NCBI GenBank assembly: GCA_021464245.1
Contig: JADCRB010000028.1
Location: forward strand, 7,009,612-7,073,611
Direction of reading: 5' to 3'
Origin: Carallia brachiata
Taxonomy: Eukaryota > Streptophyta > Magnoliopsida > Malpighiales > Rhizophoraceae
Length of the DNA: 64,000 bases
The stretch's first letter is position 1, and every line of letters begins with the position of its first letter. The notes beneath the pieces were generated by a model. The model searched no databases. It was not told the DNA's origin and saw nothing but the letters and a program-made list of their open reading frames with translations. Made by a program: the position numbers and the translations under genes. Positions 1 through 64,000 of the stretch are shown here, piece after piece.

Positions 1-559
1 CTTCATTTCCTACGTATTTTTACTCTGCAGTATACTCTCTTAACTCCTTTTTTGAGAGATATTTCAGGGGTAAACTCCAAAAAATTTGCTGTTTCATTTT
101 TAAAGTTATTTTTGGGTTTATATTCTCTGATCGCTCTAGATCTGAATTTATGATAATATAGATCTGAAAATATCAAAATATTACAAATCTGGCTGGGATT
201 AAATCTCATACGACCCTCAGCAAAATCCAGGCAGTTCATCCGAGAATAAGTCCCCTCGACCCTCGGTGAAATTAAGCTAGATTGGCTCAAATCAGATCTC
301 TGCAGTTCTTAACCGTAGTCTAAATATCCAAATCAGATCTAATTTCAGTCTACCCAGTTCAAGATAAAGCTGTGGAAATTATTTCTGTCAAGATCAAGTT
401 CGTGCAGCTCTTGACGGAGAAAAAAAAAAAAGAACACTAATCGGAGGATCTACGGAGATCGACCCCACGTAAATTTTCTTTTATTTTTAAATTTTTATTT
501 GTAATTTATTTTTGTATTATTGAGTCTAATTGTTACAGGCTCAAAATTTACCCGTTACA
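1..559 (+). mobile_element. 5' LTR, left-truncated by window edge
   Basis: Matches 9542-10101 nearly base for base, with about 30 substitutions or short indels. It ends in CCCGTTACA, as the 3' LTR does. The U3 part with the TATA box lies before the window. Confidence 0.92.
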
Positions 560-560
560 A

Positions 561-581
561 ATTTTTGGCATGCTCGGTGGG
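561..581 (+). other. Primer binding site
   Basis: Directly after the LTR end is TTTGGCATGCTCGGTGGGAT, the position and form of the tRNA primer binding site in Tat-type elements. I do not assign the tRNA. Confidence 0.6.
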
Positions 582-610
582 ATTTCTTACCTCTCATCTC
601 TTGCTCCTTT

Positions 611-730
611 AAAAAAAAAAAAAGCAAAAAGAAGGAGCCGAGAAAAAGAAAAAGAAAAAGAAAAAGAAAAAGAGAAAAAGACAAAATAGAGAAAAAGAAG
701 AAAAAGGTAAAAAAGTAAAAAAAATTTTTT
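611..730 (+). repeat. A/G-rich leader between PBS and gag
   Basis: A low-complexity purine run built of AAAAAG/GAAAAA units. It reads open as a lysine-rich frame, but this is composition only. Confidence 0.7.
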
Positions 731-752
731 TTACAGGTGTTCAATACATTAA

Positions 753-2072
753 ATGACACCAAAAAGAAGTACAGCTGTTGGTACCAACAAGAAGGCAACG
801 GCTCCATTGCCTGCATCAACTACCCTACCTGGGTACGCAGGTCCAGAAACCCGGCGGACGGACACAATTTCTTACCGTCCAAACCCGACAAAATATCGAA
901 ACAGAGAATCCACAGCTTGCACAGCAACAGGATCTCTCCTCTGACTCTCTTGTCACATGGAGGAGTCGATCACCCACCCCGATCGAAGTCGGGGGCAACG
1001 CGACGAAACCTGCTCAACAGAATCTAACTCATTCTGTAGAGATCCACACAGAAGAATCAGAACAGTTTTCTCCTCCAGTCTTTCGCGGAGCCTCATCTGT
1101 TGCCGTCATGATGACCAACACAACCAGTACAGAAGAAAGAATTTCAGAATTGGAGAACAAGATTTTGCAGCTAATCAGAGTCGTTAAGGAAAAAGATCAA
1201 CAGATCGCCACTCTCAAAGGAAAAGCCCCAATCCAAATTGATCCCGAAATCTGCGAGAAACAACCATATCCACCCGGTTTCACTCCAGAAGCCACACCAG
1301 CCGACGTCTTCACTGCAGAAAAGCGACCAGGTAGTTCTACACAGCTGCCACCCTCAAATTTTGTAACTTCGCTATCTGTTCAACAACTGCAGAAAATGAT
1401 AGCTAATACGATCCGTCTGCAATAAGCTACATCCTTCCAAGGATCACAGATGTACGTTAAACCGTACACTAGACGGATCGAAAGTCTCAACATGCCTCTG
1501 GGCTACCAGCCGCCCAAATTTCAACAATTCGACGGACGAGGCGATCCCAAACAGCACATCGCCCACTTCGTTAAATCCTGCAACAACGCAGGGACTTACA
1601 GAGATCTCTTGGCGAAGCAGTTTGTTCATTCACTCAGGGAGACCGCTTTCACATGGTTCATAAATCTTGAACCAGAATAGATCGACAGTTGGGAACAGCT
1701 ACAACGAGAGTTCCTCAACAGATTTTTCAGCACTCGAAGGACGGTAAGTATGATGGAGCTTACCAGCACCAAACAAAGGAAAGGAGAGCCCGTTGTCGAA
1801 TACATCAACAGATGGCGTGCCCTCAGCTTGGACTGCAAAAATCGTCTGACGGAGACTTCTGCCGTAGAGATGTGCATCCAGGGAATGCATTGGGAGCTGT
1901 TATACATCTTGCAGGGTGTCAAACCCCGAACTTCGAAGAACTGGCGACCCGCGCACATGATATGGAGATAAGCATCCAGACTTCCGGAGGCACGGTTCCC
2001 ATCCAGTTGGACCAGCAAGGGGGCAGAAGGGAGATTAAGAAACCCAACAGCTCCGGAAAAGGAAAGAAGTGA
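753..2072 (+). pseudogene. gag: Tat retrotransposon gag, broken
   Basis: The structural Gag protein would form the particle that packages element RNA. A proline/alanine-rich N terminus begins at ATG 753 and appears to change frame near 850. The next segment has a predicted coiled coil (about 1125-1205: ERISELENKILQLIRVVKEK). The core follows from 1450, with YQPPKFQQFDGRGDP, FVHSLRETAFTWF and EYINRWR, typical of plant retrotransposon gag. Lesions visible in the core frame are TAA at 1423-1425, TAG at 1678-1680 and a frame change near 1925-1935; beyond it the ELATRAHDMEISI motif continues in another frame to 2072. It cannot make a full-length Gag as written. Confidence 0.85.
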
Positions 2073-2716
2073 TGACTGTTGAAGCCGCACCAGTAAAAGT
2101 GGGCGCCAAAGCTAAGGTAAATCCTCCGACCCAAATAACTCAGCCAAAACAACAGGAAAGGCGGAAGGTGACATTGCGAGAGTTGGAGCAAAGCAGTATC
2201 CATTCCCGACTCAGACGTCCCCGACATTCTTGAACAACTCTTGGAGGCGAAGCTGATCGAACTCCCAGAGTGCAAGCGGCCGAATGAAAAGGATCGAGTC
2301 AGCGATCCGAGATTCTGCAAATATCACCGGATAGTAAGTCATCCAACCGAGAAGTTTCGTCCTGAAGGAGCTAATCATGAAGCTCAAAAGCCAGAATAAA
2401 ATCATTCTGGACCAGGAAGGTAACCTCTGCAAACCAGACCACCATCACTTCAAAACCATCAGAAGAGGTGACACACCGTAAGGAGGAGCCGCTCGACAAC
2501 AAAAAGTCGACAACGGAGAAGGTATATGAAGCTCTCCAAACCCTTCTCGCTAACCCTCAGCTGTTTACAGCTTTGCAATCAACAGAAGTGTGGCAAAATC
2601 AAGTCAGCAATACTCTCCAGACCTCAGCTGAATCTGCCATCAAAATTCTAACTCGCGGAGCAACAGACGGCCCAAAATCACGTCGGATGTTACTCTGCTA
2701 TCTCATTTTCAGATGA
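2073..2716 (+). pseudogene. Gag C-terminal/linker segment with CKYHR motif
   Basis: Between gag core and protease. Around 2290-2400 the plus strand codes pieces reading FCKYHRIVSHP and then, after a frame slip, LKELIMKL, a histidine/cysteine motif seen before the protease in Tat/Ogre-type elements. A second open piece (2468-2716) has no known domain. Reading frame changes occur near 2360 and again near 2690, before the protease. Confidence 0.6.
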
Positions 2717-3770
2717 GGATCTCCTGCTGGGGTCCAAACCCCACAATCGGCCGCTGTATGTATCAGGCTATGTGAGAGAACAGAAGGTCCGACGTATTCT
2801 GATCGACGATGGCTCAGCAGTCAATATTATCCCAAAATCCACCATAAAGGAGCTCGGCATCGGCATTGATGAATTATCAGACAGCCGCTTGATGATTCAT
2901 GGCTTTAATCAAGGAGGACAGAAAGCAATTGGGATGATTCGCTTGGAGCTAACTATCGGTAATCTCACTTCTAGCACTCTTTCACGTGATGATGCACGTA
3001 CCACATATAAGATGTTGCTAGGACGACCGTGGATTCATGGAAATGGAGTTGTGCTCTCAAGCCTGCATCAGTGCTTCAAGTACTACAATGGTGGCGTTCA
3101 AAAGGTCAATGCTGACTTAAAGCCGTTCGATGATGCTGAATCACATTTGGCGGATGCAGTCTTCTACACCGACACAGACAATCCGGAGATCATTCCATCA
3201 AAAGCTACTTGGACTGGGGGCATCCACAAAAAGGGAAAAGCTGTCGAAGAACCTGCCAATGCCCCCCAGGCTCCAACAAATGAAAAGCTGCCACAGCCTG
3301 CTGAACTTCGTCCGAAGGATGTTGCATCTTCAAGCTCCACTCCAGTCCTACGCTATGTGCCGAAGTCACGACGCTCAGAAGGTCAACCCCCTTTCTCTTA
3401 TTGTATTGATTCTAAACAGGAGCAAGGACATAGCCAACCCAAGACAAAGGAGCTGCACAACCTGAAGGAGACTTACACTCTGCCGATACCAAAGATTGAG
3501 CCGGTTTTGTCTTCAAAACCATTAAAAGGCTTCGTCAAACCACACACGGGGGCAGTCGAAGGCGGCTCACTTCCAGAAAGAAGAACACATGAAGGATTTG
3601 ATCCTAATGCATACAAGCTTTGGCAAAGGCGGGCTATGACTTCTCAAACCCGAGCACAATGGGTACTCCACACATGGCGCTTCTCAAACATCACAGTCCC
3701 GACCTGGCTTAGGCTATCAGGAGAAGTCACCTGTGCGGATCACGCTAAAGAGCCGAAGCCGAGCAGCTGA
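2700..3770 (+). pseudogene. pro: Aspartic protease domain and linker
   Basis: The protease would cut the Gag-Pol polyprotein. The frame open from 2772 reads RILIDDGSAVNIIPKSTIKE (about 2793-2852), the active-site loop with D-G-S and the following hydrophobic strand, and then LLGRPWIHGNGVV, the conserved second half. In many retroviral-type proteases the motif is D-S/T-G; here the middle residue is Asp. The rest is a low-complexity linker rich in Pro and Ser. Frame changes are visible between about 3610 and 3730, where the linker continues in other frames. Confidence 0.8.
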
Positions 3771-5037
3771 TGCACGTGCCATCACCACCACCACCAAACA
3801 AGACAGGCTTATCCAGTCAAACAAAGAAGGTGAAGTCAGAGGTTCTGCATTTCATGTCACAATTAGCGAGGAGGCTGAGTCCGACTCATCAGATGGTGAA
3901 GTGAAGGAGGCTCCCCCGGAACTTGAAGATGGTGGCCAAGCAACTGTTGATGAACTCAAGGAGGTCAATCTTGGCTCTCCGGAAGATCCTCGACCTACAT
4001 TTGTAAGTGCTTTACTTACTGCAGAAGAAGAGCAAGAATATGTTCAGGTATTAAGTCAATACAGGGACGTGTTCGCATGGAGTTACAAAGAAATGCCTGG
4101 ACTTGACCCAAAAATTGCGGTGCATCGTCTAGCAGTAAAGAAGGGTGTTCGTTCTGTCAAGCAGCCACAACGACGGTTCCGCCCGGAACTCATTCCACAA
4201 ATCGAGGAGGAGGTAACAAGCTGATCAATGCTGGCTTCATCCGAGAGGTCACCTACCCAACGTGGATTGCCAACATTGTCCCGGTAAGAAAGAAGAATGG
4301 ACAGTTGAGGGTATGTGTTGATTTTCGAGATCTTAACAAGGCCTGCCCGAAAGATGACTTTCCATTGCCCATAACGGAGATCACAGTCGATGCAACAACG
4401 GGTCACGAAGCATTGTCCTTCATGGATGGTTCTTCAGGCTATAACCAAATCAGAATGGCACCAGAAGACGAGGAGTTGACAGCATTCCGCACCCCAAAAG
4501 GTATATACTGCTACAAAGTTATGCCGTTTGGATTAAAAAATGCTGGCGCCACTTATCAACGTGCTATGCAAAAAATTTTTGATGACATGCTGCACAAGAT
4601 TGTAGAATGTTATGTTGATGACTTAGTTGTAAAGACTAAGAAGCGCAAAGACCACCTCGAGGATCTCAAGACAGTGTTCGAAAGACTTCGGAGGCATCAG
4701 CTCAAAATGAACCCTCTCAAGTGCGCATTCGGTGTCACATCAGGAAAGTTTCTTGGGTTCGTGGTGCGCCATCGTGGAATCGAAGTTGATCAGTCAAAGG
4801 TTGAGGCAATTCAAAAGATGCCTGAACCTAAAAACCTGCACGAGCTGCGAAGTCTACAAGGAAAGCTGGCCTACATTCGCCGTTTCATCTCCAATTTAGC
4901 TGGGAGATGTCAACCTTTCCATCGGTTGATGAAGAAGGATGTCAACTTCGAGTGGGACGAAGCTTGCAGCAAAGCCTTTGAGAGCATAAAGAAGTACCTT
5001 TCCAATCCAGTCCGGAGCTCCAATTCAAGGAAAGTCG
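3733..5037 (+). pseudogene. pol: Reverse transcriptase, split by frameshifts
   Basis: RNA-dependent DNA polymerase of the element. Approach sequence DVFAWSYKEMPGLDP lies at about 4070-4113. After a one-base frame loss near 4214 (EEV then NKLINAGFI) the RT core runs in the frame of 4305: CVDFRDLNKACPKDDFPLP, DGSSGYNQIRMAPEDE, MPFGLKNAGATYQRAM and the catalytic YVDDLVV (4609-4629), then the thumb motif GKFLGFVVRHRGIEVDQ. The frame is lost again near 5008. The catalytic aspartates are present, so loss of function is due to the frameshifts only. Confidence 0.92.
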
Positions 5038-6135
5038 TTGATTCTCTACATTGCAGCGCAGGAAAGATCTTTGGGAGCCTTGCTTGCACAGGAAAACGAG
5101 CAGGGAAAGGAAGTTGCCCTGTACTACTTGAGCAGAACACTAAACGGTCCGGAGCTGAGTTATTCGCCCATTGAAAAGACATGTCTAGCACTGTTCTTTG
5201 CCATTGACAAGCTGAGGCACTACATGCAAGCTCACACGGTACGTCTCATTGCCAGAGCTGATCCTGTCAAATATATCTTATCTAGACCAATCTTGTCAGG
5301 ACGACTTGCCAAGTGGGCAGTAATCCTACAAAGCTACGACATTGTCTACGTGCCTCAAAAAGCAGTCAAAGGACAAGCTCTAGCAGACTTCCTTGCAGAT
5401 CACCCTGTTCCGTCAGATTGGGAGTTCACAGATGATCTTCCAGATGAAGAGGTCTTTTACATTGAGACACTGCCACCATGGACGATGTTCTTTGATGGTG
5501 CAGCAAGGCGTGATGGTGCTGGTGCCGGCATAGTGTTTGTCACTCCTCAACGACAAATACTACCATATGCTATCATTCTCGGTGAGTTATGTTCAAATAA
5601 TGTTGCTGAATACCAGGCTTTGATCATTGGTCTTCAAATGGCTGTCGATATGAAGATTCCAACTATAGAAGTCCATGGAGATTCCCAGCTCGTCATCAAC
5701 CAACTTACAGGATTGTATGATGTGAAGAAAGAGGACCTTGCGCCTTACCATCAACGTGCTCGACAGCTAATGGATGAATTTGAAAGCATCACCTTGGAGC
5801 ATGTGCCTCGACGAGAAAACACTCAGGCAGACGCGTTGGCTAACCTGGCCACTTCTCTTGCAAAGTCAGAAATCCAGGCTACAGTTGTTGCCGTATGCCA
5901 GAAATGGATAGTGCCACAGAAGGATGATGAAGAAACTACAGCAGCCAACGCTGTATCTGTACGTCTCGCGGAGGACGGAGATTGGCGCCAACCAATCATT
6001 GACTACCTACAGCACGGGAAGCTGCCCGAAGATCGTCGTCATAAGACAGAAATTCAACGACGAGCTCCCCGCTTCATATATCTCAAGGATGCTCTGTATC
6101 GAAGGTCTTTTGATGGAGTTTACTTCGCTGCCTAG
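5038..6135 (+). CDS. RNase H plus second (archaeal-type) RNase H, open segment of pol
   Basis: A 365-codon open segment holds two RNase H folds in tandem. The first (about residues 1-120; LYIAAQERSLGALLAQ, SPIEKTCLALFFAI, GQALADFLADHP) is the usual Ty3 RNase H that follows RT. Its first catalytic aspartate (normally in LxxDAS) is replaced by Ala. The second (about residues 148-275) has FFDGAARRDGAGAGIVF, NNVAEYQALI, VHGDSQLVINQL and RRENTQADALA, keeping the D-E-D-D set. In the Tat lineage the extra RNase H is thought to have taken over the activity. The frame ends at TAG 6133-6135, before the integrase zinc finger; the continuation is in other frames. Confidence 0.85.
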   Translation: MILYIAAQERSLGALLAQENEQGKEVALYYLSRTLNGPELSYSPIEKTCLALFFAIDKLRHYMQAHTVRLIARADPVKYILSRPILSGRLAKWAVILQSYDIVYVPQKAVKGQALADFLADHPVPSDWEFTDDLPDEEVFYIETLPPWTMFFDGAARRDGAGAGIVFVTPQRQILPYAIILGELCSNNVAEYQALIIGLQMAVDMKIPTIEVHGDSQLVINQLTGLYDVKKEDLAPYHQRARQLMDEFESITLEHVPRRENTQADALANLATSLAKSEIQATVVAVCQKWIVPQKDDEETTAANAVSVRLAEDGDWRQPIIDYLQHGKLPEDRRHKTEIQRRAPRFIYLKDALYRRSFDGVYFAA

Positions 6136-7220
6136 CAATGAAGAGGCAAAACAGCTCTCGCTGAAGCACATTCTGGTGTTTGTGGCGGACATCAATCGGG
6201 CCTAAGTTGCACTTCCAACTCAGAAGGATGGGATACTACTGGCCAACCATGGTACGTGATTCAATTGAGTTTGCTAAAACTGTCAAGCTTGTCAATTTCA
6301 TGCAATTACATACATCAACCACCGGAGCCACTGCATCCAACTGTCTCATCCTGGCCCTTTGAAGCTTGGGGTCTCGACTTAGTGGGGCCCTTGCCAAAGT
6401 CATCCCTGGGTCACCTGTACATCCTCGCAGCAACCGACTACTTCTCAAAATGGGCTGAAGCCATTCCACTTAGAGAGGTAAAGAAGGAGCATGTTGCCAA
6501 TTTCATCCGGACTCAGCTGATCTATCGCTATGGAGTCCCTCGATTCATCATCACTGATAATGGTAAGCAGTTCTACAACAGCTTAATCGACAAGCTCTGC
6601 GAGAAGTTCAAGTTCAAGCAGTACAAGTCATCCATGTACAATGCCCCAGCAAATGGCTTGGCCGAAGCATTCAACAAGACCTTATGCAACCTGTTGCGGA
6701 AGGTAGTCTCTAAATCCAAAAGAGATTGGCATGACAGAATTCCGGAGGCATTATGGGCGTATCGTACAACTTACCGGACTCCAACACAGGCGACGCCATA
6801 CTCACTTGTCTAGTCGGTGTCGAAGCAATACTGCCGTTGGAAACACAGATTCCATCCTGCGCATGGCTGTTCTGGAAGGACTCACACAGGAGGAGAATGC
6901 TCGCCTACGTCTGGATGAGTTAGAAGCCTCGATGAAAGGAGGCTCGAAGCACAACAGCAACTTGAGTGCTACCAAGCCCGGCTCACCAACACGTTCAACC
7001 GCAGGGTCCGCCCTCGATCTTTTCAAGTTGGAGACCTTGTTCTTGCAGTGCGACGGCCCATCAACATGAAGCATCGGCCTGGTGACAAGCTTACTTCCAA
7101 ATGGGACGGGCCATACTAGTGCAGGAGGCCTACACTCACAACGCTTACATGCTGTCAGACCAAGAAGGCGTCCGAATCGGCCCAATCAATGGTAAATTTC
7201 TGAAACAGTATTATGTGTAA
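6136..7220 (+). pseudogene. int: Integrase, frameshifted
   Basis: Would insert element cDNA into the genome. The zinc-finger part begins near 6170 (VCGGHQSG), followed by MGYYWPTMVRDSIEFAK in the frame of 6180. A one-base loss near 6282 removes the two finger cysteines from that frame. The catalytic core is in the frame of 6256: FEAWGLDLVGPLPKSS, then RFIITDNGKQF and NGLAEAFNKTL give the D-D-E triad, followed by WAYRTTYRTPTQATPYSLV ending at TAG 6811-6813. The C-terminal region is traceable in pieces (RMAVLEGLTQEENARLRLDE; FLKQYYV) to TAA 7218-7220. No chromodomain is visible, as expected for Tat. Confidence 0.87.
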
Positions 7221-7227
7221 ATATGTT

Positions 7228-7237
7228 AAAAAAAAAT

Positions 7238-7290
<53 letters not shown>

Positions 7291-7306
7291 AAAAAAAAAA
7301 AAAGTT
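7228..7306. repeat. A-tract after integrase
   Basis: Nearly pure A with two interrupting TC pairs. It could be a relic of a poly(A) tail or slippage; the sequence alone does not decide. Confidence 0.8.
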
Positions 7307-7309
7307 CGG

Positions 7310-7600
7310 AAGTCCCGATCTGAAAGTCCAAGCGAAAATCCAAACCGAAAATCCAAACCCAAACACTTGAGCCCAATTCAAAAGCCTGAAAACTAAGTCC
7401 AGACTCAAAACCCAAACACTCAACCCAAATCCAAAATCCAAGTCCAAACCCAAACACTCGACTTAAATCCAAAAATCCAAGTCTAAAAGCCCAAACACTC
7501 GACCCAAATCCAATTCAAAGCCCAAAACCCAAAAATTCCAAGTTTCAGACATAGTCCAAACCCAAGTTCAAAATTCAATCCAACTCCTGGCCCGCATGAG
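7310..7600. repeat. CCAAA-rich irregular tandem repeat upstream of WOX ORF
   Basis: Degenerate units of about 12-35 bp such as CCCAAACACTCGACC and AAATCCAAAATCCAAGTCC recur across the tract. The reverse strand reads open as a GF-rich peptide, which is a repeat artefact. Confidence 0.7.
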
Positions 7601-7624
7601 TATAAACTGTGAACGACCCAAAAA

Positions 7625-7632
7625 TATAAAAG
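7625..7632 (+). promoter_or_regulatory. TATA-like box upstream of WOX ORF
   Basis: TATAAAAG stands 88 bp before the ATG at 7720, followed by a C/T-rich leader without upstream ATGs. This spacing fits a plant core promoter with a short 5' UTR. It is position plus motif only. Confidence 0.4.
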
Positions 7633-7719
7633 CGACGGAAGGTTTGAGTCTGAAACTCAGCATCAGTCTCAACCGATCTTCACCACCTACCAGACCTTTG
7701 CTCCTCTGCCACAAGAAAG

Positions 7720-8346
7720 ATGGAACCAGTTGCAGAACCTCAAGACAAGGGAGAAGAAAGGTCACCTCGCACAAGGTGGCAACCAACCATGGCACAACTG
7801 CAAATTTTGGAGGAAGTCTTCCACAACAATGGAGGTATTATGCCTAAGGCATCTCAGATTTACCAACTTGTCTCACGATTGCGCCCGCTCGGGGCAATCG
7901 AAGGAAAAAATGTGTTTTATTGGTTCCAGAATCGGAGAAGCAGGAAGAAACCAGCACTGAGAGCTGCTTTTTCCAAAGAACAGTCTGCCGTTCCGATAGT
8001 AAATCCCACATGTACAACTTCGCCCTCAAATGAAGCAGGTCTGAGTTCTACCACGGCAATGGTCTCTTCAGGCTATAACGATCAAAGCCGTAGCCTGTGG
8101 GAGCATGCGTACTGGTCCTGGTGGTCTTACGGAGTCAGTCAAGGTTTCATTCCTCCTAAGTACTTAAGTTCAGGAGGGACTTTTCTAGCAGAAGGAAGTC
8201 ATTCCGGCGAAACTTTGCCTCTCTTATCAGAATATTTCAGCAGCATCGACCAGCCGGGAGGCTCCAGCGACGTCAACATCATCGGCCCACCAGACGAGGC
8301 CGAGCTTGACTTGAAGCTGCGCCTTGGGCCCCGCCAGGACGGCTGA
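7720..8346 (+). CDS. WUSCHEL-related homeobox (WOX) protein inside the retrotransposon
   Basis: A 208-residue, intronless ORF. Residues 17-77 form a homeodomain of WOX type: RTRWQPTMAQLQILEEVF (helix 1), IYQLVSRLRPLGAIEGKN with the WOX-specific long turn, then VFYWFQNRRSRKK as recognition helix with the invariant W, F, N and R. WOX proteins are nuclear transcription factors that set stem-cell and organ identity. Residues 165-169 (TLPLL) resemble the WUS-box (TLxLFP), lacking the final F-P. Residues 196-202 (LDLKLRL) fit an LxLxL EAR-type repression motif. The start has a good context (AGAAAGATGG). Known WUS-clade genes have introns, so lack of one suggests capture through RNA. It sits between integrase and the 3' LTR in element orientation. 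It may be an expressed captured gene or a passenger; selection cannot be judged from one copy. Confidence 0.85.
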   Translation: MEPVAEPQDKGEERSPRTRWQPTMAQLQILEEVFHNNGGIMPKASQIYQLVSRLRPLGAIEGKNVFYWFQNRRSRKKPALRAAFSKEQSAVPIVNPTCTTSPSNEAGLSSTTAMVSSGYNDQSRSLWEHAYWSWWSYGVSQGFIPPKYLSSGGTFLAEGSHSGETLPLLSEYFSSIDQPGGSSDVNIIGPPDEAELDLKLRLGPRQDG

Positions 8347-8358
8347 TAAGATAAGGTG

Positions 8359-8424
8359 CAACGTCTTCTGCAGCACACGGCAACGATTTCTGCAGCACGC
8401 GGCAACGACTTCTGCAACACACGG
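8359..8424. repeat. Three 22-bp tandem repeats just after the WOX ORF
   Basis: Units of the form CAACGNNTTCTGCARCACRC plus GG stand at 8359, 8381 and 8403, with a decayed fourth start. They begin 13 bp after the stop codon. Confidence 0.85.
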
Positions 8425-9289
8425 TAAGGACTTTCGTAACCCGCATCAGCCGCTGCCTCTTTTGTCTCTTATGAAGGAAAGGGACGTGGATGACCCTACT
8501 TAATTCTGCGTACCCTCTTTTTGACTTTTCAAAAAAAAAAAAAAACTCTTTATTGTTTGTATATATATCCTGCATGCCCGAGTTGTAATACTCACCTCTC
8601 AGCTCTTCTTTATCTCAAAAAGAAAATGACAAGTCTCTGCACTTGTTTCAGAAAGTTTTTTTATTAAGAAGTTGGAGGTGCACGAGCTAAGAAAAGAAGA
8701 AGTAGTCCTCCTCGAGGGATTTCTAAAAACCCTCGAAATTCAGTCTCCAATGTTATCGGTGTCATGGAGTTCCAACTACTCTCCTTAGTTCACATCTACC
8801 ACAGAGGGATGAGACGCTGCAATCATCCTAATCTTCCTTTAAATGCGAAGACGTATAGGGAAGTTCCAACTACTCTCCTTACGTCGGAGCAGACTCGGGA
8901 GTCATCACTACAGTCAGTCTCTCTGTGTGCAGGTCTTGAAGTTCCGAAGTGCTGGACCTTCCTCTTGGGGAGGTTCAAGTTCTTTGCCTACCGGATCATA
9001 CTCACCAGAGCTTTGGAACTTCGAAGAACCTTTACTAGCCTTTGCGAGCTATGGAAGCTCGAACTCACCTAGAGCCAAGACTTCAATTTTTATATTGGCT
9101 GGGCTGCTAACTTTCTCAGGATCGTATCTGTTTCCTGTTGAGATCCAACAAAAGCAGGTCTAACCGGAGATAGAAGGTTTCAACATTCAATGTTCATTAG
9201 AACATCTCAAGTTTTAACCTGGACTTCAAGATTCGGTTCGGATCACGCCCGTAAAGTTCTTCCTTACCGACCCTTGAAGTAGGGGCATT
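8425..9289 (+). other. 3' non-coding part of the element with polypurine tract
   Basis: No recognisable protein. The string GTTCCAACTACTCTCCTTA occurs twice (about 8770 and 8865), so part of it is an internal duplication. GAAGTAGGGGCATT ends directly before the 3' LTR (9276-9289) and is the candidate polypurine tract. Confidence 0.6.
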
Positions 9290-10101
9290 TGTAAAAGACG
9301 AAAAAAAAAAAGAAGGTTGACTACTGTGGTCGGCAATTGCCGATCACAGCAGCCAATAGCCACCAACTGCACAGCTAGTGGCTTTAATTTTCTTCCTTTC
9401 AAACAATATTTTCACATTGAAAGGAGCCCTATAAATAGGCCCCTGCCCCTCAGTTCAAAACATATTCAGCAAATCTGTAAACAGAAAAATCCAGAAAATT
9501 TGAGAGAAAAAGAAAATTTTGAAAATCTCTCAAGAAAATTTCTCTATTTCCTACGTATTTTTACTCTGCATTATACTCTCTTAACTCGTTTTTTAGAGAT
9601 ATTTCAGGGGTAAACCCCAAAAAATTTGTTGTTTCCATTTTTAAAGTTATTTTTGGGTTTATATTCTCTGATCGCTCTAAATATGAATTTATGAGAATAT
9701 AGATCTGAAAATATCAAAATATTACAAATCCGGCTGGGATTAAATCTCATACGACCCTCAGCAAAATCCAGACAGTTCATCCGAGAATAAGTCCCCTCGA
9801 CCCTCGGTGAAATTAAGCTAGATCGGCTCAAATCAGATCTCTGTGGTTTTTAACCGTAGTCTAAACGGCCAAATCAGATCTAGTTTCAGTCTATCCAGTT
9901 CAAGATAAAGCTGTGGAAATTATTTTTGTCAAGATCAAGGTCGTGCAGCCCTTGACGGAGTCAAAAAAAAAAGGAACACTAATCGGAAGATGTACGGAGA
10001 TCGACCCCACGTAAATTTTCTTTTATTTTTAAATTTTTATTTGTAATTTATTTTTGTATTTTTGAGTCTAATTGTTACAGGCTCGAAATTTACCCGTTAC
10101 A
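9290..10101 (+). mobile_element. 3' LTR, complete (812 bp)
   Basis: Begins TGTAA and ends TTACA, matching inverted ends of an LTR, directly after the polypurine tract. From 9542 on it aligns with 1-559. A TATA box and the start of the transcribed region are inside. Confidence 0.9.
9430..9437 (+). promoter_or_regulatory. LTR TATA box
   Basis: TATAAATA followed by GGCCCC, in the U3 position of the LTR about 140 bp from its start. The equivalent in the 5' LTR lies off-window. Confidence 0.7.
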
Positions 10102-11787
10102 ATCTGATATAAAAAAATCCATCAAATATTTTCCTTGCATTTGTAGATTATTTTATTTTTTCAATTCAGACAGAGTTAAAAAAAATAATAAAATAAAATA
10201 GGGGAACCATGTACCCGAATTAGACTTATGGGACAACGGTTCGCCCAATTTTTTTTTTATAATTCTTTAATGGGTGGGTGTTATCCAACCCACCGGTTCC
10301 AGAGAGAGGAAAAGAATAATAATAATAATAATAATAAAATAAAGACGGAGGGGGTGGGCGGCTTTTTAAGGGCCGTAGCCCGTAGCCCATAGCGATGGTT
10401 GTCGGCAGCTTATAATAAACTAAAGAAGATAAAAGAGTTTAAAAATTATTTTCTAGTTAGCAAGCGTGGTCCGTTTCAGCGATGCACCAAATTAAAAAAT
10501 AATAATAATATGGTAAAGAAAAAGAGGAAAATTACTTAAAATAAGTTTGCTACCTACTCTTGCAGCCACAAGATTATTATTAAGTGATAATTATGAAAAA
10601 ATTTAAATCTAAATTAATAATAAAAAAATAGTCCAAATAAAATCGATACCCTTAAAAAAGTAAATGAATAAGCCAATAACGTTAAATCATTGTTAATTAA
10701 AAAATATATGTATTTAATGTGACAAAATTCATTTATTTTAATTAATATTTTATATTTGTACGATAAAAATCACTTAAATTTAAGTAATAAAATTGCTATA
10801 GAGGCATTAAACATTTTTTAAACTTGAGTATTTTTTTTTACGTAAGCATAACTTATTAATTAAGGTAAGTGAAATTCGTGACGTCAATTACTGTCAGTTC
10901 ATATTACTAACAGAGCTATGGGCTGTTTTTGTCTGGTCTACAGCAATCCTCGTGTACAACCGAAAAAATGTTTAGGAACTAAAAAGATTTGAGCCTTCTG
11001 ATTGACGGTATATATATTAGGCCAGGAAAAAGCTAAACAATTATCCCTCTTTTAATTAAATTAAAACCGTTATTGGTTTGTGTTAAAAATGCGAAAAAGC
11101 AATTACACTCACTAATGAGTTGAAGGACTTAAAGGAGAACAGCAGCAGCAATCGTTAAAAGTCCAACCCGCCGTTGTTTGAATATCACTCCAGACTTAGC
11201 AGTAGAAACAACAGGCAGAGGGGGATCCATGTTTCTGGGAATCTGGACGTGTGTTTTGTTTTTTTTTCTGAGAAAATGGCTAAATCGAAGTTGCCGGATT
11301 AGATTCGATTGTCACTTATTGACCACTCCTGTTGACTGGGATGCTTGATTGACGGGAAAATGAAGGAAACTAGAAAGAGAAAAAAAAAAAAACAAACATT
11401 TTAAGGAATAAATAAAATGGAGATGATTTATAATTTAACTTATATATTTTAGTAAGTATGACTTACTCATAATCTTACACCATATAATTAATAGAATTTA
11501 TTTGAAATAAAAAAATAAATTGTGTGACATTAAATTATAAATAAATTTTACTCACTAAAAAAAAAATAAAATTAACAAGTATCATAAATAAATTGGTAAC
11601 TAGGAAAACTAGTTTAAGCCCTTATCTCTCATCCTTAATATGGAAAATGGATACAACTTGGATACATTCTCAACTTAATGAATCGCAACCATTATCATCG
11701 TGCAAATAACAAAAAAGACATGCAAAAACAAAAATTTATATTCATTATTGTATATTTGTGAATTCTTGTCTGTAATTGTGTTCATTT
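10102..11787. other. Intergenic, no gene seen
   Basis: AT-rich sequence with AAT microsatellites (about 10315-10337 and 10498-10510). No ORF with recognisable protein similarity and no clear repeat ends were found. Confidence 0.6.
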
Positions 11788-13036
11788 GGCCCCGTTTGGT
11801 AAGGATTATTTTTTCTGTTTTTTGTTTATTTTTCATAAAAAAAACAGAAAATATGTGTGGTATCGTTTTTGTTTTCTATTTTTTTATTGAAAACTTGAAA
11901 GAATTTTCCAAAAAAAAAAATGAGAAAATAATAAAAAATACTTTCTCAATTTATTTTTCATTTTTTTTTCTATACTTTCTCTCACAACATTTTCTCTCTT
12001 TATCCACCCTCTTCATTATGTCTCTCTCTATTCATCCTCTCGCTATCCCTCTCTATTTTTTCTCTCTCTAATTTTCTCTCTCTATGCTTTCTCTCTCTAC
12101 CCTCTCTCTCCTTTTTCTATCTCTACCATTCTGTCTACTTATTCTCTCTCTACCCTCTCTATCTCTCTTCTTTTTCTCTCTGTCATTCTCTTTTTACTCA
12201 CACTCTCTCCTTTTCTTACTCTACCATTCTTTTTACTCATTATCTCTCTACCCTCTCTCTCTCCTTTTTCTCTCTCTACCATTCACTCTTTGCCCTCACT
12301 CTCTCCTTTTTCTCACTCTGCCCTTCTGTCTCCTCATTCTCTCACTACCCTCTCTCTCCTTTTTCTCTCTCTACTCACACTCTCTCATTTTTCTCAATCT
12401 ACCACTCTTTCTATTCATTCTCTCTCTCTTTTTCTCTCTCTACCATTCACTCTCTACCCACACACTCTTTCCTTTTTCTCACTCTACCATTTTCTCTCCT
12501 CATTCTCTCTCTACCCTCTCTCTCTTTTTTTTCTTTCTCTACAATTCACTCTACCCACACTCTCTCTTCTTTTTCTCAATTTACTAATCTCTTTACTCAT
12601 TCTCTCTCGACCCTCTCTCTCTCATTTTTCGCTCTACCATTTAATCTACTCATTCTTTCTCGACCCTCTCTCTCTCTTCTCTCTCTGTCATTTTCTCTAC
12701 TCATTCTCTCTCTATGCTTTCTCTCTCTACCCTCTCTCTCTCCTTTTTTCTATCTCTACCATTCTCTCTACTCATTCTCTCTCTTTTCTATCTCTACCAC
12801 TCTCTCTATTCATTCTCTCTCTACCTTCTCTTTCGCTCTCCTCTTTTTCTCTCTCTATTCATACTCTTTTTTACTATATCTCTCACTATCTTTTATCTAT
12901 CTACTTCTTTATTTTTGTAAAAAACAAAAAACAAAAATTATCAGTAATAAACACAAAAATTCAACAAACAGCAAAAATAGGAAAACAAAAAATAAGAAAC
13001 AATAACAAAAAATTGTCAACGTCTCCAAACAGGCCC
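11788..13036. mobile_element. Non-autonomous TIR element with CT-rich core
   Basis: The ends GGCCCCGTTTGG (11788-11799) and CCAAACAGGCCC (13025-13036) are inverted with 10 of 12 matches. The subterminal regions are also A/T-rich mirror-like (TTTTTTGTTTATTTTTC against AAAAACAAAAAACAAAAA). The ends resemble those of PIF/Harbinger- or hAT-type MITEs. No clean target-site duplication is visible, so the superfamily stays open. Confidence 0.55.
11955..12890. repeat. CT-rich low-complexity tract
   Basis: Repeating TCTCTCTACC and related words over more than 900 bp. It gives long Ser/Leu/Phe-rich open frames on the plus strand that are composition artefacts. Confidence 0.9.
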
Positions 13037-14130
13037 TAAATATCTCTGTTTTCTTTCTACCCTATGTATCAAATATCTGGTGTTTGTGTGTATGCGCGTG
13101 CGTGTAAAGAACTTGAATCATTAATTTTCAAGAAAAGTATCTTAACGAGACTTGAAAATTTTAGAGCTGAGATGGGAGAAATTGATTCGGAAAAAATATA
13201 AGTGAAGAGATGAGTTCACTTTTATTATCAAGAATAAATAAACATTACGAAAATTTTTCACAAGGTTTACGAAAATTTTTAAATTTTAATATAACTATAT
13301 CTACCTAAAATTTAAAATAAAAATTAAATTACAAAAAACTTCTTATTACATCAATAAAAAAATTAATTCATGAAAAATCGTGATAAAATTCTTCATGCTG
13401 CATACCACTGCTCTATTGTAAATCACGCTCCTCCTCTTCCTTACAATCTACTCAATTAGTACGTTGAGCTTTGCCACTCAAACCACTGAAAAAGGAATCT
13501 CCTAACAACCAAAGCAAAGGCACGTTGAATATATACCCGAATGGTCTTACCAATTTCTTAACTGTGTGCGAGACGGATAGGTTAGAATATCGTAGCTAAA
13601 TTGTTGACAGCGATAAATAATTCAAGCCCATATATTTCTGTTCAACGAAGGCGGCCATGGAAATACTCAAAGCAAACTAATGTGCGTATGGTTTCAAAAA
13701 GATTTAATCTCAACTTTTTTTAAAAAATAATAATAATAAAAAAGGACTTTGGAGGAGTTTATCGTTTGTTTACATAAAAAATTTTTAAAAAATACTCGTA
13801 AAAAGACTTTATTCTTTAAATCTAAAAATCCCATAAAAAAAAGGATCCTGGAAAAAGACAATTGCTTATGCAAACTAAATCGGTTAAAAAGACAAGTGGA
13901 AAGAAAGAATGAGACCAATGAGAAACACTAAGAAATGAAATCAACATAAAAGAAAAAAGGACAAAATGACTAAGCTTCATTTAATTTTAAAAAAAAAAGA
14001 CTTGGACTTCGCTTTCACTGTCCTAAGGTCTTTTTCTCTTATAATGACCATATGAACTAAGAAAAAGAAACAAATGGAAAATACGAAGGGAAGGGGAGAG
14101 AAAGGGGGAGAAACAAACCAAAATTTTGTC
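13037..14130. other. Intergenic, no gene seen
   Basis: AT-rich. The part from about 13700 resembles 42790-42960 and is the outer edge of the duplicated block. Confidence 0.5.
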
Positions 14131-14139
14131 CAATAGGCG

Positions 14140-14491
14140 GAGGAATGGAAGCTCAAATGGGGCTGCAAAAGAAACTTTTGTCCAAGTTATCTTCGGCACC
14201 ATAACAATTTGTTCTCTTGAGAATTCACTTTCAATATAGTCATATAGCTAATTAAGATAGGACAGCCATCAACTCTAGTCCATTAAATATTTACGTACCA
14301 TTGAGTTAATTTTATTATTATTATTAGTTTCTGTCATAACGTACCATTGGTTAGGTATAGTTTTCGAGTGCAATGTGAATCCTAATGTTGAGAATAATAA
14401 AATTTAAAAAAACCTCAATTGTTTCGTTACTTTTTCATTCCATAAGGTTTTTTTTTTTTTTTTTTTCTTTTCTTTGAAATAGTCATAACTC

Positions 14492-14526
<35 letters not shown>

Positions 14527-15370
14527 AAAGATGAATTAGTAGAAAATGAAGTTTAAATTTCCAACCTCTCCCTTAACGTAATACTTGATAATCAGTTGAA
14601 TTACAACAATATATTATAAGTCATTCTTATTTTCAATTCTATTAGACCCAACTTATAAAAAAAAAATGTACCATTCATAATTCATTAGGAGCTCACCAAA
14701 AGTTAGTTGGGCCCAAAGCTGAGGTTTGTACCTGCAAGAAAATGAACAACTGGGGACTGGAGAGGCCCCCAATTCCTTCGACTTTTGATCTGGACGTACT
14801 ACAAAACTCACATGTCTGTGACTTCAAGCCTCCTAGCGATGTCTCTTACTCAACTATGACCTCAATGCCGATTACCAAAATGGTCCACTGTAGGACTTGA
14901 GGCCGGGTCGAGTTGGATTGCTCTTCCCTCGGGTGGTCAGCCACTCTCCCCTGCTTTCGGCCAACTCTACTGTCTGAGCGCTGAGTAAAGATTTGGTGCT
15001 CTCTTCGACTGACTTTGCTCCAATCGACCAGCTGGGCCTGTCCGTCGTGTAGCGTCTTGCCTAGCTTGGGTAGGGGCTTCCAGCCCGCATGGCCATCTTA
15101 GCATCCTCTCTCCCCCACAAGACAAACACTTGTATCTCCAGCTAGAGAAACAACTTCTAATTCACAAAGCTGGGAAAGCCTTGTAATCATGGACTTGAAA
15201 TGTCTTACTGTTAACATTCGTAGCTTCATGAAGGCCTCTACCGCAAGTGACGCATTGGAAATCTTCTCTAGGTTCATCTGTTGTATAGAATTTAAGACTC
15301 TAGAATGGGACATGCATTACCATGAACCAATCTTTCTGGGTCAAAGAATATCTCATCTCATATCCCCAAT
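14140..15370. repeat. Duplicated block, copy 1 (pairs with 43050-46190)
   Basis: Shared landmarks with copy 2 include ATGGAAGCTCAA near 14147, CCCCAATTCCTTCGACTTTTG near 14767, GGGGCTTCCAGCC near 15075, and GAATTTAAGACTCTAGAATGG near 15288. A short minus-strand frame (15098-15313) has no confident assignment. Copy 2 carries a 2-kb insertion that is missing here at about 15130. Confidence 0.8.
14488..14526. repeat. (TA)n(CA)n microsatellite
   Basis: Alternating AT changes to CA dinucleotides. Confidence 0.9.
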
Positions 15371-15859
15371 ACTCTAACCATCCTCATCAATGAATTGTGG
15401 GGGCAAGAAAGTTAGGAACGACAGATTTGGGCTACTGGTCCACGAAATATTATCAGTTAGGGGAAAGCAAAACAGAAAAGGATTTACTAATTTTTAGTTC
15501 CGAGTGGACAAGCTCAATTTTCTCAATTTCTTCTATTTTTCCATTGATTTTCAAATTTTTTTTGTTGATTGCAGAAAAAAAAAAAAGAAAGAAGAAAAAG
15601 AAAGCACGGGATGGAGAATCTAACAATCCAAGAGAGGGAAAAAAAAAAAAGAAATTTATGGTCTATTTGTTTTGCAGAAAATATTATTTTAAAAAATATT
15701 TTTTGAACTTTCTGACGTTTGGGATGAAAAAAAAAATAGTCAAAAGAAAATGACATTCAGTTTTTTTTCGGTGAAGAATCTAATTATTTTTGAAAGAAAA
15801 TAACATCCTATTTTTTTAATTGGGATGTTATTTTCCTAATTGGCGCTCCATCATAATCT

Positions 15860-16262
15860 AATTTAATATTTGACGGTCCGTGCATTTTGTTCTGCTGCAG
15901 CTCGCCGGAAATTCGTCGCCTCTGTCGCCGTCGCCAGCCACAGCTGCTGTTGCACTCAGATCCATCTTTTCCAGACTGTCGTTTCCCGATATATCCATCC
16001 CCCGAACCACGCGCCGGAATCAAGCAAGTATCACGCAGGAGAAGTCTTCAAAATCCATTGCTCTACCTTGCACTGTCCTTCGTCGCCGTCTGGCGCGCTT
16101 GGTGGAATTGCAACGGAGACGCTGTGGAAGTCAGCCTTGTTGTTGATCGGTTTCAACCCCCTGGACGGGTGGCCTTTGAGTCGGCCGACGCCATTGGATA
16201 CAAGTCAGAATGAGGAACAGCTGGCAAGTACACGTTGCTCGACTAGAAGAAGGCGGGAAAAG
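15860..16262. other. GC-rich cargo of unknown origin
   Basis: Markedly richer in GC than everything around it. Several overlapping frames are open on both strands, none with a recognised domain. It could be a captured gene or promoter piece. Confidence 0.35.
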
Positions 16263-16621
16263 CAGCAGTTAGTTAGTTAAGTTAACCTTATAAAAACACG
16301 AGGTTGTTATTCTGTAAAGATGAGTGGCTTGTGTAGATACAGTTGGATTCAGATAAGGGTAGCTAATAGCCATTAATTGGTTGATTACATTGATGTAATT
16401 AGATAAATAGAGAAGCATATTCTGTAATTGATAAGTTTGATATCAATAAAGAATTCTCTCTCTTGATTCTCTAATCGTCTCCCTCTCTCCAAGTGCATTT
16501 TCTTCAAGAAATTTCTCTCAAAATCCCTTCAATCTTGGAATTTGCTGAGCGATTTCTTTCTGTACCACCGCTCGCTTTCCTTAACGGTAGTGCTAATCTC
16601 ACGACCCTCTGGGTCCTTACA
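16200..16621 (+). repeat. Possible solo LTR-like sequence
   Basis: TATAAAAA near 16289 is followed by a transcribed-looking U-rich leader, AATAAAG near 16445, and an end GGGTCCTTACA at 16621. These resemble a plant LTR. The 5' end is not defined. Confidence 0.3.
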
Positions 16622-17660
16622 CCCACCTCTCTCCCTCTACCCTCCTTTTATTAAATAAAAAATTGTGAAAAGACCAAAAAAAAAAAAATAGAAGGATGCA
16701 AAAATAATGATAGACAAAATAATGATGCAAAAAAAAAGTAGAAGGATGCATTTGACTTTTCAATGATTTGCCTAAAACGCTTCGTTTGGTACGGCAATTC
16801 CAGGGCCCCAATTAATCAAACAGATAACAAAACATAGGCGGCAGGTGTGGATGCGATGCAGTACTTGTACACTGCATTGTACTACATCGAAGCCCTTCTG
16901 CATAAAATATCGCAGCCACCGAGGTAACTCCACCGTCGGTCGAAAAATCTAAACAAAGTTATTAGGGCTTCATGTCAGTTTTTCCATTTGAGGAGGCTTC
17001 TCATCTCCGATCCAAAACGCACTGCATCTCAATGACGCCGCCTCCGGGATCCTACTCCGGCATCTCAAACCACTTGTTGCAAAAAAATGGAATTTGCTTG
17101 GAATTTCCTCAATTTTGAATTTACTAATTTAATCAGTAATAAACATTCTGAGCTCAGCAGTTCCTTGGATTCGTTGACGCCGTGTTCTCCAGGTGGCCAT
17201 TACGGCAGCTCAGGAGTATATAGATTTAAATGTCTTTTTTTTTTTTTGTATTTACTTTTTTTAAATTTATAATTTTCATTTTCATGCAACAAACACAGAA
17301 AAAAATAAAATTATTTGTTTTTATATCAAAAACAAACACAAAGAAAATGCATTTTTTCTGAAAAGGATAATTTTCAAAAAATATATTCCACAGAATGTTG
17401 TTTTCCTTGCAAAATAAACGGACCGTCATCGTTTTATAGATTCAATCACTAACTCTGTTTCATCAATTTTGTTCCGTTACAGACTCAGGGGGTAATGTTA
17501 TAAAAAAAAAAAACTACTTACAGGGGTAATAAAGACTCGCGCAGAAATACAATTCTCCTCAAAAATCCATTCCAACCTAATCGACAGACTGCAACCTTAA
17601 AACAAGAAAATGACATCAAACACTATTTAGTAGCCAAATATAGGATTCACTATTTTGAGA

Positions 17661-18214
17661 CTAACCAGTTCCACGGAGCAACTGTCCTATAGTGGTGTTT
17701 CAAACGTTGCAAATTGTCCCAGGTAAATATTGTCTTCCTGGTCATCTTCCTCTCTTGCCACTATTTCCTTCACAGTATTGCATTTCGCTTATGCTCAACT
17801 TGGTGAGATGGCCCAGACATTGGGTTGTTGAAGAAGTTACCAGATTCAACAAACCTTCACATTTCCATATACATGCAGATGGGACAGATTTTCAAATGAT
17901 CCAATGGAAGGCGCCAAACTAATCAAGCTAGGACACCAACGTACTTGTAGAGTCTCAAGATCTTCGGTAATCTGTTCCAATTGGCAAAATACCCTTCAGA
18001 TTGAAAAGAGATACTAGCCTCAGGTGTCGAATCCCGGTAACTGTTCTCATTTCTTCATTCTCCTCTCTGGCCTGGCAGCTTCTTCACACGTGAACAACTC
18101 CTGGAGCAAATTATTTATTACTTCGAGTGTTTCCAAATTGTGTAGTCTTCCGAGGAGAACGAATAGAGATGAGCCGACTTCTTATCAAGGCAAACCTCAC
18201 TTTGTGGAATAGAT
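17661..18214 (-). pseudogene. LRR exon fragment (module C type), deleted
   Basis: The minus strand matches the terminal C exon of gene A (23453-24304), including the same TAG at its end and the same downstream flank back to about 17540. About 200 bp of the exon are missing near 17698, and further small changes break the frame. It breaks off near 18214, before the exon start. It is the remnant of a third LRR gene end in the cluster. It codes nothing by itself. Confidence 0.8.
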
Positions 18215-18227
18215 GCGATGGAAATTG

Positions 18228-18719
18228 GGATATGAATTTTTTATTTTTATATTTTTATATTTTTTTAATATATAAAATTTAAATTTTTTTTAGATTTATT
18301 TAAGTTATAAATTTTTTGATTTTTTATCAAATCAGCCTATTCATTGAGGGAAAGTAGTCAATTTGTTAAATAATGATTTTGACCTTACAAAAATATTTTT
18401 AAAAAAGTTAAATACAATAATTAAATACCTTTTTTATAAAAAAATATACACATTGCATACTTAATTTGTGTATTTGTTAATTAAAAAAATATTAAATGTT
18501 CATATTTGTTGATGAAAAAATATTCAATTCATTTATTTGATTTTTTTTAATAATTTCTATTAAATTAAACTTATTTATTAATGAATTGACTACTTTTCGT
18601 AAACAAAAGGACTGATTTGGTATGAAATCGAACGATTTATAACTCAAATGAAATGTCAAAAACGTTTAGGACTCATATGTAAAAAAAATTAAAAATTTAG
18701 GACAAAAAATTGCATATCC
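18228..18719. mobile_element. Foldback MITE, ~490 bp
   Basis: The outer parts are inverted copies: GGATATGAATTTTTTATT at left against GGATATGCAATTTTTTGTCC from the right. Further in, AGTTATAAAT...CAAATCAG and AAGTAGTCAATT pair with their reverse complements near 18560-18640. Long imperfect TIRs of about 150 bp suggest a Mutator-like MITE. The flanks ATGGAAATT and GTGAAAATT may be a worn 9-bp target duplication. Confidence 0.7.
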
Positions 18720-20270
18720 TCGTGAAAATTAGATGTCCAGCATCATTTGCGCTTCCTTACCAATATTATGGTAAATTTGACTTAAAAAAAAAGAAACAAA
18801 GAAAAATTTGCCTATATTATAGGCTTTAAAAAAAAGTAAAACTGATATTTTCATAATTTGATTGATCAAAATAATCAAAAAGAGTAGGATAAAGAGTCGA
18901 AAAAATTCAATCAAAATTAATTAAACTTTGACTATTGTGTTTGATTACATGTGGTTGAATGAAATTCTATAGTAGTGATATATAACATGAAGTTTTTTCA
19001 CGATTTTTCATGATTTATTTTTTATTTTTTGCTAATGTTGCAAGGAGATTTTAATAATTTTGCTGGTATTTTAAAATTAAATTTTAAGTGGACTTGATAT
19101 TACCCTAAAATTTAAGAAATTTTCGTGAAATTTTAGAAAAAAAATTTCGTGATATTTATTTTTATTCATTCATTTATAATTGTATGTACCATTCTCAACC
19201 TTTTTTGGAATTAAAATTTTTGTTTTAAAATAATATTATTATTTTATTTAGTGACCATCAAGTATGATAGACCTAAATAAAATTGTTAATGATTTTATTA
19301 TTTTAGTGAGACTAAATGATCCTGAATGAGATATTTCTAATTAATTAATTGTTTAAAACTATTCTTAAGAAAAGAAGAAAAAATGAAGTTTGTCAATTTA
19401 TGATCCTATGCCATTTAATCTGATTTTGCTATTCTATGCTTAACCAACCTAAACTGAACCCACCAAACATAATTTTTTTGTGTGATTTGAATCATTTGAA
19501 GGGCTTTGAGTCATATTATTGGATAATTCTGAGATTCAAGTCACGATTTTAATAAGTTTGTCACCAAACACTCTATTATTCTTGTGCATTAACACATTAG
19601 GTGTTAAAAAACCGAAAAATTAGTTATCTAAACTAAATTTTGTAATTAGTTAATATGTAAACTATTTTTTTTAATAAATCTCATTAGAGTATTAATAAGT
19701 TTTAAATATGCACTTAATTAGTTTACATTATGATAGATTTATTTTTAAAAAAAATATGTAAATTTTTTTTTATATTCAAAATAAAATTTTCAAAATTTGT
19801 TTATGGAAATTAATATTTGACCTATTAACTCATTTAAAAAACAAAAACAAAGAGAAAATACCATTTCAGTTTGGGTTTTCAAAATAGTCGCACTGAATTA
19901 ATAAACGTTGAGAATTTATTGTTATTTAAATTAAGAACTTATTATTATTATTTAAACCCGCTTCGACTTAATTTATGACACGGTGATGCGGGTAATATTA
20001 TTTTCAAAAAAAATACGCAATAAAAAATGCTGATTTATATCTTACTCTAACACTTATTTCTGTATTAAAGTATTCGGGTGTTCCTCTTTTAAAGTGACTT
20101 TACAGGTAGGTGAGTTGGTATAATAATGATTAAATTTTGTATTTATTTATAAATTATATTCATTAAAATATAATGAATAAAATTAGCAATCGCTTCATTA
20201 TTACATAAACATTTGTGCGATTCTCGGAACTCCACCTAATTTTTGTAACTTTAATTTTTTGTTTTCCTGT
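18720..20270. other. Intergenic, no gene seen
   Basis: Very AT-rich with no recognisable protein in any frame. From about 19890 short stretches resemble 51250-51950, the paralogous flank. Confidence 0.5.
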
Positions 20271-20714
20271 CACGAGTCCACTGCCCAGCCTCTCTCTCCC
20301 CCATCGTCGTCTCGTCGTCGGCATCATCATCATCAACTTCACAAATAATCATGGGGTTCGATCATGATGTGCTTCTCTTCTTCATGAAATAAATAAAGGC
20401 TTCCAACAACGTTTACTTACTGCGAAGAAGGTCGGTTAATCTTTGATTTGAGCGTTAATGTTTTGCGGTTCAATGAACGTTTCTTGTTCGATAAAATGCT
20501 CCAGTCAAGCTCTTCTACTCTTTTTTTTTTTGCTTTATATTTATATTTTCAAATTTTCCTCTTTAATTATCTCCGTTTTGGTTTTTAAAAATTCCTAAAT
20601 TAACAGTTTTTTTAATGCCCTTGAAATTGTTTTAATTTAACGTTTTCTTTGTCCCTTTTTGTCCCCTTTCTTTTGGGTATAATACGAGCAGGTGCGTGTT
20701 TCTGTGTGTGAATC

Positions 20715-22123
20715 ATGTTGAAACTAGTGCTTTGCAAGGTTTCCAACAATGGGGTTCCTCTAAATGGAGGAAGCAAGCTTAGGCCTTTCTTGCTTGTGCC
20801 CTTCACCGGCATCCACAGTGGACTGGTGCGTTCCCTGTAACTGTATTGGATGGCTGTCAGTTGCTTCATTTTTCTTTTGTCTTCACTACATCAGCCCATG
20901 TGTATGCCAATAATTCGGTTGATTGGTTGGTTGTGTCAATGCAAAACAGAAGCTTCTATTTTTCCATTTTGTTTTCTCCTCATCACGGAATGCATGCATG
21001 TTCCGTAATCTGAACAAGCGATGTTGTATTGTCAATCAGTTGGGATTGATTTGGGGTGTTGGCAGGCTTGGGGCTATTTTCCCGATTCAGTGATCCATTT
21101 CGAGTTTGATTTCTACTTTGAAGACCTTTGATTAATATTCCTTGAATTTTATCTTTGAATTAGTGGGTGAAGGTACCAAAGAGTGAGCTTGCCCCCAAGA
21201 AGAAAATTGGTTTTGGGGCTGCTTCTACTTGTTAGCTTGCCGTGCCTTAATATTTAAAAATAATAGCAGAGGCATAATATGAATAATCTCTCCATGCATT
21301 GCTTTTAGCCTATGAGTTGGGTGGAAGGGATGTGTGTTCTAAGCAGGTCTACGATGTGAAAGATATTTTGACGTTAGGTTTATCTAGGTTAGGGTTGTGC
21401 ATTATTCTGTTTCTTCCACTTTTTCTTTGTTTGTGTGGGGACGATCAACATTCAGCATGTTTGGTTCTTTTCATAGCTTTTCGGAGATAATTGCACAGCT
21501 TTCGATTTTCTACCTTGCTTGTAAGAGACCGACTGTTGTTCTTTTCTGCGTTGAAAATTTTGCAAATCTGCTGTAACAACTCTTGAAAAGGCCAATTTCT
21601 ATGGCTCCAATAGGAAGAGATTCATAATATGCTGGAACCTTTCATCCTAATGTGACTTTATAACAGGCTAATTGTGCACCAAGAAGCTTTTTTGGTATGG
21701 AAAATTTTCTGGACGATGACAATAGCAGGCCATAGTACCTTACACTTTTAAGAAGGAGAAACAGTCGAAGAACCCCAAAAAACACACATCATTTAAACAA
21801 CGGACAATTGTGCATATGGAGCCATTTACACTTGATGTTTTCATCTTGAGGGATTTCTGCATCCCTCACCCATAGGGTGACCAGTAAACAGGTTGCAGTT
21901 GCCGGTACTAACTCTAAAGACTTAAAAGCTGTATTAAAATCCCGATCGGACATACCTGCTTGTTTGGCCATTGGCTGCATATTAGTAGAGAGGGCAAGAG
22001 AAGCTGATGTCTACACTGCTTCGTAGACCCCAAGGGAGAGGGACAATTTTGAAGAAGAAGATCAGAGCTGTAGTCCAGTCACTCATTGATAATGGGATTG
22101 ATATTAAAGTTTATCTTGACTAA
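20715..22123 (+). pseudogene. Organellar-type ribosomal protein uL18 (L18p/L5e family), copy 1, broken
   Basis: Two exons are visible. Exon 1 (20715-20825) codes 37 residues from ATG, with LRPFLLVPFTGIHSGL, and has a GT donor. Exon 2 starts after CAG at 21667. Beyond it the family sequence can be followed (EPFTLDVFI, VAVAGTNSKDLKAVLKSRSD, VQSLIDNGIDIKVYLD) to TAA at 22121-22123. uL18 binds 5S rRNA in the large ribosomal subunit; its mitochondrial or plastid destination is inferred only from the family. Lesions are an extra run of about 8 bases near 21732 that shifts the frame, a ~10-base loss near 21848 where copy 2 codes SKRFVS, and a TAG near 22025 where copy 2 has TAT. The upstream flank (20280-20700) with a probable 5' UTR intron is shared with copy 2. 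Confidence 0.8.
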
Positions 22124-23452
22124 ATTAAGTTTCCTCTATACTTGAAGTTAGCATTGGGGTGACCGGGAATGGTGTTTGTAACTTTTATTTTCTAATATTA
22201 AGGCATGGCTGCTATACTTTTGGGAACATATTTTTTCAAGTGCAGTACCTTTTCTCTTTTGGATTTAAGACACATAAAAGTTCCCTGTTTTATAGTCTTT
22301 CTAATTTCAAAGTCATCAACCATATCTTCTTAGTCCAAAGATAATGGCAAAAAAAAAAAAAAAGTGAAGTCCAGCATATTTGAAGTTAAATAACCTTTCT
22401 GTCCATCTCCACGCCATGAACTTTGAAGAGAATTTTCATATTGAGCATCGACACAAAATTGCCTCTTCCAGAGTGGGGAAATTGAATTGATTTATCAAAC
22501 AAAATACCTGTGAGGCGGTAAACAATAAAGTCCTAGGTGATGCAGTCAGGCCGTCTGAAATCAATCTCATCTTCTCCCATTTGCTTCAATTGTTGATATT
22601 TTACTCTGTTACTGCACACCACAGTTTCATTGTTTTCTGGTTGTTTAAATTTTCAATTCTAATCTCAAGCAGCAATCAATATCTATGTAAGTTAACCAAT
22701 GGATTGTGTCATGACTACTCTGATTCTGCAGTTGATCAAGACACCATATATTTTTTTTTCGAGTCTCATTATAAAGACATAGAAAATATCTATAAATTAA
22801 TCATAAAATGAATTTAGTTTTTAATAAATAATTAAAATTTTTTTAAGTTAAATCTTAAACGTATATAGTGTTATTTTAAATATATTTAGTATGATTTTAA
22901 GCATTACTTTAAAATTTATTTTGCTGAAATTTTTTTTTTATTGCCTATAATTACTCTATAATTATTTTGTATATCGTTCTAGTTATTTTTTTTTTTTTCC
23001 CTCCTTTTCAGGACTTCAAGTTTACTCTAACAAAGTGTATCTCATCTAAGAACTCCATAATCTAGCCATCCTCATCAATGAATTTCGGGAGTAAAAAATT
23101 TAGGAACGATAGATTCGGAGCCACTGATCGACGAAATATTATCAGTTGCAGTTAGGGGGATGCAAAACAGAAAAAATAAAAGTAAAAAGAGGAAAAGAGA
23201 GTACAGGGGTGGAGAATCTAACTATCCAAGAGAGGAAAAGGGAATTTATGGTTTTATAGATTCAATTACTGGCAAAGCGGTAACAGTGATTCATCAATTC
23301 CGTTCGATAACAGTGGGTGATGACTCTCGCAGAATTACAATGCTCCTCAACATCAATTTCTGCTTAATTGACAAACTGCCAGCTCCAAAAGAAAAGAAAA
23401 ATTACACCAAACACTATTTAGCAGCAAAAAATAGGTTTCAATAATCTTGAGA
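22124..23452. other. Intergenic between uL18 pseudogene and CNL gene A
   Basis: No gene seen. Almost all of it pairs with 54593-55875, so it belongs to the duplicated segment. The part from about 23290 is the 3' flank of gene A. Confidence 0.7.
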
Positions 23453-24304
23453 CTAACCAGTTCCGCAGTGCAACTGTCCAATAGTGGTGTTGAGATCCCC
23501 CTCCCAACGCCCTTTGTCATCGCCTTCTTCTTCTGTCAGTTTTACTAACTTGAGCATTGGTGTGATTGGGGCTAATCTTGAGAAAGTCTTCATCTTTGGA
23601 CATTGGGTCACAATTACATCCTTCAATGATGGAAATTGGAAGGTGTGATATGCAGAGGAGAAGCAAGCGAGACTTGCCAAACAATCGAGTTTCAAAGTTT
23701 CCAAATTGGCCCAGGTAATCATCATCTGGTCTTCCTCCTCTCTTGCCACTATTTCCTCCACCATATCGCATTCACTTATGGTCAATGTTGTAAGACGCCT
23801 CAGATATTGAGCTGTTGAGGAAGTGACCAGATTTAATAAAGCATCACATTTCCGTACATCTAGATTGGACAAATTTCCAAAAGATGCAACAGAAGGCGCC
23901 AAACTAATCAAACTGCCACACCACCATACTTCTAGTGACTCAAGATTTTTAAACAAGATCTGTTCCTGTAGGCAACCCTGTTTCCAAATAGTCTTCAGAT
24001 TGCGAAGACCTGCTAGCTTCATCTCTCGAATCGTGGAAACTGTCCTCCCTTGATGCTCTTCCTCACTGACAGTGACAGGTCCTTCGCACCAAAACAACTC
24101 CTGAAGCACATTATGCATTACTTCTAGCAATTCCAAATTTTGGAATCGTGGGAGGAGAGCAGGGAGAAATGATGCTGACTTCTCATCAAGGTTTTCCAAA
24201 CGGAGATGCCTCAATTCATCCAATAGGAGGGCTTGAAATCGGGCATCCCTTATCAATTGTGCGTCCGAACCGCTCAAAGTCAACATCTCTAAGTTGGGAA
24301 TGAC
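23453..24304 (-). CDS. Gene A exon C2, terminal LRR exon
   Basis: 284 codons including the stop, open throughout. It begins after CTGCAG with VIPNLEMLTLSGSDAQLI and contains irregular LRRs (LRHLRLENLDEKSASFLP; LESLEVWWCGSLISLAPS). The pattern LxxLxxLxVxxCxxL is that of the long LRR tail of RPS2-type CNLs, which shapes effector recognition. The stop TAG (23453-23455) falls in the place where the homologous internal exon C1 has its splice donor. The frame extending upstream of 24304 is intron. Confidence 0.85.
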   Translation of the reverse strand, partial: VIPNLEMLTLSGSDAQLIRDARFQALLLDELRHLRLENLDEKSASFLPALLPRFQNLELLEVMHNVLQELFWCEGPVTVSEEEHQGRTVSTIREMKLAGLRNLKTIWKQGCLQEQILFKNLESLEVWWCGSLISLAPSVASFGNLSNLDVRKCDALLNLVTSSTAQYLRRLTTLTISECDMVEEIVAREEEDQMMITWANLETLKLDCLASLACFSSAYHTFQFPSLKDVIVTQCPKMKTFSRLAPITPMLKLVKLTEEEGDDKGRWEGDLNTTIGQLHCGTG

Positions 24305-25529
24305 CTGCAGCCCAATCAAGCACACGGACTTGAGAGTAGCACGATATTGGATTTTGATATTTCTCCAAGGGGCTAAAATAAAACATCTTGCTAATTATTA
24401 CATACAATCTTATCATAATTACAGAACATGAATAGACTTCTAAACAATAAATATTATTCTTTTCTGAGATCAATTAAATATATATAAAATTTTGAGCATC
24501 TACGTAACTGATTAATGATGTATTGACATTTAGATGTTGTTTTCTTATCTGATTAATGATGTATTGACATTTAGATGTTGTTTTCTTATCGTAATCTTTT
24601 ATTATATTTCAAATTTTTTACTATTAGGCATAAATTTTACCTTTTTCTTTTCTATTTTCAAACTCATTTTTTGAAGAGAACATGACAGATTTCTCAAATC
24701 TTTCAATACAATCTGATTTTCAGGTGTCATTTTCATCAACTTGGATGTTTTCTTTTTTTTGAAAAAAGCCTTTGACAATATTATAATCTTTTAAGGAAAA
24801 AAAATTCATGTTATGATTACAAATGAATGCTAATCCACGATTGGCAATTCAAAATAATTCCTTATTCTATTAACGCAAGTTGTGCTGGGCAATCTCATTT
24901 TTCTAAAAACCCAAAAAATTTGGTTAACCATAAAAATGGAACCTAACCAAACTGAAGAAAATCTTTTTTTTTTGTTCAATTAAAGTTTTTTATTAATTTT
25001 AGAACATCACACTAAACTAAATTGAAATGTTATCTTCTAGATATTTTTTCATTTTTCATTTAAATAATACTAGAATTATTACTGATAAATATACGTATAA
25101 TAATAAGTAAATCTCACCAAAGTATTATTATGTCTTCTATAATGCCTTATTTATTTTATACAATGATAATTATAGTTTTTTTTCCTAATAAGTATATCAA
25201 AATTATAGATATGTTACATTAAAATTAGAAATTTTATTATTATTGTTTGCAAATTAATTTTCAACAAGTTAACAATTTATAAAACCGAACTAAACCAAAA
25301 CTTTTAACTAACCCAAAATATAGAACAGATTTTATTTTTAAAATGGTCGAAGCAAAATAAAGGTCGGTTCAACTTTACCTCAACCGAACCATGAACTTCC
25401 CCAAATTGACACAGCTATTAGTACCAAGGGATATTTAGATACGATGATTTCTAGACTAAAACAGTTCAACTGTACGGAAAATACGTTGATGATAGACGAA
25501 CAGAAAGAAGTTGGCGTAAATGTCCGTAC
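24305..25529 (-). other. Intron between B2 and C2
   Basis: AT-rich intron with GT-AG ends, similar in length and sequence to the B1-C1 intron (30361-31585) and to the gene B intron 56731-57901. No other gene is inside. Confidence 0.75.
24506..24592. repeat. Tandem duplication of ~41 bp in intron
   Basis: CTGATTAATGATGTATTGAC and the 21 bases that follow occur twice in a row. The matching intron of gene B (about 56930-56980) has one copy. Confidence 0.85.
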
Positions 25530-26282
25530 CTTCTCAGCTGAAAAAAATGGTCGTTGAAGGGAGTCATCGAATTGGCTACTCATGTTGTTTTCTTGAAAGC
25601 TTCCACCTTCTGAAGTAAATAATTCTATGTTGCCACATCCAAAAACATCTAAAGTTTCTAAGATTGGCCATTCAGAAGTATGCATCCCTGTGTAGAGTCT
25701 TTTGAGTTGTTGTAAACCACGAAGCCTCAGAGTTGTCAATTTGGGAAATTGAAACCTGGCAATTGCTTCTGTTTCTTCATCTGCCTCAATAATTTCCTCA
25801 ATCCCACAAAGTTGAAGGTCAAGCCGTTCAAGCTGCAGAAGACCCCTAGCAATGAAGGCTGGAAAAACTCTTTTTAGATTTGGGCATCGATAAACATACA
25901 ATACTTGTAGATCGTTAAAGCAGATGAGTTCTCTTTCTTGGGGATGCTTATTCCATATGTTCTTCAAATTTGGCAGATTTGTTATCCTCAATGTCCTCAA
26001 TCGACTAGCTGCGGGTCCTTGTGTTCCAATATTCACCAATGCCTCTAGTTGAAGGCTAAACACCTCTTTTAGCGACACACAGTCAATCAACTCTAGGCTC
26101 TCTAGATTAAGGAACCTCCTCATCAGCGTCTCGGATGGGAAAATATACAGCAGCTCCTCTGTATGTTCTACAATTATAGATTTTATTTTGGCAAAGGAAC
26201 ACTCGTGAAGTTCAGAATGCCATATCGACTTTAACCTATCCATGTTAACAATCCGCAATTCCTCCAACTTCGGGACAACGAC
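25530..26282 (-). CDS. Gene A exon B2, LRR
   Basis: 251 codons, open, phase 0 at both ends: acceptor ATAG before VVPKLEELRIVNMDRLKSIW, donor GAG AAG|GTACGG. LRR content includes NLPNLKNIWNKHPQE, LQVLYVYRCPNLKRVFP and LDVFGCGNIELF. The last ~40 residues are Ser/Phe-rich without LRR pattern. Confidence 0.88.
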
Positions 26283-26611
26283 CTATAAGAAAAAGTAGAA
26301 ACCAAGTGTCTTAAGAATTCCAAAAAATTGAATTAGACACAAATGCGAAACCAAATTTAGAGTCGTTGAAAGTTAAAAATCAGTCCTGGTAAAAGTTAAT
26401 TAAACAAAAAAGAGAGAGAGAGAGTTATCATGGACCCTTTTCTCTATCACTGTTTTTAGGGGAAGAAGGAGAAATTTTGTTTTGTTAGATTGGAATTAAA
26501 ACACACATATTTGAGAATTCAAGGAAACAAGTTAAACGAACCAAAACATTTTCATAAAAGAAATCCCATAAAATAATAGAAGTTTAATCAGGAAAACAAA
26601 AAACACCAGAC

Positions 26612-27079
26612 CTTCTCATCAAATAGGGCTAAGTTGACCTTCTCATCAAATAGGGCTAAGTTAGATCCTGAGCTAACACCAACAGGATTCGAGATGAATG
26701 CCTTCAACGCAACACAATTCTCTATCCACAGCTCTTTCAAATAGGGAAATTCTATTAAGTCACTGATGCAGAATGTGCAGAGCATTGGAAGACCTTTGAG
26801 CTTTAAGAATTCTAAATTAGGAAACGGGACCTTGCTTATGATTTCTCCTCCTGTAGCTATTACATTTTCCATTGAATCGCAGTTAGATATCTCAAGTTTT
26901 TGGAGTTGTGCAAGACTTTTGACCATCGACGATATAAATAGACAATTTAGATTCTGACACGCCTCCACAGTAAAACTTGTCAGCTTATAAAAGGAAGGCT
27001 GATTTGCAAAGTGCTCATGCCATATCTTATCCACTTCGATTGAGTACAACTTCAGCTCTTTCAAATTTGGGAAAACATT
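26612..27079 (-). CDS. Gene A exon A2, LRR, with doubled splice-donor end
   Basis: Begins after TTTCAG with NVFPNLKELKLYSIEVDKIW and ends in LALFDEK. The last 27 bases, with the donor, are tandemly duplicated, giving NLALFDEKV twice. Splicing at 26639 (GAGAAG|GTCAAC) or at 26612 (GAGAAG|GTCTGG) would both keep phase 0, with 147 or 156 codons. Otherwise the exon is open. Confidence 0.85.
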
Positions 27080-28689
27080 CTGAAACCACAATTTTAGTTC
27101 ACCGATTAACAAATTTCGCAAGGTTAAATCTATTGCAATTACAAATTATAATGTGAGAATTGCATTCTTTTGTGTAAAGGACCAATATCATGCAACCAAA
27201 AAAAAAGTGACTAACAATCCATGCATTCGAAAACACTGTGCCTTATTTTTAGAAAATTAAATAACATCAAAATTCCATATTCTTATTTCTCTTTTGAACC
27301 CTACATATTTTCCTTGCTCTCTTAATACTAAGAATTATTAGCAAAAGAATTATCCATATCAAAATTGGCACTAATTTTTTTTATCCTTTTTTTGTTTTGT
27401 TATGCTGTTTAGTTTTTTATATCCATATCAAGCAAAAAATTGAAGAGTTATATTTAAAGTTGCAAACGAGTCAAGTTTTACTATGTTCAAATTTAGTTTA
27501 TTATTTAACAAAGAAGCTTAAAAAAAGCATCGCATCGGTATTGGTTAAAATGACAAAACATCTATTTTAAGGAAATTAATCAATTAAAAATAAATATTTA
27601 ATTTGAATATATTAATATAAACATATATAAAACTTATATAACATATAAATTAAAAAAACGCGCCTAACAATTTCACTCTAATAACACAATAAATGAAAAT
27701 TTTTTACTGACTATATAAAGGGGCCGATCTAGAAATTGTTCTCAGTGGGGGTAAAATTTATAATTACTTGCAGATATATCTGTGTGTGTATATAGAATCA
27801 CAACATGAATTTTACATTTTCCCAAAACAGCAAAAATAATTATAAATTTATAATATTTGTATTATAAATATTCATAAAGAATTATCGTTTTGAGATTTTA
27901 CATGGTTTTCAAATTTTAAGTATTGCTTGAGATTTTTTTGGGGCAAAATTTTCATATTTAATAATAATTTTTGCAAAAAAAAAATCTCACTTGTTTAATA
28001 CAAAATGGATACACCTTGCATCAAAATAAAATTTTCTTTTTTGATAATTAACTTTTTTTTTTTACATTCACAATTACTACCTAGCTTGGTTTGAAATAAA
28101 GAATTTGAGGAAAAGTTATTAGATTTTAAAAATTTATGGGGGCAAAAAAAATTTCTAGTGGGGGCATACCATAAAAATCTCAACGATTAATATAATAAAT
28201 GTTAATATCAATGGGGGCAATTACAACTACAAAGCATGTATATTTGCCCCTGACTATATAAATGAGCTTTTAAACGAGTTGTTTATAAATTTAAACAAGT
28301 CAAACTTGTCCTCTTTTTAGTTTGACTCGTTTATTAAATTAGTTTTGAAATTAGACTTGAATGTTGCTCATTTATATAAATGAACGTGATTAAGTTATTT
28401 CTTTTATCGAGCTGAGTCATTGAGTCTTTAATGAAGATATTACCTCATTCATAGTCCACGTTATATTATATACATTTTTTTAATTATTCCAATAATACTA
28501 AAAATTATTGCTAATAGAGTTATACATAACAAACTATTGCTAAATAACTATCATATCTTTCAATATCAGCCATGCAATGTGGCCGATATCATTTGATTTT
28601 TGCACGAAACAGTGTAAGGCTTGTCATACTAGCAAGAAAGAGGACAGAAACGAAAAAAAATAATAATAATAAGATAGGAGAAAACTGAC
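27080..28689 (-). other. Intron between D1 and A2, enlarged by insertion
   Basis: The matching intron in gene B (59418-59514) is only about 97 bp. The extra length here includes a 531-bp MITE and other AT-rich sequence. Confidence 0.75.
27720..28250. mobile_element. MITE-like insertion with 12-bp direct repeats
   Basis: The sequence from GGGGCCGATC to TTTGCCCC is flanked on both sides by TGACTATATAAA (27708-27719 and 28251-28262). Terminal inversion is short (GGGGC/GCCCC). The interior repeats GTGGGGGCA/GGGGGCAAAA words. Family not identified. Confidence 0.7.
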
Positions 28690-29397
28690 CTTTGCCCATG
28701 TAGCTCCATTAGCATCGAATGGTGGACATTCATTCAAAAATGTGCATGTGAATGAACTTGAACACTCAATGATAGTAATGCTTTTCAAGGATGGACATTC
28801 CACAGTTGCACCTCCGGAGTAGAAGCCTGTCAAGTTGGGCAAACATTCGAGAGAAACGGAGTTCAATAGCGGAAGCTTGACGTTATCAACTCCTGATGCT
28901 ACTCCTTTTGTGATGATTTCCTGAATTATAGGACATCTTTTTACCTCGAGCTCCTGGAGCCGCGCAAGGCCCAAGCACGTGGTTTGAGTAAATAGGTATC
29001 TCAAAGTGCTACAGTTGTGAATTTTGAGCACTTTAAGGTTGCTAAGGGGAAACACCCCTTTAGGCTCCTCCTTCCATACTCGCTTCAGCCTTGGTAGGTC
29101 ATTCAATTGCAATTTGTTTAGCTTGGTCAGTGTCCGGATTTGGCCATCCGGGGCATTGTGCAGAGTGAGATCAAATACTTGTTCTATTGAATCACAATTT
29201 TTCACTTCAAGCTCTGCCAAATTGTCCAAGGAACGTAATAAATTGAATGGGATAGCATTGGAGTAATGCACACATTCATCCACCACCAGAGACCTCAAAT
29301 CGGAGAGGAAATTGGCTGGAAAATGTTCCTTATGCCAAGATTCTTTCAACTCTGGAAAATCTGAGAGTTTCAGATGCTCTATGCCATGAAATCCAAC
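28690..29397 (-). CDS. Gene A exon D1, LRR
   Basis: 236 codons, open, phase 0. Acceptor CTCCAG precedes VGFHGIEHLKLSDFPELKES; donor AAAG|GTCAGT. Contains LRRs such as LAELEVKNCDSIEQVFDL, LKVLKIHNCSTLRYLF and LQELEVKRCPIIQEII. Its last residues (NECPPFDANGATWAK) are shared with the gene B copy. Confidence 0.88.
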
Positions 29398-29512
29398 CTG
29401 GAGAAACAAAATATTAAGGCTCATTCGTCAAATTAAATATGATGAAAGAAAAAGAAACATGCCAGTAAGCACTATTTAGTAGCCCAAATAGGATTCAGTG
29501 ACAGATACCAAC

Positions 29513-30360
29513 CGATTCTGCACACAGCTGTTGTATGGTGGTGTTGAGATCGCCCTCCCAACTCCCTCTAGCATCTTCTTGGGCCAGTTTTACTCTCTTG
29601 AGCTTTGGTGTGACTGAGAGTCCTCCTGAGAAAGACTTCATCTTGGGACATTGCGTCACAATTACTTCCTCCAAAGATGGAAATTTGAAGGTGTGATAGG
29701 CAGATGAGAAGCAAGTGAGAATTTCCAAGTTTCCAAGTTTCAGAGTTTTCAAATTGCCCCAGTAATCACCTGGCCTTCTCCGTCATGGTCTTCCTCTCTT
29801 GCCACTATTTCCTCTACCATATTGCATTCACTTATGCTCAGTTTTGTGAGATGCCTCAGATATTGGGCTGTTGAGGAAGTCACCAGATTCAACAAACCTT
29901 GACATTTCCATACATTCAGATGGGACAGATTTCCAAAGTATGCAACAGAAGGCGCCAAACTAATCAAACTGTCACACCACCATACTTCTAGTGACTCAAG
30001 ATTTTTAAACAAGATCTGTTCCTGTGGGCAACCCTGTTTCCAAATAGTCTTCAGATTGCGAAGACCTGCTAGCTTCATCACTTGAATAGTGGAAAATGTC
30101 CTCCCTTGATGCTCTTCCTCACTGACAGTGACAGGTCCTTCAAACCAGAACAACTCCTGTAGCTCATTATGCATTACTTCTAGGAATTCCAAATTTTGGA
30201 ATCGTGAGAGGAGAGCAGGGAGAAATGATGCTGACTTCTCATCAAGGTTTTCCAAACGGAGATGCCTCAGTTCATCCGATAGGAGGGGCTGAAATCGAGC
30301 ATCCCTTATCAATTGTGCGTCCCTACCGGTCAAAGTCAAACTTTCTAAGTTGGGAATGAC
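29513..30360 (-). pseudogene. Gene A exon C1, LRR, frameshifted
   Basis: An internal homologue of C2 starting VIPNLESLTLTGRDAQLI. One base is missing near 29762, where the intact gene B copy codes ITWGNLK. Downstream the sequence continues in the correct alternative frame (NLEILTCFSSAYHTFKFPSL). The expected donor reads GAATCG|GTTGGT, weaker than GTAAGC in gene B. The 115-bp intron to D1 is conserved in length in gene B. Confidence 0.85.
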
Positions 30361-31108
30361 CTGTACAACCCAATCAAGCAGATAGACTTGAGAGTGGTAC
30401 GATTTTGGATTTTGATATTTTTCCATAGGGGCTAAAATAAAACATCTTACTAATTATTATATACTATATTATCATAATTACAGAACATAAATAGACTCTT
30501 AAACAATAAATATTATTCTTTCATAAGATCAATCAAACACATAAAAAATTTTCAGCATCTACACAGCTGATTATGACATATTAATATTTAAATATTGTTT
30601 TCCTATCCTAATCTTTTATTATATTTTAACTTTCTTACCATGAGGCATAAATTTTACCTTTTCCTTTTCCATTTTCAGGCTCACATTTTGAAGAGAAAAT
30701 GACAAATTCCTCAAATCTTTGAATGCAATCTCACTTTCAGGTGCCACTTCTGTCAACTTAGATTTTTTTGTTTTTTTTTATAAAAAAGGCCTTTGACTAT
30801 GTTATAACATTTTTTTTCAATGAATGCTAGTCCACGATTGGCAATTCAAAATAATTTATTATTCTATTAATGCAAGTTGTGCTGAGCAATCTCATTTTTC
30901 TTGAAAACCCAAAAGAAATTTGGTTAACTGTGAAAATTGAAACTTATTAAGTTGAAGTAAATCTATTTTTTCGATTCAATTAAAGTTTTTTTTTTTATTT
31001 TAGAAAGTCACACTTAACTAAATTGAAATGTTATCTTATATGTATAATTTTATTTTTCATTTAGATAATACTATAATTATTACCGAGAAATATATGTATA
31101 ATAAGTAA

Positions 31109-31204
31109 ATCTCACTAAAGTATTATAATGTCTTATTGAATGACTTATTTATTTTATCTCACTAAAGTATTATTATGTCTTATTGAATGACTTATTTATT
31201 TTAT
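31109..31204. repeat. Tandem duplication of ~48 bp in intron
   Basis: CTCACTAAAGTATTATAATG and its continuation to TTATTTATTTTAT appears twice in a row in the B1-C1 intron; the other B-C introns have one copy. Confidence 0.8.
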
Positions 31205-31585
31205 ACAATGATAATTATAGTTTTTTGTCCTAATAAATATATCAAAATTATATATATGTTACATTAAAATTAGAATTTTTATTACTATTTTTTTGGAAAT
31301 TAATTGTCAACCAGTTAAATTAAAGGTTTAAAAACCAAACTAAACCAAACTTTTAATTAACCAAAAATTTTGAACAACTTTAATTTTTAAAACGGTCAAA
31401 GCAAACCATAGGTCGGTCTGGGTTTTAACCTCAACCGAACCATAAACTTCCCCATATGGGCACAGCTATTAGCTATTGGTAATAAGGAATTTTTAGATGA
31501 TGATTTCTTGACTAAAACAGTTCAACTGTATGGAAAATGCATTGATGATGGACGAACAGAAAGAAGTTGGAGTAAATGTCCGCAC

Positions 31586-32326
31586 CTTCTCAGCTGAAAA
31601 AAATGGTCGTTGAAGGGAATTATTGAATTGGCTTTCCAGGCTATTGTCTTGAAAGCTCCCAAATAATTCTATTCTGCCACAACTAAAAACATCTAAAATT
31701 TTTAAGATTGGTCATTCAGATGTATGCATCCCCGTGTAGAGTCTCTTGAGTTGTTTTAAACCATAAAGCCTCAGAGTTGTCAATTTGGGAAATTGAAACC
31801 TTGCAATTGCTTCCGTTTCTTCATCTGTCTCAATAATTTCCTTAATCCCACAAATTTGAAGCTCAAGCCGTTCAAGCTGCAAAAGACCCCTGGCAATGAA
31901 GGCTGGAAAAACCCTTTTCAGATTTGGGCATTGATTAGCATCGACTACCTGTAGATCATTAAAGGAAATGACTTCTTTTTGTTGGGGAACAGTATTCCAT
32001 ATGTGCTTCAAATTTGGCAAATTTCTTATCCTCAAGGTCCTCAATCGACTAGCTGCGGGTCCTTGTGTTCGAATATTCACCAATGCCTCAAGTTGAAGGC
32101 TAAACACTTCTTTTAGTGACGCACAATTAATCAACTCTAGGCTTTGTAGATTAAGGAACCTGCTCATCAGCGTCTCGGGTGGAAAGATATTCAGCAGTTC
32201 CTTTGCATGTTCTACAATTACAGATTTTATTTTGGCAAAGGAACACTCGTGAAGTTCAGAATGCCATATCGACTTTAACCCATCCATGTTAACAATCCGC
32301 AATTCCTCCAACATCGGGAAAGCGAC
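31586..32326 (-). pseudogene. Gene A exon B1, LRR, with nonsense codon
   Basis: 247 codons from acceptor to donor (AAG|GTGCGG), but TGA at 31712-31714 stands where B2 has the Trp codon TGG (GMHTSEWPIL). The LRR content before it is intact (LEELRIVNMDGLKSIWHSEL; LERLELQICGIKEIIE). About 12 residues of the Ser-rich tail are also deleted compared with B2. Confidence 0.87.
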
Positions 32327-33757
32327 CTATAAGAAAAAGTAGAAACGAATTGTCTAAGAATACCAAAAAATTGAATTAGACACAAATGTGAAACCAAATT
32401 TAGAGTTGTTGAAAGTTAAAAGATCAATCCTGGTAAAAGTCAATTAACAAAAAAAATAATAATAAAAGTTATCATGGACCATCTTCTCTATCACTATTTT
32501 TAGGGGAAAAAGGACACATTTTGTTTTGTTAGATTGGAAATACAACACATATTTGAGAATCCAAGGAAACAAATAAAAGAACCAAAACATTTTCAAAAAA
32601 AAAAAAACTCATAAAATAATAGAAGTTTAATCGAGACAAAGAGAAGCACTAAACCTTCTCTTCAAACAGGACTAAGTTTTTTTTTTTTTTTTAACCAAAG
32701 GGAAATCGTTTCATTACTTGTCACAGAAAATCTTACATAAGACTGATGCAAAGGCATACAAAGTTAAACAACCACACGCATGATATCATCACAATATCTA
32801 TACGAGTTACAACGATAAAAAATAAATTAAAAATATATTGTTTTCTTAATAGTTAAAGCAATAAGGGAATAAAATGAAGAAATAGTATGCGCATGAATTT
32901 ATTATCTTCATTAAAAAAATAAAATCATATAAAGTTAGAATAGTTGACTTCATGTATATTGTGTAACATCACTTACTCTGACACATACTTTGGTTCCACA
33001 TTGCATTAATCAGCACAAGTAGGTTCCAAAGGCCTTTATATTTCAAGGATGTTGTGTGAGAACAATCAATATGTCGATCAAAATCACACTTTCTACGTAC
33101 GCATCACAACGTACAGTTTGGTGCTCTTATAGGATGAGAAAGAGAAACCTAAAAGGGTGTTAGAATAAATATGAGTTGTCTCCTACCCTTCTGGTCTACC
33201 GTTTGTACATACAAAGACCCTTATTGCTAAGAAAGATCAAGGAACATCAATTTATTATAGATGCTCGTTACTAAAGAAGGAGAAGAGGCATCATAGAATA
33301 AAAAAGTTAAGACTTATTGAATGAATTGATGGTTAGTATTTTTATTTTTATGTGCCATGACAATTACTAGAAGTTGAATAACGAGACAAAAATGCTAAAA
33401 AATAATAGAAAAGCGTTGCACTTGGCACACCCCTGGTTGGGCATACTATATATAATATATAGATAGATAATAACATTTCAAAAAGGCCCATCTAAGAATA
33501 GAGGTTTATCAAAAAGAAAAGAAATAAGAAAAAGAGGTCTGATACATGTCTCTACAATTTAGCACTACCTCCATTTTACTCCTTTCTTTTAGTTTTTTTT
33601 TTACTTAAATCATAAATATATTTAGTGTTATATTAAATATAATAAGTATTATCCTAAATTTTAATTTTTCTAAAATTTTTTGCTAGTACAGTGGTGGTGA
33701 AATAGTGCTAAAATGTAAAGCCATGGACATTTTCTCTTTTAACAAAAATGCACACAC
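32327..33757 (-). other. Intron between A1 and B1 with insertion and exon remnant
   Basis: The A2-B2 intron is about 330 bp, and the gene B A-B intron about 320 bp. This one has about 1.1 kb extra, beginning at a 15-base T run (32677-32691). Just before it, 32655-32676 reads on the minus strand LVLFEEK|GT, like the end of an A exon (LALFDEK). The inserted part from about 32770 matches gene B upstream of its first visible B exon (from about 63370). No ORF of note. Confidence 0.6.
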
Positions 33758-34199
33758 CTTCTCGTCGAAGAGGGCCAAGCTGGATTTGGTATTGCCGGCA
33801 ATATGATTGGAAATAAATGCCTTTAATTGAGAACAATCCTCTATCCAGAGCTTTTTCAAAGAGGGGAATTCTATTAAACCACCAATGCAAAACCTGCTGA
33901 GATTTGGAAGACCTTTTGAACTTTAGAAATTGTAGATTAGGAAAAAGAACCTTGTGTATTTTTTCTCCTTCAGTAGCTATCACATCTTCCAATGACTCGC
34001 AGTCACATATCTCTAGTCTTTGCAGTTGGACAAAACTTGTGACCATTGATGATATAAAAAGATAATTAAGATTCCTACAAGTCTCCACCGTCAAGCTTGT
34101 TAATTCGTAGAAAGAACGTTGATCTGCAAATTGTCTGTGCCATATCTTATCCACCCCAATAGAGGACAACTTCAATTCTTTTAAATTTGGGAAAACAAT
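33758..34199 (-). pseudogene. Gene A exon A1, LRR, frameshifted
   Basis: Starts after TGCAG with IVFPNLKELKLSSIGVDKIW and ends GAG AAG|GTGTGT. One extra base near 33915 shifts the frame after FPNLQFLK; the sequence then continues the family pattern in another frame to the donor. Length is 442 bases against 441 in the intact gene B copy. Confidence 0.85.
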
Positions 34200-34561
34200 C
34201 TGCAACCACAATTTTCTTTTCACCAGTTAATTTTCTGGCAAATATTAAAAAAAAATGTGAGGATTAATCTATGGTAACATTCAAGTTATCGTACTTGTTG
34301 AGATAAATACATGGCATAAAAAAAAATAATAATAAAGCCTTACTTTTTAAGAAATTATATGGCATCAAGGTTCCATATTCTTCTCTCTTCTAACAGTATT
34401 AAATTTGTACACTAAAATGAATTAAACGTTAGATAATAGTCCTGGATTCTCAACGGACAACACAAAAATGTTCATGTTTGTGTCTCTAACGACCCATTCT
34501 AGCCCCACACACAAACAAAAACTAGAAAATATAGAGTTAGAACGTGAGCGTATAAGCGTAC

Positions 34562-37481
34562 CATTTCATTAAATAAGGGCATTGAAGTATCACTTGCTGA
34601 TTCAATTTCCATGAAAGGTGGAATCATTGCGGATTGCTTTTGTCTTGAGCCAGACGCCGTTGCGGATGCAGGATGCACTTTCCCTTTCGAACAAAAGCTT
34701 CGGAGCAGTGGCAGTTGCAGCTTCAAGGAGTATAATTGAGCGAATTCCACCACTTCATTTTTATCATCCTCTTCTTCTTCTACTTCTCCATTTTCATCAG
34801 CAAATAACACTTCTATATCACTGCAGTCTATTATTTCCATTTCGCCAAGCTGTTGAAGGTTTCTTCGAATCGTGGAAAACAGGAAGAGATTCTTCAATTT
34901 GTTGCAGCTTCTGACTTTTAGGATTCTTAGTTTGCAGAAGTCCCCGTCCAAAAGTTTCCTCGCAGAAATGTTGTCTAGGTTCACCAGATTCTGCAGAATC
35001 AACGTCTCCAGGACAGGAAATGCATAACAAGGCCCCAGCCTTTTTAAGTCAATGATATGTCGAATCTCTGTACTGTTTTGAACACGAAGATGCTTTAGCT
35101 GTGGAAATCCTTCACTGTCTAGATAATATAGTACATTGTTGATTCCCTCCAATTCATCCAAATAAAGATCTTCTACGTCCTTCAATAAAGTCTTCAACCC
35201 ATGCTTCGAGTGAATGCTTGTATCCAGCTTCAACTTTAACGTTCTTGAAGTTTGATATTTGTCACCCCAGTCCCACACATCGCCAATGAATATCTTGAAT
35301 CTTTCCAACTTCTTGGAAGATAGCCTCCTCTGTCGTAGTTTCTTGGCATCTGGCACATGAATCTCCAAATTTGTTAGAGGCAAGCACTCCAATTCAGATA
35401 GACTTGCGTTGCTTTGATTATCGGGACGTTTGACCTCCCAATTAACGAAGCTGTCACCCATCAGCAGTTCTTCTAACTTTGATAACTGTGACAAGACATT
35501 TTCTGGAATGAATTTGAGTTTCGAACATTTGCTCAAATCTAGAAACTTGAGTCGAGCCAAGTGCACCAGATTTCTTGGCAACTCAACTATTTCAGAGCCC
35601 CAAAGGCTAAGGATTTCAAGATTCTCTAGTTGCATCACGACAGATATGTCGTGCAATGTACACAAGTCCAAACACAACGTATGAAGGCTTGCTAGGGAGC
35701 CCAGTGATGAAGGAAGAGATGAGAAACGCGTCTTTGATAAGTCCAGCACTTGAAGCTTTGTTATCCCTTCGAAAAAAGAATCGGGGATGTTCGAGGAGCG
35801 ATCTCCCCCATACAAGCGAAAGAACTCTACCGTTGGGCATTTCGACTTCAGACAGGCCATAGAAACATCACAGATGTCAAGACAAACTTTTGTACAACTT
35901 TTAGTATCCATTCCTTGGAATTCCTCCAACGAAGCACCACCGACCTTGAATCTAAATTGAGATTTGGATGCAATTGAGGCAGCAGCGTCTTGAACAACAT
36001 CATGCATTCTGACGCAACCATGCGTTTCACTCTCTGACAACAAGCACGAGCCTTTTAGCTCTTCAATCAACTTATGGACTCTAAGTCGGGCAGCTTCCAC
36101 CGTGCGTACGCCTTTAAGTAGACCCAGGCCCATACTATACTTCAACAAGTCTATGATCCATATATCAAAACTCGTAAATAGACCACAGAGCAAAAAAAAC
36201 GACTTGACTTCGTCATCAGGCAAATGATCATAACTCAACTGTAGACAAGACTTATATTGCTCACCTTTAGACGTAGACAGTCGGTTTAAAGCATCCTTCC
36301 ATATGTTGATATCCTTGTTCTTTAAGGCACTTGCCACCGTGACAAGTAAGATAGGCAAACCTCCACACTCCCTGGCCACATTTTCGGCTATAGATTGCGA
36401 TTCTGGAATTTTGAGGCCACCCAGCGTCCTCTCAAATAAAGCCCATGACTCCTGTGGGTCTAAAACATCGAGCATGACCTCTTTCTGCACTCCCATGTCA
36501 TTGGTCAACAGATCCCGACTTCTTGAGGTCATTAACAGTTTGCATCCCTTGAGATATTCTTCTTTCCGTTCCAACTGAGAATCGACCGGAAAACCTTCGC
36601 GCAAGAAGTCAGCTCCTCCACCCTTGAACAATTTCTCATTGGTTAATAGAATTCCCAAATCTTTCAGTTCAATTTTTTTCCAGAGATCGTCCAAAATTAT
36701 AAGGACCTTATTTTCTTTCTTCAATCTCTGAAGAAGTTCAATTGATCTTCCATACGGTCTCCTTCTCGAATTTCAAGTCTAGCACGTCTGCAATACTCCT
36801 TTGAATCTCTTTGAGATCTGGATTTTGAGATACAGTTGCCATAGCCACGACATCGAACAACTTCCCTTCAAGAGCTTGCCTGTGGACCTCCTCTGCCAAA
36901 GTGGTCTTACCCGTTCCGCCTGTGCCGGAGACACCTATCATATTGACATTTGGATTGGGATCTGTCAATGCAACCATAACTTCTTTGAATTTGGAAGCTC
37001 TCGAAGGCAAGTCCTCGAAACCATGAAGGGATGAAGAAACTATCTGCTGTGAAGCGGGCCGGTAGGATATTTGATTCCGATCAAATTTGCCCTCATTCTT
37101 CAGACCTTCAATGGCCAAAGCTTTTTTGGCTGAATTTTTCCCAAGCTGATAGCGGGTATTTATGTTGGGACACCACCCAGCAAAACACTTCTTCTTTGCC
37201 TCTTCTTCTTCGCTTTGAGTAAGCTCCCCAGCCTCTTCAATGGCCTTCTGGGCATCAGTCAGCCACTTTACAACGTCAGGCTGGATCTCGTACCCGTTCC
37301 TCCGATATTCTTCAGCAGAGTTCTGCAAGCTCCCTCTTGTAGCGGCCAGGTTCTCAACCTGATTCTTGAGCTCTGCAACCTTCCTTGCGTAGCAAAAAGC
37401 ATATCCGGCATGCCGTATCACGGGGCCGATGGTGTACTCAAAAACAGTGGGAGCTATGGAAAGAATGAATTCCAAAGCCAT
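34562..37481 (-). pseudogene. Gene A exon 1: CC, NB-ARC and first LRRs, frameshifted
   Basis: ATG at 37479-37481 (AAAAATGGC context) opens a 247-codon frame. It has a hydrophobic N terminus (ALEFILSIAPTVFEY), a coiled-coil region to about residue 90, and the P-loop GVSGTGGTGKTTL at 183-195. A frame change near 36755 ends it; the next frame takes over at about 36724 with kinase-2 (LIILDDLW), RNBS-B (CKLLMTSRSR), GLPIL and MHDVV, all present. Canonical LRRs follow (LQVLDLSKTRFSSLPSSLGS; LKFLDLSKCSKLKFIP), then irregular ones. About 25 extra residues lie between kinase-2 and RNBS-B. The donor is AATG|GTACGC. Without the shift the exon would code close to 970 residues. Confidence 0.9.
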
Positions 37482-38708
37482 TTTTTGCTTCCGACTCCTT
37501 AGACTTTTCTTATGCTTTTTGTACCTTCTTTTTGTTTATTTTCCTGGAAAACTGATAAGAAATGCTTTTAACAGAAAATTGGTCAACAAGACAGAATATG
37601 CGAATTGGAATGGTTGGACAAATACACGGACTTAGGCGGGAAGACAAAGATAGCAGCAAAGAAAAGCAGGCAAAAGGAAAAGCAAATAGAAGAAGAAATA
37701 CGAATGAAAGCTAGGCGATGAATAAGTAGCAAAAAATGGAAGGAAGTTAATGGACAGAGAATCACAGAGACAGGGTGAAATCTACTGGTAGGTGTAGATG
37801 GCGTATACAGTAGTGCAGAAAACAGGGTGTGATTTACGGTAAGCGGTGGAAGGACAGCCCAAATCAAAGACAGAGAGCAGGGAAAGCAAAAGTAAGCGCA
37901 GCTGCTTATACTCTGGAATTTGTATGGCTAAAAATGGGACAGATAGAACAATTTGTTCAGCACCAGCAGGAATCTGAAGGAAGAATGCACAGTTTAGCAG
38001 ATGATGATGGTGATGATGAGTAGCAGTGGGAACTGGGAAGTGAAGTCCGTGTAAATGAATGAATCTATGAGAAAAGATTCAGTGAGGGACAGAGGTGGTG
38101 ATATTTGATGCCGTCCATATTGCTATCTGTAAAATAAAAAATAATAAAAAAAGTTCAGAATAAATTCATAAATTGATTTAAAGACTTTATTGTTTAAATT
38201 AAAAAATTAAAAAAAAATTAGAAGTCTTTATTTTCTTTTTAAAGCATAAATCAATTTTTTAACCCCTCCATTTGACTTTTTTTATGATGGACACTTTTTT
38301 GTTTTTTTTTTTTTTTTTTTTGTTAAACTAGTCTTTAGACTTTAGACATTAGTCTACTATTAGTCATTAATACGCAATACTAGAAGGCTAGCAATAACTT
38401 AAATATCACAAAAAAAGAATAAAAAAACCTTAAAAGTCTTTATTTTTTTTAAAAAAATAGGAGATATAAAAAATAATCATACAGTTGTTATAAATAGTAA
38501 AAATTTTCTTTTTAGCAAAAAAAATGACAAAAAATTAAAATCAAAACTTACGAAAATACTAAGTAAATTTAGAGTAATATTAAGTATGTTCAAAATTTAG
38601 TTTTCAAAAAAAATAAAATTTTTATTATTTTTTATAAATTAAACTCATTCATATATCTATTTTATAGTTATTTTTTATATCTTTTTAATAACACTCTTAT
38701 TTTTTTAG
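37482..38708. other. Upstream region of gene A, no gene seen
   Basis: Promoter and 5' UTR of gene A are expected here. I could not pick a convincing TATA box. Poly-A/T runs lie at about 38120-38340. Short ORFs on either strand have no recognisable similarity. Confidence 0.5.
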
Positions 38709-39752
38709 GCACAAATAAATTTATGGTTTCCAACATTTGACACTTTTGTTAATTATAAACATTTTAAAAAAAAAATATATTAGTCACTTATCGTAACTAC
38801 TATTAGTCATTGACTTATGACGCCACTTCAGATGTCACTTTAGAAGTCTGAGAACACTTTAAATATCACATTAGCAATTTAAGGCCAGTGTGACATTTTT
38901 AAAAATTTTATCATTGATTTTTAAAATAAATAAACGAAAAAAGTAATAATTTTTTTAAAAAAGAAAGGCCATTTTTATGCCTTAAAAAATAATAAACTTA
39001 ATAACAAAATTGAATAATCTAAAAGATGTAAGAGACAAATTAACTTGCTTAAGAGCAAGCTTTCGATACGCAGTGTTAATTTCCTGATGAATAGAATCCC
39101 TAAACGCGCTTAAATGCCTCGTACGGGTCTTGCCGAATTGCCAGAGCAATAGCCACCGCCGACGTACTTCCCACTTCATCAATCACATCCCGGTCCGAGT
39201 TCTCAAGCAAATAGTATTTCCACATTCGGTCCACGTGTTCTAGAGTGACAAACGGAGCTCCAGCGAACCTGATCTCTTAGTTGGTTCGTTCCGCTCCTCT
39301 GCAGAAAGGCTGTATTGTTGTTAAACCAATAGTTATCATGCGACGAAATTTATATTAACTAGTTCTTATCGCGGCTTCATGGGCCAAATACATAGTTTGT
39401 CTCGCTCTATTTTTTTCATATTTTAATATTAAGTTTATTATTTTTTCAAACATAAAAAAATGATTTTTCTTTTTAGAAAAATTATTTTTTTATTTATTTA
39501 AAAAATAATAATAAACTTTTAAAAAATGTCAAATCTACTTTAAATTGCTGACTTGGTATTTGAGATGTTGATGGTCTTTTGATGTGGCATCGGAAGTGGT
39601 GTCACGTGTCAATTAGTAACATCAGATTAGCATTAAAGAGCCAAAAGATGCAATGCAATAAACAAAAGGACCAATTTGAACAAAAAAAAAAGGAGTGTTT
39701 ATAATTAACAAAAGAACCAAATGTTGTAGGAGACCAAAATCTTATTTATGAC
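38709..39752. mobile_element. Pack-MULE-like element with long TIRs carrying a DnaJ exon
   Basis: About 250 bp at the left (38709-38975) are an inverted, diverged copy of about 290 bp at the right (39463-39752). Paired words include TTTTGTTAATTATAAACA, AGCAATTTAAGG/AGCAATTTAAAG and CCACTTCAGATGTCA/CCACTTCCGATGCCA. Both flanks are poly-T, so the target duplication is not readable. The centre (38976-39462) is GC-richer and contains a J-domain exon with upstream sequence of a host gene. Long TIRs with a captured gene piece are typical of Pack-MULEs. Confidence 0.7.
39045..39182 (-). pseudogene. J-domain exon fragment (DnaJ, ARG1-like), captured
   Basis: The minus strand reads AVAIALAIRQDPYEAF in one frame and RDSIHQEINTAYRKLALKQ in the next. 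Together these match the start of a J domain (helices I and II) and the N terminus of ARG1/ARL-type DnaJ proteins, which regulate Hsp70 partners. A frame change and a TAG lie between the two parts. The sequence ends at a donor-like CAA|GTTAAT before the HPD motif, which would be in the next exon. It is a broken gene fragment inside the TIR element. Confidence 0.65.
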
Positions 39753-39978
39753 TTTTTTTTAAATCTAAAATTTCAAAAAAGACTCAGAAAAGACTTCATT
39801 GCTTAATGCCTAGGACATTATAAGAGATAAAAATGAAAAAAAAAGAGAGAGAGAAGCATGAAATGCATGACAAATTACCAAAAAAAAATTTATTGTATTT
39901 TATATAATATTAAAATAATTACACAATTAATCTAATGATCAATTTTTTTTTCAAATTTAACAATCTGATGGTTTGCAT

Positions 39979-40702
39979 CATAGTTATGAGACCGACCCGA
40001 CCCCGTTGGTTGGACCAAAAATCTGGTGACCCAAACATTAGATCGGGTTGAGTCACACAATTAGACTGAAAAGTATATAACTCGATCAAAATCCGGTCAA
40101 ACTCAACCAAACCGGTTAAACTCGGTGACCCGATAAAACCAAAACTCAATCAGATTTTTACCAATTCAAAACATCAAATTTTTTCTAATTAAAAAATATT
40201 AATTTTTTTATCAACTTTTTAGCACTTATCCCATAATAGTTGAATGTTCATTTCAATTATTAATGAATTAATATTTACTTGTTATCACAAATTTCTTCAT
40301 TTGAGTTTTTCTTTTTTATACTCTTTAATCATTAGAATTTAGAGGTTGACTTTGAATTCTCATAAAATACATATTATTTGAATAAAAATGAGTATATTCA
40401 ATTAATACTAGTTAAATAGAAAATGCAGACAAAGATTTATTTTATAGATGAGTATCTTAAATATTATTTAATGAATAAAAATAAATATATTAAATTATAA
40501 AAATAGTGTATCGTTCTAATTTTTTATATTTTAAAATTAAATATTTTTATTTATTACAATTCATATGATATAAATATTTCATTAAATTAATTATTATATT
40601 TTTAATTATTTATGTGGTTCAACTAATAACCCGACAGTTAAATCAATGATCAAATAATCTTATTTTTTAATCGAATTATCAACTGAGTCAGATTTAAAAA
40701 TT
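39979..40702. mobile_element. MITE-like element flanked by 11-bp direct repeats
   Basis: ATGGTTTGCAT stands at 39968-39978 and at 40703-40713. The element starts CATAGTTATGAGACCGACCCG; the reverse of its end reads CATAATTTTTAAATCTGACTC, a loose terminal inverted repeat. The CGACCCGACC and GGTTTGACCGG-like subterminal words resemble plant hAT-type MITEs. The exact 8-bp target duplication within the 11 bases cannot be decided. Confidence 0.55.
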
Positions 40703-40713
40703 ATGGTTTGCAT

Positions 40714-42960
40714 AACTTTAATCTAATCTCACTTAAAAAAATTTTATTATATACTTTTTAGTGCCCTAACGACCGAACTGCTTTCAAAATTTTTAGGGAA
40801 ATTTACAAAGAAAGGGTCGCTGCTCGACTTTGCTGTCACTATCCTTATTGTATTTTATTAATATATCCAACCAATATTAGCAGTACTTTATCAGGTGGGT
40901 GAAAAAAAGCAGAGACAATATCTCTCGTCTCAGATCTTTCGTGCTCTTTTCCAAAAGTATTAAAGAGATCAACATAATTTTGTCGTTGAAATAAAGTCTA
41001 TCCGCCATGATTGACTGCCAAAAAGCCATAGACTCACCCGCTTCTTATTTCTTCTTTGCGCCGAGAGCCAGATATTCCTTAAGCTTGAGGCCCCCTAACC
41101 AACTAGGCCAAGTTAGCTCTGTACTAGCCTTTCCAAAATTAATGGCCCTGTTTGGTTAACTAGAGAAAGGGAAGGAAAGAAAAAAAAAATTATAATTTTT
41201 TATAATTTTTTTAAATTTTTTTATTTATTTAAATAATTTATTTTTCTCACGTATTCACTTATTTAAATAATTTATTTTTTTATTACTTTTTTTCTCATAA
41301 ATTATTATTTATTTTTTTTATCACTTCTTTTTTAATAATTTTTTCTACTTATTTAAATAATTTTATTTCCTTATAATTTTTTTATTTCTTTCTTTTCTAC
41401 TCTTTTTCTTTCAATTTAAACATACTATAAAGTTCTACGGTACAACAATTTCATACAGTAGTTATACTTTTTCTGCCCCACCTGGATCAAAGTGTTTGAT
41501 TTGTCATTCGGGAAAGTAACAATGTACGGAAGTCCAAAACGGGTCCAGTTATGCAGACAAAAAAAAATATATATATATAAAAGAATCGACTAATTATAAT
41601 AGATAATTTTATTATTTCAATAAATTTTTTAATTTTTATAAAAAAATAAATAAAAAATATTTTGATATTTTATTATAAAACTTAAGTTATTTATTATAAA
41701 AATAAAATTATCAATTATAACATATCATTATCGCATTTATTTTTTGTGCGTCTCCCTTCCTTTTTCCTTCCAAAACCAAACTCTACAGCACAACAATTTC
41801 GCGTGTCTGACAAAGACTCGACAACTATATACAAATTATTGTACTTTTTTCCGCCCCACCACTATCAAATTGCCAAAACCTCAATTTGCTAATTTATCAT
41901 TCAGGGAAGTAACATTTTTTTGGACCTGACTAGGTGGCTTCCATCATCTTTAGGTAGTTTTTGTGATTATTTTATACGATATAATAAAAAAGATTACATA
42001 ATATAATAAGAAAATTAAAAAAATTATATGACATGTTACAAAAAATTATTCAATATGTAATTAATTATTAAAAATAAATTTTTTTTTAAATAATTTGTTA
42101 CAAAGTACTACAAAAAAACATACAATGTCTGAAATCGTATATACAACTACGAAAATCACCTAAAAAACAGTTACCAAAATTTTTCCCATTTTTTTTAAGC
42201 AACAAAAATAGGAAGTACTCATGGATATGTTAGTAATACTACTTATAAAGCGAGACTGACTTATCGTACTGTTAACGTCATTGTTTAACTGTTTCCTAGG
42301 ACAGACGCTCACACAAACACGCACGTTGACAGGCGCTTGTTCATTTGCCTTTATCAACTGGTAAATTTTTTTCTGGCTTATCTCCTCATAACATACTTTT
42401 TTTTATAGCGTAAGAATATAGTTAGAGAATGCAATCCAAATGAGATATACGTAGATAGGCACACAAAAATATGGTTTTGGATAAAAGAAAACGGAGGCAA
42501 CCCTTTTCTCAATGAAAAATAAGAGAAATATAAATATTATAAATTATTGTGTCACTTCATTTTTGTGATTCAATTCATCTTTTTTTTTCTATTGAAATTA
42601 TCATTCAATTTTGAATCAAATTGGTCAAACTATTTAAAACGTATTGACGTCATCTTAGCATATTTTTAAGAACAAGTCTTAAAAAGACTCGTAAATGAAA
42701 TTCATTATCTAATCTCAATAATATTTTTTATATAAAAAAACTTTATTGTTGAAAAATAAAAATTTTAAAAATTTTGGAAAAAATACTTTATTGTTTAAAT
42801 TGAAAAATAATAAAAGAAAGGCTTGGACGAATTCATTGTTTGTTTAAATAAAAAATTTCAAAGAAAGACCTGGGAAAAGACTTCGTTATTTAAATTTAAA
42901 TATCCCATAAGTAAGCATGAAACCAATGAAAAACAACTGGAAAATGAAATCAGCATAGAT
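40714..42960. other. Intergenic, no gene seen
   Basis: AT-rich. The word CTACAGCACAACAATTTC near 41783 has a relative near 41435 (CTACGGTACAACAATTTC), a local duplication of about 100 bp. No protein similarity. Confidence 0.5.
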
Positions 42961-45900
42961 AAGACAGAATGACTAAAATGAAATTGAAGATTTTACAAAG
43001 AAAAGTTAGAAGAGGAGAGGAGAGCGAGAACGTACCAAATTGTTGTCCAATAAGCCCTGGAATGGAAGCTCAATTTGGCTTAAAAGAACATTTGTGTCCA
43101 AATCATCTTCGGCGCCAGAGCAATTTTAATTTTTTGAAAATCCACTTTCAATATAGTATGACATACCCGATTAATATAGGACAAGCCAACAATAGTCATC
43201 TAAATATATTTACAAACCATTGTTATTTACGCATATGTTTGGAGCGCAATTTAAATCTTAATGTTGAGAATGATACAATTCAAAAACCCTAAATTGTTTC
43301 ATTCCTTTTTATTTCGTAAGTCATTGTTATTTACAACTCCATCCAATTTTCTTTATTTTGTACAACCAACTTATTAAAAAAAAAAAAAAAAGAAGGAATC
43401 ATTCATAATTGATGAGGAGCTCACCACAAGTAAGTTGGGCTTAGAGTTGGGCTTTGGACCAGCTAGAGAATGAATGGCCAAGGGCTGGAGGGGTCCCCAA
43501 TTCCTTCGACTTTTGATCCGGGGGTATTGGGCCTCCCCGTGACGTCGCTTACTCACCTAATATGGCAGGCCTCTCTCGCCGAATGAGATGCATGCTCAAG
43601 AGTCAAGTCCTTGGCCTCACTGCAAATTAGTCTGTCCTATTACTTCAAGGTCGATTCTCAGAATGGTCTGCTTCTGCTGTAGGACTTCAGGTTGGGTCAG
43701 GTTGGATTGCTCTTCCCTCGGGCAGTCAACCACCCTCCCCTGCTTTTGGCCTACACACTGTCTGCGCACCGAGTGCAGATTTTGAGGTCTCTCGAGCTGA
43801 ATTTTCACCAAAAGACCAGCTTGGACTCTCCATCATGTCAAGCAAAATCCAGATTTAGGCCGTATCGTCTTGCCCTGCTTGGGCTGGGGCTTCCAGCCTG
43901 CATGGCCTTCTTAGGGTCCGCTCCCCAGAACACTTAGGGTCCGTTTGTTTGCTGAAGAAAGTGAAATTCTGGGACATTATTTGCTGAGGATAATGAAATT
44001 CTGGAAGATCATTTTCTGTTTCAGTGTTTGCTGTGATAATAAAAACAATTTTCTGTGTTTGGTGAAATTCTGTAAAATAAAATATTAAAAATTTAACTTT
44101 TATAAAATTTTCTCTTTTTTTTTCTCTCCCTATCATTTTTCTCTCCTTCTCTCTCTCATATCTCTCTGTCATAATTCTCTCTCTCTCTCTCTCTCCCTGT
44201 TTCTCCCCCTTAGACTCTTCATTATTTTTTTTTTGGATTTATTTTAGCAATCTCTCTCCATAGGGGCTTATACGGTTGTATATGCAAACACGTTAGTGCC
44301 AAATTATACTCCATTCTTGAGACAACAAATGAAGAATTGATGTCCTTAAATAAAGCACAACTCAAACTTCATTCATACAAAACATATTAATCCACGGAGT
44401 ATAATCTCCTAACATATAGGACAATTTGTCATTTAAATAAAAAAAACTATCAATAATCTGAAGTATTTACATTTGCCTCAAGTTGTCCAATTCATAAATT
44501 CACTATCTCTTAAAACTAATACAAACCACAGTCAATGATAAAAGTTTACACAAATGCAAAAAGGTGATAGGACTTGGGAATATTCACTATGTAATTCTAT
44601 TACATTAAGCGGTCCAATCTGGTGTCCATTATCTAGTCATCAAACACATAGTCTTAGCACATGAGAATGTTCACCATGTACTCCATTTGCATTAGCATTG
44701 GTTCCACAGATCTCATAAATCTGCCCTCCTCTCAACAAGACCATACGATATATTTTGCTTCAATTCTTCAGACTTTCCGTTGACAAATTTAGCACAAACA
44801 AGATTCGAGGGAAGAACTTCCCAGTCAATCATGTGATCTAGTGATATCACCCAATTCTCCTGAAGAGTCACAAACAAAGGGTTGTTCAAAGTTGAACATA
44901 GCCAGACCATTGACACCAACCTTGACTTGGTCAAGTTTACATTCTTTCATCAAGTGCCTTGAATGAACGGAGTTGCCAGGCTTTGTCCATCATTGTAATG
45001 AGTCTAGATGCTTGAAAGTTTTGCATAATTGTGGCCCAGTGCTAGACAATACAAGCACCAATATAGCTAGCAATATAGAACAAAGAGTCATCGGTCAGAC
45101 ATTCCCCTGCAAGGCCATCACTAGAAATTTTTTCATTTTTTTGTGAACAAATTCTCCAAATGAAATAAAACTGCCCCCTTTTTTTTAATTATTGTTTAAT
45201 TTTTGGTTATTGGGGCAAACTGAGAGGCAATTGATACTACCCATCCAAGTCATTATGCTCAAGCCAACCGGAAGTTATATTGAATGAAAACCCATTCCAA
45301 ATATTGATTCCATTTCCTAATTAGCCCCATGCCCTGATCCCCAAACCTCTTTTACCCCAAAATTCAATTCAGAAAGACCTAAAGATGCAAAAAATGGAGC
45401 AACAGGCTAGGGAAAATAGAAAAAATTAGACAAAAAATAGCTTACTGGATAGTGATAAAGCTGCCGACGGGCAAAGATAGAATGACTGGCTGGGGCAACG
45501 AAGCAGTCTGTTGATGAATGTGGAGGAGGAGCTGGCTTGAAGGTGACCCATTCTCACTCTAACTCGTACGCTCTCCTTCTCCTTGCACGTCGCTTGAAGG
45601 CCACAAACGTTTCTTTTTTGTTTTAGTCAGCGAGACTTGTTGTGGAACGAATGAAAAAAAAAAAAAGAATTAATTGAAGGAAGAAGATGGATTTGGAGTT
45701 TGAAGATCTGGAACTCTCTTCGCTTCCGGCGCTTCCTTGCTTCCTCTTGCCATTTTTCGTTTTGTTTCATCGATATGGACCGGTGGAAAATGACGTCCGC
45801 TCTTTTAGAGCGGACGTCGTTTTTCCAAAATTAAGGGCTTTTAAGTGTTGACTGGGACAATATTGTCCGTTGACTTTCTATTTTTTACAGCGCCAAACGT

Positions 45901-46190
45901 TGAAAAATAGGGACAATATTTTCCTGAACTTGGTTTTACAAAGAAACAAACACACCCTTAGTTTCATCAGCCAAAGAAACAACTTCCACCAATTCACAAA
46001 GCTGTGAAAGCCTTGTAATCATGGACAATAAGAATCCAATGAAATGCCTTACTGTTAATATTCATAGCTTGCTGAGGGCTTTTGCGGCAAGTTGTCCATG
46101 GCAAATCTTCTCAAAGGATTTCTGTAGAATTTAAGACTCTAGAATGGAACATGAATTACTAAGAACCAATCTTTCTGAGTCAAAGATGTA
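42960..46190. repeat. Duplicated block, copy 2 (pairs with 14140-15370)
   Basis: Same order of landmarks as copy 1, interrupted by a 2-kb insertion at 43937-45957. Joining both sides of the insertion gives continuous similarity to 15113-15150. Confidence 0.8.
43937..45957. mobile_element. PIF/Harbinger-like non-autonomous element
   Basis: Ends GGGTCCGTTTGTTT and, reversed, GGGTGTGTTTGTTT match at 12 of 14 positions. TTA is duplicated on both sides (43934-43936 and 45958-45960). The site CAC-TTA-GTT resembles the known PIF target preference around TTA. The paralogous site near 15130 is empty. Inside is a CT-rich stretch (44110-44215) and no transposase; a 74-codon minus-strand frame (44713-44934) has no recognised domain. 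Confidence 0.75.
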
Positions 46191-46499
46191 ATAAAAAATC
46201 CAGACCATTTTGGATTTGGAGATTCTTCAATTGCAAACTGCAGAATAAAAAAGGTGAGTTACTGTTTTGCGAATTAGAAATATATACCTGATTCATTCCG
46301 GCCGTTGAATCATATAGCACTTCCCTCAAAAAGGAAAGCTAAGAAGTATCATGTATTTCTCTCCCTTATATAAATATTCAGCAATAATGAACAGCTTTAG
46401 GCAGAAAAACCAAAAAAAATATTTATAACTGCTAGAAAAGCACCACAAACAACAACTAAATGTCACTGCAAGAATCTTTAAAATAAATTGGTAGGAATA

Positions 46500-46725
46500 T
46501 AATACAGACCATCTAGCCACAATGATGGTCATACCCGGTCACACAGCGGTCATATACGCTGCAGTGCTTGGACTTCTCGGGTCTGCAAAAAGGAAATGCT
46601 ACATTTTAATAGAAGGAAACGAAAAGCTCGCAGAGGATCTTCACTTCAGTAACGAAATCAAAGAACTCACTTTGGAATTTTACAAGTAGGCCATTCCTTC
46701 TCTTTATGTATGATATTGCCATTGG
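46500..46725 (-). pseudogene. DHHC-type S-acyltransferase fragment (PAT17-like), decayed
   Basis: Two exon pieces are visible on the minus strand. One (about 46725-46667) ends KEWPTCKIPK before a GTGAGT donor. The next starts after TTTTGCAG at 46582 with PEKSKHCSVYDRCVTGYDHHCG, then TAG where the family has Trp. The Cys-rich domain with DHHC is the catalytic core of protein palmitoyltransferases, which are membrane enzymes. One zinc-binding Cys (CSVCDRC) is replaced by Tyr. Later sequence is not traceable with confidence. This is a pseudogene piece. Confidence 0.65.
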
Positions 46726-49214
46726 GCTAGGCAGAGAGATATGGCAAAACAATCTCAACCTTCACAGTTCCTAGATCAGAAACGCTAGTCAATAGAAACA
46801 GTATACACTTGATCATATCAAGTTTAAAATGCAGAAAATAAACAAATTTGCAGCTAAAGAGAAATGTCTGTTACTAGGCACATGCCCGTGAACTCCACTT
46901 AGATAACACCCACTAGGAATATAGCTAAACGAAAGTTTTGCAATGGAGTAAGTTGCTCCAATTATAGCCAATCTGCAATTGAACAGAAAAGAGTATAATG
47001 TAAGATAGCTCTATTGCCACAAAAGGACCTGACGAACTTTTTTATAAATTGGACTAGTGGGATAAAACACAGTACCGGAAGCTATGAAGGAAAGACGCAA
47101 AATTCTTTTTCTCTCAGCCTTTGACAAAGAGCCAATCACTCAAAATCAACTTTTTATATTTACTCTTACCCACCTTATTCAAACCATAAATTTAGAGCTT
47201 TCATGCAAGATTAATTTAAAGAATCTCAAATGAATGCAACTTTGTTACCATACATATTCACCAAGAAACATCTCCACTCTCCAATTAATAAAAAACCGAA
47301 CGCGCATTCAAATCACCGAACAGGCATTCAAATCTCTTCAATATGCCAAGAAAATTGATAATATAATCTTTACATTCCAGTACCAAAACATGCATGACCC
47401 AACAGTGCACAAACATTGTCTCTGGAAATGCTCAATAGAGAATATGAAATTAGCGCCAACACAGCCTCAACACGCCCCCTTCAATCACAGCAAGAGCACC
47501 AAATGAATGCCAAAAAAAAAAAAAACTTCAAAGGCGAGGAAACAATGGGGGGCTCAATGGGGGTGTCGCGGAAGATGGACCGTTGATCACATAAAATTTG
47601 GACCCTCACTAGTAAGGTGACCAGCGTGGCATATCAGAACCAACCCACCGTGCGGCCAGTCTAGAGAGAGAGGAGTTTTTCTTCTTTTTTGTTGAACAAG
47701 ACAGAGAGAGAGAGTTTTTAGTTTTAGATTCCATAGAAATTTTGATGGGGAGTTCGGGAATTCCAGGGTGTGATTCCAGTTAAATTTAGAAAGAATAATG
47801 ACATTTAACCGCACGAAAACCACCAAAGGAAACGGAGATGTGATTTTTGTTTTTTTTTTAAATTCAAAACTAAGGCGTGTTTTTAATTTTTTAAAATTTT
47901 TTTTAATTATATTAAATACATTTAATATAACACTAAATATAATTTAAATTTTTTTAATTATAAAAATAATATTTAAAGTAATACTAAAGATTATTTAAGA
48001 TAATATTAAAAATTACTTATAATTTTTTTATAAAAATTTACTTTTTATAAAAAAAATATGACCTAAATCAAAATATAACAAATTTTGTGCATTTCTTGAT
48101 TTTTTTGCCGTACCATATAGCATTAGCTGTTTAGAGAAAGTTACTCCCAAAAAGGCGCGAGTGTAAACTATCAAAGGTTTTTTTTTTTTTTTGAATTTTT
48201 TGAAATTTAATTAAAAATTAATTTAATTATACTTAACATATTTCACTTAGTATTTCTCTTTGACAAAATTCTACCAGGTGGCTTTTTTCAAGATCTTATA
48301 TTATTTCTTGCTCCTACCTTTTGTCTTTGTTGATTTATCTTTCTTCAATTTTGTGAGATTTTTCAATCGGATTGAGAATACTTGAGGGAACTACATTTGT
48401 AGCCATAGATTGGGATTTTTCGTGCCTCCTTCCTCTTCGGTTGTTGTCAATTTGCTTCTGCCTTTGCTCTTCATTTCTTTTCTAAATGCAGCAACATAGA
48501 TTTGGATTAGCAGTGCAATTAACATCCCAATAAAATTTTCAGAAATCCAATAGAGGATAGGTATCTCCCCTCTTGAACACCTAAGGATTAAGGGTGTTCA
48601 AAAACTACCAAAATCTGCCCAAATTAATCTGCCTAGATCCGCACCCCCCAAACCAAAAGAAGAAAAAAAACAAAAACTGATAGAGATTAATGAATAGAGG
48701 AAGTTCTCCCCCATTCATTTTGACAAATTTATGACACTTCTCTCCATTGGCAACAACACCCGGAGAAAATCCAAAAACGGAAATCACAAGAATCAACATT
48801 GAATACCCGGGAACCGTCCATGGCCCTGTTTGCGGCAATATATCTACACTCCAGTTCTGTGAAAATCATTCGTTCAAGAATTTAACGATACTTGCTAAAG
48901 TGTTCTAATTCTACCATAGAGATAATTTTACGTTTACGAATCTACCGCAAATTATTGACACCTCAAACCCAGAAGGATTTTATCTTACAACTCGCAGGTT
49001 TCAAATCAAAAGAAGAACAGACGAACATTCCATTAAATTCACTCACACAATGTCATAAAACCCTTCAATTGATTCTCATCTGCTCATACAATCGCAAAAC
49101 ATGGATCAAGCAATTGAAAAGCTCGGATTAATTAATGCAAAAAAGCTGTTTTACCAAAAAATGATGGCATAATTCCTCAAAGTTCAAGAGTAAAAAGGAC
49201 ATAATTCCTCAACT
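46726..49214. other. Intergenic, no gene seen
   Basis: Short frames on both strands (for example plus 47234-47506 and minus 47587-47826) lack recognisable domains. Poly-T/A runs are frequent around 47850-48250. Confidence 0.5.
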
Positions 49215-49439
49215 TCAAGAAAACTCCTGAGAAGCAGAACCGATATCTCCTATACCCTTCCCCATTTTATTAGGAAGGAGAGTTTGGTAAATGTTGGGCA
49301 ATACACCTCCATTAGCAATGGTAACAGACACAAAAATCTTGCTTAACTCCTCATCATTCCTCGAAGCAAGCTGGATGTGCATCGGCACGATACCATTCTT
49401 CTTGTTGTCTCTTGCTGCATTTCCAGCAAGCTCCAAGAC
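49215..49439 (-). pseudogene. Histone H2A.X C-terminal exon, isolated
   Basis: 75 codons including the stop, after a CTTAG acceptor. It reads [52 protein letters not shown] and ends [11 protein letters not shown]. This is the second half of the histone fold plus the tail; the SQEF motif marks plant H2A.X, whose Ser is phosphorylated at DNA breaks. Differences from the usual sequence sit in conserved positions ([10 protein letters not shown] for IVPRHIQLAV; SKIFVSV for SKLLGSV). One extra Ser follows SQEF. No first exon was found upstream, so this is most likely a stranded fragment. Confidence 0.8.
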
Positions 49440-51240
49440 CTAAGAATCAAAAGTCACGCCTACCAGCAAAGCCAAAGAACATTTTTATTCAAAACAAAAG
49501 CAAAGTGAAAATAATTTCTTTGAAAAAAAAATTTCTTTAATTTGAAAAAGTCACATCATTAACAATTAGAGCTCCGTAATTGTCAGAAATATTGTCCGAA
49601 TGTAATTACCTAATTTGGTTTGCAATCATCTGAATTTTAAGTGCAATTAAAACGAAGAATATAAAATCACTGTCATTTCTTTACACCTGAAATTTAGCTG
49701 GTTGCACGTCAAATACAAATAATTGAATTCGGACAGTATTTCGAGCAATTTTTTTTTCAGATAATGCAAGTTTTTCCTAACAATTAATAACGTGATACTA
49801 TTAATGATTTGACAACTATTCTAGTGTTATGTCAATACACTTAGCAGCCATATTGCCAAGTAGGTTGATTTAATTTAACGAACTTAGCGTTATGGTTTGA
49901 TTTAAAGAAAATAAAGATTATAGGCGAAGATTAACATAGTTTAAAACATTGTGAGTGAAATTAAACTTTAAACAAAAAAAAAAAAAAAAAACGAAACTAG
50001 GTTTGTACTTGTGTTTGTGCAGGCGTGCAAATGTGCTAATGTGAATCTGCATTTGGATAATTTGTTGTCTCAATAATAGAGATTTCATTTAAGCGCTTAA
50101 AAAGGAGAAAACCCTCTAAATCAAAAGGACGTTATATGTTGGACCTAAAAATGGACCGTTTATCTGACTCAATTCTTCATTGTACAATTGTGTGTTGAAG
50201 TATGAAACAAAATGAAAACCAATCAGAAAGAGTAGATGATAGCAAAAGCAAAAGTATTGTTAAAACTTAATTGAGCAATTCATACATACATGTCAGGTAA
50301 ACTTAAATTAGATAAACAATGAAACTAAAGTTGCCTGTGTCTTGTGGTATGTTTAAAAATGGGGAGACCCAATACACCGAAGATCCACTAATCTTCTCTT
50401 ATCAGGTGCATTGCGCAAGTGATAGAGGCAAACGAAGTTATTTCATATTATCCTAAGAAAGGGGAAACTGGGGCTCTCTTTAAGGATTGAGATATGAGAT
50501 GGAGTACGGAACCAGAAAAACATCAAGCCTCCCTGTCAATATGAAATTGTGGAGATTGTCACAGATCCTACAAAGGATAATGGCATTGGGATAGCTTACC
50601 TCGGTAAAGTGGGAGGATTTGTAAGCATTTTCAAGCAAACTGCTTGTGATGGAGTTCTCTCATTTTGCATACCATTATGTGAACTGTTCAGATTTTCGCA
50701 CCGGATCCCTCTTTTAGAATGACTGGCAAGGAAGGAATCGGTGTCCCTGCTGGGTCCTTTGAGCTCGATCCTGCTTCTCTGCCTAGCAATCTGGTTGACC
50801 GAGGTGACCTGGGGACATAAAGATGAAAAATTTGATATGGAACATGTTGTTTGGACTCTAAACCCACAAACAATGAAGTGAAGAGAACAATAAGTTCCGA
50901 AAAGATTTGCGCACCAGGAAAGAATGAGAGTGGTTCTAAAGAGGGACCTCAATACTTAGAAGGTCTCCAGGAGAATTTAATGGCTCCCACAAGAATGATG
51001 CTTAAGTTGATGGAGGCCAATGCGGGAAAGAAAATGGCAGCGATGTTATGAGCCCTGGCAACCTTCCTCACCCAGAAGGAATTAGTACTTCATCTCAAGC
51101 TAGTAAGAGGATCAAGACCCGCAAGAAATGAAGAAATTGTGAGCTTTTAGCAGAGGTTGTAGAACCCAGAAGATCTCCAAGGGACATCAGCAGGAAAAGC
51201 AGTCAACTGAATGGAAGCCAGTCTGCGCCTAATTGTAAAA
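49440..51240. other. Intergenic with unassigned degenerate coding-like stretch
   Basis: From about 50590 to 51190 both strands give medium frames with a richer base composition, for example plus 50851-51051. None has a domain I recognise. It may be a worn retroelement. The rest is AT-rich, with no feature. Confidence 0.35.
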
Positions 51241-52384
51241 TTAAGAATTTATTGTCATTTAAATTAAGAATTTATTGTTATTTCAGTCAGTTTGCCTAAT
51301 TTATGACACATAATTTGAGTAACAATAATTTCAAAAAGATTATACAATTCAAATGCGGGTTTATATTACATTATTATTATCTTTGGACGACGGTAGTTTT
51401 AAAAAAAAAAATCATCACTCTTCGAATTACAAATATGTATCCATACTTTTTTTTAAAAATTTGTTTTAAAAAGATATAATGAATATATTAATCATTATAT
51501 TCGTATTTGTAGACTAAGACTAACTTTTTTTTACCATTGCATTTTCATTTCATTAACCCTATAAAAATAAATTTACCACCTAAATATTAATGAAATCAAA
51601 TGAGACTTTTTAATTAGAGATTACAATGATTACTGACTTTAAAATTTATAATATAATTAATTTCTTTCCGTTATAGCGAACACCCAATTTTTAATCAAGA
51701 CAAAAGTATATAAAAACTCAAATTTATATCATTAACATAAAATATATATTAATTTATTACCAAAATATTATATCAAAGTGATATAAATATACTTTCAATG
51801 CGTAAATTTAACCCATCAAAGAAACGAAAATTTTGATGTACGTGAGCGAATTGCTACGATAAAGACAGAATTTTTTATTTATTGTTATACAGGCATTTAT
51901 TCAATTTTCGGAACTGCCCCTAAGTTTTGCAGCTTTGAATTTTGTTTTCCTGTACTCTGCCCAGCCTCTCTCCCCCATCATCGTTTCATCATCATCATCA
52001 TCATCAATATCATAAATAATCATGGGATGGGTTCGATCATGATGTGCTTCTCTTCTTCATGAAATAAATAAAGGCTCCCAACAACGTTTGCTTACTCCGA
52101 AGAAGGTTGGTTACTTTTTGGTTCGAGCTTGAATGTTTTTACGGTTCAATGCACGTTTCTTGTTCGATAAAATGCTCCACTCAAACACTTCTACTCTTTT
52201 TTTTTTTTCGCTTTATCTTTGTACTTTCAAATTTTCCTCTTTTAATTATCTCTATTTTGGTTTTTAAAAATTCCTAAATTAACAGTTTCTTTAATGCCAT
52301 TGAAATTGTTTTAATTGAACGTTTTCTTTCTCCTTTTTTCTTTTGGGTATAATACGAGCAGGTCCGTGTTTCTGTCTGTGAATT
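51241..52384. other. 5' flank of uL18 copy 2
   Basis: From about 51250 it pairs with 19900-20714. A (TCA/ATC)n run near 51985-52008 is shared with copy 1. The 5' UTR with its intron probably lies at 52040-52384. Confidence 0.55.
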
Positions 52385-52584
52385 ATGTTGAAACAAGTGC
52401 TTTGCAAGGTTTCCAAGAATGGGGTTCCTCTAAATGGAAGAAGCAAGCTTAGGCCTTTCTTGCTTGTGCCCTTCACCGGCATCCACAGTGGACTGGTACG
52501 TTCCCTGTAACTGATTGGATGGCTGTCAGTTTGCTTTATCTTTCTTTGTCTTCGCTACATCAGCCCATGTGTATCTCAATGATA

Positions 52585-52622
52585 TGGTTGGTTGATTGGT
52601 TGGTTGGTTGGTTGGTTGGTTG
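52585..52622. repeat. (GGTT)n microsatellite
   Basis: About nine GGTT-type units; copy 1 has only about three. Confidence 0.9.
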
Positions 52623-52764
52623 TGTCAAGACAAAGCAAAAGGTTTGATTTTTCCCTTTTGTTTCTCCTCGTCTTGGAATGCATGCACGTTCTTTAAGTTG
52701 TACACACGATTTTTTATTGTCAATCAGTTGGGATTGATTTGGGTTTTGCAGACTTGGGGCTATT

Positions 52765-53593
52765 TGTTAGGTCTCAGAGAAAGATTTGGGAAATTAGGGA
52801 TTGAGATATCAGATTTTGCTTCAGAAAAAGAAAGAATCAGTAGAAGATAGAGAGAAGATAGAAAGAGAGAGAGAGAAAAGAGAGATTAGAAAAGGAAATT
52901 TATTAGAGAGAATTAAGAATTTTCAGTTGTTTCCTTAATCCCCCATTAACCAACTCAATCCTTCTTTATACAAATGGCAACCCAGCATTTGCCTCCCTTA
53001 AGTGAAACGATGTGTTTCACTAACAACCAATAGAACTAACGACCGCTAACGTAATCCAATTATTACATTTAATGAATAACAGAATGAAGAGCTGGACTCT
53101 GCAGGTTCCTAACAATTCCGCCCCCAAGAAACAGGCCTTGTCCTCAAGGCCGAAACTGAGGAAACTGAGATGTGATAAAGCTCCAATTTTCCCAAGTAAC
53201 ATCCTCTGGATATAGGTTGGACCACTGAATCATTGGCTGGGTGACAACTTGATTATTTTGCTTGACCATGCGACAAGCCAAGACGACAAGCCAAGACCAC
53301 CCCAAGTTCAGCCATGCCCTTTTCTTATCAACTGTACAAATTTGTTCCACAATCAGATTGTCTTGCAACGGCCAAAAACAGAACACTCCCCAGCAGAATG
53401 CAAAAATACAATCTGTTGTGATGTTGCTACTGACGGTTGCTGAAAGGCTCTTTGTAGTTATCAATAGTCCAAATATAGACCTCATAAACTACTCTTTTGG
53501 TCACAAGGCCACTTGAAGTTTCCCTTCCAATCTCAAAGCCATTGTTGGTCAAGGAAAACAGGATGAAGAGGTGGACTCTGCAGGTTCCTAACA
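52765..53593 (-). mobile_element. Truncated chromovirus (Ty3/gypsy) insertion
   Basis: Starts TGTTAGG and ends CCTAACA, flanked by CTATT on both sides (52760-52764 and 53594-53598). Copy 1 has an undisturbed GGGGCTATTTTCCC. The orientation is minus. 53114 down to 52765 is the 350-bp 3' LTR, preceded by the polypurine-like TTGGGGGCGGAAT. The fragment at the right edge (from 53593) repeats the LTR start. Between them, minus-strand 53485-53144 reads VVTQPMIQWSNLYPEDVTWE, an integrase-tail chromodomain. Most of gag-pol is deleted. Confidence 0.85.
53144..53350 (-). pseudogene. Chromodomain remnant of chromovirus integrase
   Basis: The motif RMVKQNNQVV, MIQWSNLYPEDVTWENW and SQFPQF has the V-x-W-x(6)-[DE]-x-[ST]-W-E pattern of chromodomains that chromoviruses use for targeting chromatin. 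The rest of integrase is missing. Confidence 0.65.
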
Positions 53594-54592
53594 CTATTTT
53601 CCCAATTCAGTGATCAGTTTCGAGTTTGATTTCTACTTTGAAGACCTTTGATTATTATTCTCCCTGAATTTTATCTTTCAAGGAACTAAATGATTACACT
53701 TGCTCCCAAGATGAAAATTGGTTTTGGGGCTGCTTCCTACTTGTTAGCTTTCCATGCCTTAATCTTGACAAGTAAAAGCAGAGGCATGATATCAATACTC
53801 TTTCCATGCATTGCTTTTAGCCCATCAGTTCGGTGGAAGGGATGTCAGTTCTAATTAGGTTTACGATGTGAAAGATATTTCGACATTAGGTTTATCTAGG
53901 TAAGAGTTGTGCATTATTGTATTTCTTGCACTTTTTCTTTGTTTGTGTGGGGATAATCAGCATTTAGCATGCTTGGTTCGTTTCATATCCCTGCTTGTAA
54001 TAGACCAACTGTTCTTCCTTTCAGCTTTGAAAATTTTGCAAATTCTGCTGTAACAACTATTGGAAAGCCAATTACAATGGCTCCAGTAGGAAGAGATTCA
54101 TAATGTGCTGGAACCTGTCATCCTAATGTGATTGTATTAACAGGCTAATTGTGCACCAAGAAGCTTTTTTGGCGTGGAAGATTTCCTGGACGATGACAAT
54201 AGCAGGCCTTACACTTACAAGAAGGAGAAACAGAAAACCCAAAAAAACACACATCATTTAAACAACGGACAATTGCTTATATGGAACCATTTACACTTGA
54301 TGTTTTCATCTCAAAGCGCTTTGTTTCAGCATCCCTCACCCATAGGGTAACAAGTAAACAGGTTGCAGTTGCCGGCACTAACTCTAAAGACATTAAAGCT
54401 GTCTTGAAATCCCGATCGGACATACCTGCTTGTTTGGCCATTGGCCGCATATTAGCAGAGAGGGCAAGAGAAGCTGATGTCTACACTGCTTCATATACCC
54501 CAAGGGAGAGGGACAAGTTTGAAGGGAAGATCAGAGCTGTAGTTCAGTCACTCATTGATAATGGGATTGATATCAAAGTTTATCTTGACTGA

Positions 54593-55875
54593 ATTAGTTT
54601 CCTCCATACTTGTAGTTAGCATTGGGGTGACCAGGAATGGTGTTTGTAACTTTTTTTTCTACATTTAAGGCATGGCTGCTATACTTTTGGGAACATAATT
54701 TTTCAGGTGCAGTACCTTCTCTCTTTGGTTTAAGACACGTAAAAGTTCCACTTTTTCTTCCTGGTTTGTAGACTTTCTAATTTCAAAGTCATCAACCATA
54801 TATTCTTAGTCCAACGATAAATGAAAAAAAAAAAAAATGTGAGGTCCATCATATTTGAAGGAAAATAACCTTTCTGTCCATCTCTACGCCATGAACTTTG
54901 AAGAGAAAATTTTCGTATTGAACATCAACACAAAATTGCCCCTTCCAAAGTGGGGAAATTGAATTGATTTATCAAACAAAAGACCTGTGAGGCGGTAAAC
55001 AATCAAGTCTTGGGTGATGCGGCCAAGCCGTCTGAAATCAATCTCATCTCCTCCCATTTGCTTCAATTGCTGATATTTCACTCTTCCACTGCACACCACA
55101 GTTTCATGGTTTTTCGGTTGTTAAATTTTCAATTCTAATCTCAAGCAGCAATCAATATCTACATAAGTTAACAAGTGGATTGTGTTGTGACTACTTTGAT
55201 TCTGCAGTTAATTGAGACATCATTTTTTTTTTTTCGAGTTTCACTAAGAAAACATAGAATAAATTAATAATAATAATAAGTTTAATTTTAATAATATATT
55301 AAAAATTTATTTTTTTTAAAACTAAATCTTAAACATACGTAATATTATTTTAAATATACTTAGTATCACTTTAAACTTTATTTCAAAAATTTTTTTATTA
55401 CTTATAATTTCTTTGTGTCGTTATAGTTTTTATCTTTTTTTTCCCCCTCTTTGTCAGGAGTTCAAATTTCGTCTAACAAAGTGTATCTCATCTAAGAACT
55501 CCATAATCTAGCCTTCTTCATCAATGAATTTTGGGAGTAAAAAATTCTGGTCGACGAAATATTATCAGTTGCAGTTAGGGGGATGCAAAACAGAAAAAAT
55601 AAAAGTAAAAAGAGGAAAAGAGAGTACGGGGTGGAGAATCTAACTATCCAAGAGAGGAAAAGAGAATTCATGGTTTTATAGATTCAATCACTGGCAAAGT
55701 GGTAACAGTGATTCATCAATTCCGTTCGATAACAGTGGGTAATCACTGTCGTGGAATCACAATGCTACTCAACATCAATTTCTGCCTAATTTACAAGCTG
55801 CCAGCTCCAAAAAGAAAAGAAAAATGACACCAAACACTATTTAGCAGCAAAAAATAGGATTCAATGATCTTGACA
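54593..55875. other. Intergenic between uL18 copy 2 and CNL gene B
   Basis: Pairs throughout with 22124-23452. No gene seen. The part after about 55700 is the 3' flank of gene B. Confidence 0.65.
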
Positions 55876-56730
55876 CTAACCAGTTCCGTAGTGCAACAGT
55901 CCTATCGTGGTGTTGAGATCGCCCTCCCAATGCCCTTTGTCATCACCTTCTTCTTCTGTCAGTTTTACTAACTTGAGCCTTGGTGTGATTGGGCCTAATC
56001 TTGAGAAAGTCATCATCTTTGGACATTGTGTCACAATTACTTCCTTCAAAGATGGAAATTTGAAGGTGTGATATGCAGAGGAGAAGCAAGTGAGACTTGC
56101 CAAACGATCGAGTTTCAAAGTTTCCAAATTGGCCCAGGTAATCATCATCTGGTCTTCCTCCTCTTTTGCCACTATTTCCTCCACCATATCGCATTTTCTT
56201 ATGCTCAATGTTGTGAGATGCCTCAGATATTGAGCTGTTGAGGAAGTCACCAGATTTAATAAAGCATCACATTGCCGTACATCTAGATTGGACAGATTTC
56301 CAAAGGATGCAACAGAAGGCGCCAAACTAATCAAACTGTCACAGCAGATCACATGTAGTGATTCAAGATCTTTTAACAACGTCTGTTCCTGTGGGCAACC
56401 CTGTTTCCAAATAGTCTTCAGATTGTAAAGACGTACTAGCATCATCTCTCGAATCGTGGAAACTGTCCTCCCTTGATGCTCTTCCTCACTGACAGTGACA
56501 GGTGGTCCTTCGCAACAGAACACCTCCTGGAGCTCATTATTCAGTACATCGAGATTTTCCAAACTCCGGAATCGTGGGAGGAGAGCAGGGAGAAATGATG
56601 CTGACTTCTCATCAAGGTTTTCCAAACGGAGATGCCTCAATTCATCCGATAGGAGGGCCTGAAATCGGGCATCCCTTATCAAGTGTACGTCCCCACAAGA
56701 CAAAGTCAAACCTTGTAAGTTGGGAATGAC
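55876..56730 (-). CDS. Gene B terminal exon C, LRR
   Basis: 285 codons with TAG at 55876-55878, open throughout. Starts VIPNLQGLTLSCGDVHLI after CTGCAG. It is the closest relative of gene A exon C2, including the stop at the former donor position. LRRs such as LENLDVLNNELQEVF and LETLKLDRLASLTCFSSA are intact. Confidence 0.88.
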   Translation of the reverse strand, partial: VIPNLQGLTLSCGDVHLIRDARFQALLSDELRHLRLENLDEKSASFLPALLPRFRSLENLDVLNNELQEVFCCEGPPVTVSEEEHQGRTVSTIREMMLVRLYNLKTIWKQGCPQEQTLLKDLESLHVICCDSLISLAPSVASFGNLSNLDVRQCDALLNLVTSSTAQYLRHLTTLSIRKCDMVEEIVAKEEEDQMMITWANLETLKLDRLASLTCFSSAYHTFKFPSLKEVIVTQCPKMMTFSRLGPITPRLKLVKLTEEEGDDKGHWEGDLNTTIGLLHYGTG

Positions 56731-57901
56731 CTGCAGCCCAATCAAGCAGACGGACTTCAAAGTAGTACGATTTTGGATTTTTATATTTCTCCGAAGGGGC
56801 AAAAATAAAATAAAACATCTTACTAAATATTACATACTATATTGTCATGCCTACAGAACATGAATAGATTCTTAAACGATAAAATATTCTTTCATAAGAT
56901 CAATTAAATATATATAAAATTTTGAGCATCTACACGATTAGTTAACGATGTATTAACATTTAAATCGTGTTTTTTCATCTTGATCTTTTATTATATTTCA
57001 AATTTTTTGCCATGAAACATATAATTTTACCTTTTTTTTCCATTTTCAAACTCATATTTTGAAGAAAAAATGACAAATTCCACAAATCTTTAAATGCAAT
57101 CTCATTTTCAGGTGTCACTTACATCAACTTAGATTTTTTCTTTTTGAAAAAAAGCCTTTTACAATCTTATAACATTTGAAAAAAAAAAAATGTCATATTA
57201 CACGATTGGCAATTCAAAATAATTCGTTATTCTATTAATGCAAGTTGCGCTGGGCAATCTCATTCTTCTTGAAAACCCTAAAAATTTGGTTTGACTGTGA
57301 AAATCGAAATTTATAAGCAGAAGTAAATCTATTTTTTTGATTCAATTAAAGAATTTTTTTTTAATTTTAAAAAATCACACTTACCTAAATTGAAATGTTA
57401 TCTTATATCTACATTTTTATTTTTCATTTAAATAATACTAGAATTATTACTGACAAATAAATATATAATAAGTAAATCTCACTAAAGCATGATTATGTCT
57501 TCGATAATGACTTATTTATTTTATTCAACGATAATTATAATTTTTTTTCCTAATAAACATATCAAAATTGTATATATGTTACATTAAAATTAAAATTTTT
57601 ATTATTATTTTTTGGAAATTAATTGTCAACCAGTTAAAGGTTTAAAAAACCAAACTGAACCAAAACTTTTAATTGACCAAAAATTTTGAACAACTTTGAT
57701 TTTTAAAATGGTCGAAGCAAAATATAGGTCGGTTTGGGTTTTAACCTCAACCGAACCATGAACTTTCCCAAATTGACACAACTATTAGCCATCGGTATCA
57801 AGGGATTTTTAGATGATGATTTCTTGACTAAAACAGTTCAACTGCATGGCAAATGCATTGATGATGGACGAACAGAAAGAAGTTGGAGTAAATCTCCGTA
57901 C
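56731..57901 (-). other. Gene B intron between B and terminal C
   Basis: GT-AG intron similar to 24305-25529 in gene A. No insertion of note. Confidence 0.7.
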
Positions 57902-58654
57902 CTTCTCAGCAGAAAAAAATGATCGTCGAAGGGAATTATCGAATTGGCTTCCCAGGCTGTTTTCTTGAAAGCTCCCACCTTCTGAAGTAAAAAATTTTAT
58001 GCTGCCACAATTACAAACATCCAAAATTTTTAAGTTTGGGCATTCACAAGTATGCATCCCTGTGTAGAGTCTCTTGAGTTGTTCTAAACGATAAAGACTC
58101 AGAGTTGTCAATTTGGGAAATTGAAACCTAGCATTTGCTTCCGTTTCTTCATCTGTCTCAATAATTTCCTCAACCCCACAATGTTGAAGCTCAAGCCGTT
58201 CAAGCTGCAGAAGACCCCTGGCAATGAAGGCTGGAAAAACACTTTTCAGATTTGGGCATTCAGAAGCATCCACTACTTGGAGATCATTAAAGGAGATGAC
58301 TTCTCTTTGTTGGAGATACTTGCTCCAGATGTGCTCCAAATTTGGCAGATTTCTTATCCTTAAGGTCCTCAATCGACTGGCTGCGGGTCCTTGTGTTCTA
58401 ATATTCACCAATACCTCAAGTTGAAGGCTAAACACCTCTTTCACTGACGCACAATCAATCAACTCTAAGTTCTCTAGATTAAGAAGCCTGCTCATCAGCA
58501 TCTCGGATGGGAAAATATTGAGCAGTTCCTCTGCATGCTGTACAATTATAGATTTTATTTTGGCAAAGGAACACTCGTGAAGTTCAGAATGCCATATTGA
58601 CTTTAACCCATCCACGTTAACAATCTGCAATTCCTCCAACTTTGGGACAGCGAC
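57902..58654 (-). CDS. Gene B second B exon, LRR
   Basis: 251 codons, open, phase 0 at both ends (ATAG acceptor; GAGAAG|GTACGG donor). Content parallels A-gene B2: LEELQIVNVDGLKSIWHSEL, LQVVDASECPNLKSVFP and LKILDVCNCGSIKFF. Confidence 0.88.
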
Positions 58655-58976
58655 CTATAACAAAAAGTAGAAACCAAGCGTATAAGAATACCAAAAAATT
58701 GAATTAGCACAAATGTGAAATCAAATTTAGAGTCGTTGAAAGTTAAAAGATCAATACTGGTAAAAGTCTATTAACCGAAAAAAAAAAAAGAGCCGTCGTG
58801 GACCATATTCTCTATCACTGTTTTTAGGGGAAAAAGGAGACATTTTGTTTTGTTGGATTGGAATTAAAACACACATATTTGAATTTAGGAAACAAATTAA
58901 AAGAACCAAAACATTTTCATAAAAAAAATTTCATAAAATAATAGAAGTTTAATCAGGACAAAGAAAAGCACTACAC

Positions 58977-59417
58977 CTTTTCATCAAAGAGGGTTAAGTT
59001 GGATCCTTTATTAACTGTAACAGGATTTGAAATGAATGCCTTCAACTCAACACAATTCTCTATCCATAACTCTTTTAAATAGGGAAACTCTGTTAAGTCA
59101 CTGATACAGAACGTGCTGAGTACTGAAAGATTTTTGAGCTTTAAGAATTCTAATTTAGGGAACGGCGTCCTGCTCATAAATTCTCCTCCTGTAGCTATTA
59201 CACCTTCCATTGAATCGCAGTTAGATATCTCAAGTTTTTGGAGTTGTGCAAAACTTTTGACCATCGACGACGTAAATAGATAATTTAGATTCTGACATGC
59301 CTCCACAGTGAAACTTGTTAACGTGTAGAAGGAAGGCTGATCTGCAAAGTGGTCATGCCATATCTTATCCACTCGGATTGAGGACAGCTTGAGCTCTTTC
59401 AAATTTGGGTAGACAAT
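58977..59417 (-). CDS. Gene B exon A, LRR
   Basis: 147 codons, open, phase 0, after TTTCAG. Reads IVYPNLKELKLSSIRVDKIW to LTLFDEK, with donor AAAG|GTGTAG. It serves as the intact reference for the frameshifted A1 of gene A. Confidence 0.87.
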
Positions 59418-59514
59418 CTGAAACCACAATTTTTGTTTCACGGATTGATAAATTTAGCATAGTTAAATCTATTGCAATTTATAAACAAGCTTGGTTAGAT
59501 GGGAGAAAACTGAC

Positions 59515-60224
59515 CTTTGCGCATGCAGCTCCATTAGCATCGAATGGTGGACATTCATTTAAAAATGTGAATGTGAATGTACTTGAACACTCAGTGAAAC
59601 AATGCTTTTTAAGGATGGACGTTCCACAGTTACACCTCCAGAGTAGAAGCCTGTCAAGTTGGGCAAACATTGGAGAGAAACGGAGTTTAATCGCGGAAGC
59701 AAGACGTTATCAACTCCTGATGACGCTTCTTTTGTGATGATTTCCTGAATTACAGGACAGCTTTTTACCTCTAGCTCCTGGAGCCACACGAGGCCCAAGC
59801 ACATGGTTTGAGTAAATAAGTATCTCAAAGTGCTACAGTTGTGTATTTTGAGCACTTTAAGATTTCTAAGGTGAACCACCCCGTTAGGCTCTTCCTTCCA
59901 TAATTGCTTTAACCTCGGTAGGTCAATCAATTGTAGTTTGTTTAGCTTGGGCAGTGTACCGATTTGCCCATCAATGGCATTGGACAAAGTAAGATCAAAT
60001 ACTTCTTCCAGTGAATCGCAATTTTTCACTTCAAGCTCTGCCAAATTGTACAAGGACCGTAATAAATTGGATGGGACAGCACTGGAGAGTATATTTACAC
60101 ATTCGTCCACCACCAAAGACCTCAAATCGGAGAGGAAATTAGCTGGAAAATGTTCCTTATGCCAAGTTTCTTTCAACTCTGAAAAATCTGAGAGCTTTAT
60201 ATGCTCTATGCCATGAAGTTCAAA
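59515..60224 (-). pseudogene. Gene B exon D, LRR, frameshifted near its end
   Basis: Starts FELHGIEHIKLSDFSELKE after CTCCAG. The frame is open to about 59598, where one base is missing compared with gene A D1 (LKSITIIECSSSF). A stop follows 13 codons later at 59559. The rest of the exon and its donor AAAG|GTCAGT are preserved in the other frame. This is the only lesion seen in the visible part of gene B. Confidence 0.87.
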
Positions 60225-60340
60225 CTGGAGAAGCCAAATATTAAGGCTCGTTCATCGAATTAAATGTGAGGAAATAAAAAAGAAAAGCGACACTAAGCAC
60301 TATTTAGTAGCCAAAATAAGATTCAGTGACAGATGCTTAC

Positions 60341-61180
60341 CGATTCTGCACATAACTGTTGTACGGTGGAGTTGAGATCGCCCTCCCAACGCCCTTTGGC
60401 ATCTTTTTCTTTTGCAAATTTTACTTTCTTGAGCTTTGGTGTGATTGAGAGTCCTCCCGAGAAAGTCTTCATCTTGGGGCAGCTAGTTACAATTACTTCT
60501 TCCAAAAAAGGAAATTGGAAGGTGTGATATGCAGAAGAGAAGCAAGTGAGGCTTCCCAACCAACGGAGTTCCAAACTTTTCAAATTGCCCCAGGTAATGT
60601 GATCTTCTCTATCATCTTCCTCTCTTGCCACTATTTCGTCCACCATATCACATTCTCTTATGCTCAATTTATTGAGATGCCCCATATATTTGGCTGTTGA
60701 GGAAGTGACCAGATTCAATAAACCTTCACATTTCCATACATCCAGATGGGACAGAATTCCAAAGGATGCAACTGAAGGCGCCAAACTAATCAAACTCTTA
60801 CACCACCATACTTCGAGAGTCTCAAGATCCACAAACATATGTTCCAGTTGGCAATCCTGCTTCCAAATACTCTTCAAATTGTAAAGAAAACGTAGCCTCA
60901 AGTGTTGTATCTTGGTAACCATCCTCCCTACTCGATTCTCCTCTTCATCGATAAGTTCTTCACAAGAGAACAACTCCTGAAGCCCATTATTCTTCATTTC
61001 GAGTTTTTGCAAAGAGCGGAACCTTCGGAGGAAAGCGAAGAGAGATGATGCTGACTTCTTGTCAAGGAGTTGCAAATGGAGAAACCTCACGTTATCGAAC
61101 AGGTCTGCCAGAAATTCGGAATCATGTATCATTTGTACGTCCTTACTGTTCAATGTCAATTCTTCTAAGTTGGGAATGAC
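60341..61180 (-). CDS. Gene B internal C exon, LRR
   Basis: 280 codons, open, phase 0. Starts VIPNLEELTLNSKDVQMI after CTGCAG and ends at a consensus donor GAATCG|GTAAGC. The good donor shows what the C module looked like before its terminal copies lost splicing. More diverged from the other C exons than they are from each other. Confidence 0.88.
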
Positions 61181-61891
61181 CTGCAGGCCAGTCAAGCAAA
61201 CACAGTCGTTGAAGCATTTCCTCACTCGAAAGGTCTAAAAAAAGATAAAATAAACTAACATGATTTTCTGCTAATAATTTTGAAGTATGCCCTAATAAAT
61301 TAATGATATTTTAACATTTTAATGCAGCCTTTCTGTCATAATATTTTATTATATACTTTGTTTTTTTGCCATAAAAGATGAATTTGACCCTTTCTTTTTT
61401 TTATGGTAAAGACTTACTTTTTGAAGAGAAAATGCCGCATATCTTTTAATACAATCTCATTTTCAGGTATTATCCATATCACCTATAATCATATTTTGAC
61501 ATTTAAATGACTTTTTATTGTACTTTAAATTTCTTTGCTTTAAATGTTGCCTTTTCTTTTCTATTTCTAAAAACATATTTTTAAAGAGAAAATGACAAAT
61601 CCCTCAAACCTTTTAATGCAATCTCATTTTCAGGTGTCATTTGTATCAATTTTAATTGTTATTTCATTTAAAAAAACTTTAAAAATATTATACAATTTTT
61701 TTAAAAAAAGAAAAATCATCTCATGGCCATAATGAATATTATCACACCTACATTGCCAATTCAAACTAATTGTTTATTCTAATCGCTACAAGTATTGATA
61801 GATTTTTAGATGATTTCTTGATTAAAACAGCTTAAATATGTGGATAATATGACAATGATGGACACCCATAAATTGGAGTTAATGTTCGTAC
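61181..61891 (-). other. Gene B intron between first B and internal C
   Basis: GT-AG intron. The word GAGAAAATG..CAATCTCATTTTCAGGT recurs within it (near 61427 and 61588), a local duplication. No gene inside. Confidence 0.6.
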
Positions 61892-62704
61892 CTTCTCAAC
61901 TGAAAAAAAAGGTTGGTGAAAGGAATTCTCCGGTTGCTTTCCCCAACTGTTTTCTTGAACGCTCTCACTTTCTAAAGTGAATATTTCCATCTCACCACNT
62001 TCCCAACTGTTTTCTTGAACGCTCTCACTTTCTGAAGTGAATATTTCCATCTCACCACAATCATGAACGTCTAACTTTTTCAACATTGGCCAATCAGAAA
62101 TATGCATCCCTGGGTAGAGTGTCTTGAGTTTCCTTAAGTTATAAAGTATTACAGTGGTTAATTTAGGAAATTCAAACCTAGCAATTGCTTCTGTTTCCTT
62201 GTCTCTCTCAACAATTTCCTCAATTCCACAAAGGCTTAGCACAAGGCTTTCAAGTTGCAGTAGACCCCTTGCAATGAAGGCTGGAAAAACTCTTTTCAGA
62301 TTTGGGCATTCACAAACACTCACAACTTGTAGATCCTTAAAGCAGATGAGTTCTCTTTCTTGGAGATGCTTATTCCAGATGTGCTTCAAATTTGGCAGAT
62401 TCTGTATGCTCAACGTCTTCAATCGACTATATGCCATTCCTTGTGTTCTGGAATTTATCAATGCTTGAAGTTGAAGGTTAAACACCTCTTCCAGTAATGC
62501 ACAATCATTCAACTCCAGATTCTCTAGATTGAAAAGCCTGCTCAAAACCATATAGGATGAGAAAATATTCTGCAGTTCCCCTGCACCTTTTACAATCACA
62601 GTTTTAAGTTTGCAAAAGGAAGACTCATGAAGTTCATTGTGCCATATCATCTGTATTCCATCCATGTTGACAATCTGCAATTCCTCCAATTTAGGGAACG
62701 AAGC
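61892..62704 (-). CDS. Gene B first visible B exon, LRR
   Basis: 271 codons if the N at 61999 is one ordinary base; phase 0 at both ends. Acceptor CCAG precedes ASFPKLEELQIVNMDGIQM; donor GAGAAG|GTACGA. It holds a 20-codon tandem duplication (GEMEIFT..ESESVQENSWG twice) around the N. LRRs are intact (LQVVSVCECPNLKRVFP; LKKLDVHDCGEMEIF). Upstream exons of gene B lie past the window. Confidence 0.85.
61940..62058. repeat. 60-bp tandem duplication with an ambiguous base
   Basis: 61940-61998 and 62000-62058 are copies with two visible differences; the single N (61999) is exactly at the junction. A sequencing or assembly problem is possible. Confidence 0.85.
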
Positions 62705-64000
62705 CTGGAAGAAAAGAAGAGAACAAGCGTCTCAATTATCAAACAACTGAATTGGAAAAAAAAAAAAAGTGAAACCAAATTTAAAATCAAAATAGTTGTC
62801 ATGGATCCATTTTTCCGTCACTCTTTCTAAGGTACATCCAAATTCTTCTTTCGATACATCGGAATTAAAGCCCCACATTTGTGGGAATAAAGGGTAATGA
62901 GTTTTAAATCTCAGTCTAGGTGGAGTTTTAATGTTGCAGCCAACCAGGTTAACTTGGTTTTTCTTTCATGGTGCCATGAAGGAGAAAATCCAAACAAAAT
63001 TATTTGCAGGGACCAAAGTGATTAAGAAGTTCTAGCTCCAACATAAACTGGAATATTTTACACATTTATACTATTTTTAAGTTTGTAAAAATATTAAAAT
63101 GACTAAAAGCATAAACATAACATTGCTACACAATTCAAAAATTAAAAAAAAAAATTCCATGCACATACATATAATGAAGATTGACCAATATCTATTTGCC
63201 AATTATAATTAAGTGGGTAGTATAGACAAATTTTGTAATAATATATGTATACGCAAAAATAAGAAAATAAATCAAAGAATAAGAGAAATTAATGCTTAAT
63301 GTTGTTAGTAACAAACATATTAAACAATGGTAATCAAACATTTACATAATATGCATACTTCCAACAATAATTGACTTAAACAACTACGCGCATGATATCA
63401 ATACAATATCCATACGAGCTACAACGATAAAAATACATGTTGATTGTTTTCTTAATAGTTAAAGCACTAAAATGAAGAAATAGTATGAGCAACGATATAA
63501 ATTTATTATGTTCATAAAAAAAATAAAAGCATGTAAAGTTAGAATAGTTGACTTCACGTATATTGAATATTGTACAACATCACTTACTCTGACACATACT
63601 TTGGTTCCGCATTGCATTAATCCGCACAAGTAGGTTCCAAAGGCCTTTATATTTCAAGGATGTTGCGCGAGAAGCACAATCAATATGTAGATCAAAATCA
63701 CACTTTCTACGTATGCATCACAATATACAGGTTGGTGCTCTTATAGGATGTCAAGGAAGAACCTAAAAGGGTGTTATAATAAATGTGAGTTGTTTCCTAC
63801 TCTTCTGGTCTGACATTACATTTCCATTTGTACATTCAAAGACCCTTATTAATAAGAAAGATGAAGGAACATTAATATGTTATAGATGCTCGTTACTAAA
63901 GAAGGAGAAGAGACATCTTAGAAAAAAAAATTAAAAGTTATGGATTATTGAATATTGAATGAATTGATGGTTGGTATTTTTATTTTTATGTCCCATGACA
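62705..64000 (-). other. Gene B intron upstream of first visible B exon
   Basis: From about 63370 it matches the enlarged A1-B1 intron of gene A (from about 32770). The next exon expected further along is an A exon, just beyond the window. No gene in between. Confidence 0.65.

Follow-up and report, generated by a model that had tools for sequence, protein, structure and literature searches.

The stretch of DNA analysed here, which we call the window, comprises 64,000 nucleotides of the Carallia brachiata assembly GCA_021464245.1 (contig JADCRB010000028.1, positions 7,009,612-7,073,611 of the forward strand), and the whole assembly (337.5 Mb in 164 contigs) was the search space for genomic copies. 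The beginning of the window is occupied by an LTR retrotransposon of about 10.35 kb with the 5-bp target-site duplication (TSD) ATCTG on both flanks. Its features are collected in Table 1; they include an unbroken ORF of 627 bp on the forward strand. The gag and pol frames of this copy are interrupted, as the initial annotation had claimed. No Pfam family reached the cut-off in two ORFs tested from the gag-like region, and the 332-codon ORF tested from the protease region was also without a Pfam match.

Table 1. Features of the WOX-carrying retrotransposon (positions are those of the window)
Feature	Position	Strand	Basis or remark
5′ LTR, last 559 of 812 bp	1..559	+	first 253 bp precede the window, from -252
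gag-like region (by position; frames broken)	778..2771	+	present again in most sister copies
Protease region by position, between gag and reverse transcriptase	2772..4304	+	ORF list and sister-copy alignment
Reverse transcriptase	4305..5174	+	Pfam RVT_1, E 7e-33
RNase H, then second (archaeal-type) RNase H, a Tat hallmark	5038..6135	+	Pfam RT_RNaseH, RVT_3
Integrase region; frame stops at 6813	6256..7192	+	Pfam rve, E 3e-11 (6256-6813)
Block upstream of the WOX ORF, TATA-like AATATAAAAG near 7625	7570..7719	+	60-base block comparison
WUSCHEL-type (WOX) ORF, 208 codons	7720..8346	+	ORF, Pfam, PDB, genome copies
Homeodomain, residues 17-77	7768..7950	+	Pfam, PDB, AlphaFold model, omega 0.35 across subfamilies
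WUS-box-like motif TLPLL, residues 165-169	8212..8226	+	aligned ORFs
EAR-like motif LDLKLRL, residues 196-202	8305..8325	+	LDLxLxL in 8 of 8 aligned ORFs
Noncoding stretch up to the polypurine tract GAAGTAGGGGCATT (9276-9289)	8347..9289	+	sequence and sister-copy comparison
3′ LTR, 812 bp	9290..10101	+	LTR alignment
Target-site duplication ATCTG	10102..10106	.	second copy directly before -252

The two LTRs are identical at 528 of 558 aligned bases (K2P 0.054), which corresponds to about 2 million years at a plant rate that we take to be 1.3e-8 per site per year. The window copy looks mosaic because 39 other loci match its integrase at 99-100% (best 40 of 989 candidates scored) and yet its LTRs differ by 5.4%. 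The segments 3′ of its integrase are 85-87% identical to one young copy that has a near-identical integrase. The window element is an older, decayed and apparently mosaic copy, and gene conversion is perhaps the cause of its mosaic structure. Elsewhere in the window there are a long, pyrimidine-rich simple-repeat array (12025-12880) and, on the reverse strand at 23453-62689, a series of NB-ARC/LRR-like disease-resistance genes and of LRR fragments (e.g. 34499-37481), which were named by eye from the translations.

A match to RVT_3 at residues 152-271, after RT_RNaseH in 5038-6135, identified the second, archaeal-type RNase H by which the Tat clade is recognized. This domain lies between the RNase H and the integrase, an order reported to mark the Ogre/Retand part of the clade (PMC6317226). 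The Retand lineage is described as including elements without some of the coding domains (Vicient 2025, PMC11963269). No antisense Transposase_28 (PF04195) was found: five antisense ORFs of 87-154 codons, three of which sat in the stretch between pol and 3′ LTR of the window element or of the gag-pol-less element on C116, had no Pfam match up to E 0.1.

Residues 17-77 of the WOX ORF match the Pfam family Homeodomain with E 2.9e-12 and a score of 46.6 bits, the cut-off being 22.9. A PDB sequence search with the ORF returned two sequences, WUSCHEL 6ry3 (E 4.5e-18) and STENOFOLIA 6wig. In the AlphaFold model the 10-residue blocks from 21 to 70 had pLDDT values of 89-94 and contained three helices, the remaining protein being of low confidence. 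At E ≤ 0.001 the model had 11 PDB matches, every one a WUS or STENOFOLIA homeodomain. The C-terminal part carries two motifs that we take to be a WUS-box-like and an EAR-like motif. The first is TLPLL in the window and TLPLF (4) or ILPLF (3) in seven other aligned ORFs, and the second has the form LDLxLxL in all eight. The sole match to Pfam EAR was below cut-off and lay in the young protein, away from the LDLxLxL motif. Pfam, the PDB search and the domain map confirmed the reading of this stretch in the initial annotation, namely an open, sense, 208-codon ORF between integrase and 3′ LTR with a WOX homeodomain at residues 17-77, TLPLL and LDLKLRL.

The ORF is present at many loci. A DNA search with the window ORF, in which the best 40 of 1209 candidates were scored (the window's own locus included), found 39 further loci at 93-96% identity. 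The order integrase - WOX - 3′ LTR was identical in all ten neighbourhoods fetched, that of the window among them. Compared with the window, the nine others were 93.9-96.2% identical in WOX, 91-98% in most of pol and mostly 82-90% in the noncoding 3′ stretch and the LTRs, a contrast that is biased upward because these nine copies were selected by WOX identity. Five elements were chosen by integrase alone, their WOX content not being known beforehand. All five carry the WOX ORF at the same place. The claim thereby passes the refutation test that the initial annotation had set for it, namely sister elements without the ORF and an ORF lying between LTR fragments of different elements. WOX lies within 2 kb downstream of at least 17 of the 40 integrase loci (the window, the five fetched elements and eleven recognized by coordinates); at C2:45455, one of the other 23, the nearest listed WOX is about 5.5 kb away. 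LTRs and TSDs bound the WOX-carrying element in the three cases checked, and WOX was found in several gag-pol-bearing subfamilies as well as in a compact element without gag-pol. The gene is therefore placed as expected of a gene capture, inside a complete element with TSDs and at the same position in several copies. Its earlier description as a WUSCHEL-type gene transduplicated into a Tat element, and mobile together with it, is supported by the ten neighbourhoods and the five integrase-picked elements, and it is almost certain that the WOX gene was captured and is a standing part of the element family. The possibility that a WOX retrogene came by chance to lie between LTR pieces of unrelated origin was rejected: the window element has the same TSD on both sides and the gene order is constant in the ten neighbourhoods, and the probability left to such an accident is negligible.

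The state of the frame was followed in two protein searches. With the protein of the young subfamily, the best 150 of 2306 candidates were scored and all matched; 118 of them, counted by eye, cover residues 1 to 202/203 with no stop. Stops interrupt 13 and another 19 are partial; an identical protein is encoded at 11 loci, that of the query included. With the WOX protein of another plant (best 150 of 1341 candidates scored), 93 of the 147 non-host loci had a stop-free frame of 222 codons or more, one of these being an assembly-gap artefact. A frame of 1615 codons at C88:1202960 was rejected since it contains an assembly gap. Because both searches rank by similarity, their counts of open copies are minimum numbers and give no unbiased fraction. 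With up to two mismatches allowed, the genome has 132 occurrences of a 46-base motif from the young helix 3 and 0 of the reversed control. A frame open by mere chance is refuted by the 39 further loci and by the 118 scored relatives that are full length without a stop. Three of 30 copies of the window's subfamily have neither a frameshift nor a stop ahead of codon 205, so the initial annotation was fair in its caution against reading selection from a single open copy. Frame changes near WOX codons 10-16, in a purine run, recur in L058, L059, L070, L080, L087 and L090. One element (L046, on C119) contains a tandem partial duplication of the WOX ORF, and at C1:425229 another partial WOX copy adjoins. 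The plasmid collection searched gave no match.

Two copies of the element without gag-pol were dated. The first, in L049, is 4991 bp long, has the TSD GGCTA and LTRs that are 98.6% identical (K2P 0.006), and has inserted into an older WOX element, within the RNase H region of the latter. The second, on C116, has the TSD GGGAT and an LTR K2P of 0.014. The gag-pol of the window had no match in either. The longest ORF listed between the LTRs of both is WOX, the listing for the copy on C116 stopping 760 bp before its 3′ LTR; the copy in L049 has a further ORF of 148 codons, which starts in the noncoding 3′ stretch and reaches into the 3′ LTR. The WOX ORF of the C116 copy is whole, and that of the L049 copy has lost one base near codon 10, after which it is open. 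This element becomes clearly homologous to the window near 7570, some 150 bp ahead of the WOX start codon, and remains so as far as the LTR. A young open WOX is also carried by a gag-pol-bearing copy on C58, the integrase of which is 99.4% identical to that of the window. The LTR of the gag-pol-less element (about 6970-7270 in L071; 3559-3775 in L049) contains tandem repeats of about 47 bp and a 94-bp-spaced repeat.

The source of the gene was sought among WOX proteins. Against 19 WOX sequences, the homeodomain of the commoner element type has identities of 42-52% (44-46% with the two host WUS sequences), and that of the young type 36-46%. Among named hits, the nearest to the host WUS is from Hevea. 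A homeodomain tree placed five element ORFs together on a long branch and singled out no donor. In alignment, the element homeodomain has a loop with one extra residue, at which all nine rows labelled WUS-type are ungapped and nine of the ten other WOX rows are gapped. A profile of eight element ORFs had 462 matches among 5.8 billion proteins. Among the 120 listed, identities were 32-51%, the specific names were nearly all WUSCHEL and no element-like protein was present, so the WOX element family is either lineage-restricted or omitted from annotations. Given the longer loop shared with WUS and the profile matches named WUSCHEL, sequence likeness makes WUS the most likely donor. With a homeodomain about 45% identical to host WUS, either the capture is old or change has been fast. 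The element ORF is unbroken from the homeodomain to the EAR-like tail, and in the host exons, as read by eye, the WUS frames stop a short way past the homeodomain, which would fit loss of the donor introns.

The host exons also bear on the possibility that the gene serves the host, as a domesticated or dosage-altering WUS paralogue or as a source of small RNAs that tune host WUS. The top three hits of the WOX-protein search were host WOX exons, named by reading as two WUS-like and one WOX5-like, and the genome does hold the two WUS-like exons beside more than 100 element copies. The best DNA match between the element ORF and the host WUS exons is, however, 35 bp at 86%, and the copies are dispersed, with element TSDs where checked, and occupy no single conserved locus. 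A role in the service of the host is thus very improbable.

Selection on the ORF was assessed with a GY codon model applied to 15 open copies, 13 of which were found via a homeodomain-ranked search and all of which were chosen for being open. The dN/dS check proposed in the initial annotation had a divided outcome: it failed for the whole ORF, where omega was 0.78 and not significantly below 1 (2dlnL 3.06), and held, with the sampling bias just described, for codons 1-64 (omega 0.26, 2dlnL 19.9) and for the homeodomain (omega 0.35, 2dlnL 12.1), both of which are constrained. The values for codons 65-97 (0.58), 98-160 (0.94) and 161 to the end (1.45) were not significant. Earlier runs with 10 and with 8 sequences gave the same picture, with omega 0.24 for codons 1-64 and, with 8 sequences, 2.6 for the end. 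Codon positions were counted in the integrase-picked copies. In codons 1-64, three of 8 pairs had differences of 0/1/7, 1/0/6 and 1/0/5 at positions 1/2/3, and the five more distant pairs had 8-9 at position 1, 1-2 at position 2 and 7-11 at position 3. A +1-frame control gave similar ratios for these codons in 4 of 6 pairs. Position bias in the homeodomain (residues 17-77) reached p < 0.05 in 2 of 7-8 pairs, which share sequences, and codons 78-207 had no bias in any of the 8 pairs. Selection on the homeodomain is probable on this sequence evidence, the mixed codon-position counts reducing the odds.

Much of this could also be explained if a WUS transcript had been captured once and simply copied along, its open frames reflecting young insertions and not function. 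The whole-ORF omega does not differ from 1, and the whole ORF has diverged between the window and the young subfamilies as much as noncoding DNA (85% identity, against 86% for the noncoding 3′ stretch). None of the five integrase-picked copies has its whole ORF open, the two dated gag-pol-less copies have very young LTRs, and changes in the old subfamily look neutral, a singleton-versus-shared variant test there finding no clear in-frame deficit of replacement changes. We nevertheless consider such passive carriage unlikely. The homeodomain half is constrained by the codon model and, in part, by the position counts; the WUS-box and EAR-like motifs persist at only about 45% homeodomain identity to host WUS; and no internal ORF longer than WOX was seen in an element that has amplified without gag-pol. 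The combined results suggest that a source lineage was selected in the first half of the gene and that its copies decayed neutrally after insertion.

Constraint might alternatively act on the sequence as DNA or RNA, through promoter, packaging or polyadenylation signals near 7570-7911 and 8530-8590, the protein being incidental. The 60-base blocks of 7570-7719 are 92-98% identical between the window and three young copies; for comparison, one gag-pol-bearing copy is 88-93% identical in the stretch on the integrase side and the 3′ noncoding blocks are 67-98% identical. The 150 bp or so before the start codon are thus as conserved as the first codons, and it is in this same block that the gag-pol-less element begins to be clearly homologous to the window. 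The low omega of codons 1-64 and their position bias in three of 8 pairs are, by contrast, coding signatures, and they make a purely nucleic-acid function improbable.

The subfamilies differ in helix 3, which reads NVYFWFQNRRHRE in the young one and NVFYWFQNRRSRK in the window. In the homeodomain numbering that we assume, the young changes fall at positions 47 and 54, which are able to face bases. The difference suggests from sequence a change in the DNA target of the protein. Exchange between WOX subfamilies may explain helix 3 as well as adaptation does, because synonymous differences are also high in this stretch. Between L052 and L061, codons 65-97, which include helix 3, are more diverged than their flanks, at silent and replacement sites alike.

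We hypothesize, with a probability of about 60%, that a Tat element captured host WUSCHEL and kept it as an accessory gene acting on the element's behalf, which we consider the best explanation. A Ty3/gypsy retrotransposon of the Tat lineage would have acquired a spliced host WUSCHEL copy, probably through RNA. Lying in sense orientation between integrase and 3′ LTR, this copy would have been retained as an accessory gene. The WOX protein would be made from its own short promoter, to which the TATA-like block may belong, or from LTR transcripts. Its WUS-type homeodomain would bind DNA and its WUS-box/EAR-like tail would recruit a co-repressor, and the resulting repressor could work in trans, its targets being promoters of the host or of elements in meristem cells, in which insertions become heritable. 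The spread of copies with broken ORFs and of elements without gag-pol would follow from action in trans. That the protein serves the element as a transcription factor is, as read from its sequence, a little short of an even chance. Neither the two LTRs tested nor the upstream block had more WUS-type DNA motifs than shuffled sequence, and nor did the noncoding 3′ stretch apart from one pattern. Paired TGAA occurs there twice, a number reached in 9 of 200 shuffles, and as one of 20 tests this result was not trusted.

Plants do not set a germ line aside early, so the heritable copying of an element must occur in or before the shoot stem cells. These cells are a plausible site of action of the WOX protein, since they lead to the gametes. 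Raised silencing-gene expression and transient element expression have been described in them (PMC7560203), and WUSCHEL is reported to help exclude RNA viruses from them (PMC10589665). We tentatively propose that the stem-cell factor became a regulatory gene of the element, comparable to the accessory regulators of complex retroviruses, which might alter the meristem state or blunt WUS-linked defence to the benefit of germ-line copies; the gag-pol-less satellite would use the gag-pol of others, and helix 3 would have been retargeted. Whether shoot stem cells are a bottleneck for elements has been called an open question (PMC7560203), and an element that encodes a WUSCHEL-type factor makes it directly testable. 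A relative of a developmental master regulator has here reached more than 100 open copies away from the normal locus. Surveys of WOX genes and regeneration studies in the same plant group could overlook or miscount the WOX of the element.

The WOX element is a case of host-gene capture by an LTR retrotransposon, which is a known process. We know of none among the captures in maize Bs1, sorghum and rice that is a developmental regulator kept across subfamilies at such a copy number. Those captures likewise place host sequences inside elements, usually in sense orientation, and many of the captured sequences in sorghum are reported to be expressed (PMC7264820, PMC13317346). No LTR retrotransposon bearing WUSCHEL or a homeodomain was found in the open-licence literature searched, and the terms WUSCHEL, homeo and WOX are absent from the texts of PMC11963269, PMC7264820, PMC9289625, PMC6317226 and PMC13317346. 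A screen for unusual domains in gypsy elements described B3, AlkB and others (PMC9289625). The B3-bearing elements also retain a host-like domain, B3 being the DNA-binding domain of plant transcription factors, whereas the WOX element carries nearly a whole transcription factor, C-terminal motifs included.

Elements of the Retand lineage likewise have extra ORFs between pol and 3′ LTR (Vicient 2025, PMC11963269). Their known extra domains are antisense, with Transposase_28 in 97% of clusters, and according to that survey none of the sense ORFs in this stretch encodes a known domain, while the ORF described here is in sense orientation and WUS-like. Compared with WUSCHEL itself (6ry3, 6ryd and 6ryl; host sequences L067 and L068), the element ORF has the same homeodomain fold, the EGKNVFYWFQN core and the loop that is longer by one residue, together with C-terminal motifs of the TLPLF and LxLxL types. 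It differs in having WFQNRR in place of WFQNHK, a homeodomain identity of about 45% and, in the young subfamily, NVYFWFQNRRHRE in helix 3. Unlike WUSCHEL, it is a gene of about 205 residues with no visible intron that is present in many copies inside a mobile element.
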